From NCBI GenBank assembly GCA_013368375.1, contig JAACJP010000055.1, positions 124,001 to 188,000 of the forward strand: a stretch of 64,000 bases of DNA, read 5' to 3'. The stretch comes from Tricholomella constricta. Lineage: Eukaryota > Basidiomycota > Agaricomycetes > Agaricales > Lyophyllaceae. Shown in pieces: positions 1 to 64,000 of the stretch. Positions within the stretch are counted from its first letter, which is position 1; every line of letters begins with the position of its first letter. Below the pieces are notes generated by a model, which saw only the letters and a program-made list of their open reading frames with translations, was not told where the DNA came from and made no database searches. The translations under genes were made by a program, and so were the position numbers.

Positions 1-1934
1 CATTCTTTGGGGATAACTCCCTGGCGGTTGCCTGTGACGCGCGATGAATTGGCAAGTGACCTTTCCTTCTTCCGCTCGGAACTGGGAGAGAGCCTTGTGC
101 CTTGGCACAATAGTGGGGGCCGATAAGCCCCGACTTTGAATTTGGAAGATTCAGACGCTGCTAGATACTCGGGATAGGTTAACATCTGCCTCTCCAATTC
201 AGCGTTCAGGAGTCTACCGACAAGAATCTCCGCGGCGTAGTTTCCTAGGGTCTGTCATTGAGTCTTTTTTAAACACTGACTGGATGACGAGAATCTCAAG
301 ACGGGGAAAATACAAGTGCTCGGGCATCCTACTTGGAAGGCTCAGTATTATGCAGGGAAGGTGCGAGTATTGGCAGGTGGGAGAAACATTCCAAACACGC
401 ACAATAACACCGGTATCCATGCTTCGTTCGACTTAGCCCTTCCATGTTCCATGCCGTAGCATATGCGGGGCTTTCCAGCGTCCTGAACTTACTCCTCCCC
501 CCATTACTAGTAGCGGCACATCCTTCAACCGGAATGGAAATTCTGTGCCCTGACATAACAAGTCCCTGACACAAGTGGATTAGATTATATCGTCCATATG
601 TCGTTTCTGCCAAACTCTACCACGACAACGAGGAGGGGCACGCCCCTTGATGACGCGCGCGGGAACGCGAAAGGCTCCAAGGCCATGCGATGAGCTGCTT
701 GTCACATTATTATTATCGGATTGGCGGGTGCGCGGGGTACCTATATGCGCCTGTTAATTGAATCCATTATCACAGAGGTAACCACGAAACGAGTACAGTT
801 ATATATATATATATAGATATATATATCTGAAAAGTTAAGGTTGAAACAGTTTACTGATAGGCAAACAACAGCTCACGCTGCGCAGGCGGTCCAGGTGGCT
901 GGACAACACCCAGTTCTTGCATGCGAACGATGGCGATATATAGATAGACGCGTCTGCATGCCTGCAGGTCTTCATTAAGTTGTTGTGCTGCTTGGGAGTC
1001 GGACTTAGCGCGTGATGGTATGCAAGCCAATGATGGGCGCGACATGTCGACAGGTACGTACGTCCCTCCATGAAGACGTGCAGACGCAGCAACGGGGCTG
1101 CGACATCCTCCACCTTGGGTCTGCTTCGGTGATATGATCGTGAGCCCCGATTCGCTGATATAGTGCCGTGATGTGTGATTGCGAGTCTGTGATCTACATA
1201 CCCATCGGATAATATCGAGATCATGAATCGCGATCTTGCACGAGCACGCGAGGGGTTCTGGTCGTGTGTGGATATCTGGGTTGAGCTAGCTGCCAGTGAA
1301 AGTTTATGGGGCCAGACTCTGTGACATGTGGAACACCTGGCTCTGCCACGATGCCCGAGAGGGGATTTCGAGGCAATGTCGCAGCTTTCCTCTTCGACAC
1401 GGTCTAGGACAGATCCTAGGACATGGATTTTCTTTTGCGAGAACTGATGATAGGTTCGAGGGAAGACTAGGATGGTACCGGATCACGTATACGTCGGCCG
1501 TCGTCGAGCCTGGGCCAAGCGTCAGACACGCTAGCTTACAATACATACGTCTGCCATGCGCCGTTGTAAGCTTCGCGCGAAGAAGCACCCCCCGGCATTG
1601 GCCATTGGGTGTGCACGGGTATTTCGGTTCGTAACGTTGGCTCGGCATTCCACGCGAAGCGCACATACGCATGAAGCAGTCATCACAAGGCTTCCTCGCA
1701 CATACGTCAGGGTCTGCATCTGAGATTTCGAGTAACAATTCGCATGTGTATGCACGAAGTAGCCCCGGTATCAAGGTTACTTTGTACCAGTCATGTCCGT
1801 GGATGCCAGAGCCTGGTGAGAAATAACGCGCCTTTTTTTGAACATTTCTAAGGCGACGACTGCGGAAGAAAGCATCTCGACAAGGGTCCGTACCTAATTG
1901 CTGACATGCGTCTGAGCCCCCCAAAACTTTCTCT
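1..1934. other. No recognisable gene
   Basis: I find no gene here that I can support. Both strands carry open frames of up to about 285 codons, but none shows a family motif or a plausible exon chain. An AT dinucleotide run with one interruption sits at about 800-828. The right edge is the 3' flank of the FAD monooxygenase gene. Confidence 0.5.
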
Positions 1935-4058
1935 CTAAGGCAGCGTGGGCTGCTCGTAACCCCTTTCCTGTATATCTCGAGAGACTTTTTCGTACACATC
2001 ATATGCGTGTCGTTCAGCATCAAACGCGAACAGCCATTCTGGCCTTGGGAGATCCAGGACTCGGTCACAAGAGTCGTTAGAGTTTGTGCGATGCCAATTG
2101 TCTCGCGTCGACTCGCCCATGAGCTGAGCAAGCCGCACGCGTTGGTACCTACGCAGGCCAAACCGCAAACGCGTCAATAACGTTTGTTGGCAAGAGACTC
2201 CGGCAAGTCGGCAGGTGATGAACAGATAGCCGAGGCAGGATATGGAAGTCTCGCGACGCATACTTACCGCATATGTTCCCATATCCTAACAGCATGCGGT
2301 ACCTTGGTCTTCCCTGAAAGCTGCAGTGTGACAGCCAGAGTGACGCCATCCTCCATGGCTTGCGATGCTCCCTGGATGCTCGTCCTAATTGAAAAAAAAC
2401 GTACGATAGTTTTTTTGGGGTCCAAAGGACATAGACATGCGAAATCGAACATGTGAGACCACACGGCCGGAAAATTTGATAATTATCGATTTAGCGAGTG
2501 ATAGAGTTCATTGAGCAAATAGGGTGCTTACGGCAAAAATGGGTGAGCTGCGTCACCTATGAGAACCAGATGACCCGCCATGCTGATCCAGCTGGGAAGG
2601 GGATCGCGGTGAACGAGCTTCCAGTCAACGAATGATGGTGCCTTGGATAGAATGGCTGAACAGCGTGGGTCCCAGTCGCGCACCACGTCCAGGACATCCT
2701 CAATCTTAGCGGCGAGCGACCAGCTCTCTTCGATGTCACTGTTATCCCTAACAAAAAAATCGATCAGAAATGATCCGTCACCAATCCGCAATTCTGCAAT
2801 GTTCGTTCCTCGGGGGTTGGAGTGGATACATGGACGTACCGGTGGGTGAGGACACAGGACACAGCGGTGCCGTTTTGAGAACACGAGGTAATGAAATGGA
2901 CATCCTGACCTGACAACAAAGCAACGCGCCAGTTGTCAAACTGCGAAATATCGGACGGTCAAGGATTTGATATTACCAATCCAGGCATACACCACATCTT
3001 CACCTTTGCACATGAAATCGGTCAGTGGATCGCGGTCGATGCCTTGCCGTTGGGCGTTAAACCATGCACGATATATGGCGTAGCCCGAGGCCTTCGGCGC
3101 ATCTTTATAACCCTAAAGCAAGATGCCGAATCAGTCATACATTCACACTTCATGGGCTTCCGATCCAAATGGACAGACGACCAATGGAACAGGCAAAACA
3201 AACAAACGAGATGACTTACCAGAACATGTGTTCGAGCCTTGCTTTTCACACCATCCGCCCCGACGACTAAGTTTCCCTCGAGGCGTTGGCCACGCACGAC
3301 CACCCCTGCCACGCCGCGCGCAGGATCTTCCCAGTACTCAGAGACATGCATTCCCAGGCGGATATCTAGGCCAAGACTCCGCGCATACTCGAGAAGAACG
3401 GCATGCATCTGCCCTCGGTGCCCGTTGTATGCACGTGCACCAAACTCGAGCTCAGGCAGTGGCTGCACATTGAGCAGATCCCCACGGTGGTTGTGGAGGT
3501 GCTGTTCGCTGTTTAATCGGCGTGACTGCAAGCAAAGGTTGAAAATACGTACGAGAGCGGAGGCGTGTCCGCAGAGAGGCCAAAGCCTAGAACATGTGCG
3601 GACTACATTCAGTCGAAGTCAATACATTAGAAGCTGATGTCAGATCTTACCGATCGTGAAGCCCCCATCGCTCTACAATGCGCCCTGCGTTAGGGCCCAG
3701 ACTTAACACCTGTGATTCAGAAACAGCAGGCGCCGCGAATCAGAACGTCGTTCCTCAGCTCCATGCACAATTCAATTGTGGGACGTACGTCTCCTGAGGA
3801 ATGGAAATATATCAGTAGTTGACAGAATCAGAAGAACTCTGTGGGTGCACCTAAAGTTTGAAGCCTAGGCTCCTCGCACTGCTCCAACACGACAACGTCA
3901 TGCCCCTTCCGCAAACATTCAATCGCACATGCAAGACCTGCGAATCCACATCCGACGATAATGACCTTGATACCTGAAGAGTGGAGAGGTGCTATGCTTC
4001 CGGCACATCTATAGGGCGCGGCGCCTGTTCCTGGACAGCGATGAGATTCCTCGGCCAT
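1935..4058 (-). CDS. FAD-dependent monooxygenase (salicylate hydroxylase-like)
   Basis: This is a class A flavoprotein hydroxylase, which uses FAD, NAD(P)H and O2 to hydroxylate an aromatic or polyketide-like substrate. Nine exons join without a frame break: 4058-3851, 3793-3789, 3709-3651, 3508-3220, 3112-2977, 2909-2840, 2747-2532, 2384-2268 and 2148-1935, giving 1,314 nt and 437 aa. Visible motifs are the N-terminal Rossmann dinucleotide site [13 protein letters not shown] (about residue 35), a [11 protein letters not shown] segment (the DG motif), and GDAAHPFLP (the GD motif contacting FAD ribityl and phosphate). The C-terminal [14 protein letters not shown] segment is typical of the fungal family. 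All introns are GT-AG. The second exon is only 5 nt and is needed to keep the frame. There is no secretion signal, so it is probably cytosolic. No neighbouring biosynthetic genes are visible. The substrate cannot be told from sequence. Confidence 0.9.
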
Positions 4059-7035
4059 AGTTGTGTTGCGCTGGTGGTGGAATTTGAAGGGCTGGTCGTG
4101 GGCCAGTTATAGCTCTGTGGGTCTCCGGTCATCGCAGGCGTACGTGTGCGATGTGCGGCCTTCGACTTATGAGAATGAAGGTCAAGCAGGAATAGAGCTT
4201 CTGCGAAGAACGCTGGGAGACCGATGATCGTCGAACGCTATTACTGCGGACACGTTCCCTTCAGGGTTTGCCACTGAGAGGAAAATGAGGTTCGATTTAA
4301 GGAAGCCGACGTCGGGGTGCCATACCCTGGTGGCCGACAGTCGGATACGAGTGCGAGAATTGAAATAGCCCTAAGTATGTCCGACAAGCGGTAGTGCGAA
4401 GGTCGGACGAGACGCCAAGAGTGCCGCGAACGGTTCTAACACGATCGTAAATCGATCGGCAGTCATCAGGTACGATAATAAGAAGGATTTCAAGAACCAT
4501 ATCTAAAATGATCGTCATCGATCCCAACGCTTCATGCCTAGCGATGAGTTGGAATTCGGTACCTACCCCCACGCGACAATCATTGTAACGGATCAACGAT
4601 CAGCGTTAGCATTCCTACGAGGAGTCTATCATACTCACTAAGTCATGATGCATGATGAGTGGCCATGATCCTTGGCGAAGAAGCTTTCATCGAAACCATC
4701 AAGCTACGGTGTCATTTTCTTTGACCTGGTTGTCAAGAAACCTTTCAAAACGGAAAGCCCGTGAAGACGTTTAGTAAGTCAACCCGATGCGTTACTTTGA
4801 ATACCGAAAGTGGGTCAACACTGTGCATGAATAAAGCAGCGACAGTTGCACTCACCGATGTTTCGCCTAATAAGATGTGCCGTTGGCTCATGCGTGGTTA
4901 ATACCTAACCCTGCGGTCCCGACTGGCTCACGCGACCAGCTACTGTAACAGATCATGGATCAGAATCCAAATTGCCCTGAAAATTGGCAAGAATTACCGG
5001 TAAGGCTTCGGCCTGAATGTTATAGTCGGCGCTCGATAGTTTGAGGCTCCGCCTGAGTGCGTGGCGTCGCCGAGCAGAACTGGTTCGTCTCTTGAAAAGA
5101 TCATGTAGTGGGAGCACACGGAGAAACCATGTTGTTAATAATGAGATTGTCAAACTTGCTCTGGTTTTGGGGCCAAAGCAAAAAACCGCTGGAAGTCGAT
5201 AAGTATACAAAGGCGTAATTGGAATTGCAAGTACACAACTATGATGCCCGAAACGTTGTCAGAAAAAGAGAAAAAGAGGAGATCTGACAGTGAACGCACC
5301 GAGAGTTTCTACCTCCGATATTTCAATGCCGTGGGGTGCTGCGTTCTTATTGATACAAGTACACGCTCCACTTTCTCTTCATTCGCACCTTATATGCACA
5401 TTTATCGATTTCCCCTCCATTAGATGAGTCGAAGAAGAAGGACGAGTGTGGTAGATCATGAACCTGTATTTTGACTACTATTGGTTCCTCGTAAGAACGA
5501 GCGTTAATAACGATTGAACAAGCTTACATTCCTGAATATATCTGAAAGCTTGAGAGCTCTTCAAATTGCTTTTCGCGTCACGGACTGGCACAGACTCATA
5601 ACGGACGATTGTCAATGACGAAGTCACGTACTTAAAGTTACAAGGACTCGGAGCTGCGGCAAACCAAATCCTTACATAATACAAATCGTTTATCGGGCGA
5701 TTCGGCCTCGGTGGAACTTGCTTCGAACGAGCCCTTACTTCACCACACTCCCAGGCTTCTTGATGCGCTTTAGTTTCATTCGATTCTCCATTGAACCTAA
5801 CCTCTTCTCAGCACATGAAAAGGACATCTTGGACGTTGGGCTGAGCACTAACTTGAATCCGATTCTTCAACTTTTCCTTCCTTCCGCGCTTCTCGCATAC
5901 CTCAAGGTGACATGTCAGATCAGCAGAAGATGTCCCGGCCTTCTGAAGCTATGCACCATGAACAACTGTCCTAATGTCATGTGGAACTCGCGTCGGCAAC
6001 TTGATTTTTCGCCTTATATTTCGTCCGGGAGCCTGGGCAGGCCACGCCCGCACTTTAGCTTCTCTGAGCGTTTACCTCCTGGTCCAACGTCATCGGGCTA
6101 GAAAAGCGACATGGGCGTCTTAGCGTGACTCGCGTGAGTGATGCCGTTGTCCTTCAGGCCTTCAAGTGCAGAACCATCACACCAAATCAGGGATTTCTGA
6201 TGGGTCTATGCATATGCTGAGACGCTCTTCCACCTTCACGTCCTTTTGATCCTGTGGTTGTTACACGAGGATAGCCAGTGCGCAAGACAGTCTTGATGCA
6301 CCACGTTAATCCCTAGGCTCTGCATTGGTCCCATGTCGCAGCCAAATGTCGGTCGTTTTACGATGAATCTCTCGAATATTTGGAACAGAAGCACGGTGAG
6401 CAGCCTGTGAGATCGAATATCCGGTACTCACGATGTTCCGGCTCCATCCAGATTTACCTCCAACTGCAGGACGCAAGTAGCATAGACTCCCGTTGCATGC
6501 TTTTCCAAAAGTAAAAGATCACTTCTTCCAGGTTCGAACTCTCGTTAATGGTGAAGAACATCATCCGCAGGCGGTACTCGTGTGGTACGTTTAATTATTA
6601 CCGAACGCACGGGTGTCGTTGAAATTGGGTGCGTTGCGGTTTCGTTGTGATATTGTGTCAACAATTTACGTGACGTACAGATAGACAGGGACCGTGTCAC
6701 CCACGTATAATACGTCTTCGCTTGTATCGCGACAGACTACAGTAATAGGTGGCCCCATTGTAAACATCCCTCCCGTATCCAACGCCAGATGCGGAATTCC
6801 AGCCTCTCGATGCGAATACGAACAAAGACAAAAAAAAACAAAGAACAGAGGTCACTTTAAAGTGTTCTTTCATGTTACTTTGAACTTTTGCTTCACTGCC
6901 ACGACGACTGCCACCACGTTGACGTTCAAGCCCAGCTTTGACCTTCAATGCCACTCTTGATGATATATAAACGCGATTCCAAATGCCATCACGATACCAA
7001 CCCTCCATACCTTCCTCTCTGTCTCATCCTCTTCG
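4059..7035. other. No recognisable gene
   Basis: Upstream flank of the FAD monooxygenase followed by about 2.9 kb in which no open frame shows a family motif, signal peptide or convincing intron chain. The frames at 4953-5210 (-) and 5718-6101 (+) were read and not recognised. The right end holds the promoter of the 7036 gene. Confidence 0.45.
6964..6970 (+). promoter_or_regulatory. TATA box of the Cys-rich protein gene
   Basis: TATATAA lies 66 bp upstream of the ATG at 7036, a normal core-promoter distance for a short 5' leader. It supports the chosen start. Confidence 0.4.
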
Positions 7036-7758
7036 ATGTTCCCAGCTACGTCTAGCAAGACTACGCCCAGCCAAGTCGGAAGGCCAATCCGTCCCATTCC
7101 TAATCGTGCTCAAAACATCTCCTTCTCCAATTCCAACACCAAGTCAGCAGACATCATTCGGTATGCCCTGAACAACAACATCCCTAGCGACGTTCACAAG
7201 AAAATCATGGGCGGAGTGAAGGCCTTGCATCCAGCCCAGCTCGACAATCTGCTCAATGCGCTTAAAAGTGTTCAGGTCATCAGTGACAGGGACGTCGTGG
7301 CGGCAGCGGACAACACCCGTCGACATTGCGTCCGCTGCCACAAAGGGTACTTCGAGCGCCACAATGGCATTGGTGCATGCGAAATTTTGCATCAAAAGCC
7401 CGAAGTGATCGAGACCGCTGGGCCTGGGGTAGGTTTTTTCGCGGAGGCAACAAATGTTCGCATCTGTACAAACGACCCCGCAATATTCCCCGGCGGCACT
7501 GGGAACAGGGACGCGTCGGGGGCGGTCGTAGTGACGATGAAGGTCGAGGTTGACTACAAATGCTGCGGGATGAGGACAAAGGTTGGAACACCTGTGCTTC
7601 CCTGCTTCGTGGGTAGGCATACCACCCGACCCGTGAACGTGGACTATGAGAAGAAAAACGTCCCCAAATGCGAGTATCTGGGGTGTTTCGGTCCTCGTAT
7701 CGCTGCTACGCCCGTGGAACACGATGCACCCGCTGGTACGGACGTGACCCAAGCATAA
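7036..7758 (+). CDS. Cys/His-rich protein with CHORD-like metal-ligand spacing
   Basis: This is a single-exon 240-aa ORF. Residues 1-95 are a Ser/Asn-rich leader and a helical stretch (about 50-92). The rest carries a regular Cys/His array: C98-x2-C101-x13-C115-x3-H119, then after about 56 residues C176-C177-x12-C190-x3-H194, then C212 and C217. Paired C..C...C...H and CC...C...H groups resemble two zinc sites of the kind seen in CHORD modules, but the CHORD consensus is not fully matched, so I call it only CHORD-like. There is no signal peptide or membrane segment. A TATA box lies 66 bp upstream. No neighbour suggests a pathway. Function is unknown; zinc binding and a protein-protein contact role are inference. 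Confidence 0.6.
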   Translation: MFPATSSKTTPSQVGRPIRPIPNRAQNISFSNSNTKSADIIRYALNNNIPSDVHKKIMGGVKALHPAQLDNLLNALKSVQVISDRDVVAAADNTRRHCVRCHKGYFERHNGIGACEILHQKPEVIETAGPGVGFFAEATNVRICTNDPAIFPGGTGNRDASGAVVVTMKVEVDYKCCGMRTKVGTPVLPCFVGRHTTRPVNVDYEKKNVPKCEYLGCFGPRIAATPVEHDAPAGTDVTQA

Positions 7759-10518
7759 ATCAATTCTTCGAGCTGCTGGTGAGTACTCTGTAATTCTCAC
7801 TTGACATGGAAACCAAACAACGGACAGCTCTCTCGCATGGTACTTTCCACAGCGGATCTGGCCTCATAGCGCTCCTGGAAGAAGCTGTAAAACCACGACT
7901 CAGCGATTGTTATACTATCTATGCATTGTATGTCAAAATATGAGGAATTCATGGTCCATCGATATTTCGGGGAAGCGCGTTGAGTAGTATAATCAACTTC
8001 GAATCTCCAAGGCATCCCATACCGCCGCGCGAGCCGACGTTTCCGTGTCTACTGACAAGGGTCACGGGCCTAGGGACGCCTAATCTGTAGAATTTGTTGA
8101 CTTGTAAAGACGTCGGAAAGCGAGAAGTCCAGTACAGTCCCAAGTGCGTGCTATGTCTCTCTCCTGTCTTCTTTTCCCATAGTGCGACACAGCAAAACGA
8201 AGAAAACAAGACGAAGAACCACAACCAAAGACGGCTTGGGCAGCGCTTCGGTGTTAGTTGCTTCCCATCGCACTTGACGCTATAACACCATACTTATCGC
8301 GCTGGGAAGGAGCCTGTCGAGCTAGAGCTCAGCTGGAAATTCGAGTTGAAACTGCCCGCGGAGGCTCGGTCTCGAACTGCATATTAACCCACCCAATGCC
8401 TCGACGTCTCGGCGGCATCGTCTGACGGCACAATCACTCCACCGCATATCCCGACACTGACTCCCCGAATGGCGTCGACCTCGGACACGCTTACTACTTA
8501 CCGACCTACCTATCTACCTGAAGCACACTTACAGCACGTTGCACGCAGCACGGAAGAGAACACCCCTCATCCCGCCGATATCCGTCAAGCAACAAGTAAC
8601 AAAACATTTCACCGTTTGTTCTTTTTACATGATTTCAAGAGCAACAAAAAATGTAAAGTTTCCCGTGTCGGGTGAAAAATCACATGGTCGAAACCCCAAA
8701 CATCGCAGGCGAACTTGGCGGTGGAAGGCAAAGGCGAAGACACGTGTGTCTCTTGACACTTCCTTCCATGACGTGCGTGGGTACAGAATGTATGCACAGG
8801 CGCATCAGATCAAATTCACCGGAACGTACGCTGCCTTCCTTCCCCCGCGCGGCAGTTGCGGCTCGTCTGCCAGTGCTTCCCTCACAGCGCCGTGCGCGCC
8901 CGGCTCGAACGCTGGTCTGCCTGCCTTTCTTACTCGTACTACGCATTTCATTTTGATCACAAGGACCGTACGGGGGTAGCGCCACCTCCTCGTGAGCACC
9001 TGCTCGCTGCGCCTAGCGTGGGACTCGGGACTCCGCACCTGGAGACGCCCGAGCTCACTCTTGTTTTCATTTTTTAATTATTGGCGACGCCGCACGACGC
9101 GCTCAACTCGGGCGCTCGCAGTGGGGCATGTCCCCCCCCCCTCAACCAATTTAGAACTCACCCTCTCCACGCCCTAGCTTTTTTGTGTTTTTTTGTTGTT
9201 GTTGTTTCCATCATCTCGCACCGCAGCGGGCGCAGCGAGGTACAATGAAACTTGGGACCTCCAATTGTCATTTATTATTACTTGGCAAAACCAGCACTAG
9301 CACTGTCACTGGCAACAGCACGTCAAGCCCTCCTTCAACGGCCAGATAACCAGTACCATCACGAGCGCCCGTTCCGGAGTAGTTTTCGGTCCATTTTTAA
9401 GTATCATCCTGAATACGCTGCAATTGGTCTCCTGACGATGGGCCGGTGGAACACACTCAGACACACGCACACACGCTGTATTACCCCGTCTATTTTTCCT
9501 TCTCCTTCCACCTCCCCTTGTCCTTGTCCTTCTACTTGTAGTTCTCCATCCCCATCCCAATCCTCAATCCCCATCCATTTCTCCTGTGCCCATGCGTCAG
9601 TCGCTCGCAATTCGCACCAACTCAGATGTCGCCGTTCGCGCGTCTGGCTCTGGTTCTTACCATGCGGCGATGTCAGATACAGTGGGTGGGTTTGCGACTC
9701 GGGATACTTGGGAGCAACTTGGGAGTGAAAGACGGCATAGCATGCATATGGTGGGCTGGGGCCTGGGCGTCATGAATTATTGGATATCAGGCCCGCGTGC
9801 GGTCCGACGCTGGACGATCGATATTCACAGGAAGCTCAACGTGGCTGCGGGTCCCAAAAAGGCACTGTTAGTCCGTGTGTGTATCGCAATCTGTCGCAGC
9901 AATGCAGCGGCAGCATAGTGCTATGTCAACGTATCTGCGACAATTGTCAATTATCTGATAGATCGGCTATCATCGACGCTTCATCGCCTCATGGCGCGTG
10001 GCGGCCATCATCATACCATATCATATCATAATCAGCATCACCGGCCATGATTAGCATCCCAAGGAGGCGTCCCTTCAGTTTGTTCCGGCTCGCGAGAATG
10101 AAAAAATGTTGATCAATTTCCCCCCATCTCATCAATCGCGGGGCTGATGTTCAATCAAGGATGGAAGTCGCCATCGTCGTCGTCATCGCCATCTTCGTCG
10201 ACTTGTGCACTCGTTAGCGCTGTTGGGTCTCAGCGAGATGATGATGATGATGATGAGTTTAGTTTATACTACCAGGGCGGGGCCTAATAGTAGTAAAGGG
10301 AAATGAGGCTGAATCGTGGATACAGATCTAGGAGGCTCTGCGTGTAGGTAATATTATCGTTCGTGTGTGTAACGATTGGCGTGTGAGAATGTAGTGGGAG
10401 TGATAAGTAACTGAAAAAAACTGGGTGGTATGAGTGTGCGCATAGTGAAAGGAATAGTATGTATGTATATAATAGAAAATATTGTTGTCCCCGTGCGTTC
10501 CTGCGTAACGCGTGGACT
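7759..10518. other. Low-complexity stretch without a recognisable gene
   Basis: This holds pyrimidine- and purine-biased tracts, a C run at about 9130, a CA-rich patch near 9455-9475, CTT/CCT-rich sequence at about 9490-9580 and a GAT trinucleotide run at about 10239-10257. Overlapping open frames on both strands at 8.5-9.9 kb have no family motif and look like products of GC-rich sequence. I see no gene I can defend. Confidence 0.45.
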
Positions 10519-13500
10519 CTTCCCACGGTTGATGCCTACATTCGCGATGCCAACCCTTGCCAACCCCATTCCTCCTCCACAATGCTCCAATTATCCATCA
10601 TCCTGCCCAAGTATGTTTAGTGTATCTGAAGGCATCTGGCCTAAGGATCACAATCAGATGTTCCTCTCAGTGATGCACTTCGCTGAGTTGAACCCTCGAT
10701 GAAGGTCAGATCGTGACCGGCCAAAAATCAGGGCGAAGATGAACTCTACCTCCTCGCTTTTTTTGTACCTTGGGCCCGCGGGCGGCCGCGAGGATCTATA
10801 GCCTTGTCTCGATCCAACCCCCCCCCCCCACCCCCTCCTCCCTCATCACAACAACACTACACGTTCATCACTGGTAGACAATGACACGACAATGGGACCT
10901 ACGATTTGTGCCAGGAGAGGAAGTTGAACATTGTCCGACTCCGCTGCGCTAGGATCGCACTTTCCTCTTGAGGCGAGAATGTATACGTCCCAGATCTTAT
11001 CTGACACGAACCCACGCGGCCGAGCTGATGGCTCTGCGCTATTCATGGCGTGATACATGTCCGTCTTTTTGGTGGGTTCGGCCGCATCCATATCACGGCG
11101 CTCGCGCACTGCGGTGAAACATCAAACACTAGCGGAGATACGAGGACGGCAGGAGCGTATTGTGCTCTAGGTACCGCGATCTTGAAAGGACGACGCCATT
11201 GCGCGCTGCAGTGATTGCATCTACGTCTGGGATGATGGGCGATGAATGAATGAATGAATGTAAAGGTCTATGTGATGGTCAGCACAACCTGCCTCGATCG
11301 TTGATGGCTTCGATCCAGCTCAATTTTCGTAACTTGGCTTCCGGGTCAATGTGCTCCCTCCCCCTCTCAGCCTCTGAAAAGAGATCAAATCTAATCATCA
11401 GATGCAGGTATGCCTACCATTGGCTTGGGTCTCGTTTGCCAGATGATTTACGAAGCTTAACAGGTCAATGAGAAGAATGTTTCATACAGTACTTTGGTGT
11501 CGCGTCGCGGGGTCGGCATATGGGCGTAGCGCGCTACATTTATGCACCACTGGGCAGACGTCCTTGTCTTCGAAATTTACCGTCTCGGCTGACATGGCAT
11601 GGGCAGCAACCGAGCTCTCTTCGTGTAATAGGTTTCAGCATCGACTTCTACGCAGAACGCGGAGCAAATATTCGAGTCCGTTCATGTTTGACAATTCTAC
11701 AGCCCTATGATTCGGCCGAAGCTTCCTCAAGTCAGAAGCTGACAAATCGCAAATTAGGTTGGCTCTTGATCAATGGGCTTTGATGTATTGCCCCGCTGCC
11801 TGCGTACTTGTTGGTGAGTTGCCCCGTGTTCTGATCGGCATTTCTTGACGACTGATCAGAGGTGACTGAAAGTCACCTACAACTAGTTCGCAGTCGATAT
11901 ATGGAAACACCCGCTAGAAACACTGGAAACAGGATTATGCTTCTACCGCCGCGAGGGGTTTGCTCTTGATCAATCTATCGTTTCCAGGGTATGCATCGCG
12001 ATGTTCGCAATTCCAAAATGAAAGAGACGAGTGTAAGTGTCCGCTTGATAGTTCGTGCTTCGCGATCTACTGTTCGGTTGATCTTTGATTGAACAACACT
12101 GTCAACAGGTTTAATCCAATGTAGGCTATGAACGGATTCAGCATTCGCTAATCCTGTGAAAGCTAATATACTGTTCGAATATAGTTCGTAATTTCGCTTT
12201 TCTCATCCTAGACGCTTTCCGCGACACCTCCGCACAGCGCACCCGTAGCAACACCATGGGCGAAAAAATTTCCGTATGCTTTCTCAGTATTCGCACAATC
12301 CAACTTTACTCACTCCAGATATTCTAAGGCCCTCATGCATCCTCGCAACTGACGTTTATATTGGGACCCTGTGGGGGCTTTCACTTGATGGGGTGGGGTG
12401 GTAAATATAAGCATTGTTATCTCGGAGCCAACAAACTGGCTCTGGGTCTTTGTGCACTCATCGCTATTTCGGCAGTGTCGTTTAGGCTGGTCATCTCCTC
12501 TTAAAATTTGTGCAGGCCCAGATCGCTGTTCATGATGCTTGCCCGGTGCATTGGCTTTGGGCTAGGACTTGGTTTGGCTGATGAACCATTCCCGACAGGA
12601 AAGGATGTCTGTCCATTCTAAAATTTCGCGCGACTCGGACATGTCAATTCTGCCAGTAGCCACCGCGACCCGTCAGCTTCTGCGCGATATAGGGCCTCCA
12701 CAATCGCTTTATTTGGGCACTCAGCAATATCTTTCTAGAGATATTGGATTTTTGAAATTTACTGGGACCGAAACGCTGAGTCTCTTGTAACATACCGTCT
12801 CTCTGAAACGCCCTGTCACGGAAATGGCTCAGAAAATTATTGATATTCTTCCCTTGGATACATGTTACTTGTTCGCTTTTTCAGGGAACGGCGCCTGGAT
12901 CGTCTGCTGCTATCAAATCGTGTTTGAATGACATGATATTGACAATCTTGCGACATTTGCTTTCTTTCGGAAAGCAAAGAAGACGCAGCCCCCGCGTCAC
13001 GAGGCTGCACGGCGCCTCTGAAAAATTTTAGGAATCCTTGTTCTCTTCTCAAAATGCTCATGCGCGCTTATAATCATCGGCGGTTCAACTCCTCCTACTC
13101 CTCTACCCCTTCCCAGCAATCCCCTGGCTGTCGTACTTAAGTCGGTCACCAGATCGCCGCAAGATGGGAAAAGTGAATGGCTCAACCAGCCCTCCTCCTC
13201 TCTCCGGTGACTCAAAATTCACACACAGATTTCCCACTCGTCGCTTCAATCCTCTAAAATCATGACCCAGCTTCTTCCGCCCACAAATGGCTACTTCTCA
13301 AAGAAGGCCACTGTAAACTCCGGCCCTCTCGGTTCACTTGTCTGTCCACCCTCAGTCGTCAGTGTCTTTCCCGAATGTGGGGGACCCAGTCTGATCACGC
13401 ACTTCACAGGATGATTGATCGCTCTCTAGGTGGCATGGAAGTCGACGATCCAGCTGCCTCCTTGTTTCGGGCTGACATACAGCCAGTTCTTGATGAAGTT

Positions 13501-13642
13501 TCAACTTGGTAGATGCACTTGTCTTGGCGCCTGTGCAGAGCTCTGACGGTTCATAAATACTTTCTTGAAGCAAGTTTATCAAGGAAAGAACACATATTTG
13601 GCGATTCTTTGGCATTTGTCAATGGATTGATGTATTCAAGGC

Positions 13643-14098
13643 TGTTAGAGGACGTCCGGATGGGCGAAGGCGAGCGACGAGCTACAAGCCGGCGCGAGCC
13701 AAGAGGGTCCTGAATGCAGTCAAGTGAGCAATCAACAGTGCGAAACGTGAGGAGGGCGACGAGAGAGCAAGCTAAGAGTCGATCAATGTATAAACCCGAA
13801 GATACTGTTATTGTTCAGGTTGGAGATATTCTATCTCCAACCCAGGCTTATATACTACATCGCCGAGCCGGTGACTAAGGCGGTATGTAAAGGCGCTGAC
13901 TACTGATGAGTAACAATTGTCCAGCTGACTGATAGGAATCTAAGTAGTGGTGTCGGTGTGGGAGTAATGGCTACGAAAGGGGCGTAAGAACAGTATGGCG
14001 GTCAGCAAGTATGTCTAAGGCGGGGGCCATGGGGGCCGATGACAGAGAACGAGAGACTAAGCGATAATAGGAGTGGGCGCACGGTGCAGCCCCTTACA
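13643..14098 (-). repeat. 3' LTR of the KH element
   Basis: 456 bp, identical by eye to 15255-15710. In element orientation it begins TGTAAGGGG and ends CTCTAACA. The hairpin described for the 5' LTR lies here at 13818-13842. Confidence 0.92.
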
Positions 14099-14110
14099 TC
14101 ACCCCCCCTC
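14099..14110 (-). promoter_or_regulatory. Polypurine tract of the KH element
   Basis: On the minus strand this reads AGAGGGGGGGTGA up to the 3' LTR start TGTAAGG. A G-rich purine run immediately before the 3' LTR is the usual plus-strand DNA primer, and it fixes the element orientation as minus. Confidence 0.75.
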
Positions 14111-14143
14111 TAGCGGTCGTCTACCACGACGAACTCAATTTCT

Positions 14144-15154
14144 TCATTTTTTGGGCCACGGTGTCCCCCGTCGGGCCGTCTGGCGTGGAGCGATTGGGCT
14201 GGGGACGGGACTGCCAGTCGTGGCACGGCTAACGTCCATCGGCGTTGCTGGGATACTGACTGACATAGGGGAGGGGGCCGCGGATTGAGCGAGCGGAGAG
14301 GGCGCACGCGTAGGGTGGGGTTGGGTGTCCATTGCGGTCCGAGGCGTGGGTGCCGCGCTGGGAGGACGCAAGAGAGCGTCATGGGTAGGGGAGCTGGTGC
14401 CGGCGGGGGCGGCCGCGCTGCTATACGACGGCCTCAGCGTAGAGGTGATAGGAGCTGCCGGCTCCCGGTAAACGGTCTTAAGGGCGGGGGGTAAAGGTGC
14501 CCAACGAATCGGGTCAGGGGGGGGCTCCCGACGAGGAGGGGCCGGTGCTGCAGGGGCGGCCGGCGCAGATTTGGCCTTCTTCTGCTTCTTTGGTGTGCGC
14601 ACGCGTTGACGAGCAATGCGCTTCCCCAATACAATGAGAGCATCACCGATCTGCCGATCAGTGCCCTTGATAGAGACTAAGCGCTGCCGTTCCTCGTCTG
14701 GCCCCATGGTGAAGGCCGAGACGCGAGCGCCGGAAAGGTCGTGGATTTGTTTAAGTCCTCTTCCTCGAGAGCCGACGATGTGCGGCATAAGGGAGTCTGG
14801 GAACTCCAAGCCGATCAGATATCGGTCAGCTTTTCCTTCCATAGAGTTAATGAATTCCCCAGAGAGGTGGAAGGACGAGGGGTGGCCAGTGTTGGCGTTA
14901 GAGCGGCCGCTCTTGCGGCGAGGCAGAGGAGCGGGGGGAGGGGGTTTGTTAGACGATGGAGGGGCTTTAGAGACCGCCGCCGTAGTGGTAGTGGCAGCGA
15001 TGACGGTGCCCGCTTCAAGGGCCGATAGGCGCGCTTCCATGGCCGAGAGTGCCAGTCGCGTCTGGCGTACAACGCGAGCCATGTTTTCCAGTTCTTCAGC
15101 AGGGTAGATCCCTTCGAGAAAGACCTGGGAGGCATGAGGGGTAGGGGTAGACAT
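14144..15154 (-). CDS. KH-domain protein of a non-autonomous LTR element (Gag-like)
   Basis: This is an intronless 336-aa ORF filling most of the element interior. Residues 20-50 form a likely coiled coil (heptads of Leu/Met/Val with Glu/Arg). Residues 51-100 are Pro/Ser/Ala-rich linker. Residues about 110-182 form a KH fold: an IGLEFP strand, the nucleic-acid-binding loop G128-S-R-G131 within HIVGSRGRGLKQI, then a helix and a strand ending LVSIKGTDRQIGDALIVLGKRIA. Residues 183-195 are a Lys/Arg patch, followed by a long Pro/Ala/Ser-rich tail. Known KH domains bind single-stranded RNA or DNA. By position and as the sole product it takes the place of Gag, so packaging or binding of element RNA is a reasonable inference. 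No zinc knuckle is present. A start at 15154 lies 100 nt inside the 5' LTR. Confidence 0.88.
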   Translation of the reverse strand: MSTPTPHASQVFLEGIYPAEELENMARVVRQTRLALSAMEARLSALEAGTVIAATTTTAAVSKAPPSSNKPPPPAPLPRRKSGRSNANTGHPSSFHLSGEFINSMEGKADRYLIGLEFPDSLMPHIVGSRGRGLKQIHDLSGARVSAFTMGPDEERQRLVSIKGTDRQIGDALIVLGKRIARQRVRTPKKQKKAKSAPAAPAAPAPPRREPPPDPIRWAPLPPALKTVYREPAAPITSTLRPSYSSAAAPAGTSSPTHDALLRPPSAAPTPRTAMDTQPHPTRAPSPLAQSAAPSPMSVSIPATPMDVSRATTGSPVPSPIAPRQTARRGTPWPKK

Positions 15155-15241
15155 CGTCAGAGTTACGAGAGGGTTGGGGTGTGTGAAGACACGGAGGGGT
15201 TAGGTGTTGGTGCGACGAGCAAGAGGGGCGGGCCGCGTAGG

Positions 15242-15252
15242 AACCTGAACAA
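15242..15252 (-). promoter_or_regulatory. Putative self-complementary primer-binding site of the KH element
   Basis: On the element strand TTGTTCAGGTT starts 3 nt inside the 5' LTR. It is the exact complement of AACCTGAACAA in the LTR (plus-strand 15423-15433), which starts about 33 nt after the first base of the TATATAAG box and so falls near the expected transcript start. A tRNA-type site starting TGG is absent. The match suggests priming by the transcript's own 5' end, as in Tf1. Confidence 0.5.
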
Positions 15253-15254
15253 CC

Positions 15255-15710
15255 TGTTAGAGGACGTCCGGATGGGCGAAGGCGAGCGACGAGCTACAAG
15301 CCGGCGCGAGCCAAGAGGGTCCTGAATGCAGTCAAGTGAGCAATCAACAGTGCGAAACGTGAGGAGGGCGACGAGAGAGCAAGCTAAGAGTCGATCAATG
15401 TATAAACCCGAAGATACTGTTATTGTTCAGGTTGGAGATATTCTATCTCCAACCCAGGCTTATATACTACATCGCCGAGCCGGTGACTAAGGCGGTATGT
15501 AAAGGCGCTGACTACTGATGAGTAACAATTGTCCAGCTGACTGATAGGAATCTAAGTAGTGGTGTCGGTGTGGGAGTAATGGCTACGAAAGGGGCGTAAG
15601 AACAGTATGGCGGTCAGCAAGTATGTCTAAGGCGGGGGCCATGGGGGCCGATGACAGAGAACGAGAGACTAAGCGATAATAGGAGTGGGCGCACGGTGCA
15701 GCCCCTTACA
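15255..15710 (-). repeat. 5' LTR of the KH element, with TATA box and hairpin
   Basis: 456 bp. On the minus strand a TATATAAG box (15466-15459) is followed by an 11-bp perfect inverted repeat with a 3-nt loop (15430-15454, stem GGTTGGAGATA) and then by the AACCTGAACAA segment that pairs with the primer-binding site. The hairpin lies between the TATA box and the predicted start of R. Confidence 0.92.
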
Positions 15711-16773
15711 AAGGCTCGGTGCAGTCGGCTGCTGGAATTCCGAGCATCTAGAATTTTCCTGCGTAGGAAAAAACCGTGTCGTCAGCGATGCATGGGGCAT
15801 ATAGTCTCACGAAGAACAAAAATGGATGAAGGCTCGAACTTGCTGTCATGCATGCACCGCATGGCGCAAGGAACATGTACCTGAAAGGCTGACACTTTTC
15901 CATGGCCTCTCGAAGAGAAGAGGTGAACTTTATCTCTCGGCTTAGCCATCGGTGAATAGCCTCTCGCCGCCAGACAAGCTAATCATGAATATGTTGTAAT
16001 CGAGAGTATACCCTTCTCAAAGCGTCGGAGAAGGCGCTGCGTCATCCGAGGATATCAGTGTAGAAAACACAGTGATGCGTCGTAATCCTAGCATGCTTTA
16101 CATTGAGGAGGGCTCAGACTAGTCCCTGCTATATTCCCTCGCTGACAGTAGAATGAAAATCTCCAGGCAGAATTTCGCGCTAATTCCAACGGTGAATTCT
16201 TCCAAGTTGGGTGCGCGCCGCAAGGTCAAGAGTAGCCAATGTTCGATGTCTTGCGGCAGTCGCGAAGTGAGTAAACATTAGCCCTAGTGATCCTGACCGA
16301 GTGGTACCCGCAGGCTATTGGAGCCCATTCGGTATCTGATGGAAAGCCGTGCTTGTAGGTAGCGTATGAATCATCCCCGAACATTTTTTTCATCAGTATC
16401 CACTGCAGATTCTCGAGCGTTGCATCCGATAAATACATTATCCTTTCCGTGGCCTTCAGAAGATGTTTGGTCGAGACGATACTCGTTAGGCTCGTGAGAT
16501 GTGAGAGACATAATTTTCGAATGGGATTTTTCATGTCTGACTTTCCGCCATAGAAGCGACAAGTCTAGTGCCCAATAGTTTATCGAAGCAGACATGGCCG
16601 TGGTGGTTATCTTCTGCCAAAGTACTTAGCAGGAAAGAGATGACACAATGGTCGGCACCATCACGACGTTGCTGGCAATTGGCCGGATCCGTTGAATACC
16701 GACCAGGAGAACCGAGTCATCTTCGTCCACCATAAAGAGCCAATCGATCCATGGGGATTAACGCTCGGCCGCC

Positions 16774-17545
16774 ATGCTCACTGGAGACGAATACGATGTC
16801 AATTTCTGCTTTCCAGTGAAAGACTTGGAGAGCGAGCGAGTCAAACTCACTCCTTTCATTGTTGAGTACTGCAGGAGTCGATACCGAATTTTTTGTGCTG
16901 ATATTTTACCGGAAGCCATCCACTCATCTGCATGAATTCTTCGCGATTCCGAGCCCGTCCTATGAATACTTCCCATGGGGCCCATTCCTGACCGCCGACG
17001 AGTTTGATTCCTCCCTCATCGAAGGTCGCATTCATCCTAATCGCGCGTGTGTTCTCTTTGCCGTGTATGACAAGACGAAAGCCGCAGAGACAGGGAACCC
17101 AGGCGGCGCTCTGGCAGGCGTGATCGGCTTCTGTGACGCGTCAGCAGCCAATCTTCACGCAGAGGTCGCTTTCGTCATGATATCCCCTCAATTTCAACGG
17201 ACCCACGTCACATCGAACGCGATTGGACTATCGCTGCACTATGCCCTAGATCTCCCTTCGGAAGGCGGGCTGGGGCTGCGCCGAGTGGTGTGGAAGGCCA
17301 GCCCTTTGAACGCAGCGAGTGTCAAAGCCGCAGAGCGGATGGGATTTACGAAGGAGGGAGTTTTGCGATGGAATTGGGTGTTGCCTGAGGGGAAATCAAT
17401 GGGAGGGAATGTAAGGGAAAGGAGGACCGGCGATCCTAAGGAGAACGCCTTGGGGCGGGATACTGTGGTTTTGAGTCTGTGTTGGGATGATTGGGAGGTA
17501 TATGGCAGAGATCGCGTGGCTGCGGCGATGGCAAGAACTGCTTGA
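16774..17545 (+). CDS. GNAT-family N-acetyltransferase, copy A
   Basis: Two exons, 16774-16860 and 16916-17545, separated by a 55-nt intron, encode 238 aa. GNAT enzymes move acetyl from acetyl-CoA to an amine. The fold is visible as N-terminal ESERVKLTPF (RimJ/RimL-like start), a central strand ALAGVIGFCDAS, the LHAEVAFVMISPQFQRTHVTSNAI segment (here cut short) corresponding to the acetyl-CoA-binding motif region, and NAASVKAAERMGFTKEGVLRW, the typical C-terminal motif. The start ATG sits in a strong context (GCCGCCATG). The intron was chosen because it joins LTPFI to PSTHLHEFF in frame and is preserved at the same place in copy B (34496-35267). There is no targeting signal. Substrate unknown. 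Confidence 0.85.
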
Positions 17546-18349
17546 TAGGTGACAGTTTCCTTTCTCTTCGATCCGAGCTGCAATGAACTTAAATTTATGA
17601 ATCCATAGGGAAAGGGTGCGAAGTTCAGTGGCTAATGAAATGTATTGAGAAGACTCCACATTCGATTGAGGAAAATTCAAGAACAAGATCGACGGGCAAA
17701 CAACTGACACTCAAACGGCCCGACACCTTGTTTCTCACCTTCCTTCGCGTTTTCATGTCTGTCGCATTCGAAGCCTACTTACTGTGTTTACATTCGCGCC
17801 ATTCGTCGTTCAAATACCACCAAGGAGGTCAATCACCGTTGAAGTCACCTTGCGCATAATTGTGGCCCCTCGAACCAATGGCCCGGGAATACTGATACTC
17901 AAGCCTTGCACGATCTGGAGGCTGCTTTGATCGCATTGACGTGGACGCTAATTGCTTTGGCCTCCTCCAGTACTCAGTGAAACATAACGCCCGCGCCATC
18001 AGTCAACGGGTCAAAGCGACAGTTCGCTCATGGTATTGCTTTGAAGTCCTCTCATCTGGATTGCGGGGTCCCCCCAAAGCTCAAAAACCATTTGCATGTA
18101 CGCCTCATCTGCTGGCCAAAGCGAAGATTGTTGAGGGCCAAGCGGCCAGCCTCAATACCAGGACGCACTGCTTTGACGCTTTACCAAAGCCACAATGTAG
18201 GGCCACCTCGCTTTGCTTACTTTCCTGGGATATAAGAAGCACGATTGTAGACCGAGGGACTGACAACATTCGAAGTTCATAAACCCTGAACTGCCTCATC
18301 TCCCATCGCCTTGAACGCGCTCTCATACCTACCCCCTAGTTCTTTCACA
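17546..18349. other. Intergenic region between GNAT and HMG-box genes, copy A
   Basis: The sequence is shared with copy B (35268-36057) but with many indels, and no open frame is conserved between the copies. It presumably holds the terminator of the GNAT gene and the promoter of the HMG gene. No other gene is seen. Confidence 0.5.
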
Positions 18350-19142
18350 ATGCCCAGTGCACATCCATACAAGACTCCACGCACGGAGAAGATCCCTCGA
18401 CCTCCAAATTCCTTCATCCTATATCGCTCTGCGATGGCGTCCCGGCTGCCTTCCCCACCTCCCGGAACTACGAGATCCCAAGGGGACGTCTCGCGACTCG
18501 TGGCCCTGATGTGGCATAACGAGACTCCAGAGGTCAAGGCCGAGTACAGACAGCGCGCCTCTATCAGGAAGCTGGAGCACGAAGCCATGTACCCAGATTA
18601 CTCATACAGGCCCAGGAGCAGGGAAGAGATGGAAATGGACTCGCGAGATATGAGACGGCAGAGGAAGGCGACGTGCGTACGGGGCGGACCCACAGAACCC
18701 GATCTCACTGCTCGCCCTTTTCTCTCTGCACCTCGATCTCAAAGTCACAACACAAGTTCGCAGCCGCCTCCATATGTCGGTATTGTTCCATCTTCAGTGT
18801 TCTCGGATTTACTGACGAAGACAATCGATACAGTATCAAGTTCTACTCGACCAAGCCGCCCAAGACTTGGTATGGAAGGAGCAGAACGACGACTTGGCTC
18901 AGGCTCTCGAAGGTGTATCCGTAAACGCGGATGGGAGCTTCAACTTCGATCACGCGCAATCATCCTTCAACCACGGGCTCGATACGTCGCTTGGCCAGCC
19001 ATGGGACTCGTACGCTATGGACAGCCAGTTTGACATCTCTCTCGGGGCAGAAAGTTCGAGCGCAGCGGAAGATCGCCTCTTCGACCAATACAACAACTAC
19101 TACCCCGAATTCGATTATCCCTCCTTCACGAATTCATTGTAG
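18350..19142 (+). CDS. HMG-box transcription factor-like protein, copy A
   Basis: The first ATG in context TTCACAATG opens a frame with an HMG box at about residues 14-90: IPRPPNSFILYR, then SQGDVSRLVALMWHNETPEVKAEY (abridged here) and a KLEHEAMYPDYSYRPR end. The RPPNSFILYR start and YPDYSYRP end are characteristic of the MAT/Ste11-type fungal HMG class, which binds the DNA minor groove in the nucleus. A second exon ends at TAG 19140-19142 and encodes VLLDQAAQDLVWKEQNDDL and an acidic tail. The intron between about 18770 and 18845 is inferred from the frame change; its exact ends are unsure. The paralogue in copy B is broken. Nothing else here indicates a mating-type locus. Confidence 0.75.
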
Positions 19143-20643
19143 GCTTTCACCCCTCTTTATTTAATACCAAGTCTCAAACACCGACACCCTTACGACACGA
19201 CATGACCTCACGTATGATCTATCTTTTCTCTTGCTACTTTCTAGTAGTGTAGCAAACTTGGGCAGTCTCGAATAGACCGTCTGAATGGCTCATAAATCAG
19301 CTGTATTTATATTCTATTCTATGTACACGTTGAGGAATCTTTCTCACTCTGTCCACTGATATGGTGCACTGAAATGCTCGCCAGCTATTTCTGAGTCTAC
19401 TTTGACGCTGCGCGTTCCTGATTTCCCTACATCGTTTTCGAACAGATGCCACATCGAAGTCGTATTCGATGTGAATGACATGTTACGTCTACATTACATG
19501 TTGAACGATCGTGATCGTTCAAGACGTCAACCCGTCAGAAGTGCAGGGAGCCTAGTACGCTGTCGCGAGCAATGTACTGGAATCGGAGCCTCGGCCCTCA
19601 GGAATCCATCGCTCACGCGCGTCACTCACGCGCGCAGACTCGTGGCGCGCGGCGCTTTTCTCGCCACAAGTATGCACGGTATCTTTTCCTTGCATACTCA
19701 CACTATCCCAATTACTCACTGCTCTCCTCGAGAGCTCTCTCTTTTGTTCATCTATTTGTAGTTTAGCTCGTCGTCTCACTACGTACAAATATGACCCGAA
19801 TCTTGTATTCACCTCAGCTGTTGCTCCCGCTCTCGCGCGCCAACACTGAGGTGAGATATTTCTATTACGCACTCTATACTTACGCTAACCGAATACCTAG
19901 ACTTATTATCTAGGTGAATACATGTAGCTGTTGCTCCCGCTCTCGCGCGCCAACACTGAGGTGAGATATTTCTATTACGCACTCTATACTTACGCTAACC
20001 GAATACCTAGACTTATTATCTAGGTGAATACATGTAGCTTTGCTCCCCCTCTCGCGCGCCAACACTGAGACTTATTATCTAGTGTTCTCGGACTGTACTA
20101 AATTTAATAACGGCATCCCTCTTTGGCTACCGTACGAGCTCTGGTCAGTCCAAAAACATGCTCAAACACAACTTCCTAACAGTTGCCACCGATATCTGGT
20201 CCTCAGCCCTCCTCGCACACATCCTCGGCCACGGCTTTCGAATTGGCCGCGCTGTTGAACTTCTCCTAATATATATACTCTTTCGTACCACAAGCGTAGG
20301 TCTTATGAAAATAAGTAATAGTATGAAAGAGCTGGCTGCTCTGGTTGAGAAGGGAAGCGGAGGCTTTGAGTCAAAAAAATCGACTTGGTATGCTTGGGAG
20401 ACCCCCTGCTTATATTGTGAATTTTCGAAAACATGCTTTATGGGCAAAGCTTATGGAAATCGGAGTGGAACAATCGAAAACATGTTCTACAGAAAACATA
20501 GTAGGAATGGCAGAAACCGATGGAAGATGATCATTCTAGGATCGCCATTCATCATAGTCGGAACTCTCGCCATTGGACTTGCGAAAACGGCCTTTAACTA
20601 AAGTAGGTGGAATGGAATGATACAGTTAATGAATGAGTCCCCC
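19143..20643. other. End of duplication A and tandem-repeat region
   Basis: The first part is the 3' flank of the HMG gene and the end of the segmental duplication (to about 19598). Next come the 110-bp repeats (19816-20083). A 147-codon open frame at 20158-20601 (+) has hydrophobic stretches but no family motif, and I do not call it. The 3' end of the kinase-like gene begins at 20644. Confidence 0.45.
19816..20083. repeat. Tandem 110-bp repeat, 2.4 copies
   Basis: Units start at 19816, 19926 and 20036; the first two are 110 bp and nearly identical, and the third is a shortened copy. Each full unit ends in a small perfect inverted repeat (ACCTAGA ... TCTAGGT around a 7-nt centre). Confidence 0.9.
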
Positions 20644-22599
20644 TCACCCGAAATTTACACGATCAGCTTGAAGGGGCTCTCGTTCGCCCAAGCAGTTTCG
20701 CAGTGTTCGCAGTTCGGAACACATCTGACTTGGGGCTGGAGCGGCTTGCGTGCCCAGTTCGCTGACCTTATTTACATGTAAGCAACCGAGAGAGTGAAGC
20801 GGTCATGTATCGTACCTTGCTTTCCTTGCAGATATGCCTCTTACTCTCAGAAAAATCGATGAGACAGAACCCGCCTCCACGAGCACGCGCGATATTCCGG
20901 GGTTCGAGGTCTCCGTGTACTATTCCAATACAATGAAGTTCCTGCACCAACTTATATACTTGGGATCTGCAGGAAATCGTGTTTCGTCAATCAGAGCAAT
21001 TACTTCAGCGTGGTTGCTACCGCTTACCGCTCCGGAGCGCTGAGCTCTCCCCATTGATTCAGAGTGCCTTCGCATAAATCAAGTATGAGAACATCCACAC
21101 GACTGCCCTTAAACGCTCCATAGCAGCGCGGAGCGATGCGATCGCGTAATTGACCAGAGTGATACGCCCTGTCCAGGGTAAGGTAAACGTTAAACTCGTT
21201 ACGAAGTCGTTGTCTGCTGCCTGCATCAGATGGGCGTAACACCTCAACGACCTTGACGGCGAACAAGTCGTCACAACTATCAAAACGACATTCCCAGACA
21301 TTGCCAGTCGAACCCGATGCTACGAAGCGGGTGAGCCATAGGCGCTGTTTGCTGCTCTTAGCGCACTGAGGGAGAGCGAGCGTGTTGCTCGACATGCTAT
21401 AGAGATGCACCCAGACTTGGAAATATTCGGGCGAATCCGGAGAAGACGAAGTAACCTAAGGGTAGATAAGCAAGTCAAGCGATAAATATCGGCCATGGAA
21501 CGGACGAACAATGAGCCCAGACTCGGTATTTTCATGCTCATCATGTGCAGGGCTACGGGTGGCTGGGCGGCTGGTGGTGGCCCTTCCGCCTGAACTTCCC
21601 TGATACGCTCCCGAATCATCGTTGATATCATTTTCAGGTAAGGGACCGTCGTCTTCTTCTTCCTCGATAATATCAAGTTCCATATCTGAATTGAACGCGC
21701 TACGCTCGCCAGGAACATCCTTGACAACGGATAAAACGGCACCAAGGAATGCTCGAAAAGGCTCCGATGAGTCTTTGATAGTGATTTCTGGCGAGTACGC
21801 AAGATAAGGATGGTTGTCATCCTTCACAAGCCGGCACACGATCCAATAATTGTGGCAGGAAAGAAACAACCATTCCAACTTTCTCAAGCCCAGGTACAAT
21901 GCGGCCTGCACATATCGCTTTAGAACAGATGTTGTAACGGACAGGAAATAGCGCACTCACCTTAGAAAGAATTCTCGGTACCAAAGATTGACCGCAAACC
22001 CATTCCAACTTGATGCCACGCGGCGGGAGCAACTCACCAACTTTCTTCATGACAGATGGTGATTTTGCCTCTAAGAGTGCCTCCGATTCATCGTTCACTA
22101 CGGCAATGTAGTCGACCTTGGAACTGCCTCCTTCGACCGACTGTTCTTTAGCAGTTTTGAAGCGATACGGACCACACCGTCCCAAACACTTGCGCGTGGC
22201 TTCGAAGAACCCCTTGTCTAACAACGACCGACTCTGTGCCAACGTCAGTCCGAATGAAGATCTAGAGTTCGTTTAAATAATCGCCTGAGCTTCACTTGGA
22301 TTCGTGTCCCACTCTTCATCTTCTGTTCCAAGCTCATCAACTTGTAATTGAGGCGAAAAACTGGCTAGGAGATAATCTTCGACACCAGCTGCTAAAGGGG
22401 TGTCCCCAAGGATGTACTCGAGTGCCTGGCAGAGCTTCTTAACAAGAGCATCGTCTCGCACGGCATGTCCAGCCTTCCACTCTCTCTCGAGCAATGCAAC
22501 TTCAAATTGAGATACATCGGTAGTACCCGCGGTCCGATCTTCGTTAGGATGAGGAAATGGAAACATTGCGCGTGCCACGAGAAAATCGTGCAGTTTCAT
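20644..22599 (-). CDS. Nuclease-like (PD-(D/E)XK) plus kinase-like fusion protein
   Basis: A multi-exon gene starting at ATG 22599. Exon 1 (to about 22290) is unrecognised. The exon near 22240-21960 carries KVDYIAVV...ALLEAKSP, the D-x(n)-ExK pattern of restriction-enzyme-like nucleases, followed after an intron by the helical/strand segment CHNYWIVCRLVKD and PFRAFLGAVL. An acidic linker follows (about 21700-21600). The kinase-like part has a glycine loop VASGSTGNVWECRF, VAIK-like FAVKVVE (21260s), HGDLEPRN catalytic loop (about 20900) and LIDFSES in place of DFG. The last exon 20766-20644 (SELGTQAAP...RVNFG) ends at TGA. Such REase-kinase fusions are expanded in Agaricomycetes and have been discussed as conflict or effector-like proteins. 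Catalytic residues look intact. The early exon junctions are uncertain. Confidence 0.7.
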
Positions 22600-23136
22600 G
22601 GTGGTGAGAACTGGAGAGAGCGATTGTAGCTAATACGAACAAACAATGAAGTTCTCAAATAGTGCTGCCGTCGGTTTGAGTTCACACCGGATTGACAACG
22701 TTCTGGATTTGCAAGTGTTTGCATCCCGTTGCAACGGATCGGTGCGGTGTCACACCATCCGGAACGTTGTGGATTCGGGTTGCCAGCGTAAAACTTTCCC
22801 AGCTGCCACCGACATCCATCCGCTCTTCTCGACAAAGTCGCCACCATGGCTTGCTTCCTGCCGCCTCCTTGAATAGCTAGCAACTCCCGTTCATATACTT
22901 TGGTCACCATGTCCTTATACATCCTCCTCTCTTGCAAGTCTGTCACCTACACAACAAGTGTAGCCGTTTCTTGATTCTATGCTTCTGTACCACTCTGCGC
23001 AATAAATTATGTCTCATTATTCGGCACGACGGAGCTCTCAGGTGTCAGCTAATGGTGTCGATGGAAAGTCTCTAGTCCTATATATTGTAACAGTTGAGTT
23101 CCTTTTTCTATCCAGGTTGAATCTCGAAATGAATCC
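22600..23136. other. Intergenic, divergent promoters
   Basis: The region lies between the minus-strand nuclease/kinase gene and the plus-strand hAT gene. A minus-strand frame (22946-22596) abuts the kinase gene start but has no motif. No other feature is seen. Confidence 0.4.
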
Positions 23137-24720
23137 TTGCGTCTGCGCCCACCCAGCCTACTGTCACTGTGGTCCCACATCACGATTTATGCTGCTTTAT
23201 CCACCACCTCAGCTCCCTTGCAGAGTCACTACCGCCCCCATACTGGTCCCAACCCCGGCCTGATTCCTTCAACTACGACAACTGACTCAAATCGGCATCC
23301 CTACAGCGCACTGCCTCTCGAAAGCCTCTCCATCTTATCCACATCTCAGCTCCCATCACCCAGCCCATCCTTTGGCAGCCATTCGCAACCTGTACCGTTC
23401 CCAGTGGCATTGAGCAACGTCACTTCGTCAACGGTCAACTCAGCTTCTCCACTCATCCAAGCAAACCCTCGTAAATGCAAGAACACTGTTCTCGGTACCG
23501 CTTCCTCTGCTGTTCACGTATCCAAAAAGCGCGTAGTCTCTCGTCCCTCGAGCAATGCATCAACACCTCCAGTCCCGAACACCACCACAGAGGCTGTTTG
23601 TGGAGTTGGACCTACAGCTGCTCCCTCTGTGTCTTCGGCTGTGCTAAACCCAACCATTGCACCAACACCTTCAGTACAGCTCAATGGGCACCAGTATGCT
23701 AAGAAGCTTTCTCGTCAACATACAGATAAGAAATCTGCAACGGATGTCTGGTTTTTTCTTGAACCTCTCACTTCGGATGATGACCCTGGTACAATGCCGA
23801 CAGCTCCTAACGTCCCATATTTTCTCGCCATGAAGCCTCTCTTGATGAAGAAGCCGGATGCAACAAAGTACCCTCGGTTGAAATGTAGGCTGTGTCCGTG
23901 AGTTGTATCTTGCCTTCGAACAGCCTGGCAACATAACTGACCCCTCGCTTAGACAGCAGAAAACTTGGTCGAACTGTTCAGGCGTCACCGGGACAGTCCG
24001 TACTCATCTTAAAGATGACCCGCACCATCGCCCGATATACGACTTCATCACAAAACAACTGAACTTGAAGCACGCGGATGCAGATGAATTCAAAGATCAA
24101 TCACATGCGGAACCTTTCACAATCGAGAGGTGGCTTGATCGCCTTGTGCGGTGGGTAGTCGTTGATGACCAGGTTCGTTTATTTAACTGTTCTTGTCATG
24201 GACTATCCACAAGATGTATATTATTAAGTCGGTCAATGTGATCGACAATGCAGAATTTCGAGACTTCGTCCTCTACGGTCGAGAAGACGTGTCGGACTTG
24301 GATCTTCCTCATCGCACAGCACTGACGCAACTCATTGCGGCTGCTTACGCTAAGCACCATCAAGACCTCAAGGATGGTTTCAAAGTAGGTTATATACAAT
24401 TTCTGATCTCTACGGATATTATTGAGTATTTTGTGTAGAATGCGATCGGACGACACTCGCAAACAGCTGATATATGGACTGATGGTAATCTCACTGCGTT
24501 TATGGCTATCACCGACCACTATATCACTCGCAATGCAAACGGACACCTTGTCCTCAAGTCTTGCCTCCTCGCTTTTCGCGTCATCGAGGGTGCACACGAT
24601 GGTGAGCACCTTGGTGATATTATATATGGTATTCTCAAGGAGGCGGGCTTACTTCAATATGTAAGCTTTCTTTCGCATCAAGTTTAAATTTAGTCTTCAT
24701 CACATATACTGAGGAACATC

Positions 24721-26933
24721 CATCAGCAAAATGACATGCACTTTTTTGATGACTTTGATGGCTTGGGAAAGACTATAAGACAGATAAGCTGGTAAAGACG
24801 CGAAGTCGGTGTGTCTTTTCAAATCCTAGTTGGGTTTCTTGGCAAAGACAAATTCTACTTGGTTCATGTCTTTCAAAAGGCCACACAACTTTGTCAAGTT
24901 GAAACATGCTTTCAATAGTACAAATAGTTTTACAGAAGCTCGAGGGCTTGGAGGCGCAATCACGACTAATGAAGCAACAAAAGCTGATATAATGTGTCGA
25001 ATGCCAGAGTCCTACAGTCAATCATACCGTTGTACAATACCATCAGTTGTCCGATTCGGCGCCCTCAACTATAGCCTGAATATCTTCCGATCGCACCTGC
25101 AACTCCCCCTCCCTGCGTCAGCCCTGGCACCGGCACCGTACTCCCTCATTGAGTATAAATCGGACTTGTGCTGGCCCGCCGAGCTGCGAAACGTACCCGC
25201 ACCTTCAGAAGCCATAAGCATGAATGGCCGCACCACGAGCGCTTCCTGCGCTGCAAACACCATCAGTAAGCACCTTGTGAGATCAAAAGTCAAGGTCAAA
25301 GTGACGTACAGAGTTCAGCGGCCGCTGCAGGCTCGTATTCTTCCAGGCGCAAGGACGAGGACCGGGACCAGCGCCGGAAGAGGCGCTTCCGGCACCCCAC
25401 GAGGGGTATGGTGAGCAGGATGAGGATGGCGACGCTGCCAATGGTGCCGCCCACGATGGGTCCGATGGCGTTGTGTGCTGGATTGGGGGTGTCGGTGTCG
25501 CTTTGACCGCTGGCCTTGCCTAGAGGGAGTCTGGTCGTGCCCACGGGCTGTCGATGATGATGATGATATGTCTGTGTTTGCTCTGTTGTTGCCGTGGTGC
25601 TGCCCGGTTGCATGTTTGGGGGGGGGAGGGGGTTGCTAGTGGGTGCGCTGGAAGATTGAGAGGGCGACGTTGATAATTGAGGAGATGGTTGAGGCGTAGC
25701 CGAGGCCGGGAGTGTAGATGTGGTGCTTGTGGATACGGGCAGTTTTGGAGGAGCAGCGGCGGTGGGTGCAGCAACTTCAGAGTTCCAGGGCAGCTCACCG
25801 TACTGCCCGAGGATGACTGCCGCACCCCAGCTTGAATCATTGAGCGCGGGCTGCTCGAAATTTGCGGGGATCACTTTACTTGCGCGCCACTTGCGATCCG
25901 ACCAGAGCATGACCGTCGACCCATCCGAGTGGGTAATCTAAAGTAGGCCAGCAGGGCTGCGTGCAGGGTTTAACGGCAGGTGGGGAGCTCAACTTGAAGA
26001 ACTGACTCAAGGCTGCCAAGGCCACGACTACGCTTGCTTTCGATTTGCAGGTGGCGGCTGGAAAAGCAATAGCAGCGATGGATGCGGAGTCGGAGGAATG
26101 GAGTGAGAAGAGCCGCAGGAGTTCGGAGTGGTTCAAGGCATTGTCTGTTGAATACTGGATATGGCACTTGATATCTGCGACGCGGTCAGTGAAAATGAAG
26201 CATTGAAAATAAAACTATGCACAGGAAAGAGGGGAATCCATGATCTCAAGTCATTCATCCAGGTGCTTCGAATGTGTTCAAATATACAGGTCCAAGTCAT
26301 AGAAACCGAGCAAGAGATTGCTGAGAAGGGAGGAGGAGACTCAGGCAGGAGCCAGAGGGGGAATCGGCAGACCTCGGAAGCGATGAGCGAGGGTTTGGTT
26401 CAGAAGTGGTCACCAAACAATGCCAATCCCTTGCTGCTGCCAAGTCATCCGAGTCCCAGCCTACCCTTCGGCGTGCTGTTTGCCAGAACTCGCTGCCACA
26501 TCGGCCCAGCTGGATCTTGGGTGGTGAGTCAAAATATGTTGCAATTGTGAAGGGCGGAGCGCTGCGAGGTGCAGACCTAGGCCGGCAAAAGTCTTTGACA
26601 ACTTGACCCACGCGGCAATTTAGAGCTCAAACCAATGCCAATGCCATTCGAGTGTAGGGCTGTTTATATAAGTACAAGCTGCAGTAGCTTGCGCACACCC
26701 TGGTGCTTAGAGTAGTAGAAAATAAATTTGATCACACCCCCAAAGTCTTTTGGAGCTAGAAGTAAGTGTAAGAACATGAAGTCAGATAAGCCAAAGCCCA
26801 AGACCTGTTGAAAAGCCAGAGCTTGGAAAGTCATAGTTGAAGACATGAAAACAGCCAAAGTCAAAGACAAAGCTACCCCCGAAAGCCAAAGTGACGAAAT
26901 CCGAAAGCCCAAGACGGTGTCATTTTGCTGATG
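24721..26933. mobile_element. 2.2-kb inverted-repeat element inside a hAT intron
   Basis: CATCAGCAAAATGACA at 24721-24736 is repeated perfectly inverted at 26918-26933. The interior right end is packed with near-repeats of AAAGCCCAAG / CCAAAGTC (about 26750-26915), like the subterminal repeats of CACTA-type or related DNA transposons. No transposase is inside, but part of a membrane-protein gene is (25296-25937). I could not find a clean target duplication, so the exact ends and superfamily are open. Removing it leaves a normal intron of about 67 nt in the hAT gene. Confidence 0.6.
25296..25937 (-). pseudogene. 3' part of a type I membrane-protein gene with a galactose-binding-like segment
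   Basis: From an acceptor AG at 25938-25939 the frame reads ITHSDGSTVMLWSDRKWRAS and then a DDSSW-like NDSSWGAAVILGQYGELPW pattern. This is the end of the lectin-like, galactose-binding-fold domain common in secreted agaricomycete proteins. A Ser/Thr/Pro-rich stalk follows (about residues 55-140), then one membrane span (IGPIVGGTIGSVAILILLTI) and a basic cytoplasmic start (CRKRLFRRW). The stop is at 25296-25298. The N-terminal exons that should hold the signal peptide and the rest of the domain were not identified upstream (26000-26160). It lies wholly inside the inverted-repeat element, so gene-fragment capture is likely. Confidence 0.6.
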
Positions 26934-28875
26934 TCCGCAGCTTGGCCAATTTACGCTCGACAATGCCGGGAACAACAACACCACCCTCCGTCGACTGGTG
27001 GAGCTCCTCAAACGTGACGGCATTGAGTACAGTGAGGACGGTAACCGTGTTCGGTAAGTTCTCAGATGTGGTCATATATATCAATTGATACCTTGACTAC
27101 AGGTGTTTCCCTCATGTCATCAACATCGCGACACAAACGATAATCAAGGAACTTAAGGAGAACCCGACGCAGCCTATCCAGACTGACCTCGTCAGCCTGA
27201 GTGATTCAGTCCCAAACACCGAGCTGCTCGGACACGACTCTCCTCAGCAGTACGTTGCGGCGCTCGTAGCTGATCCTGTCGGCAAGACTCGCAGCTTGGT
27301 TGCTGCATGCCGTAAATCTGGCCAGCGCCGGTCTGATCTCTCAACAGTTATCAAAAATGGTAATAACGATGGTTCATGGACACTACGCATCCTTCAACTA
27401 CTTCGGGACTGCGAGACACGGTGGTCCTCAACTCATTTAATGACTGGTCGGGCGTTAGACCTATATCCAGTAAGTCGCTGTTGCTATATCTTCGTGAAAT
27501 GCTGTAGCTTATCTCCCTTTTAGGCCATTGAGCGCTTTCTTCAACTTCCGAAACAAATTGATCTCGTTCACCTTCTCTTTACAGAGACCGAATTCCAAGT
27601 CCTCCATGACATCCAAACCATTCTCAGCATCCCGCATGCGGCGCAAGAGCTTTTATCTGCCGAGAAAACACCGACCTTGTCGATGGCACTACCAGCCTAC
27701 GAAATGATCATTACGGCGTGGCTCAACCTTCAGAAGAAGATCCCGATTCTTGCCCACTACATTGGAGTGGGAATTCACAAGCTGCAAGAGTATGTTTCCC
27801 TTGGACGGAAAAGCCGCATCTATGCTCTCGCTATGTGTAAATGCATCTCCAATTTTTATTTATCAGCTCTATTTACCTTGCCCTACCAGTAATCAACCCC
27901 GAGGTCAAACTTGATTGGATTACAACTCACTGGTCTTCTGCCGATGCCGCTAATGCAAAGGAGTGGATAATTGAAACAGTAAGCTATCTCGACGTCTGTC
28001 TTTTCCTGACTGAACCTTGATCAAGATGACCTCGTTTGCCACGTCACGTCGTCACGCCACTCGTACAGTGCTTCCAATCCAGCGCTCCTCGACAGCCCCC
28101 GCAAGTCTTTTCTTCAAGAGGGCCGATGCTGCTGAGAGACAGGTCCATGGCCTGGCGAAGCTCAACAGCCTTGGCACAGCACATCGTTGAATGGCTTCTC
28201 TTCCGAGCATGGTTTCTCGACCTCCAACAAGTGCTGACCGGCAATCCTCACCTCACCCATCCAGGCCTCCGGTGTTGACTGTACCTTCCCCTACCCCGCT
28301 CACTCCCGCACAACAGGCCGAGCAAGAACGACAGGGTTTACAGCATGATCGGGTGGTTGCAGAGAAGGAATTTCTGACTTACATCTCTCGTGGTCTCGAA
28401 ACGGGCCAGACACTTCTTCGCTACTGGGATGTATGTACTTGAATTATGTGCTTCCCTTCACCATCTTACTAACATTATATTCACAGGTTAACGAGATGGA
28501 TCTGCCCCTTATGTTTTCGGTTGCAATGGACGTGCTCCCTGTTCAGGCATCAGCAGTCCCATGTGAGCGGGTGTTCTCTTTGAGCAAGGAAACCACCACT
28601 CTGCGTCGTTCCTGCCTATCTCCAGGGCTGATGGAGATGCTACAAGTCTTGAAGTATGCATACAAGCAAGATAGATTGGATTTTACGGAGGACTGGGTGG
28701 CGAAGGAGGAGGACTACACTATTGGTGGGGAGGTAACTGAGAGTGCTGTTCGAGAGCTAATGTTGAGTGGTAAGGTTGACGAGCTCTATGAGTTGTTGAC
28801 GGCGGGTGCTTTGCCAGTTAATTTTAGTAGTTTTACAAGCTGGGACGATGACTGGTCTCCAGAGCTGCCTTGAAT

Positions 28876-29733
28876 CAAGGGGCCTGCAGCGGGGAATTCC
28901 GAGACGTCATCCTCCCCCCTCGTCCACCCAGACCCTTTTTTTCGGGGTCCTCCTCCTAAAGGAGAAGTATCTATATGAGGAAGCTCGCATCATTTTCCAA
29001 TCTTTCGTCGCGACTCGCGAGTCGTCGTCCATCAAGAACACAAATATCTAGCTTCTCAACACTTTCAACGGAGGACATTGTTTTGCTGCTACTGCTCATA
29101 ACAGATATATTGATGCCGCCCTCTTTCTCGGGAATTGCCTGATGTCATCTTCAAAAACTGTTCTTTCCAACTTTTCTTCTGCTTTGAAAATCTGCCTCGG
29201 CACTGTCCTCCTGCGCAAACGTCAAAGAGCCCGTCGCTACTCGGGATCTCGTATTTAAGATGATAAGCCGTGGTATTCTCCTCCATCAGTTTCTCTTCTT
29301 CACGACTAATGTGTGTTGACATCAATCACCACTTTCTCTGAGCTGATAAAAGTCGGAGCAATAATTGCATTGGATAAAACACTTTCCAAAGTACTTATTG
29401 ATCCCTGCAAAGACATTGAAAGTAGTCGGGATACACTGTCATTAGAGAGGAGATTCTGGTGGATCAGAAAGGACTGCACTAGGGTTGATCCTTTTGTTTG
29501 GCATCGAAGTTGAGCAAGGATAGATTTGGAATAGAAAACACTACTTGAGCACAGTCATACGAGGAGGAATACATGTGCAGATAAAAGCGTCGAGAGTGAT
29601 CAAGACAATAAGAAAATGATGCGAGCTTCCTCATATAGATACTTCTCCTTTAGGAGGAGGACCCCGAAAAAAAGGGTCCGGCTGGACGAGGGGGGAGGAT
29701 GATGTCTCGGAATTCCCCGCCGCAGGCCCCTTG
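28876..29733. mobile_element. Foldback element with 122-bp inverted repeats
   Basis: The arms 28876-28997 and 29612-29733 are reverse complements with only a few mismatches, around a 614-bp spacer. The left arm begins 2 nt after the hAT stop codon. The spacer contains no recognisable gene. It resembles a MITE/foldback, or the terminal part of a larger DNA transposon. Confidence 0.8.
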
Positions 29734-32700
29734 CCTTGAATATGCCGTCTCAATTACATCCAGGTTCAGGGCCCATTCCGATTGGCTAGATAATGTGGGA
29801 ATATATTTTCGGGTCAGAACGTTGTTGTACATTGTGGAACGTTGCGCACCCGCACCGTTGTAAGATTCGGTTGCTTGACACCACAACGAACCACTCCGGA
29901 CCGCGGCAGCACTATCGGAAGCCACCCACGGCGTGAACTCTTCGCGGCCCTTTGAGTTCCCACGGTTGATGCCAACAATCGCAATGCCAACCCTATTCCT
30001 CCTCTGCAATGCTCCGCTTACTCTGCACCAGTATGTATTGTAAGTATCTGAAGGCATCTGGCCTAAGGATCATAATCAGATGTTCTTCTCAGTGATGCAC
30101 TTCGCTGAGTTGAACCGTCGATCAAGGGCAGATCGTAGCCAGCCAAATCAGGGCGAAGATAAACTCTACCTCTTCGCATTTTTTGGCCTTGGGCAGCCGC
30201 CGGCACTCGCGTGGATCCAGATCCATACCCTTATCTGACTCCACGCCCCTTTCGTCACGGCATGGCAAATACAACACATTCATCACTGGTAAACAATACG
30301 ACCCGGGGACCTAGGATTTGTAGCAGGAGACGCACCACCGATTTCCTTGGGTCCTGGAAGTTGTACACCGCCCAACTCCGCTGCGCTAGGATCGTACTCT
30401 CCTCAGAAGACGAAAATGTGTACGCCCCAGATCTCATCTGATACGAACCCACACGTCCGAGCTGATGGCTCTGCGCTATTCATGGCGTGATATGGCTCCG
30501 CGCTATTCATGGTGTGATCCATATCCGTCTAATCTTGGTGGATTCGGCCGCATCGGTATTGCGCTCGCGCACTGCGTACCGCGGTTTTGAAAGGATGCTG
30601 GTAGGCAATACGACACGGGGACCTAGGATTTGTAGCAGGAGACGCACCACCGATTTTCTTGGGTCCTGGCGGTTTTACATCGCCCAACTCCACCGCGCTC
30701 GGAAGACAAGGATGTGTACGCCCCGGATCTCATCTGATACGAACCCACCCGTTCGACTGCGCTATTCATGGCGTGATAATATCCGTCTAATCTTGGTGGA
30801 TTTGGCCGTATCGGTATCACTGTGCTCGCGCACTGCGTACCGCGGTTATGAAAGGACGCCGCGCGCTGCAGCGATCGCATCTACGTCGGGAATGACGGGC
30901 GATGAATGAATGGTTGTGCAGGTCTTTGTGATGGTCAGCACAACCTGACTCGATCGCTGATGGTTTCGTTCCAGCTCAATTTTCGTACCTTGGCTTCTGG
31001 GTCAATGTACTCCCCCTTTCAGCCTCTGTAAAATGATCAAATCTGATCATCCGATGGGCACCGACGTCTCTGGTATGCCTAAGATTGATTTGGGTCTCGT
31101 TTGCCAGACGATTTACAAAAGTTAATAGGCCAATGAAAGGAATATTTATATAGTACTTTGGCGTCACGTTTCGGGGTCGACATATGGGCGTAGCGCGCTA
31201 CAACTATGCTCCACTGGACCGTCTCAGCTGACATGGCATGGGTAGCAACCGGCCTCTCTTCGTGTAGTTGGTTTCGGCATCCATGAAAAAAACACTTCGA
31301 CCCAACAGAATGCGGAGCAAAGATTTAATATGGAGTTCGTTCATGTTTGGCGATTCTCACCCTGTAGCTTGGCCGAAGTCTTCTCAAGTCAGAAACTGAC
31401 AAAACGCGAATCAGGTTGGCTTTTGATCAATGGACTTTGACATAAGCCTCGCTGCCCGCGTAATTTCTGGTGAGTTTTCCGTGTTCTGATCGGCATTTCT
31501 TGATGACTGATCAAAGGAGCCCATTGCTGAAAATCACCTAAACTAGTTTGCAGTCGATAAATTATGGAAACACCCGCCAGGAACATGGTAAACGCAAGGA
31601 TCACGCTTTTACCGCCGCAAGGCGTTTGCTCGACATCAACCTATCGTTTCCAGGGTATGCATCGCAATGTTCGAACTCCAAAAATGAAAGAGACGAGTGT
31701 AGGTGTCCGCTTGATAGTTCGTGCTTCGTGCTTCGCGATCTACTGATCATTTGATCTTGATTGAACAACACTGTCGACAGGTCTCATCCAATGTAGGCTA
31801 TGGACGAATTCAGCATTCGCTATTCCTAGGGAAAGCTAATATACGGTTCAATGTTGTTAGTAATTTCACTTTTCACATCCTAAACGCATTTAGTGACACC
31901 TCCGCACAGTGCACCCGTAGCAACCACCAAGGGCGAAATTCTTTCCGCATGTGTGCCCCCCGCAGTATTCCCACAATCCAGCTTTACTCACTCCCGATAG
32001 AACTTGAGCTCAATGCCTCTATTGCAGCCTCGCAATTGACGTTGACATTGGGACCGTGTGGGGGCTTTCGCTTGATGGGGTGGTAATTATAACCATTGAT
32101 ATCTCAGAGCCAACAAAGTGGTTCGAGCTGTTTTTTTGTTTTACCCTTTATTTGTGCCCTGGGTCTTCCTGAACCCATCGCTGTTTTTGCAGTGTCATTC
32201 AGGTTGGCCATCTTATCTTCTAGTTCATGCAGGCCCAGATTGCTGCTCATGACGCACGCTTGCCCGGTCCATCGGCTTTGGGGTAGGACTTGGTTTGGCT
32301 GATGAACCATCCCCGACAGGAAAGGATGTCTGTCCATTCTAAAATTTCGCGCCACTCGGACATCAATTATGCCAGTAGCCACCGCGACCCATCAGCTTCT
32401 GCGCGATACACGACCTCCATGATCGCTTTATTTGGGTACCCAACGATGCCTTTCTGGAATTATCGGGCTGGGACCAGATGCCGAGTCCCTCTTGTAACAT
32501 ATTCCCTCTCCGGTACGCCCCGACACAGAAAAGGCTCAGAAGGTTGTAGAACTTCTTCCCTTGGATACAGGTTACTTCTTCGCTTTTTTAGGGAACGACG
32601 CCTGGATCGTCTGCTGCCATCAAGTTGCGCTGATTCGTACGGCTGTTCTGTCGTGGCGATTTCCGCCTTGTCTTCGAGAGTATTGGGCAACTTAGCTGTC

Positions 32701-34495
32701 ATGCTATTCACAACCTTACGTGCTCTTCTTTCCTTCCGCACACCCCTTCGTCACGAGGCTGCACGGTGCCTCTGGAGATTTAGAAATCCTTGTTCACTTC
32801 CCAAAATACTCATGCGCGCTTATAATCATCGGCGGTTCAAGTCCTCCTACCCTACTACCCCTTCCCAGCAATCCCCTGGGTGTTGTACTTGAGTCGTCAA
32901 GCAAAGTCACCAGATCTCCGCAAGATGGGAAAAGTAAAAGGCTCAACCAGCCCTCCTCCTTTGCCTCTCCGGTGATTCAAAATTCACACACAAAATTCCC
33001 ACTCGTCGCCATAATTCTGTAAAATAATGGCCCAGCTTCTTCCGCTGTGCACGCGTGTATCCTGGGACAAAATAGTTAGTGCATCAGTGGACAATCCACA
33101 AACGGCTACTTCTCAAAGAAGTCCACCGTAAACTCCGGCCCTCTCGGTTCAATTGTCTGTCCACTCTCAATTGTCAGTGTCCTTCCCGAATGTGGGGTGG
33201 CCAAGTCTGATCACGCACTTCACGGGATGATTGATCGCTCTCCAGGTGGCATGGAAGTCGACGACCCAGCTACCACCATGTTTCGGGCTGACATACAGCC
33301 AGTTATTGATGAAGTTTCAACTTGGTAGATGCACTTGTTTTGGCGCCTGTGCAGAGCTTTGATGGTTCATAAATACTTTCCTGAAGTAAGTTTATCAAGG
33401 AAAGAAATATCTGAAAGAAATATTTGGCGATTCTTCGGCATTTGTTAATGGATTGATGTGTTCAAGGCTCGGTGTAGTCGGCTGCTGGAATTCCCGAGAA
33501 TCTAGACTTTTCCTGCGTAGGAAAATACCGTGTCGCCGGCGATGCATGGGGCATATATCTCACGAAGACCGCATAGCGCGAGGAACATGTACCTGAAAGA
33601 CTGACACTTTTCCATGGCCTCTCAAAGAGGAGAGGTGAACTCTCTATCTCCCGGCCCAGCCAACGGTAAATAGCCTCTCGCCGCCAGACAAGCTAGCCAT
33701 GAATACGTCGTAATCGAGAGCATACCCTTCTCAAAGCGTCGGGGAACGCGCTCGTCATCCGAGGATATCAGTGTAAAAATGATGCGTCATAAACCTAGCT
33801 TGCTTTATACTGAGGAGGGAGACCCGTCATTGCCATGATTCCTCGCTGACAGTAGAACTGAAAATTTCCAGGCAAGAAATTCCCGCTTATTTCTTCCAAG
33901 TTGGGTGTGCGCCGCAAGGTCAAGAGTAGCCAATGTTCGATGTCTTGCGGCAGTCACAAAGTGAGTAAACATTAGCCCTAGTGATTCAGGCTGAAATCAT
34001 CATCATCAGGCTGAGTGGTACCCGCAGGCTAATTGAGGCCCATTCTGCCAGTGTATCTGATGGAAAGAAGAATCAGTGGATTAGCGACCGTACTTGTAGG
34101 TAGCGTATGAATCATCCCTGAACATTTTTTTCACCAGTATTCACTGCAGAGTCTTGAACGTTGCATGCGATAACTACATAATACTCTCCGTGCCTTCAGA
34201 AGATGTTTGGTTGAGAAGATACTCGTTAGGCTCGTGAGATGTGACTCGGAGACGTAAATCTCGAATGGAATTTTTCATGTCTGATTTTCCGCCATAGAGG
34301 CGACAAGTCTAGTGTCCAACAGTCCATCGAAGTAGACATGGCCGTGGTGGTTATGCGGGAAATGGATGACACAATGGTCGGTACCATCACGTTGCGGTCA
34401 ATTAGCCGGATCCGTTGAAGACCGATCAGGAGAACCGAGTCATCTTCGTCCACAAAGAAAGCCAATCGATTCATGGGGAACAACGCTCGGCCGCC
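29734..34495. other. Left part of duplication copy B, no recognisable gene
   Basis: From about 29957 this is copy B of the segmental duplication. The longest frame (32290-32892, +) is not conserved in copy A, where indels break it, so I do not call it. It includes the local tandem duplication at 30289-30861 and the empty KH-element site at 33464-33468. Confidence 0.5.
30289..30861 (+). repeat. Local tandem duplication in copy B
   Basis: Units 30289-30600 and 30601-30861 both run from GTA(A/G)(A/G)CAATACGAC through GGGGACCTAGGATTTGTAGC to GCGTACCGCGGTT. Copy A has a single unit (about 10870-11190), so this arose after the segmental duplication. The second unit has deletions. Confidence 0.85.
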
Positions 34496-35267
34496 ATGCT
34501 CACTGGAGACGAATACGATGTTAATTTCTGCTTTCCAGTGAAAGACTTGGAGAGCGAGCGAGTCAAACTCACGCCTTTCATCGTTGAGTACTGCTTGAGT
34601 CGATATCGAATTTCTTGTGCTGATATCTTACCGGAAGCCATCCACTCATCTGCACGAATTCTTCGCGATTCCGAGCCCGTCCTATCAACACTTCCCATGG
34701 GGCCCATTCCTGACCGCCGACGATTTCAATTCCTCCCTCATCGAAAATCGCATTCAACCTAATCCCGCTTGTGTTCTCTTTGCTGTGTATGACAAGACGA
34801 AAGCCGCAGAGACAGGGAACCCAGACGGCGCACTGGCAGGCGCGATAGGCTTCTGTGACGCGTCATCAGCCAATCTTCACGCAGAGGTCGCTTTCGTCAT
34901 GATATCCCCTCGATTTCAACGGACACATGTCACATCGAACGCGATTGGACTATTGCTGCACTACGCCCTAGATCTCCCCTCAGAAGGCGGGCTGGGGCTG
35001 CGCCGAGTGGTGTGGAAGGCCAGCCCTTTGAACGCAGCGAGTGTCAAAGCAGCGGAGAGGATGGGATTCACGAAGGAGGGAGTTTTACGATGGCATTGGG
35101 TGTTACCTGAGGGGAAATCAATGGGAGGGAATGGAAGGGAAAGGAGGACCGGCGATCCTAAGGAGAACGCGTTGGGGCGAGATACTGTGGTATTGAGTCT
35201 TTGTTGGGATGATTGGGAGGCATATGGTAGAGATCGCGTTGTTGCAGCGATGGCAAGGACTGCTTAG
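34496..35267 (+). CDS. GNAT-family N-acetyltransferase, copy B
   Basis: Paralogue of the gene at 16774. Exons are 34496-34582 and 34638-35267 with a 55-nt intron in the same position, also 238 aa, so length and frame are fully conserved. The acetyl-CoA-binding region and the C-terminal NAASVKAAERMGFTKEG motif are intact. Amino-acid differences from copy A are few (for example IIGFCDAS/GAIGFCDAS region, L/S after AIGL, and RWHW for RWNW), which contrasts with the decay of the neighbouring HMG copy. This looks like a maintained gene. The start has the same strong context (CCGCCATG). Confidence 0.85.
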
Positions 35268-36057
35268 TAGAGGTGAGACTCTTCTTTCTCTTCGGTCGAG
35301 CCGCAGTGAACGTAAGTAATGAGTCCACAGGCTGAAGGTACGACCAGAAAGATACCGCTGGAATGATACTGCGGTTGGAATACAACGAGAAGACTAAAGT
35401 CAATCGAGGAAGGTTCAAGGTCAAGGCTGACGGTTCTCAAACAACTGACACAAAAACTGCCCGGCACCTTGTTTCCTACCTTCCCTTAACGGTTTCATGG
35501 TTGTGGCACTTGAGGCCTACTGATTATGCTTACATTCGCGCCGTTCTTCGTTCTGATTTTGACGAGGAGACTACTCACCGTTGAAGTCATCTTGCACATA
35601 ATTGTGGTGCCTTGGACATAAACATGTAGCGCTCTAGCTTTGCACAATCTCGGGGCTGCTTTGACTGCATCGACGTGGGTTTAATTGCTTTCGCGTCTTC
35701 AGCGCGCTATCGGCCAACTTCAGAGGTCAAATCGACAGCCCACTTGAAGCCTCATTCTTCCCTTCAGCTGGGGTTGCTGGAATAGAAGCCTCTCAGTGAA
35801 GTCTCCTTAAAGCTCAGGGGATATGGACAGTGTCCAATATTGCCATTTGCATGTACACGTCATTTCATCTGCTGGCCAAAGCGAAAGTTGTTGAGGGCCA
35901 AGCAGCCAGCCTTCTGCTTAACGATGCACCAAAGCCACGATGTGGATCCACGTCGCTTTGTCTTCTGTACCGGAAAAAGTTCACAATTCTCTTGAAATAC
36001 AAGCCTCATCTCCCATCGCCTTGATCACGCTCTCATTTTACCGCCAGGTCATTCACA
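35268..36057. other. Intergenic region between GNAT and HMG, copy B
   Basis: Homologous to 17546-18349 with many indels. No conserved frame or other feature is seen. Confidence 0.5.
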
Positions 36058-36821
36058 ATGGTCAGGGCACCGTCATACAAGGCTGCACGAGCGGAGAAGG
36101 TTCATCGACCTCCAAATTTTTTTATCCTATACCGATCTGCGATAGTGTCGCGGCTGCCTTCCCCACCCCCCGGCACGACAAGATCGCAAGTGGACCTTTC
36201 GCGACTTGTGGCCCAATTGTGGCATAAGGAAACTCCAGAGGTCAAGGCCGAGTGCAGACACCGCGCTTATATCAAGAAGCTGGAGCACGAAGCCAGGTAC
36301 CCGGATTACTCATACAAGCCCAGGAGCAGAGAAGAAATGAAAGAGCAGAGGAAGTCTAAGGGCATGCGAGGCTGTGGCCCGAGAAAGAGATATCGTTCGT
36401 TCTTTCGTCTCAGCGCCTCATTCCGAGTCTAGCCACAACGCAAATTCACAGTCGCCTGCGCATGTCATCGTCCCATATCCCATCATCACGACTCTACTAA
36501 TCAAGACAATAAATACAGTGTCATGTTCTGTTGGATCAAGCCTTGATCTGGAAGCAACAGAACGATGAATTAGAACAGGCTTTCAATAACGTTTTCTTAA
36601 AACGTAGACGGCGGTTTCGTTTCCGATCAAGCGCGAACACCTCGACACATCGCTTGGCGAGTCATGGCGACCGTATTTGGATGGCCAGTTTGACATCCCT
36701 CACGGCGCTGCGGAAGGTCTCCTCTTTGACCGATACCACAACTCCTATCCCACAGGATATACGATCATCAACATGGATCCTACAACTTTCCTCGATCAAC
36801 TTTTCCCTTGGTATTTTATAG
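36058..36821 (+). pseudogene. HMG-box gene, copy B, frameshifted
   Basis: Counterpart of the gene at 18350. The start context and HMG box are present (HRPPNFFILYRSAI ... LSRLVAQLWHKETPEVKAE ... YPDYSYKPRSREEM). After about 36350 the frame runs into a stop at about 36430, while the sequence matching copy A continues in another frame (from about 36374). The tail (QALIWKQQNDELEQAF, then MDGQFDIPHG) is spread over two further frames. At least two frame changes relative to copy A are not explained by shared introns. The DNA-binding domain itself could still be made as a truncated protein of about 124 aa. Confidence 0.75.
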
Positions 36822-37728
36822 CGATTGCGTGGAAAGCTTCAACAGCGTCGCCGAGCATTCAAGTGTACCTGTCTATTCCTTGAAAGGCTTGTCATTTTCT
36901 TTACGGTACAAATGGATGTCTGAAAGAACGTAATCGAGAACCCAATCCCTTTTCCATATGGTGTGCCAATCACTGTCGGACGAGATTTTGGAAGTCGTAT
37001 TGTGTCTGCCATCCATCCACGAAGAACTCGAAGGATGTTTGGTCAAAAATGATAGTATATCCGCGAAAAGTGTAAACATACCGATTACTTTTCGACTTCA
37101 AACTTCAGCGAAGGGCACCTTTGAGGAGGCAACTGGAAGAACGAAGAGTATCAAGGCGTGTCTTCACGGCGAAGAATAATATCACGTACTATCAGACACT
37201 AGCAGTGAAGCCACAGCAGTGAGTTCCTTCAGTGGGCCTGTCAGACAGAAGTGCGGTTTGGGATGCGCTCAGTCATGTCCGAAAATGAATCGATTAGCGT
37301 CACCTTCATGACATCTGCTTTTCGAAATGATATCCCTGGAGCCTGAGGCAAGATAAATATACCTGAACATCAGAGAGAAGAAACATCAAAAGAGTTTGTC
37401 GACTCGGAAAATGTAAGTCTAGACTTGGTTCAAGTTGCGTATTCACAATTTCTGCCATCATGCAGAAGGCCAGATTCGATAACGATTCGATATGAATGAC
37501 ATGTTATGCTTACATTTCATGTAAAAACGTCGTTCAAGACGTCAATCCGTCAGAAGTGCAGGGAGCGTAGTGGACGCTGTCGCGAGCAATGAACTTGAAT
37601 CGGAGCCTCGGCCCTGAATCCGGACAAATTACATATGAGACAGAAGGAATGGATGAACAGCGTCGACACCCTCCACCTTCGCTTCCTGAGGTACTGCGAG
37701 TATCTGATATCCAACCCTCACTACTGCA
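36822..37728. other. No recognisable gene
   Basis: 3' flank of the HMG copy and end of duplication B at about 37614. No gene is supported. Confidence 0.45.
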
Positions 37729-37828
37729 ATGTACAAGGCAATTCTTCTAGGATTGACTCTGGTCATCCTTGGGCCTCAGGTTTTGGCGACTCCGCACCGG
37801 CCCAGGCGGGGTGGATTGAACGAGCCAT
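37729..37828 (+). CDS. First exon of a possible secreted protein
   Basis: ATG 37729 begins a typical signal peptide: Lys near the start, a hydrophobic core AILLGLTLVILG and a cleavage-like VLA-TP site at about residue 20. The mature start is basic (HRPRRGGLN). The exon ends in a GTATGT donor at 37829. A second short exon (CREDTVG) begins at about 37899, but I could not settle which of several downstream acceptors continues the frame. A Lys/Arg- and Cys-containing stretch at 38033-38190 is a candidate. A small secreted protein is the likely type; function unknown. Confidence 0.35.
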
Positions 37829-38229
37829 GTATGTTTGTTTTGGGCCGATGTGATTGAAAAACGGCTTCTGCGACTAACACCTGTGGTATGATCTCAAGGT
37901 CGCGAAGATACTGTGGGGTGTTATTACTAGCTGGACAAGAACGTGCTACTAATCAGCATATATTATTCTTGACAGGACTGTGAGTACCATCATACGCGGG
38001 TGGAAGGACTGTGACAATTCTCTTGCATTATAGGCCAAAAAATCCTCCATTGCTGCGGTTTTACGGATCTGTATAAATCGTCGGTCGAAAAGTTCAAGGA
38101 AGACTCGCCGAGATTGCTGACAAATCTTTTGAAAGCTGCCAAACGCGCGAGACGGCTTGTTGAGACTTGTCACCATAAGCTGATACGCAGGTGGTTTTTG
38201 AGGTATGTCGAACAGCCTTCCTGTACAAC

Positions 38230-38973
38230 GGGGTTGACGCTGATCAAGAGAAATCGCCCGACTCTCTTAGCTCCGAGCTCATCCCGCATACAGAATCATG
38301 ATGATGTTATTAATGAACGTTCGCGTTATTCCTCGGTACAACATACTTTCAATCATAAAATCGTCAGAACGAAGGAAGTACCGAAAATAAAGGCCCAATA
38401 GCTGCAATCTAGAATCAGAGTGCAGTGCCGCTCCACTTGATCGGAATATTGTTGGCTTCGTCTTATTCGTCCAGCTCAATTGATTCAAGAAGGAGTTCAC
38501 AGTTAATTCGGGGATCTTCTCAGAATAGGATGGTAAATCAAAACATGAGAGTAGCGCTAATGAAGCCTTGAAGGGAGTGAGGAGCTGGACTTGCCAGTTC
38601 GGAATCAACGGATCGGACCCTCCCTCTTCCCCACCAACCACAACATGCAGCCGCCCATGACTTGTTGGACTCTGTCGAACTTCTTCATAAGAAGTGTACT
38701 CGAGTACTGTGAGTGCGATTCAGCGCTTTTGCAACGTTTATCGGATCTGACGGAGACTCGCTTCGCTGTATGATAGATCATTATAAGAATATATTTTGTT
38801 CAACTATCGGATCTCGAAGCATCGCGAACAGCTGGATCGCCTCTGCAATGGACTAATGAAACATATTGGTTCCACAGCAGACCTGTGCATCAGACCGCGC
38901 CTTGCCCCATAAATGCTGCGTAACACCTCGATCTCTTTCTGTTGTTGCCTTGTCTTTGCTCTCCCTTAGGATC
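38230..38973. other. No recognisable gene
   Basis: The frames on both strands (for example 38641-38279 -) lack family motifs. The right edge is the promoter side of the DUF6534-like gene. Confidence 0.4.
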
Positions 38974-40424
38974 ATGACCGAGGTCGAGGAAATGTACGTA
39001 GACTCGCAAAGCCTCTAACGCAATCATCGTCTTATTTAACCAAATGACAGAATCGGCCCAATGGTACCATTAACCTGTCTAGATCCTCCCACATGCTCAC
39101 AACTCGTAGCTAATAGGCCAGTTCCTGAATTATGGTAGGTTCTTGATGATATCTCAATCCCTCGCAATCCCTTCTCAGGGTTTCTCTAGCGCTGCTTGGC
39201 ATGCTCGCGATCCAAGTATATGTCTATCGTTTGTCGTTTCGCAGCGACATTGCCGTGATCAAAATCTTGGGTGGGTCCGTCAACGCCATCTTTTTGAGAG
39301 ATACTTCTCATTATCTTTATGCATGTAGTGTATTCAACCCTTTTTTTCGACGTTTTACAGACTTGCCTAGCAAGTCACTATGCTTGGTCGGTTAAGTGAC
39401 TCAATAGGGTGCCTTCATCTGATGGCTCCAATAGGTCCATACTAGTATCGGGGTGGGGTGACTCTAAAGCTGTGTACAAGTCCACCTTCTCTCTCTTGAC
39501 AGTGCCCTGCTTCTGTGGCCTGAGTAGATTCCTCATTTGCAGGTCCATTTCAATACACGCTCACTACCGTGCTTCTAGATGCCATCATGGTTCAAGGCTT
39601 TCTCGCATGGCGCATCTGGACTTTGGGGAAACGAAGCAAATTGTATCTTCCGCTTATTGTACTCATCGCAATCGTAAGAACTTCCAAGGCATCGCTACCT
39701 ATTTACCTACCTTTACTTTGATTTCATAGGAGGCATCAGGGTCTTGTATTTCGGCATTTGTCTGTGGCTTTAATGTGAGTTTGATTCGCAAAGTCGCACT
39801 TGGTTTATTAGATGGACATCTGTAGCTTCGAAATAGCGACGAAAATGTTCGAGTTCTTTTCGAGAATCGTATGCATGGCCCGGTTACGGTAAGTCTCGCT
39901 CAGTTTCTTCGAACACCCGCGTTGACTATCGAGGTTGGACACAGGCATGGCTGCTGGGAGGAGCCTGTTGCGATGTTACTATAACGGCCACTCTGGTATT
40001 CCAGGTACCCCTTCAACCCGCTCTATTTTCCTGCCATCGACAAACAACCTCGTAGCTTTCTGGACACAGAAATACAGGGTTCTCCGCGCTGAATGACGCC
40101 CTGCATCGAGCGATCATTATGACTGTCGAGATCGGCGCAATTACAACAGCAGCTAGCGTAGCTGCACTTGCTCTCTACCTAAAAATGGTGCCTGCTATAC
40201 TTCTACTGTGCGTTCTTGTAGTTCGACCATTTGCGTCGTTTCGCTTAACTCCTTGTGCACATCGCGGCTACAGGGTCTTATTGATGGGGAAGCTGTATTC
40301 AAACTCCCTGCTTGCAATGCTCAACGCTCGTGCATCTCGTGCAAGGACCATGGCTGAGAATATTGAAGCGCATCGAGGCGGTACCAGGATGATTGATTTG
40401 AGCCTGCCATCAAGTCGTTTCTAG
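38974..40424 (+). CDS. Multi-pass membrane protein, DUF6534-like
   Basis: A gene of several short exons starting at ATG 38974 (first exon 38974-38993, donor GTACGT). It follows the order of the basidiomycete DUF6534 family: an N-terminal IIGPM motif (39050s); a first span with VSLALLGMLAIQVYVYRLSF (39180-39240); TVLLDAIMVQGFLAWRIWTL (about 39560-39620), whose FLAWRIW is a family hallmark; LPLIVLIAI; a later WLLGGACCDVTITATLVF (about 39945-40000); the C-terminal MTVEIGAITTAASVAALALYL; and LMGKLYSNSLLAMLNARAS near the end (about 40280-40340). These proteins are predicted seven-span membrane proteins of unknown function. Exact internal splice sites are not resolved. Stop TAG at 40422-40424. Confidence 0.75.
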
Positions 40425-40709
40425 GTCAATACGTTGGTGGCGAAGATCTAGAGGGACTAGTCGGAGGCTGACCTGAGTCGTACTGTTGGGCGTGGAATTC
40501 GCCATACAGTGAAACTCAATATATGGATCACAAAGATGGCATACCTATCATGATATAAAACGCAGCCAGGTAGAGGTACATCACACAGAAAAAAACCCAA
40601 GTGGACTCCTTGCTTTCGGTGATCTTTGGCAACGACCTTGCGATAAAACATGTACAAATCAGGTGCAAATCCTCTTCGATGCTCTTCTCCACAGCCGCAA
40701 TTTTTTTTC

Positions 40710-41258
40710 ATGGGCCGTCTTCGCCGTTCTAGAGCTCATCACGCCCGAAGGGATGTACAGAGAGCTTCCCGTACACGAGTGAGCTCACTATCATATTCAT
40801 ATGGTCAATAGTGACCCATATCACTCCAGGCGCGAACCAAAGATTTAGACATCATACAGCTGATTGACCTCGACCCCAAAGTTCGTCGAATTAATCCTCA
40901 ATTACAACTTCAACTCACCCATTCAAATTACTCATAGAACAGGGCAGCGTTAGAAGCTCAACCACTTGACTTTGAAAAGCCTGGTCTCGCTCAGCATTAC
41001 TGCGTGGAATGTGCCAAGTGCGTGCTTTACATCTTCCATCTTAAACCTGACTCATTCCACATTTATAGGTACTACGAGACTGATGTCGCACTTAATTCCC
41101 ACTGGCGGAGCAAAGTACACAAGCGGCGTTGTAAACAACTCAAGGAACCAGCGTACACGATAGAGGAAGCGGAACGGGCAGCCGGTCTAGGGAGAGAAGG
41201 AAAGAGATCGGCGACAGTCCTTAGTCCACCAGTAATGGCTGAAGATGCCATGGTCTGA
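40710..41258 (+). CDS. bud20: Bud20-like C2H2 zinc-finger ribosome export factor
   Basis: Bud20 is a pre-60S shuttling factor needed for nuclear export of the large ribosomal subunit (ZNF593 in animals). Four exons, 40710-40778, 40830-40880, 40938-41017 and 41069-41258, join in frame to 129 aa, the expected small size. The N-terminus is Arg/His-rich, followed by ARTKDLDIIQLIDLDPK. The family signature QPLDFEKPGLAQHYCVEC leads into one C2H2 finger (C-x2-C ... H-x5-H: CVECAK to HWRSKVHKRR), with RCKQLKEPAYTIEEAERAAG after it. The finger spans the third intron. A conserved single-copy housekeeping gene, it marks this stretch as ordinary chromosome between the repeat-rich blocks. Confidence 0.93.
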
Positions 41259-42181
41259 TCTCCATCTGGTGTAGTTCTACTTCTTCAACGCTGTTGTACT
41301 TATGATATCCTAGTTCACGACCCATCTTCTCCATTAACGACCATCTACTCGCAATGTGCCGCATGTCATATTCTCGAAGGAGACTCAAATCAAAGAATAG
41401 CCGGTATTTTCGTATCCTCGATATGTGTGACATATTCCACAGGATGCGAACCAACGAATCATGGTGCTAGAAATCGACTGTCATGTCTATGGTCGCTGCT
41501 GTCGGGTACACCCTCCACATCGGCATTGACTGGATTATCGCGTCTTCAGAAACAGGATTAAGGAAAGTTCGGTCATAAGTGAAGTATCTGCATAGGGGGC
41601 TTTCACGCTGGCGTCTCCCGCTTTGGTGTCTCCCGCTCGAGCGTCGTTTGCTCAATCCGAAATTCACCAGGCTCCATATACTTCGACCCATTCAAAAAGC
41701 CTGACCAATGACGCATTCCAGTTTCTTGGCACCTTTTCACTAGACCGGAGATCTTTGAAAAGGATAATGTTGCACGAAAAGGTAAAACTCTGCGGAAAGG
41801 ACGTCGTAGGGGCGTTTCGTCGTGTGCCGTCGTGTGGTGTTCAAGTTCAAGTGGGAGTGACGCTTCGCTGTGATGCGGATTCAGAAGTTTCAAGCAGTCA
41901 ATTCGGGCAGATTCGGGCTCTCTTTGCACGGCCTCTATTCTTTCCGAAATGGACGCTATTTGTCTACATAAACTGAAGACTGAACGACAGATGAGATTAG
42001 ACAACGCCAATCGCGTTTACTTTACTTGATACTTCATGTGGCGTGTGACACGTCAAATGGTCGCCGCATAATGATTTAGATCACGATTGTATGTCTGTGT
42101 TGTTGAACTTCAACTTTTCCCATTCCTCCTCCCTTCTCCTCCCTCCTTCACCAATATAGCTCCATGCCAGTAACTTTTTGA
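41259..42181. other. No recognisable gene
   Basis: 3' flank of bud20 and upstream region of the 42182 ORF. A minus-strand frame (42010-41603) is unrecognised. A pyrimidine-rich tract with a CCAAT just before 42182 may be promoter. Confidence 0.4.
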
Positions 42182-43081
42182 ATGGAAAACCCTTACGCTT
42201 TCCTTTCGCGGGAGCTGAACTTGTTCAAGAGATACAATCCTCCCCACAGATCTCCTGACCCTGGTCATCTATGCCCGAAACTGACTCCACCTATCACATT
42301 TTACCACAAACACCTGGAAGAACGACTCATGCTCAGAAATGTCGAGCACATGTCCTTGGAAATATGTTTCGCACAGCTTGTCGACAAGACATTGCGATCG
42401 ATAAAGGAACGCGGCGACCTTCCGCCGCCGCCGAACATGCGAGCAGATTTGTTTCCCTCACAGGCATTTCGCGCAAGCTGCGAGTCCAAGCGATTGCTAA
42501 CCGATGCGAAAGACGTTGCGCGGCTGTATCAGAAAACAACTGCGCTCTATTGCCGGGTTTTGACATCTACTCTTCTACTGCATTTGCGCGCACCTGGATG
42601 GCTGTCCTCTCTGGCATGGCGTTCGTCGGGCTCTGCGGTCCAGGAACACGTGGCTTTTGTTGATGCCTACAGCGTTGAAGCTCTCGATGTTGATTCCAAG
42701 GTCGAAATACAGGAAGAGCTGCTGAATGCAATGGGGGAACAGACCAAATCAGATCTCCGACAGCTCAAACGACGCAGATACCCTGCTCTGGCCTACTGGG
42801 CAATTTTCTTCATTTCTCAAGAAGCTGAGAATCTGTTGAAGGACCTGGACAGGATTGTCTCGTCTGCAGGCTTCGATCACCAACAATGCCGCACTGCTGG
42901 ATACAGGGCACCACCCACCTTTTCTGCATACATTCTTGATGCCACCACGACTCCGTGGGGTGTCCCAACCTCGTCTATGCCTCTCCCCGCAACATCCACT
43001 TCCCACCATCAGCAAATTTGGGAGATTGCAACCGCGCGATATAATGCCCTTATATGGACTATAATTGTCGTAATGCCATAA
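42182..43081 (+). CDS. Uncharacterised 299-aa protein
   Basis: This is a long intronless frame with an ATG after a CT-rich, CCAAT-containing upstream tract, as is common in basidiomycete promoters. It is mostly alpha-helical in look: Leu-rich segments (LYQKTTALYCRVLTSTLLLHL) and an EIQEELLNAMGEQTKSDLRQLKRRR-type charged helix (residues about 185-205), plus a His/Cys pair near the end (FDHQQCRTAGYRAPP). I do not recognise the family. A hydrophobic C-terminus (ALIWTIIVVMP) could be a tail anchor. It lies directly before the DDE transposase locus, so it could belong to the same transposon, but nothing proves it. Confidence 0.45.
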   Translation: MENPYAFLSRELNLFKRYNPPHRSPDPGHLCPKLTPPITFYHKHLEERLMLRNVEHMSLEICFAQLVDKTLRSIKERGDLPPPPNMRADLFPSQAFRASCESKRLLTDAKDVARLYQKTTALYCRVLTSTLLLHLRAPGWLSSLAWRSSGSAVQEHVAFVDAYSVEALDVDSKVEIQEELLNAMGEQTKSDLRQLKRRRYPALAYWAIFFISQEAENLLKDLDRIVSSAGFDHQQCRTAGYRAPPTFSAYILDATTTPWGVPTSSMPLPATSTSHHQQIWEIATARYNALIWTIIVVMP

Positions 43082-43344
43082 TTTGCCACCTCGACGGTAA
43101 GATAGACCTTGTTCATACTCGACGGCATCATGTGATGAAAGCGTTACAAGCCGTGACAAAATGGTAAATTGAATAAGGCTCGTTCATCAGGCATTTTTCA
43201 GTAAATCTGGGCCCGAGGGAATGGAGGAAAAGTAATTTTATACAATCGCTCGGAGCCAGATTTTTTATTTTGTAAGAATTGATAACAGAGTATTCAAATT
43301 ACGGTACCAAATCTGGAAACACCGCTCGCAACACACATAGGACG

Positions 43345-43875
43345 ATGCCTGCACTGAAAAAAGTGAGGTTCTTGAAGAACCTGAAGCTGCCTTGGGACCC
43401 CAGACCTCCTCGTAGCTCCAAAAGACGACCTATAGAGGATGAAACAAATAAAGAAAATGTAAGTCGCGCTCATTTACGCGATCAGACGCGCTCATATACA
43501 ATTGAAATCAAGATTTCACCATGCACATTGCGAATAAGGCCCACGCGCCAGCCCGAGGGATCATTTACTCCGAATTCGGAGCGTGACGCGGTCCTGCAGG
43601 AGGTGCCATGTGAAAGTACTGCACCCGAGTTGACTGATGCAAACGCGTGCGAGTCGCGTGAAAATGGGGATATCGACTGTGATATGGAAACCGAGGCAAC
43701 ACCATGGGACAATGGAGCGGCTGTGCACGCGACAGGGGAACCACAGCCTGGGGATGCAGGACCTGTCCCAGAACCGGAATACGCCAGTAGCGAAGGTGAA
43801 GCAAGTGCCGAGTTTCGCTATGAAAAGGTTGGGGAGTTTGCTTTCCCCCCCACGATTGATGAGGCCCGGGCCGCC
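43345..43875 (+). pseudogene. DDE transposase gene, 5' part, upstream of the chromovirus insertion
   Basis: The ATG at 43345 opens a 177-codon stretch with a basic start (KKVRFLKNLKLPWDPRPPRSSKRR, abridged) and then an acidic Glu/Asp-rich region. It continues in exactly the same frame at 54354 once the retrotransposon and one copy of the CCGCC duplication are taken out, to give a 756-aa protein with the 3' part. The N-terminal third is probably disordered. The current locus cannot make the joined protein without excision. Confidence 0.75.
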
Positions 43876-44221
43876 TGTCACGACCGCCCCTAAACTCGCA
43901 ATCACTTACGCTTTCCCACGCACGCCCACCGTATATATGATGGCACCACTTCTTTTCAGACTCCTTACCTCGATATTACCTATTGTTAAGACTAGTTCTC
44001 GATTCTCGTTCTCGTTTCTCTCTCTCTCTCTCAATCTATTTGGCTTCACACCCGTATCACTTGAGCTCGTTCGTTCGAATCAGCCCCGGTGAACACCTCC
44101 GTCAACGCTCACGACCTCCGAATACTCCTTCGTAGGCCGTCTTCCTTGACGGACGTCAGGCCTGTCCGCTTCGGTGGTTCCAGAATAACTCTGTAACCGG
44201 CGTGCTACACAGGTCCTAACA
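43876..44221 (+). repeat. 5' LTR of the chromovirus
   Basis: 346 bp, TGTCACG ... CTAACA. It has a TATA box at 43932-43938, and the predicted start of R is ACCTCGATATTA at 43967-43978. U3 is therefore only about 91 bp. A CT dinucleotide run follows at about 44010-44030. Confidence 0.97.
43932..43938 (+). promoter_or_regulatory. TATA box of the chromovirus LTR
   Basis: TATATAT starts 35 nt before 43967, the 5' end predicted independently from complementarity to the primer-binding site. The same spacing (about 32 nt) is kept in the diverged LTR at 62971-63328. Confidence 0.75.
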
Positions 44222-44233
44222 TAATATCGAGGT
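44222..44233 (+). promoter_or_regulatory. Self-priming primer-binding site of the chromovirus
   Basis: TAATATCGAGGT immediately follows the 5' LTR and is the exact 12-nt complement of ACCTCGATATTA at 43967-43978 in the LTR. Tf1/sushi-type chromoviruses prime reverse transcription with the first 11 or so nt of their own RNA in this way. No tRNA-type TGG site is present. Confidence 0.85.
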
Positions 44234-44250
44234 CCTCCCACCCACCGGAC

Positions 44251-47115
44251 ATGTCCTCGACGATAGTGGAGCCTAACACAACCATCCGCTATCAAAACTT
44301 CGAAGGTCCCTCCTTCACTCAAAGGAGACCTTCACCACCACCCTTCGAAACCTCCCCTGCCTCAACAGGACCTCCGATGCAAGGGACTTTCGGATCCAAC
44401 AGGTCCAGGTTGGAACACCAGATCTTCCAACCTGGCCAACATGAGGGGGATTTTTCCTCAGTCAGTCAGGACCCACGACGACCCCTACCCCGAACCCCCT
44501 CAAACGTATTCAACCCCTCTTACCAACTCGCCACCCCCAACTATCCCCCCTTACCACCATCCGCAACGACCTCCGGACCTCCGCTTTCAAGTAACCAGAC
44601 TCCCGGATCGTACTACGAAAGGTTGAGGCACCCGGAGATGTTCCAGAGGAGGGATAGGGCACGAGAGGAGGGACAGGGACAGTTCGCTCGTCAACAAAAC
44701 CCCTTTCTACACGGTTCAGACCACGAAAGGATACTCTACGAACTCCGCATGACGCGAGAAGAGTTTTCACGACAAGCGCACGAGCTCCTAGTCGAAACCA
44801 TGGGGATGGATCATCAACCCCGAACACCGGAACAATGGGCCAACCTCGTGTTGTCGACCATGCAACTGCACGAAGCCCATCGATTACCCCCACAACTGAC
44901 GGTGTTGCTACAAATGGGGGGAAACGAAAGAAGGTTACGCGCTCTGGCTGGAGAAATCCAGACGTCCAACGAGGGAAGAAGATTCTCCGACCCCCAAAGC
45001 GCGGGACGTTCCTTCCACATGCCAATTCAGGAGCCCGTTCCCTCCAGAATCGAAACTAGATTCGAAGAACCTCCACGAGCGACAAGCACGGTCAATACGC
45101 AGACAGCTTCGGCTCTACTCAGGAGGATGAACCAAGGGAACGCTCCCCCCAGCCAAGAAGGGTTCGAACCCACCGTCACACCAGGGGCAGACGCTCGAAG
45201 AGCTCCGACGTTCGGGTTCTGGGGAGCCCACAACTTACAAAGAATCCCCGAAGAGAACCCCCCTGTCGAAGGACCGTTTTCCAGGCCAAATTCGGGTTTT
45301 CAGGGCCCACAGGGGACCTTCGCAAACCAAGAAGGAGTACCTCCGAGGGAACCTGAGAACATTCCCCTACCTCCGTCGGAACGGGGAATCCCAACGCCAC
45401 TGTCGTACGCCCACAGCTACGAACTACGCGAAGAAAACTCGGAAAGAAGAGAGGGAGCACCCCCTAGGGCACGAGAAGACTGGCGCCAAACACCACCTCA
45501 TCTGGCAAGTCAGAACAGGAGGTCACCACAAGGCCCACGCCCAATCTCCCCAAGAGAACGACGTGGAATCGGAGCGGACCCCGGCCCCGGTCAAAACGTA
45601 AACATCCTCGACGGAAGGCAAGGGACCCAACAACAATTCCCCCAGTTCGAACAATACAGAACTGGATACAACCCCGGACCAGCCCCACCCATACCCGGCG
45701 GACGACCGAACCCCCAGTACAACGGACCACCTCCACAGCCCCAACCCCCTCCGGGATCTTCGGGACCACCTACCCCGAGAGGAACTCAATGGGGAAACGG
45801 CCCCGGAGGACCAGGAGGGGGAGGAGGAGGTTATTGGGGAAACGGCCCCGGAGGAACAGGAGGTCCTGGAGGAGGGGGAGGTCACGGAGGATACGGACCA
45901 CCACAAGGACCAGGAGGCCCGGGAGGCCCCGGAGGTCCCGGAGGGGGAGGAGGAGGCCACGGAGGAGGAGGAGGAGGAGGCCCACCCGGAAATCCGGGAG
46001 GAGGCCAATTCGCAAACCCTCAACGACCCCCACCTCCACCGCAACAGCTCTTAGGCCCAAACCAAAACCTGACCCCGGAACAGTACCGACACCTCCTAAA
46101 CCTGGAATCGAAAATCGACATCAGGAAACCGGACCCCTTCACTGGAAAAGAACCGAGGAGATGGAAAACCTTCGTCACGGAATGCCTAGTAACGTTTCAA
46201 GCCAAGGCGATCACCTACGAACAGGATCACCTGAAGGTGTCATTCGCGAGCTCCTACTTAAAGGACGGAGCTATGGACTACTTTCGGCTGCAACTCACGT
46301 ACAACCCCCAACACCCAATGTTCACGAATTGGGAAGGATTCGTACACGAATTAGGATCACGCTTCGGAATACCGAACTCGAGAGTGGAAGCCGAGAACAA
46401 CATTTCGCGACTGAAAATGAAGGAATGGGAAAAGTTCACAGCATTCATCATCAAGTTCGAACAAGAAGCGTACGAAACAGGCTGGAACTGGGTAGCACTA
46501 CAGTTCACACTCCGGAAAGCGCTCCCCCAACGAATCCTTAACGTCCTGGCCATCGCACCAAGCCCCGAAACCTACGAAGGTTACCGAGATCTGGTCACCC
46601 AAATCGACCGGAGGTACTGGGAACATCGCATAGAAAATCCAGAGTCCTACAAACCCCTCTGGGCGAATAATGCGAACACCTCCAACACCTCCGCACGACC
46701 TCCGATGGGACCTTCGGCCGGACCCGCAAGCCGCACGACGCCGCAAACGGCTCAGGGGAACAAGAACGCACGCTTGAACGCCGAAAGTCATGATCAGGAC
46801 CCGGACTCAGGTAAGGAAGGTAAGGCGCAAGACCAAGAAATCGCATGGGATGACGAAGAGGCACTACAAGCCAACAACTTCGGATTCAAGAAGTCAACGC
46901 GCCCCTGGGTGAAGATCGATGAAGACGTAAAGCAACAACGAATTCGAGACAAGGCCTGCATCCTATGCGGTGACCTGGAACACTGGATGCGCGACTGCCC
47001 AACAGCAAACGCCATGGGCAGAGCCACCTACCTCATCGGCGACGACATCTTCGAATTCCATCACAAGACAGAAGAGGGAAACGCGGGGGCGATTCAGGAC
47101 TTACCCGGGCTCTGA
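44251..47115 (+). CDS. gag: Chromovirus Gag
   Basis: 954 aa, starting 17 nt after the primer-binding site. The N-terminal half is Pro/Arg/Gln-rich and probably disordered. A run of Gly-rich repeats (about residues 510-615, GGPGGPGG and GGGGG blocks) precedes the capsid-like retrotransposon gag domain at about residues 630-800 (FTGKEPRRWKTFV ... AMDYFRLQL ... FRSRFGI-like LGSRFGIPNSRVEAE ... LPQRILNVLA). A single zinc knuckle lies at about residues 908-921 (CILCGDLEHWMRDC, C-x2-C-x4-H-x4-C), which would bind element RNA. Gag builds the virus-like particle in the cytoplasm. The frame ends at TGA 47113-47115, and Pol overlaps it in the -1 frame. Confidence 0.93.
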   Translation: MSSTIVEPNTTIRYQNFEGPSFTQRRPSPPPFETSPASTGPPMQGTFGSNRSRLEHQIFQPGQHEGDFSSVSQDPRRPLPRTPSNVFNPSYQLATPNYPPLPPSATTSGPPLSSNQTPGSYYERLRHPEMFQRRDRAREEGQGQFARQQNPFLHGSDHERILYELRMTREEFSRQAHELLVETMGMDHQPRTPEQWANLVLSTMQLHEAHRLPPQLTVLLQMGGNERRLRALAGEIQTSNEGRRFSDPQSAGRSFHMPIQEPVPSRIETRFEEPPRATSTVNTQTASALLRRMNQGNAPPSQEGFEPTVTPGADARRAPTFGFWGAHNLQRIPEENPPVEGPFSRPNSGFQGPQGTFANQEGVPPREPENIPLPPSERGIPTPLSYAHSYELREENSERREGAPPRAREDWRQTPPHLASQNRRSPQGPRPISPRERRGIGADPGPGQNVNILDGRQGTQQQFPQFEQYRTGYNPGPAPPIPGGRPNPQYNGPPPQPQPPPGSSGPPTPRGTQWGNGPGGPGGGGGGYWGNGPGGTGGPGGGGGHGGYGPPQGPGGPGGPGGPGGGGGGHGGGGGGGPPGNPGGGQFANPQRPPPPPQQLLGPNQNLTPEQYRHLLNLESKIDIRKPDPFTGKEPRRWKTFVTECLVTFQAKAITYEQDHLKVSFASSYLKDGAMDYFRLQLTYNPQHPMFTNWEGFVHELGSRFGIPNSRVEAENNISRLKMKEWEKFTAFIIKFEQEAYETGWNWVALQFTLRKALPQRILNVLAIAPSPETYEGYRDLVTQIDRRYWEHRIENPESYKPLWANNANTSNTSARPPMGPSAGPASRTTPQTAQGNKNARLNAESHDQDPDSGKEGKAQDQEIAWDDEEALQANNFGFKKSTRPWVKIDEDVKQQRIRDKACILCGDLEHWMRDCPTANAMGRATYLIGDDIFEFHHKTEEGNAGAIQDLPGL

Positions 47116-47137
47116 ATCGCGAAGAGCTGAAACCGGG
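47076..47137 (+). promoter_or_regulatory. Candidate -1 frameshift site between gag and pol
   Basis: In Gag frame the sequence G-GGA-AAC (47076-47082) is a canonical X-XXY-YYZ slippery heptamer. A -1 slip there enters the pol frame, which is open from 46974. A hairpin spans the gag stop: CCCGG GCTCT (47104-47113) pairs with AGAGC ... CCGGG (47123-47137) around a 9-nt loop and a 5-nt bulge. The 21-nt spacer to the hairpin is longer than usual. Confidence 0.55.
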
Positions 47138-50100
47138 CCTTGACACTAAACTACGCGCAACGGCACTATCGACAACGGACACCCGCACTGTAACACTCTC
47201 CTCCCACTCGTCCCTGGCATTCTTAATACACCTCACGCCAAACGGAGGAGGAGAAAAACCCGAAAATACGCTTATCGACAGCGGAGCTACCGACAACTTC
47301 ATGGACTCCGACATGGCGACATCACGCGGGCTCCACCTTGAGGAGCTCAAACCCCCAATAAACCTTTGCCTATTTGATGGAGAACTCTCCGCATCGGGCA
47401 AAATCACACACTATACCACCAACGACGTCAAATTCAGTGACGGCACCACACAGAGGATAAGGTTCCTCCTTACGAAACTCCACGAGACAGCTGCGATAGT
47501 GTTGGGACTATCATGGTTGAAGGAGGTCAACCCCCGAATAAACTGGAAAGACCTCTGCATCACGCTACGAAGGGGGTCAAACGGCAAAATTGAAGGATCA
47601 CTACCGGACCTCCGAAGGAAAAAGGAAGTCGTCCCAACGACAACAGGCACAGGAGATCAACGCTTACCCTCGCGGTCAGCTCGCTCCTTCACGATCGAAG
47701 TACAGTTAGAAGGATCCTCAACGCGACTACGGGCACTTATCGATAGTGGAGCGGCGGGAAATTTCATAGCACAATCCTCGTGTACGAAACCGGAACCTCT
47801 CGCCAGCCCCATGACCCTACAACTGTTCGACGGAAACCCCAGCGGAGGTGGAGCCATTTCACACCATAGTCCCGAAACAATCAAACTTGAGAACGGACTA
47901 GAGTATAAGGTCGACCTCCTCATAACACAGTTACACCCGGCCACGCCACTAGTGCTCGGATTACCTTGGTTACGGGAAGCAAATCCGGACATCGACTGGC
48001 GGGAAATGTCCATGACCATGGAACAAGGGGCAGGACTAGCCGCGATATCGCTTTCCCAGAAGACGCAATGGAGAACCGTGACCCTTGAGGAGGAGGAAGA
48101 CGTCGAAGCTCCGAAACCAGCCAACCCCCTTTCGGAAAAACAACCCCTCCTCAGGGACCTCCTGGACGACGACAACGATCAGAACGACACCTCCAGCGAT
48201 AACATGAAGGAGGAAGACACTCGCCCAAACACCAACGAACCCCAAGAGGAAGTACCAACACCGACAACCGAGTCACCAGAGGAGATAACGGGACGGAAAC
48301 GCACCCGAAAACCACCCCCACCGAACTACTTCCCTCCAAACGTTCCGAGGTCCAAATTCAAACCCCACCCCAAACGGAAATCCGCAACGTCCCCAACGAC
48401 AGAAACACAGGAAGAAGAGGAAACCAACCCGGAAACGGAGGCCGAAGACGAAACGGGAGAGGGAGAAGAGGATGTCGAAACACAAAACATCCGCCTGATC
48501 GGAGCGGCGCCATTCGCGAACCTCATCAGGGACGGAGCCACAGCGTTCCAACTACACATCTCCCCCACCGAAAAGGAAGAACACCTCCATGCCAATAACA
48601 CCTCCGACGATGAACCCAAGCAACCAAAGACAGAAAGGGAAATCTTCGAGGAAGTCGTACCTCCGGAGTACAGGGACTTCGAAGACGTATTCTCAGCGGG
48701 CGAAGCGAAAACCATCCCCCCACACCGACCCTACGATCACACAGTGGAACTCGACGAAAACACTACCCCTCCCTTCGGAAAGATATACAACATGTCCGAA
48801 CTGGAGTTGAAAGCATTGAAGGATTACATCGACGAGATGCTCGGAAAAGGGTTCATCCGACCTTCGAGTTCGTCAGCGGGAGCTCCGGTACTGTTCGCAA
48901 AGAAGAAGGACGGATCACTCCGGCTATGCGTGGACTATAGAGGATTAAATCAGATCACCAAGAAGAACCGTTACCCTCTACCTCTGATCGGAGACCTCAT
49001 AGACCGACTTCAAAAAGCGAAAGTATACTCGAAGATCGACCTCCGAGTGGGCTACAACAACGTCCGCATAGCTCCGGGACACGAATGGAAGACAGCCTTC
49101 CGCACTCGTTATGGACTTTTCGAATACCTGGTAATGCCTTTCGGCATGACAAACTCACCCGCGACATTCCAACACTTCATGAACGACATCTTCCACGACA
49201 TGAACGACGTGTTCGTAGTGATCTACCTCGACGACATTCTGGTTTTCTCGGAGACCTTAGAGGAACATCACGGACACGTTCGGAAGGTCCTCGAGAGGCT
49301 CCGGAAACACAACCTTCATGCGAAACCGGAGAAATGCACGTTTCACACTACGGAGATCGAATACCTAGGCGTCATCGTATCCCCCGGCGGAGTAAAGATG
49401 GATCCAGGAAAAGTCGACGCGATCCGGAAGTGGCCTAGACCGACGAAGGTCAAGGAACTCCAATCTTTCCTAGGCTTTGCAAACTTCTATCGGCGGTTTA
49501 TCGACAATTACTCGGGCATAACGAAGAGGTTAAATAAACTCACGCAAAAGGACACAATCTGGAAATGGGATTCCGAATGCGAAGGAGTCTTCGAGCTATT
49601 GAAGAAAGCATTCTCCTCCGCACCCATCCTACGACACTTCGATCCTCAACTACCGGTGATACTAGAGTGCGATGCCTCCGACTTCGCCATAGCGGGGATC
49701 ATCTCCCAATTTGACGAGACATCACAAGACTTACGTCCGGTCGCCTTCTACGCGAGAACTATGATAGACGCGGAGCTCAACTACGACATCTATGACAAGG
49801 AGCTCCTAGCAATCGTGGAAGCGTTTAAACAATGGAGGGCCTACCTAGAGGGATCTCCCCACCGCATTCAAGTGTACTCCGACCACAACAACCTACAGTA
49901 CTTCTCCACGACCAAACAACTCAGTCGCAGACAAGCACGATGGTCGGAATGCCTGGCGAACTTCGACTTCCAGATAAACTATCGACCCGGAAGACTGGGA
50001 GCGAAGCCAGATGCCCTTACGCGAAGAGCGGACGTGTATCCAAAGAAGGGTTTCGAGCAGGATCACAACTCCTTCAACAACCGCATCATCATACCCCCCG

Positions 50101-51581
50101 AACGATTGAACGCGGCCCTAATACTGAACGAGGAGCTCCTACTAAACAATGTCCGGAACGCACCCCGAGACGATTTCTTCGAAAGGCATGCACCCAAACC
50201 CGGAGAAGAGACCTCCGCATTCTCCCTATCCGATGATCACAAACTACTCCTTCGCGACGGAAGAATCTATGTACCAGACCATTCCAGATTACGACTCGAC
50301 ATCCTACAGCAACACCACGATCACAAACTGCGCGGACATCCAGGGATCAGAAAGACCACACAACTCATCATGAGGACTTATTTCTGGCCCGGATTACGGA
50401 AGGAGGTCACTCGATACGTCCGAAGCTGTCATACCTGTAAAAGAGCGAAGGTCCCACGCCATAGCCCATACGGATTATTGAAACCACTCCAGATTGGGCG
50501 AAGGGCGTGGGCCTCCATATCCATGGACCACATCGTAGAATTACCGGAATCGGATGGGTACGACGCCATACTGGTCGTAGTATGCCGCCTCACCAAGCAA
50601 GGCATCTTCATACCCTGTCACACAACGGACACAGCAAAGGAACTTGCTCAGCTATTCTTGGAACATGTCTTCTCCAAGCACGGACTGCCCGATGACATCA
50701 TCTCCGACAGAGGCACCCTCTTCGTCTCCCGTTTCTGGAGCTCGCTATGTAAAGCCCTGGACATCAAATCGAACCTTTCGACCGCGTATCACCCGGAGAC
50801 CGACGGCCAGACGGAACGAGTAAATCAGACACTGGAACAATACCTCCGGATGTACGTGAACTATCTCCAGACCAACTGGCGAACACAGCTCCCTCTGGCG
50901 GAATTCACGTATAACAATACGACCCATTCGACCACGGGAGTTTCCCCTTTCTTTGCGAACAAGGGTTATCACCCCCGCTTGACAATCTCTATAAAAGATA
51001 TACCGGCGAAAGAAGCCCAGGAGGTAGCCGTAGACCTCCGGACCCTCCAGGACTACCTCCGCAAAGAAATAGAGATCGCAAATGAAGCTTACAAACGATT
51101 TGCAGATAAGAAACGGGACCCTACACCAGACTGGGCCGTAGGAACGGAAGTATGGCTCGACTGCCGGAACATCAAAACGAAACGCCCCTCCAAAAAGCTG
51201 GACCACCGGAGACTGGGCCCCTTCAAAATCCTGCAGAAGATCTCCAGCCACGCGTATCGACTGGAACTACCTCCGACACTGAAAGGGATTCACAATGTCT
51301 TCCACGTCAAGTTGCTCGAGAAGCACGAGCACGAGAATTTCCCCGGACGATCAAAACCACCTCCGCAGACGATCGAAGTCGAGGGCGAAGAACACTACGA
51401 AGTGGGACAGATCCTGGATTCCCGAACACGAGGGAAACACGTCCTCTACTTGGTACGATGGGAAGGGTACGGCCCCGAAGACGATACCTGGGAACCAGCG
51501 GAAAATATAGAAGGAGCAAAGGACATGGCCCTTAAATTCCACCGACTATTCCCAAGAAAACCACGGGACCCCACAATTTAA
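47118..51581 (+). CDS. pol: Chromovirus Pol: two proteases, RT, RNase H, integrase, chromodomain
   Basis: The pol frame is open from 46974; the first ATG (47301) lies 8 codons after the first protease Asp, so Pol is almost certainly made as a Gag-Pol fusion. Protease 1: LIDSGATDNF (Asp at 47277) to VLGLSWL (47499). Protease 2: LIDSGAAGNF (Asp at 47742) to VLGLPWL (47952). An acidic Pro/Thr linker runs to about 48560. RT: LCVDYRGLNQ, then YLDD at about 49220. RNase H: ECDASDFAIAG to YSDHNNL. Integrase: HH-CC finger (HHDHKLRGHPGI ... CHTCKRAK), Asp in MDHIVELP, Asp in SDRGTLF, Glu in TDGQTERVNQ. GPY/F-like LGPFKIL, then a chromodomain (YLVRWEGYGPEDDTWEP) at 51390-51560 with cage-type Trp/Tyr. 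All catalytic residues look intact. Confidence 0.96.
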   Translation, partial: REELKPGLDTKLRATALSTTDTRTVTLSSHSSLAFLIHLTPNGGGEKPENTLIDSGATDNFMDSDMATSRGLHLEELKPPINLCLFDGELSASGKITHYTTNDVKFSDGTTQRIRFLLTKLHETAAIVLGLSWLKEVNPRINWKDLCITLRRGSNGKIEGSLPDLRRKKEVVPTTTGTGDQRLPSRSARSFTIEVQLEGSSTRLRALIDSGAAGNFIAQSSCTKPEPLASPMTLQLFDGNPSGGGAISHHSPETIKLENGLEYKVDLLITQLHPATPLVLGLPWLREANPDIDWREMSMTMEQGAGLAAISLSQKTQWRTVTLEEEEDVEAPKPANPLSEKQPLLRDLLDDDNDQNDTSSDNMKEEDTRPNTNEPQEEVPTPTTESPEEITGRKRTRKPPPPNYFPPNVPRSKFKPHPKRKSATSPTTETQEEEETNPETEAEDETGEGEEDVETQNIRLIGAAPFANLIRDGATAFQLHISPTEKEEHLHANNTSDDEPKQPKTEREIFEEVVPPEYRDFEDVFSAGEAKTIPPHRPYDHTVELDENTTPPFGKIYNMSELELKALKDYIDEMLGKGFIRPSSSSAGAPVLFAKKKDGSLRLCVDYRGLNQITKKNRYPLPLIGDLIDRLQKAKVYSKIDLRVGYNNVRIAPGHEWKTAFRTRYGLFEYLVMPFGMTNSPATFQHFMNDIFHDMNDVFVVIYLDDILVFSETLEEHHGHVRKVLERLRKHNLHAKPEKCTFHTTEIEYLGVIVSPGGVKMDPGKVDAIRKWPRPTKVKELQSFLGFANFYRRFIDNYSGITKRLNKLTQKDTIWKWDSECEGVFELLKKAFSSAPILRHFDPQLPVILECDASDFAIAGIISQFDETSQDLRPVAFYARTMIDAELNYDIYDKELLAIVEAFKQWRAYLEGSPHRIQVYSDHNNLQYFSTTKQLSRRQARWSECLANFDFQINYRPGRLGAKPDALTRRADVYPKKGFEQDHNSFNNRIIIPPERLNAALILNEELLLNNVRNAPRDDFFERHAPKPGEETSAFSLSDDHKLLLRDGRIYVPDHSRLRLDILQQHHDHKLRGHPGIRKTTQLIMRTYFWPGLRKEVTRYVRSCHTCKRAKVPRHSPYGLLKPLQIGRRAWASISMDHIVELPESDGYDAILVVVCRLTKQGIFIPCHTTDTAKELAQLFLEHVFSKHGLPDDIISDRGTLFVSRFWSSLCKALDIKSNLSTAYHPETDGQTERVNQTLEQYLRMYVNYLQTNWRTQLPLAEFTYNNTTHSTTGVSPFFANKGYHPRLTISIKDIPAKEAQEVAVDLRTLQDYLRKEIEIANEAYKRFADKKRDPTPDWAVGTEVWLDCRNIKTKRPSKKLDHRRLGPFKILQKISSHAYRLELPPTLKGIHNVFHVKLLEKHEHENFPGRSKPPPQTIEVEGEEHYEVGQILDSRTRGKHVLYLVRWEGYGPEDDTWEPAENIEGAKDMALKFHRLFPRKPRDPTI

Positions 51582-51799
51582 AAAGACACTCGACGAACAC
51601 TCACGCACACCAACACATCACGAAAATTATGCAAATTTTCCCAAGACTAAACTCTACTATACGTATTCAACCACCAGCGCAACAATATCACACAAAGAAA
51701 AAATATCAAGAAAAAAAAAGAAAAACAAACGAACGAACTCCGGACTGTAAATATTCAGCAAAAAATAAACGCAGGCCAAGACGCTGCAGAAGGGACCGA

Positions 51800-53780
51800 C
51801 TACTCGATGCGACGACGCTTAGAGGGACCCGCACTGGAAGAAGAACCGCCCTCACGATCACCCCCCACCTCCCCAACCAACCCTATCTCCAGGGGACGCA
51901 TCGACGCAATGTCCTGCTCGTCGTCGGCGATCAACTGAGACTGAGATACGAACTCCGCCAAGGCACCTTCGCGAGTAAGAGAAGGGCGATGAAGAGCAAG
52001 GAAATGCTCGAACGCGGGGAACGGCGACTCGGGATCGACGGGGGGGCGGAACAGCTCCAAGAGCGAGTGCCGCTCAAGAATCTTGTGGGCGCCATCGATG
52101 ATACTTCGGACTGGCGACGCCTCCAACTCGACGAGGGCGCGACGCAAAGCACCATCCGCGATATACATATCGGACGCGAAGGCGGTACGCGCAAGGTCGA
52201 GGGCTACGAAAAAGTCTTAGAAACAAGAAGGAGAAAATGAAGGGAATCGAAACTCACCGTCAACGCGAGTACGGAGGTCCAAGGCGTGACCACGCCAATG
52301 ATCCCTAACCTCCTGAAGGTGGACAACGTGCCCCTGCAAACCAGCAACCTCATCCTGAAGAACCGACACCTCCATCCGAAGATCCTCAACCTCCGCGTCA
52401 CGATCGACGTCTACGACCTCCGAAGTCTGCGCCTGCAGATGAAGGAAACGCTCACGTTCATCGGTGAAGTCGGCCAATACGCCACGAAGATGGGACTTGG
52501 CACGTTGACCCTCGACCCGGAGAAGCTCGACTTGAACAGAGAGGGCCTGCGCGCGCGCGACCTCCTGGTCATAGAGACGTTGAAGACGGAGGTACTCCTC
52601 AGACGAGGGAGGGGAGGGAACCGGAGCAGCAGGGGGGGTCGAAATCAACATGGCGGGGGGGGAAGAGGGCAAAACCGGTGAAGAAGAGCCTGAGGAGGAT
52701 GACCCTTTTAAAAAGAGAGGCTCCGAAGGGCCGGCGATGGGGGAATCCGGAGACTCGGTGCGCACAATGGGCCCAGAACGACGAACGGGGACAAGCGAAA
52801 CCGAACTATTGCGGGAGGAGGAGGGAGAAGGGCCAGGGATAGGCGAAGAGCGCACCTCCTGAACGGACAAGCGCGCACCCCTACGGCCAACAGGCACAGA
52901 CTTTCGACCCTGGCCTCGCGTACCGCGAAAAAAGGCGCGAGGCGGGGGAGCACGAGGAGGAGGAACAACACCGGACCCTTCAGGGGATGTGGAAACAACA
53001 GGAAGAGGAGGGGGGAGCGGTAAACGCAAGGCGCGACGGATACTGGTAAAGGACATCGCAACGCCAGTGCGAGAGAAAGCAAAGCCTTCCGCACGAGAGC
53101 GCAACCACGCCAAGGGAATCCCCAACTGCCTAGCGGCCACTTCTAGGCCATGCTCCAACGAAAGCGAACACAGGGAGTGCGCCGCACGGCAGTCGACACA
53201 GGGCAGGGTCCCGCGAAGACGGACCTCCTGAAATCGACAGGACAGCCGACGCTCCCGACAACGATCACACTAACGAAGACCCCAAAATGGAATCAACAAT
53301 CGATCGCAGAAAAAGGGCAACACTTACCGGTGCATGCGTCTCACACCACGCCAAGGAAGGGGGAACCCGCACAGCGGTACGCAGGATCTCCGCCAACAGC
53401 TCATCCGTCAAAAGGGACCCCCAGGACAACGAAGTCGCCGCCGGACGTGACACAGGATCGCTGGCCGGTTCGAACTCAACCTCTGGAGTGGAGGAACGAG
53501 GACGCCGGATCTGTCGAGATCGAACCGGCAGACGGATGACCAGCCGATGATCGGGAATTGAGGGAGGTGCGGGAGAAGATTCGGGGACCGCCCCGACACT
53601 CCCATCGACAAGTGTGACGATCCCAGGAAGAGAGGACGTCGGGGAAACGGGTCGGGGTACGCCAAGGAACGCCACACGCGCCCGATCTTCGACGGACAGC
53701 TGCGCCAACTCGGAATCGCGCAAAATCGTGCTAGGGTCAACGGAGGCGGGGGCCGCGATATCGAGATTGAAGGACGACAT
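51800..53780 (-). CDS. Antisense spliced gene inside the chromovirus
   Basis: Three exons on the strand opposite gag-pol, 53780-53328, 53227-52258 and 52203-51800, join exactly in frame to 608 aa. Introns are 100 and 54 nt with GTAAGT...CAG and GTGAGT...TAG ends. Exon 1 (151 aa) contains RPRSSTPEVEFEPASDPVSR and AATSLSWGSLLTDELLAEIL (about residues 90-140). Exon 2 opens with C161-x2-C164-x3-H168-x2-C171, a possible zinc site, then a Ser/Pro-rich stretch and a coiled coil at about 371-473. Exon 3 (residues 475-608) ends in a basic KRRRIE, a possible nuclear signal. I know no family for it. The second chromovirus copy encodes the same exon 1 and splice donor (63548-63994). Function is unknown; a chromatin, silencing-suppressor or particle role would be speculation. 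Confidence 0.85.
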
Positions 53781-53886
53781 GAGCAGGACGAAGAGAAGAT
53801 GGAGGAGGAACAAACAACCTAAGTTTTTTCTCTTTCGATCTCCGAGATCCTCAAAAACACCCACAAGGACCTACAACCGAGACCGA

Positions 53887-53903
53887 CACGTGCCCCTCAC
53901 GTG
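53887..53903 (-). promoter_or_regulatory. Paired CACGTG boxes upstream of the antisense gene
   Basis: CACGTG occurs at 53887-53892 and 53898-53903, 11 bp apart, about 110-120 bp upstream of the antisense ATG at 53780 and outside the LTR. In the second copy the first box is kept (63427-63432) and the other is CACATG (63438-63443) at the same spacing. Such palindromes bind bHLH factors; use as the antisense promoter is inference. Confidence 0.45.
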
Positions 53904-53990
53904 ACCGCGCGCGACCCAGAAAGGAGAATAACCGCCACACTCCCCGTATTCGAACATTTCTTTTTCTGCGTCTCAGTGGCTCGACGCTTG

Positions 53991-54002
53991 AGAAGGGGGT
54001 AA
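53991..54002 (+). promoter_or_regulatory. Polypurine tract of the chromovirus
   Basis: AGAAGGGGGTAA lies directly before the 3' LTR. The counterpart in the second copy is GAGGAGGGGGTAA on the minus strand at 63329-63341. Confidence 0.85.
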
Positions 54003-54348
54003 TGTCACGACCGCCCCTAAACTCGCAATCACTTACGCTTTCCCACGCACGCCCACCGTATATATGATGGCACCACTTCTTTTCAGACTCCTTACCTCGA
54101 TATTACCTATTGTTAAGACTAGTTCTCGATTCTCGTTCTCGTTTCTCTCTCTCTCTCTCAATCTATTTGGCTTCACACCCGTATCACTTGAGCTCGTTCG
54201 TTCGAATCAGCCCCGGTGAACACCTCCGTCAACGCTCACGACCTCCGAATACTCCTTCGTAGGCCGTCTTCCTTGACGGACGTCAGGCCTGTCCGCTTCG
54301 GTGGTTCCAGAATAACTCTGTAACCGGCGTGCTACACAGGTCCTAACA
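54003..54348 (+). repeat. 3' LTR of the chromovirus
   Basis: 346 bp; I find no difference from 43876-44221 when the two are read side by side. Confidence 0.97.
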
Positions 54349-54353
54349 CCGCC

Positions 54354-56140
54354 CTGGAGGCTCTGAAAAAAATCTTGAAGCCACCGCGAAAAAAGGGTCC
54401 TGGCTACCAGCATCATGATCTCGATGAGTTGACTCACAGTCGGCTCGAGGCCATGAGGAAATTCTTGTGGAAGTACGTCAGTGGAGGAGAGACTACCCGG
54501 TGGGCAAAATCTTCCCTTGAGACTGCGCAGGACCACGAAAGGGGACCACACCATGCACGGTTGCTTCGGGAATGGACGCGTGCCTTTCTCGCAGATCACA
54601 AGGACCTCCCCATCAATTTATATGGGACCTGGAAAACGTCAATGCTTGACGATGAAGGTCTCCAACAGGGTATCTACTTACATTTGCAGACCTTGGGGCC
54701 CTATGTTCGGGCACAGGACCTCGTGGATTTCATGAAGAAACCCGAAACCATGGCCAAATTCAACTTAAAAAAACCAATCAGCCTCGCAACCGCTCAGCGA
54801 TGGATGAAGCGGCTCGGTTATCGGTGGACGGTGACACCTACCGGGCAATATGTTGACGGGCACGAGCGAGCGGATGTTGTCAACTACCGACAAAAAAAAT
54901 TTCTGCCCCGTTGGATGAGCATTGAAGAGCGTACTCGACGTTGGAAGGCCGGGTTTAAGGAGGCGGAGGATGTCGAAGAGATGCGCCCAATCCACCGCCG
55001 GATTGTTGTCTGGTTCCACGACGAGTCCACTTTCTATGCAAATGACCGTCGAAGGCAGCGTTGGGTGCACAAGGATGAGAATGCAGTTCCGCGGGCCAAA
55101 GGTGAAGGAGCTTCGCTGATGGTTGCGGATTTTGTTTCGGCAGACTACGGATGGTTGGCATCACCAGACAAAACTGAGCGAGCTCGAATCTTGTTCAAAG
55201 CGGGGAAGAACCGGGAAGGATATTTCACAAATGACGATACACTCAAACACGCAACAACGGCGATGGATATTCTGACAAAATATTACCCGAACGAAGAACA
55301 TATCCTAGTTTTTGACAACGCGACGACCACTCATACCAAGCGATCCGACTCATCCCTTTCCGCCCGACACATGCCAAAAGGTACCAAAGCCGTTGGAGAA
55401 TTCTGGGGCGCCACAGTACCGGTTCTCGATTCAGATGGGAAGCAAGTGTATTTACGCGATGAAACTGGGAAGCTCACCCGAAAGCCAGCGACACAGAAAA
55501 TTCGGATGGACGATGCGACATTTCCTGATGGGACGCCACAATCATTATACTTCCCGGATGACCACGCTGTTCATCCCGGCTGCTTTAAGGGGATGGCTGT
55601 GTTACTCCAGGAGCGAGGACTTCTGGCAGAATCGAAGCTTCGATTCGAGTGCCCGAACTTCAAGTGCAAGCCTGGTGTCACAACCTGCTGTTGCCGCCGC
55701 GTCCTGTATTCTCAGCCAGATTTTGTGGCTGTGGAGTCTCTCCTTGAAACCCATTGTCACTCTCGGGGGTTTGAGGTCCTGTTCTTGCCGAAATTCCATT
55801 GTGAGCTTAACTTTATTGAGCAATGCTGGGGTTTTGCAAAGCGAAAGTATCGCGAGTTTCCGGCGTCTTCGAAGGAAGCTGATCTCATGAAAAATGTACT
55901 GGCTGCACTTGAAATGGTACCTCTCGAGACCATGCGCAGGTGAGTTCACTTCATGAGTCATGGCCTTTGCATTGATTCAGCCTCAGGTACTCTTATCGGG
56001 CCCAGCGGTTCATGCATGCTTATCACGAGGGCTTGAGTGGAAAAGATGCAGCATGGGCATGCAAAAAGTATCGGGGCCATCGAGTAATTCCTGCTTCGCT
56101 TCTTGCTCATTTTGATAAGGTAAATACTATTGTATCATAG
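54354..56140 (+). pseudogene. DDE transposase gene, 3' part with the catalytic domain
   Basis: Exon 54354-55939, a 47-nt intron, then exon 55987-56140 ending at TAG. It continues the frame of 43345-43875. After a helical N-terminal region with an HTH-like ISLATAQRWMKRLGYRW, the catalytic set is visible: Asp in FHDESTFYAND (about 55020), Asp in LVFDNATTTH (about 55314) and Glu in CELNFIEQCW (about 55818). NFIEQCW and FDNATT recall the IS630/Tc1/mariner group, but the second Asp to Glu distance is about 168 residues rather than 34-35. The gap holds a Cys cluster (CPNFKCKPGVTTCCCRR). The C-terminal RYSYRAQRFMHAYHEGLSG tail after the intron is typical of the agaricomycete version of this family. 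Terminal repeats were not found. Confidence 0.85.
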
Positions 56141-57201
56141 AATACTACCGTGTGCTTTAATACATATTTCTTGTCGAATGCGCGCAAAATGCGCGATGGG
56201 GACTTGCGTTGGGCGCGGAATTCACGTGATGAGGTCACAGCAAAGTAACATCACATGATGCCGTCGAGTATGAACAAGGTCTATCTTAGAAGTTACAGAT
56301 ATTGCCAATTCCCACCGCGATTTTTGATTTCACATTTACTCTCGCGGTTGACAAAGCCTTATATTGGCCATAATGTACCCAAGGGAATGATTCAGATCAC
56401 ATTTTGTGGCCTTACAGATGCATATAAAGGTAATAGAAAGATGTATTCCAGAAGATACACAGACATCTATGTAGTATATGTAGTTACTACTTACATGGTA
56501 ATGCATAGCTCCCCTGCACCCAGACCCGGAAAAAGTGATGATCAGCCCCTCATAAGTGCAGTGTTGTGGGACGAGGTTACGAGGCAGGTCGGACCTGTGA
56601 CAAAGGATGAGTTGCCGATATCGAAAGGTCAAGGAAAGGCTCACCATAATTCAACTCAACATCTGTGACCTCGTTGTCACCTGGTGATGGCGCTGGCTTG
56701 CTTTTCGGTAAGCCATAAGCAACGAAAGCAATGACAAAATGTGAGAAATGACATACCTAACCAGAGGCTGGAGACTGCCAAAGGAGAGATTCTCGTGGTT
56801 GTCTAAAGATCAGAAATGTCAGTCGTGTGGAGAACACGAGTTGTACACAGGGAGCGGCATCACAATGATGACATGGTGCTTGTGTCAACAGAGTTGCCCA
56901 CAGAACGGGTGATCTCAACATGAGACACCACAAGCACCAGGAAGGAGACATTATCCTCCGCAAATAATGGGGAAAATGGGGGGACAGAGGCAGAAAGCAA
57001 CAAGCGACGTGACAACGAAACTGTGGCTTGATGGACGTTGAAGCGGAGTTTGATTGGACTTAGTCATTTTTTTTATTCTTTGTCACATGGAAAGTGATCC
57101 ATCGACCACTTGTGAACCCCTTACAATGTTGTCACGCAATATAATGCAATATGATCCATTGTGAATGATTATATTGATCTGTCAACCGTCACAATATTGT
57201 A
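56141..57201. other. No recognisable gene
   Basis: AT-richer flank. Frames at 56255-56668 (+) and 56647-56336 (-) are not recognised. It may contain the right end of the DDE transposon, but I could not identify terminal repeats. Confidence 0.4.
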
Positions 57202-58837
57202 GTGTTTTACAAGGTCCCACGGCTTTTTCCCAAATTTGCTGATGACGATCATTCCGATGTTCCGCGACCTGATCCTTCCCACGCAAAGGTTTATCGTCCA
57301 CTGCGAAGGAGTAATCGCACTGGCGCCAAGTTCGAAGATGACGGAGCGAAGAAGGCGAAGGAGGGTTTCAATGCCGCTCCCAAAGCTGCCCAGCATCAAG
57401 CGAACGACAGCTCGTGGCCCACCGTCACTGTTCCCGGTCGTGAGACAGCTCGACCGATGGCAGACCTATATCTGCTACGTGTAAGGGGTCAGTCAAATCG
57501 AGTGATACCTGCTGATATTTCTATTGCCAGGCTTGGGCACAATCTGTGGAACGCGACAGCACTTTTATCGTTTTCAACTGTGGCAACTTCGAAAGAATAG
57601 GCTTCCGTCATCGCGCTAGCCAAACCCTTTATCTCACCGACCTCATTGACGTCGTAAATTGCGAGAGTCCTGCTTATGGACTCATCCAAACAGGACTATA
57701 TATGTCTATCGTTCAAGATGCCATCGAGCGCATGAAACAACATCAGGCAAAAGAAGAACTCGCACTGCCAAAAAATCTGAAAAGGCAACGAAGCACAGTC
57801 TCACTGCCAAGCAAGCGGCATAAGACGAGGGCGGCGACCGCAAAGGAAATTAACGAGGTACAGACGGAGCGCGAGAACCTCGAGGTATCATCTAATTCAC
57901 AATCCCCAAACACTCAAGGACTTATCTCCGTAACACAGTTGGTCAAGAAGTATGCGGCGACGCGCTCCCTGGCTCTCATCGAATTACGCTATGGTGTATA
58001 CAACTCACCAGCTCCTGCATCCTTCGTGCGGTCGAAGACTCGACGGAACACGAGATACAAGTCCAATGAATATCTTTCGTTAGTTTTGACATCCGAAATT
58101 GCATCAGGTGCAACTGGAGTTGCTCATGTCGCAGAGCTCAAAGTGCTTGTGGCTGGCCGCACTCTGAGCAGTGCAGCTGTTGTAAAACTGGCTTTTGAGC
58201 CAGAACAGATCCAGCGTCTGCGTCACGAGTTTTCAATCTTTCAGCATCTGAAATCCCAAGGAGTTGTTGAAGGCATCCCCTTCATCTTTGGATTATTCGA
58301 GGATGTCGAGACTGACGCGTTGGCCCTTGTTATGACCCATGTTGGGACATGCTTGCTGACTCTTTGGCCGAACCTCCGTGACATGAAATTAAAGCTTCCT
58401 GAAGCGGCTAGGTCTGTCGCTCATTATTTTACTCCTCCTAAATTAATGTGAGATGTCCACTCATTAGGACTTCATTCCATCGTGTCATGAGCAGCATCCA
58501 TCAAGCGGGGGTGCGGCACATGGACATCCGCCCTGAGAACCTTACGATCGCTGGCGATGATCAAGCAGCCATCATCGATTTTGACCAGGCTGAACTGAAT
58601 CATAGCGAAGGCGCAAAGCGACGTGAGATGCGGCACCTCACTGCACTCCTGAACGGTTCATATAGGCCCCCTGGTGCATTTCCCAGTGGCCAAACCACTC
58701 CGGAGCAAAATACCCCGGAACCAGAAACCACAGCGAGGCGAAAGGCTTCCCTGCAGCCCGTGGCCGAAAGCGACGAAACTGAGGATCCAGATGACGCAGT
58801 CGATAATCACGACGCAAGCGGCAAGAACAATCCTTGA
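57202..58837 (+). CDS. Kinase-like protein
   Basis: Three exons are supported: one ending at 57480, 57531-58411 and 58468-58837 (introns 57481-57530 and 58412-58467). The frame is open from 57202 without a clear ATG, so an upstream exon is possible. The N-terminal part has VERDSTFIVFNCGNFERIGF and LYLTDLIDV, then a Lys/Arg-rich linker. The kinase-like fold shows a Gly loop (EIASGATGVAHVAEL), a Lys strand (AAVVKLAF), the hinge LALVMTHVGTCLL, a catalytic loop HMDIRPENLT (Asp and Asn kept) and IDFDQAEL in place of DFG. The C-terminus is Pro/Thr/Glu-rich. It resembles the kinase half of the gene at 20644-22599 but lacks an evident ExK nuclease motif. Substrate unknown. Confidence 0.7.
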
Positions 58838-59337
58838 CTTGATCTCAAACACCTATGATCAGAATATACTCTTGTTGCCAACATTGCTCCAGACGTTTTT
58901 GATGCATAGTTTTAAACCCTGCTTGTGTCGATACATTTTTTGTTCATTTCTTCGTCTTCACTTACATGGACACTGCGCTTGAGCGCTGTCAACGTGAGCT
59001 TTTCCGCGTCGTTCACCTTTGGTTTCATGGTTGCACTTGATACGTTTTCCTCCCCTTGTTTTTGCCTTGTTTTGCTTTCGTCGTTTTTGCTTTTCTTTCG
59101 TCCCGTTTGGCTTTCGTCTCGTTGCCTTTCTCAAATATTCGCGTCGCGTCTCTTTGGACTCGTTCAACCGCTTCCACAACCGTACTTTTCTGCATCAACC
59201 GGGCCATGGGATTGTCATAGTTTGTTATTACATGATCTTCAACGGGTACGTATCAGACGAGGCAGATAGTTAGAAAAAAAGTGAATGTAAATGGGCCATA
59301 ATGGAGTCAGTTCGCCACAAAAAAAGGTCCAACGAGT
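58838..59337. other. No recognisable gene
   Basis: CT- and TTCG-rich sequence between the kinase gene and the kinase remnant. No supported feature. Confidence 0.4.
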
Positions 59338-59640
59338 TCAATCATTCGCCTCTTCTACAGTTCGCTCCTCTTCTCCCCTTGATGTCGGATCCCAACCGTA
59401 GCGCTCAGGGATGTTGGCAGAATACTCGTCATCCTCTAAGGGATGTTTATTGTGGGGATTCTGTAGTATTTCGAGAAGCTGCTGGATTTCCCTGTTCTTA
59501 GCTTGGACGTCTTTGGAACGCTTTGCGTCGCTAAAGTCGATGATAGAAATTCTAGGCAACTTCCCATCGAATTCTGGATGGCGAACGATAAAGTGCTTGA
59601 GTGAGATGGCTCCATGGCAGATGTCAGCGGCGTGCACACT
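59338..59640 (-). pseudogene. Kinase-like C-lobe remnant lacking the catalytic Asp
   Basis: The frame reads HAADICHGAISLKHFIV and then ISIIDFSDAKRSKDVQAKN. By position this is the catalytic loop and DFG region of the same kinase-like family (HGDLxPxN and IDFSES in the gene at 20644). Here the loop is HGAISLKHF, so both the catalytic Asp and the Asn are replaced. Nothing resembling the N-lobe was found upstream on the minus strand, which holds tandem repeats. A decayed duplicate or a pseudokinase exon. Confidence 0.55.
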
Positions 59641-59805
59641 TCAGAGTGCCTTCAAACACTCAGTTCTGCAGGAATACCAGTCGATCAGATGTGCTGATAA
59701 TCAGAATTTATGGAACGTACATCAACACACTGGGCACAGGAATTTTACCGTGGCATGCGCGTGCCGCCCGTGCACCCGTGCTTTGCCCGTGCCACGGACT
59801 TGCAC

Positions 59806-59920
59806 GCGCAGACACGGGCAGGCACATGGTAGTTTTCACGTAGTCCTTGCAGGAGAAGTAGTACGTGCAGACACGGGCGGGCACATGCTAGCTTTCGCAT
59901 AATAGTCCATGTAGGAGAAG
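59806..59920. repeat. Tandem duplication of about 55 bp
   Basis: Units 59806-59858 and 59865-59920 share GCAGACACGGGC(A/G)GGCACATG and end in GGAGAAG, with small differences. Confidence 0.8.
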
Positions 59921-60230
59921 ATGTAGACACTCTCTATTTTTAGGCGACGAGGCTGCCCTAAACTAAACCGTCGCATATCATCTGCTACCACACCTGCCAA
60001 CACTTTCCCTGCTGATGCGTGCGAACCAGCCTCTGCAAATGGAGCCACTGGATGTGTTACCTCGCGGACTCAGTACTCAGAGCCGAGTGCGATGTCATTT
60101 CCTACCTTGATCTTATCTCGCGCATATATACACACATACACTTAAGCCTACCTTCATTTTGTAAGAACATATGGCTGAAGTCTAGCCTACTTTTCGTAGA
60201 GCTTCGAGACGGTCTTCAGTTTAATTTCTT

Positions 60231-60476
60231 TTCCAGCACACTCTCAATCCTAACAAGTCTACCATACCGAACCGTGTAGCGTACTTCAAATAGATTTAAG
60301 TCAGCTTGAAAAAGTTCGATATCTTTCCAGCGTACCTCAATCCTAACGAGTCTACCATACCGAACCGTGTAGCACACTTCAAATAGATTTAAGTCAGCTT
60401 GAAAAAGTTATCTTTACAGCGTACCTCAATCCTAACGAGTCTACTGTGTCAAACCGTGTAGCGTACTTCAAAAAGC
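60231..60476. repeat. Tandem repeat, about 90-bp unit, 2.7 copies
   Basis: Units start at 60231, 60325 and 60414. Each runs through TCAATCCTAACGAGTCTAC and CGTGTAGC..ACTTCAAATAG to AGTCAGCTTGAAAAAG; the third is shorter and diverged. Confidence 0.85.
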
Positions 60477-60607
60477 CTAAGTTTGAACCCTAAGATACAG
60501 CGAGTCTACCGTGCTCGCGAGTCTACCATGCCCGAGCCGTCGCGCCAGCCTATGAAAGGTCTACCCAGCCTATACGGGCTATGTCAATAAAATAAAATTT
60601 CATCATA

Positions 60608-62970
60608 TTACGAGCATACCTTGAGTGCTTTATTGAACACGGCTTGACAGTCTGTCGCAAGTCGTCTATACATGGCCGCCTGTCGGTCGCAGTACGCGGC
60701 TCGCCCGCCTTTCGTCGCCATCCCAAGCTCACCCCAGACGTCTGCCATCCTCGAAAACGACGCCACGCTGCGTCGAAACTCCTCTTGCAGAATCTCCTTC
60801 TCCTCTCGTGATCTGTCACGCGCTGCTCGATCGCGAAACCACTTGACCCGATCCACTGCCGTCCATTAGCATTGAGCCAGCCAGGTGAGCCATTCGAGAA
60901 CGCTTACTTTCGACACTCCATTCCGACTCCTCTTCGAGGGTCATGCCAATACGCCGTCCAACGTGCCAGAACCACGGGTCCTGCTTCTTTGCATCACCCA
61001 GCTTGTGGCGTTCAGTCACGTTCTTCTGCCACAGCTGTTCTTTGAGCAGAGGTTGCAGTGCCTTGTCATCCGGGTCAAGGCCGAGCGCGAGGAGCTTTTT
61101 GTACACGCGTTGGTACCGCTCCATTGCTGAGGTCTTTTCTAATTGGAGGGTGCGGAGATATTGCTGCGCGCGGGTGTTGGATCGTTGTCCGTGGACGTTA
61201 ACTTGCTTAAACTGTAGGTTAGCGTTGACTGTCTTGATAGCCAGTCGAACCTCAGCGAGGGCATCGTGTGCTTGACCTTCACGCAGTTGGTATTCGACCC
61301 GGGCCAAGGACTCGAGCCCTAGAGCGCTGCGTCGAGTGACGGTGAAGTCGGAGGGGAGCAGGAGAGGGATATCCTCCGTTGCGATAGCTTCTGTCGAATT
61401 CACTTCGCTTAGGAGAGCCGGAAAATTGTCAGTTGTTCTTGACGCCAACTGGCAAGCTCTTGAGCAAGCCTGGCGCGTGGACTCGACGTCTGAGCATCAG
61501 TTTTGGACTTGGAGGATAGCTGGGCCCTGCGAAGTATGTATTAGATGTGCAGTTGGGAGTAGAATAAGTGTACGCACTGTTTCTCCTCAAGCTGTAGCCC
61601 TGTGTTCAGAAATGACGCGAGGCCTGCTCGATTATCGTCGCCACTAGAGGCAGCGAATTCAGCACTCGCTAAAGCTTGATACACCCGGTTCAACGATGGC
61701 GGCCCTTGGGAACTGGTCAAGACGTTGAAGTCACTAATGGCCGTGTCGACTTACCTCCTTCCAGCTGTACTTCATATACACTCTGTACAACTCCTTTTGA
61801 GACGACCTTCGGCCTTGTATCCATGGTCTCCCACTGTGCGATTAGATCCGGTGCATGCATATTAGTCAATGCAGCAAAATCGTCCTCCCGCGTTTGTAGA
61901 GTCTTGACGCACGCGATATACATACGATGAAGTGTTGCGGCTGTAGAACTAGATCAAATATAACCTTCAACAATGGATACAATGCTGACCGATCTGATGA
62001 ACTTTCGTCCAGTTCCAATGACCAAAAAAATCGTCGAGGCTATCGCGGCGATGACCATCGTTCTGCTCCTTGGTGCTCCCTGCAGATTGGTTTTGTTCCG
62101 CCCATCCACCTTCAATGTTCTCGCCCCAAGTCTCGCCGGAATACTTCAAGTAGTTGAAGGCCCACAAAAGCATGCAAATCAGAACATGGTTCACGACGTG
62201 CATCTTGGGAATTGCGCCCCGAATCTTCCCGAGCAGAGGGACGACGTCTGGAAACCATTTCATAAAATGTTTCTCGAGATTAATACAATATTGACACCTA
62301 AAGCTAATGAGTTTCAAGTGATTCTTCCCTAAGTAAGATAAACGAACCATATATCATAACTGATCATGATCCAGCGCAGGCGGCTGGCCTCGGCAATCGC
62401 GTGGGCCAACGCATAGTCAGTGTTCGCGAACCTGCACGGCGGAATCAGTCAGTGTTCGAGTGTGAAAGACGAGCAGCTTACGCTTCGCCTTTAGTGAGGT
62501 CAACCGTTCCCTGTGGCATGTAACAGCCATGGCGGGCACACTGGAAGGCGACGACGCCGCTCACCACGGCATTCTTGAACTTCGCGATATTCTGCATCTT
62601 TCCTGCTTTGAGGTGTGGACAGGTCCTGCGAAATACACCATGAGACGACGGCCACGATAGCTGAGAAGAAACGTACCTCTTCCGGATGAATGCCAACCCT
62701 TTTAAGATAGCCTTTGAATGGCTCGGTCGGTACGAAATAGCCGTTGCCGTTGTTGAGGGCCGTGTCATCCGGATCATCATTCTTAAGCTTGCGTTGGAGT
62801 CGAAAGTTGCCATCGGTGGATAGAAAAAGGGTGTACTTGTGGCTATATCTGGTCAGCGACGAGGAACGTGCGTGGCAAGAATCACTCACGTCTCATCGTC
62901 ATGGGCAGCCCGGATCACAGCATCGTCTATGTTGAAGCCGACCTCAGGGCAAGCTGGACATCGGACCGTG
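60608..62970 (-). pseudogene. KDZ (Kyakuja-Dileera-Zisupton) transposase gene, cut by a chromovirus
   Basis: A multi-exon gene on the minus strand ending at TAA 60608-60610. From the insertion point inwards it reads RCPACPEVGFN (62965-62930), KYTLFLSTDGNFRLQRK (about 62850-62790), NIAKFKNAVVSGVVAFQCARHG (about 62590-62525), CYMPQGTVDLTKGEAF, then WFPDVVPLLGKIRGAIPKMHV (about 62255-62195), YSGETWGENIEGGWAEQNQ, STKEQNDGHRRDSLDDFF, and the C-terminal VEYQLREGQAHDALAEVRL and NVHGQRSNTRAQ (about 61300-61170). These are hallmark blocks of KDZ transposases of basidiomycetes. The N-terminal part is missing: the LTR begins at 62971 inside the coding sequence, so the rest must lie beyond the window. 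I saw no other stop that would kill it. Confidence 0.88.
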
Positions 62971-63328
62971 TGTTAGGACCTGATGTAGCACGCTGGTTAC
63001 GGAGTTATTCCGGGACCACCGAGGCGGACAGGCCTGACGTTGTCGAGGAAGACGAGCTTCGAAGGGGTGTTCGGAGGTCGTGAGCGTCGACAAGGACATT
63101 CGCAAGAGCTTGTTCGAACGAATGAAGCTTAAGCGATACGAGAGTGAAGCAGAATAGATTCAAGAAAGTGATAGAGAACAAGAACGAGAACAGAGACTAG
63201 TCGTAACAATTGGTAATATCGAGGTAAGGTGTCCGAAAAGGAAGTGGTGTCATATATGTACGGCGGACGTGCGTGGGAAAGCGTAGTGGGTGTGACTTTA
63301 GGGGTGGTCGTTAGGGACGTTCGTGACA
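62971..63328 (-). repeat. 3' LTR of the second chromovirus
   Basis: 358 bp, TGTCACGA ... CTAACA on the minus strand. Although diverged from the first LTR, it keeps the self-priming segment ACCTCGATATTACC (63225-63212) and an ATATAT box about 32 nt upstream (63257-63252). Confidence 0.93.
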
Positions 63329-63547
63329 TTACCCCCTCCTCAAGCGTCGAGCCACTGAGACGCGGAGAAATGTTCGGATACGGGGAGTGTGGCGTTTGTT
63401 TTTCCTTTTTGGTGCGCGCGCGCGGTCACGTGAGGGGCACATGAGGGCCTCGGTTGTGGGTCCTTGTGGGTGTTTTGAGGATCTCGGAGATCGAAAAGGA
63501 GAAAAACTTGGTCGTTTTTCTTCTTCTGTTTCCATTCTGTCGACCTC

Positions 63548-64000
63548 ATGTCGCCTGCTATGCCCCGTGTCGCGTCTCCTCCTCCTAATGCCCCCGCTTT
63601 GCGAGATCCGGACGTGGCGCCTTTGATCGACGAAGATCGGTCGCGCGTCGCGTCCTTAGACGCGCCTCAACCCGTTTCCCCGGCGCCCTCTCTCCCTGGG
63701 ATTGCCACCCTTCTCGATGGGAGTGACGGGGCGGTCCCCGAGTCGTCCCCCGTTCCTCTCCCACCTCCTGTCCCTCGTCTGATCATCCGCCTGCCCATTC
63801 GATCCCAACAGATCCGTCGCCCTCGTTCCACCACTCCCGAGGCCGATTTCGAGTTTGCTAGTGACCCTGTGTCGCGTCCGGCGGCGACTTCGTTGTCGTG
63901 GGGGCCCCTCTTCACTGATGCGATTTTGGCGGAGGTGTTGCGTACCGCTGTGCGGGTTCCTCCCTCCTTGGCGTGGTGTGAGGCGCATGAGCCGGTATGT
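63548..64000 (+). CDS. Antisense gene of the second chromovirus, first exon
   Basis: ATG 63548 opens a 149-codon exon that ends at 63994 before a GTATGT donor, matching exon 1 (151 codons) of the gene at 53780-51800 in place and frame. The second half is strongly conserved (IRRPRSTTPEADFEFASDPV, AATSLSWGPLFTDAILAEVL, RTAVRVPPSLAWCEAHEP). In the last 72 codons I count roughly 19 codons differing only silently and about 15 that change the residue, which is what protein-level selection would leave. The remaining exons are beyond the window. The first third (residues 1-55) is poorly conserved and may be disordered. Confidence 0.85.
   Translation, partial: MSPAMPRVASPPPNAPALRDPDVAPLIDEDRSRVASLDAPQPVSPAPSLPGIATLLDGSDGAVPESSPVPLPPPVPRLIIRLPIRSQQIRRPRSTTPEADFEFASDPVSRPAATSLSWGPLFTDAILAEVLRTAVRVPPSLAWCEAHEPVC

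Follow-up and report, generated by a model that had tools for sequence, protein, structure and literature searches.

A putative antisense gene linked to the U3 region in a chromovirus of the mushroom Tricholomella constricta

The window, the whole 64,000-nucleotide stretch of DNA analysed here, comes from the 44-Mb assembly of Tricholomella constricta (Agaricales, Lyophyllaceae) and contains a complete LTR retrotransposon spanning 43876–54348 (Table 1). The two LTRs, of 346 bp each, differ at no position and the element is flanked on each side by CCGCC, a 5-bp target-site duplication; owing to this identity and the matching flanks, the insertion is recent. The LTRs begin with TG and end with CA, and a polypurine tract, GAGAAGGGGGTAA, lies immediately before 54003. 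These features, the 5-bp duplication and a pol in which a Pfam scan finds the order protease, reverse transcriptase, RNase H and integrase followed by a C-terminal chromodomain are those of a chromovirus (Ty3/gypsy). Pfam matches in pol include RVT_1 (E = 9.3e-40) and Chromo (E = 1.9e-13), as well as RNase H and integrase.

In self-priming elements of the Tf1/sushi type, the primer-binding site can pair with the 5′ terminus of the RNA that the element itself produces. Here the putative site is a perfect 12-nt complement of 43967–43978 and 54094–54105, and its complement in the LTR begins about 35 nt past a TATATA at 54059. Judged by its position and sequence, it is likely to be a self-priming signal of this type, marking the U3/R border. 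Beginning inside the 3′ LTR is a 539-aa open frame (54324–55943) with a DDE_3 domain (PF13358, E = 8.7e-12), and the chromovirus seems to have landed in or beside a DNA transposon.

Table 1 Features of the element, in window coordinates.
Feature	Position	Strand	Remarks
5′ LTR, 346 bp	43876..44221	+	U3 43876–43966; R start ~43967, inferred from self-priming match
Likely self-priming primer-binding site, TAATATCGAGGT	44222..44233	+	Directly 3′ of 5′ LTR
gag open frame, 972 aa between stops	44197..47115	+	CCHC knuckle CILCGDLEHWMRDC near end
pol open frame, 1535 aa	46974..51581	+	Protease, RT, RNase H, integrase, chromodomain
Putative recombination cassette (pol 3′ end, antisense gene, PPT, U3)	51000..54093	.	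Pol-side gradient ~51000–51600
Antisense gene exon 3, 404 nt	51800..52203	-	Conserved C-terminal part, KRRRIE basic tail
Antisense gene intron 2, 54 nt, GTGAGT..TCGTAG	52204..52257	-	
Antisense gene exon 2, 1012 nt	52258..53269	-	Zn2Cys6-type pattern, Pro/Ser-rich linker, helical coiled-coil part
Antisense gene intron 1, 58 nt, GTAAGT..TTAG	53270..53327	-	Acceptor corrected
Antisense gene exon 1, 453 nt, begins ATG	53328..53780	-	
Upstream region, putative promoter/5′ UTR, 222 bp	53781..54002	-	Conserved blocks
3′ LTR	54003..54348	+	U3 54003–54093; R start ~54094

The antisense gene and its copies

Lying tail-to-tail with pol, between it and the 3′ LTR, is a gene on the opposite strand whose three exons together encode 622 aa. 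The original prediction had placed a gene of this spliced type at this site, with exons of 453, 970 and 404 nt joined in frame to a 608-aa product, an arrangement that is reproduced as written. Its second intron (52257–52204) is retained, as is the intron 1 donor at 53327, but the acceptor at 53228, which gave an intron of 100 nt, lies 42 nt too far. The acceptor used here reads ..TTCGTTAG|TGTGATCGT, and the 42 nt between the two candidate sites encode CDRCRERRLSCRFQ. This stretch keeps its cysteines and frame, with some substitutions, in the 12 other loci read, and is also found in both public T. constricta proteins (P0001 and P0002). Because the 42 nt are coding, conserved across subfamilies and present in both public proteins, intron 1 is assigned its shorter length; the longer form would remove 14 conserved residues holding half of the cysteine cluster, and a 608-aa product would thus have its zinc cluster cut in two.

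The region upstream of the start codon contains, in the window, the palindrome GATCTCCGAGATC at 53837–53849, the core of which, TCTCCGAGATCCTC, is kept in all six aligned sequences. Further upstream are CACGTG at 53887 and TCACGTGA at 53897 (the boxes spanning 53887–53904), both present in five of the six, with locus L053 differing in TCACGTGA. These three blocks are candidate control sites.

A DNA search gave 42 rows. A protein search, which scored the best 71 of 319 protein candidates, gave 105, and joining these yielded 70 places with the gene. At 68 of these the C-terminal part of pol is convergent with it within 1.5 kb, and the remaining two (on C25 and C30) run into contig ends; at none of the 70, drawn from those best 71 of 319 candidates, is a pol in the same orientation found within 3 kb. 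An antisense ORF between pol and the 3′ LTR that is kept in many copies corresponds to the class termed aORF-3R. The orientation test used 110 of at least 150 pol rows (left out were 39 at 43–48% identity and one 85% fragment on C10). No antisense row accompanied 42 of the 110, the protein search having scored the best 71 of 319 candidates; the gene is present, whole or damaged, in all four loci fetched from among these 42 (L065, L066, L067 and L070), and two more, C1:861012 and C20:462533, coincide with loci already given by the DNA search (L048 and L050).

For comparison of the copies, 72 loci were reduced to the 63 spanning the region and, after removal of 17 repeated places and addition of the window, to 47 distinct places, some of which could represent alleles or duplicates of a single insertion. 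Conservation in other copies, by which the original prediction was to be judged, extends to the splice sites and to the frame. Both introns are at the same positions, with varying lengths, in all 12 loci inspected besides the window, an agreement well beyond chance. Across the 47 places, GT..TAG is kept at 46 for intron 1 (58–73 nt, L066 left out) and at all 47 for intron 2 (52–60 nt), the sole exception being L066, where a larger deletion took away part of intron 1. An intact frame is present at 27 of the 47, comprising 26 identified by alignment and L060, whose start is misplaced in the alignment but whose frame is whole; as the other 20 lack one, these copies do not establish a requirement in cis. 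In this orientation both introns could be spliced solely from an antisense transcript, and the point made in the original prediction, that an intron placed in antisense can outlast retrotransposition, fits the absence of any intronless copy among the 47 places. In each of two loci on contig C1, L022 and L026, a stretch of about 140 nt from exon 1 is repeated, seen as overlapping rows of the DNA search, and the two loci are probably copies of one another.

Intact spliced ORFs of 622–635 aa occur in five subfamilies (the window, L055, L033, L059 and L060), which served as the sample for estimates of selection. Between subfamilies dS is 0.42–0.84, and dN/dS is 0.20–0.32 in all ten pairs. Over the same ten pairs the ratio is 0.095–0.165 for residues 100–225, 0.117–0.168 for exon 3, 0.14–0.37 for the helical part, 0.23–0.44 for exon 1 and 0.35–0.57 for the Pro/Ser-rich linker. 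When six pairs were read in all frames, the antisense frame contained no stops and the other five contained 10–46 stop-bearing codons. In this frame control, one sense frame has a dN/dS of 0.29–0.42, yet 18–24 stop-bearing codons per comparison, and we infer that its low ratio mirrors the antisense codon frame. These comparisons indicate that the antisense gene is under purifying selection at the protein level. We regard it as a gene of the retrotransposon. Codon-level selection and the conserved introns together point to a gene that makes a protein; its transcript would be spliced at two introns.

The same genome holds a second abundant chromovirus lineage, 63–64% identical in the reverse transcriptase and 43–48% in the C-terminal part of pol, with a frame mostly of 1379 aa and at least 39 rows at 43–48% among the matches listed. 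No relative of the antisense gene follows pol at the two loci of this lineage that were read (L068 and L069). In L068 (C5:542500–545500) the antisense-gene search returned chance rows only (E = 0.88–0.99), and a long antisense frame there holds the RNase H domain of another retroelement. Copies of the second lineage lying 5870 bp apart on C17 and C2 suggest a tandem arrangement.

The predicted 622-residue protein

All seven cysteines of the window protein (residues 146, 152, 155, 162, 175, 178 and 185) fall within a single block of 40 residues, and none of them varies among the five subfamily proteins. The last six (residues 152–185) fit the spacing of a Zn2Cys6 cluster, the PROSITE form of which is C-x2-C-x6-C-x5-12-C-x2-C-x6-8-C; this pattern is matched by all five subfamily proteins and by none of 200000 shuffles. 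In the decayed copies L053 and L054, CDHC stands in place of CDRC with the cysteines untouched. The CCHC group named in the original prediction is not borne out, as the knuckle spacing C-x2-C-x4-H-x4-C is absent and the histidine is replaced by glutamine in L033.

Best among the Pfam matches of a 72-aa piece is Zn_clus (PF00172, E = 0.0023), at 18.5 bits for the fragment and 11.1 bits for the full protein, scores that fall below the cut-off of 21; the alignment of the fragment is in a shifted register. The UniRef name of P0002 is 'Zn(2)-C6 fungal-type domain'. A PDB sequence search gave nothing for the whole of P0002; with the 72-aa piece it gave three weak matches, headed by the zinc-cluster activator PUT3, which is not significant (E = 0.68). 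Beyond the cluster, no transcription-factor domain is among the Pfam rows, and no bZIP domain, which an HBZ-type regulator would have, appears in the Pfam scan up to an E-value of 1. In common with Gal4/Put3-type Zn(II)2Cys6 factors, the protein has the six-cysteine spacing, basic residues between cysteines 2 and 3 and a helical part downstream; unlike them, it has a cluster that scores beneath the Pfam threshold, is not N-terminal and is preceded by an additional invariant pair, Cys146 and His149.

An AlphaFold model of P0002, built on a two-row alignment, is poor (mean pLDDT of 44.5, and below 50 over most of the cluster region). Long helices are predicted at residues 372–431 and 442–499, with block pLDDT of about 57–77, the rest of the model being unusable. 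The coiled coil of the original prediction survives as these long predicted helices, of moderate confidence, but heptad support for it is modest, with 57% hydrophobic residues at a/d positions. The basic tail that had also been described is conserved, PSKRRRI[ED] ending all five subfamily proteins.

Searches with the whole protein and with residues 484–600 and 100–225 of P0002 matched only P0001 and P0002, both from T. constricta. The whole-protein search scored the best 7988 candidates by shared words; taken together, the searches covered annotated proteins and this assembly. Annotated proteomes often mask transposon genes, and absence of the antisense gene from other species is therefore not to be concluded. 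The product looks like a Zn2Cys6-type protein and is probably a DNA-binding regulator.

Linkage of the gene to the polypurine tract and U3

Aligned with locus L055, the window is 97–100% identical in pol up to about position 51000, 65–90% identical over the antisense gene (150-bp bins) and again 97–100% identical over most of R-U5 (0.987 in a second comparison). Identities were correlated over the 1081 pairs from the 47 places, which are not independent of one another. Among these non-independent pairs, exon identity follows U3 identity closely (r = 0.90–0.95) and R-U5 identity weakly (r = 0.16–0.20). With a pair called discordant when identity is at least 0.95 in one part and below 0.90 in the other, gene and U3 are discordant in none of the 1081 pairs in either direction; gene and R-U5 are discordant in 249 with a match in the gene only and in 166 with the reverse, the same dependence among pairs applying to these counts.

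The correlation with the gene flips between the intervals 54051–54110 and 54111–54170, at the start of R as defined by self-priming, and dips to 0.64–0.70 at 53931–54020, a strongly conserved segment surrounding the polypurine tract. Towards pol, the association with the gene climbs from r = 0.19 (50900–51019) to r = 0.98 (51620–51739). Relative to the window, reverse transcriptase pieces of L059 have a dS of 0.22 and a dN of 0.002, and those of L060 a dS of 0.05 and a dN of 0.001; dS in the antisense gene is 0.69 for L059 and 0.84 for L060. From these comparisons, the gene and U3 have been exchanged as a unit among backbones. The gene, the polypurine tract and U3 make up one recombining cassette that moves between R-U5/gag/pol backbones and whose right-hand limit is the U3/R border. 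A break at R is what first-strand transfer during reverse transcription would be expected to leave, and since this transfer and closeness both predict linkage with U3, the linkage alone is no proof of functional pairing.

At L061 (C49:2100–5300), the antisense gene is L055-like and lies beside a pol C-terminus scoring only 63%, although the DNA immediately preceding this gene shares 95% identity with the window. The mismatch suggests a frameshift or a further mosaic.

Known antisense genes and possible functions

Plant and Boty-like fungal elements with an antisense gene in the stretch from pol to the 3′ LTR are already known. In Botrytis cinerea, the antisense gene of Boty is brtn (Zhao et al. 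2011, as cited in PMC7264820 and PMC8365987), and Boty-like gag-pol has a CHROMO domain (PMC4227169), so the statement in the original prediction that no such gene had been described in a fungal chromovirus does not hold. The brtn gene resembles the present one in being antisense, in lying between pol and the 3′ LTR and in belonging to a fungal, CHROMO-bearing element; its host is an ascomycete, whereas the present gene resides in an Agaricales mushroom. In a survey of fungal and plant chromoviruses, an additional ORF of unknown function appears in a figure legend (PMC2864245), and a term search for antisense in a survey of fungal LTR elements found no mention (PMC3248453).

The aORF-3R genes of the plant elements Retand and Grande (TRP28 and GENE23) share the location and orientation of the present gene and are kept in most copies. 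The antisense TRP28 genes of Retand have predicted DNA binding (PMC11963269) and GENE23 is nuclear, properties akin to our reading of the present protein. They differ in belonging to plant elements, Retand being of a non-chromovirus lineage, and in having TRP28 or SMC-type domains; introns are not mentioned in the term-searched text of PMC7264820 and PMC11963269. According to a review, functions of antisense genes in this location are not known (PMC7264820). In HTLV, antisense HBZ is spliced and APH-3/4 suppress transcription from the 5′ LTR; as predicted for the gene described here, HBZ/APH involve spliced antisense transcripts and are nuclear regulators (PMC10186651), but they are retroviral proteins, of bZIP or other kinds, whose expression is driven from the 3′ LTR, and no sequence relation is claimed. 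Neither a spliced Zn2Cys6-type antisense gene nor a gene–U3 cassette in a fungal Ty3 element was found in the accessible portions of the open-licence literature. The original finding holds in corrected form; its conservation is stronger than the letters of one copy could show, and its novelty weaker than stated; new here is the combination of gene, polypurine tract and U3 promoter as one recombining cassette.

The likeliest reading of those considered, resting on features of the sequence, is that the protein works in the nucleus as a DNA-binding regulator of the promoter region of its own element, and as an explanation of the whole we consider it an evenly balanced proposition. The gene would have a promoter to itself, located in the 222 bp that precede the 3′ LTR (and in U3). 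Its product would dimerise via the helical part, enter the nucleus by means of the KRRR tail and bind DNA through the Zn2Cys6-type cluster, the most likely target being the element's own U3 and antisense-promoter region, and would tune transcription of gag-pol in the manner of the antisense HBZ/APH proteins of HTLV. With U3 built from the 3′ end of the RNA at reverse transcription, regulator and promoter would travel together, while R-U5, gag and pol would be exchanged between co-replicating elements. A tentative extension, in our view rather less probable, is that each version of the protein recognises its own linked U3 and upstream sequence, forming a swappable regulator–promoter cassette.

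In related elements, import and targeting functions are supplied by gag and a chromodomain-bearing pol, which speaks against an accessory replication factor that would bind element cDNA or RNA and help the integration complex to enter the nucleus or to select its target. The basic tail conserved in all five subfamily proteins would suit such a factor, an accessory role for antisense ORFs has been proposed in the plant review, and GENE23 of Grande is nuclear (PMC7264820); however, the present gene co-segregates with U3 and not with upstream pol, though closeness may account for this, and we regard the accessory role as unlikely. Slightly lower still we place a sequence-specific anti-silencing factor resembling VANC, which would bind noncoding parts of its own family and remove host silencing. 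Divergent proteins on near-identical backbones, tied to divergent noncoding DNA, form a pattern that resembles the divergence of VANC proteins and targets (PMC5735166), but no tandem target repeats are visible by eye in the 222-bp region or the U3 alignment, and the linkage has a mechanical explanation.

That the gene was captured from the host in recent times, or is an ORF that arose by chance, as the lack of a homologue outside T. constricta in protein searches might imply, is very improbable given its convergent placement at 68 of 70 places (two at contig ends; best 71 of 319 candidates), a dS between subfamilies too high for a recent gain, and the conserved introns and frame. Least probable is that the antisense RNA alone matters, through dsRNA or interference with sense transcription, with the open frame incidental: antisense transcripts of LTR elements can have regulatory roles (PMC7264820), but third-position bias and a dN/dS of 0.20–0.32 fall in exactly the spliced frame, all other frames contain stops and the cysteines are invariant, a codon-level constraint by which RNA as the sole function is already contradicted.

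The predicted protein has the cysteine pattern of a common fungal transcription-factor class, and its gene is passed on together with the promoter of the element as one unit. The presence of several divergent regulator/U3 pairs on nearly one backbone in one genome makes possible a direct cross-test of whether such genes regulate their own element. If each regulator indeed acts on its linked U3, recombination at the U3/R border would let one gag-pol backbone change its transcriptional control in one step, and the same swap could let that backbone escape regulation by the host or by sibling elements.
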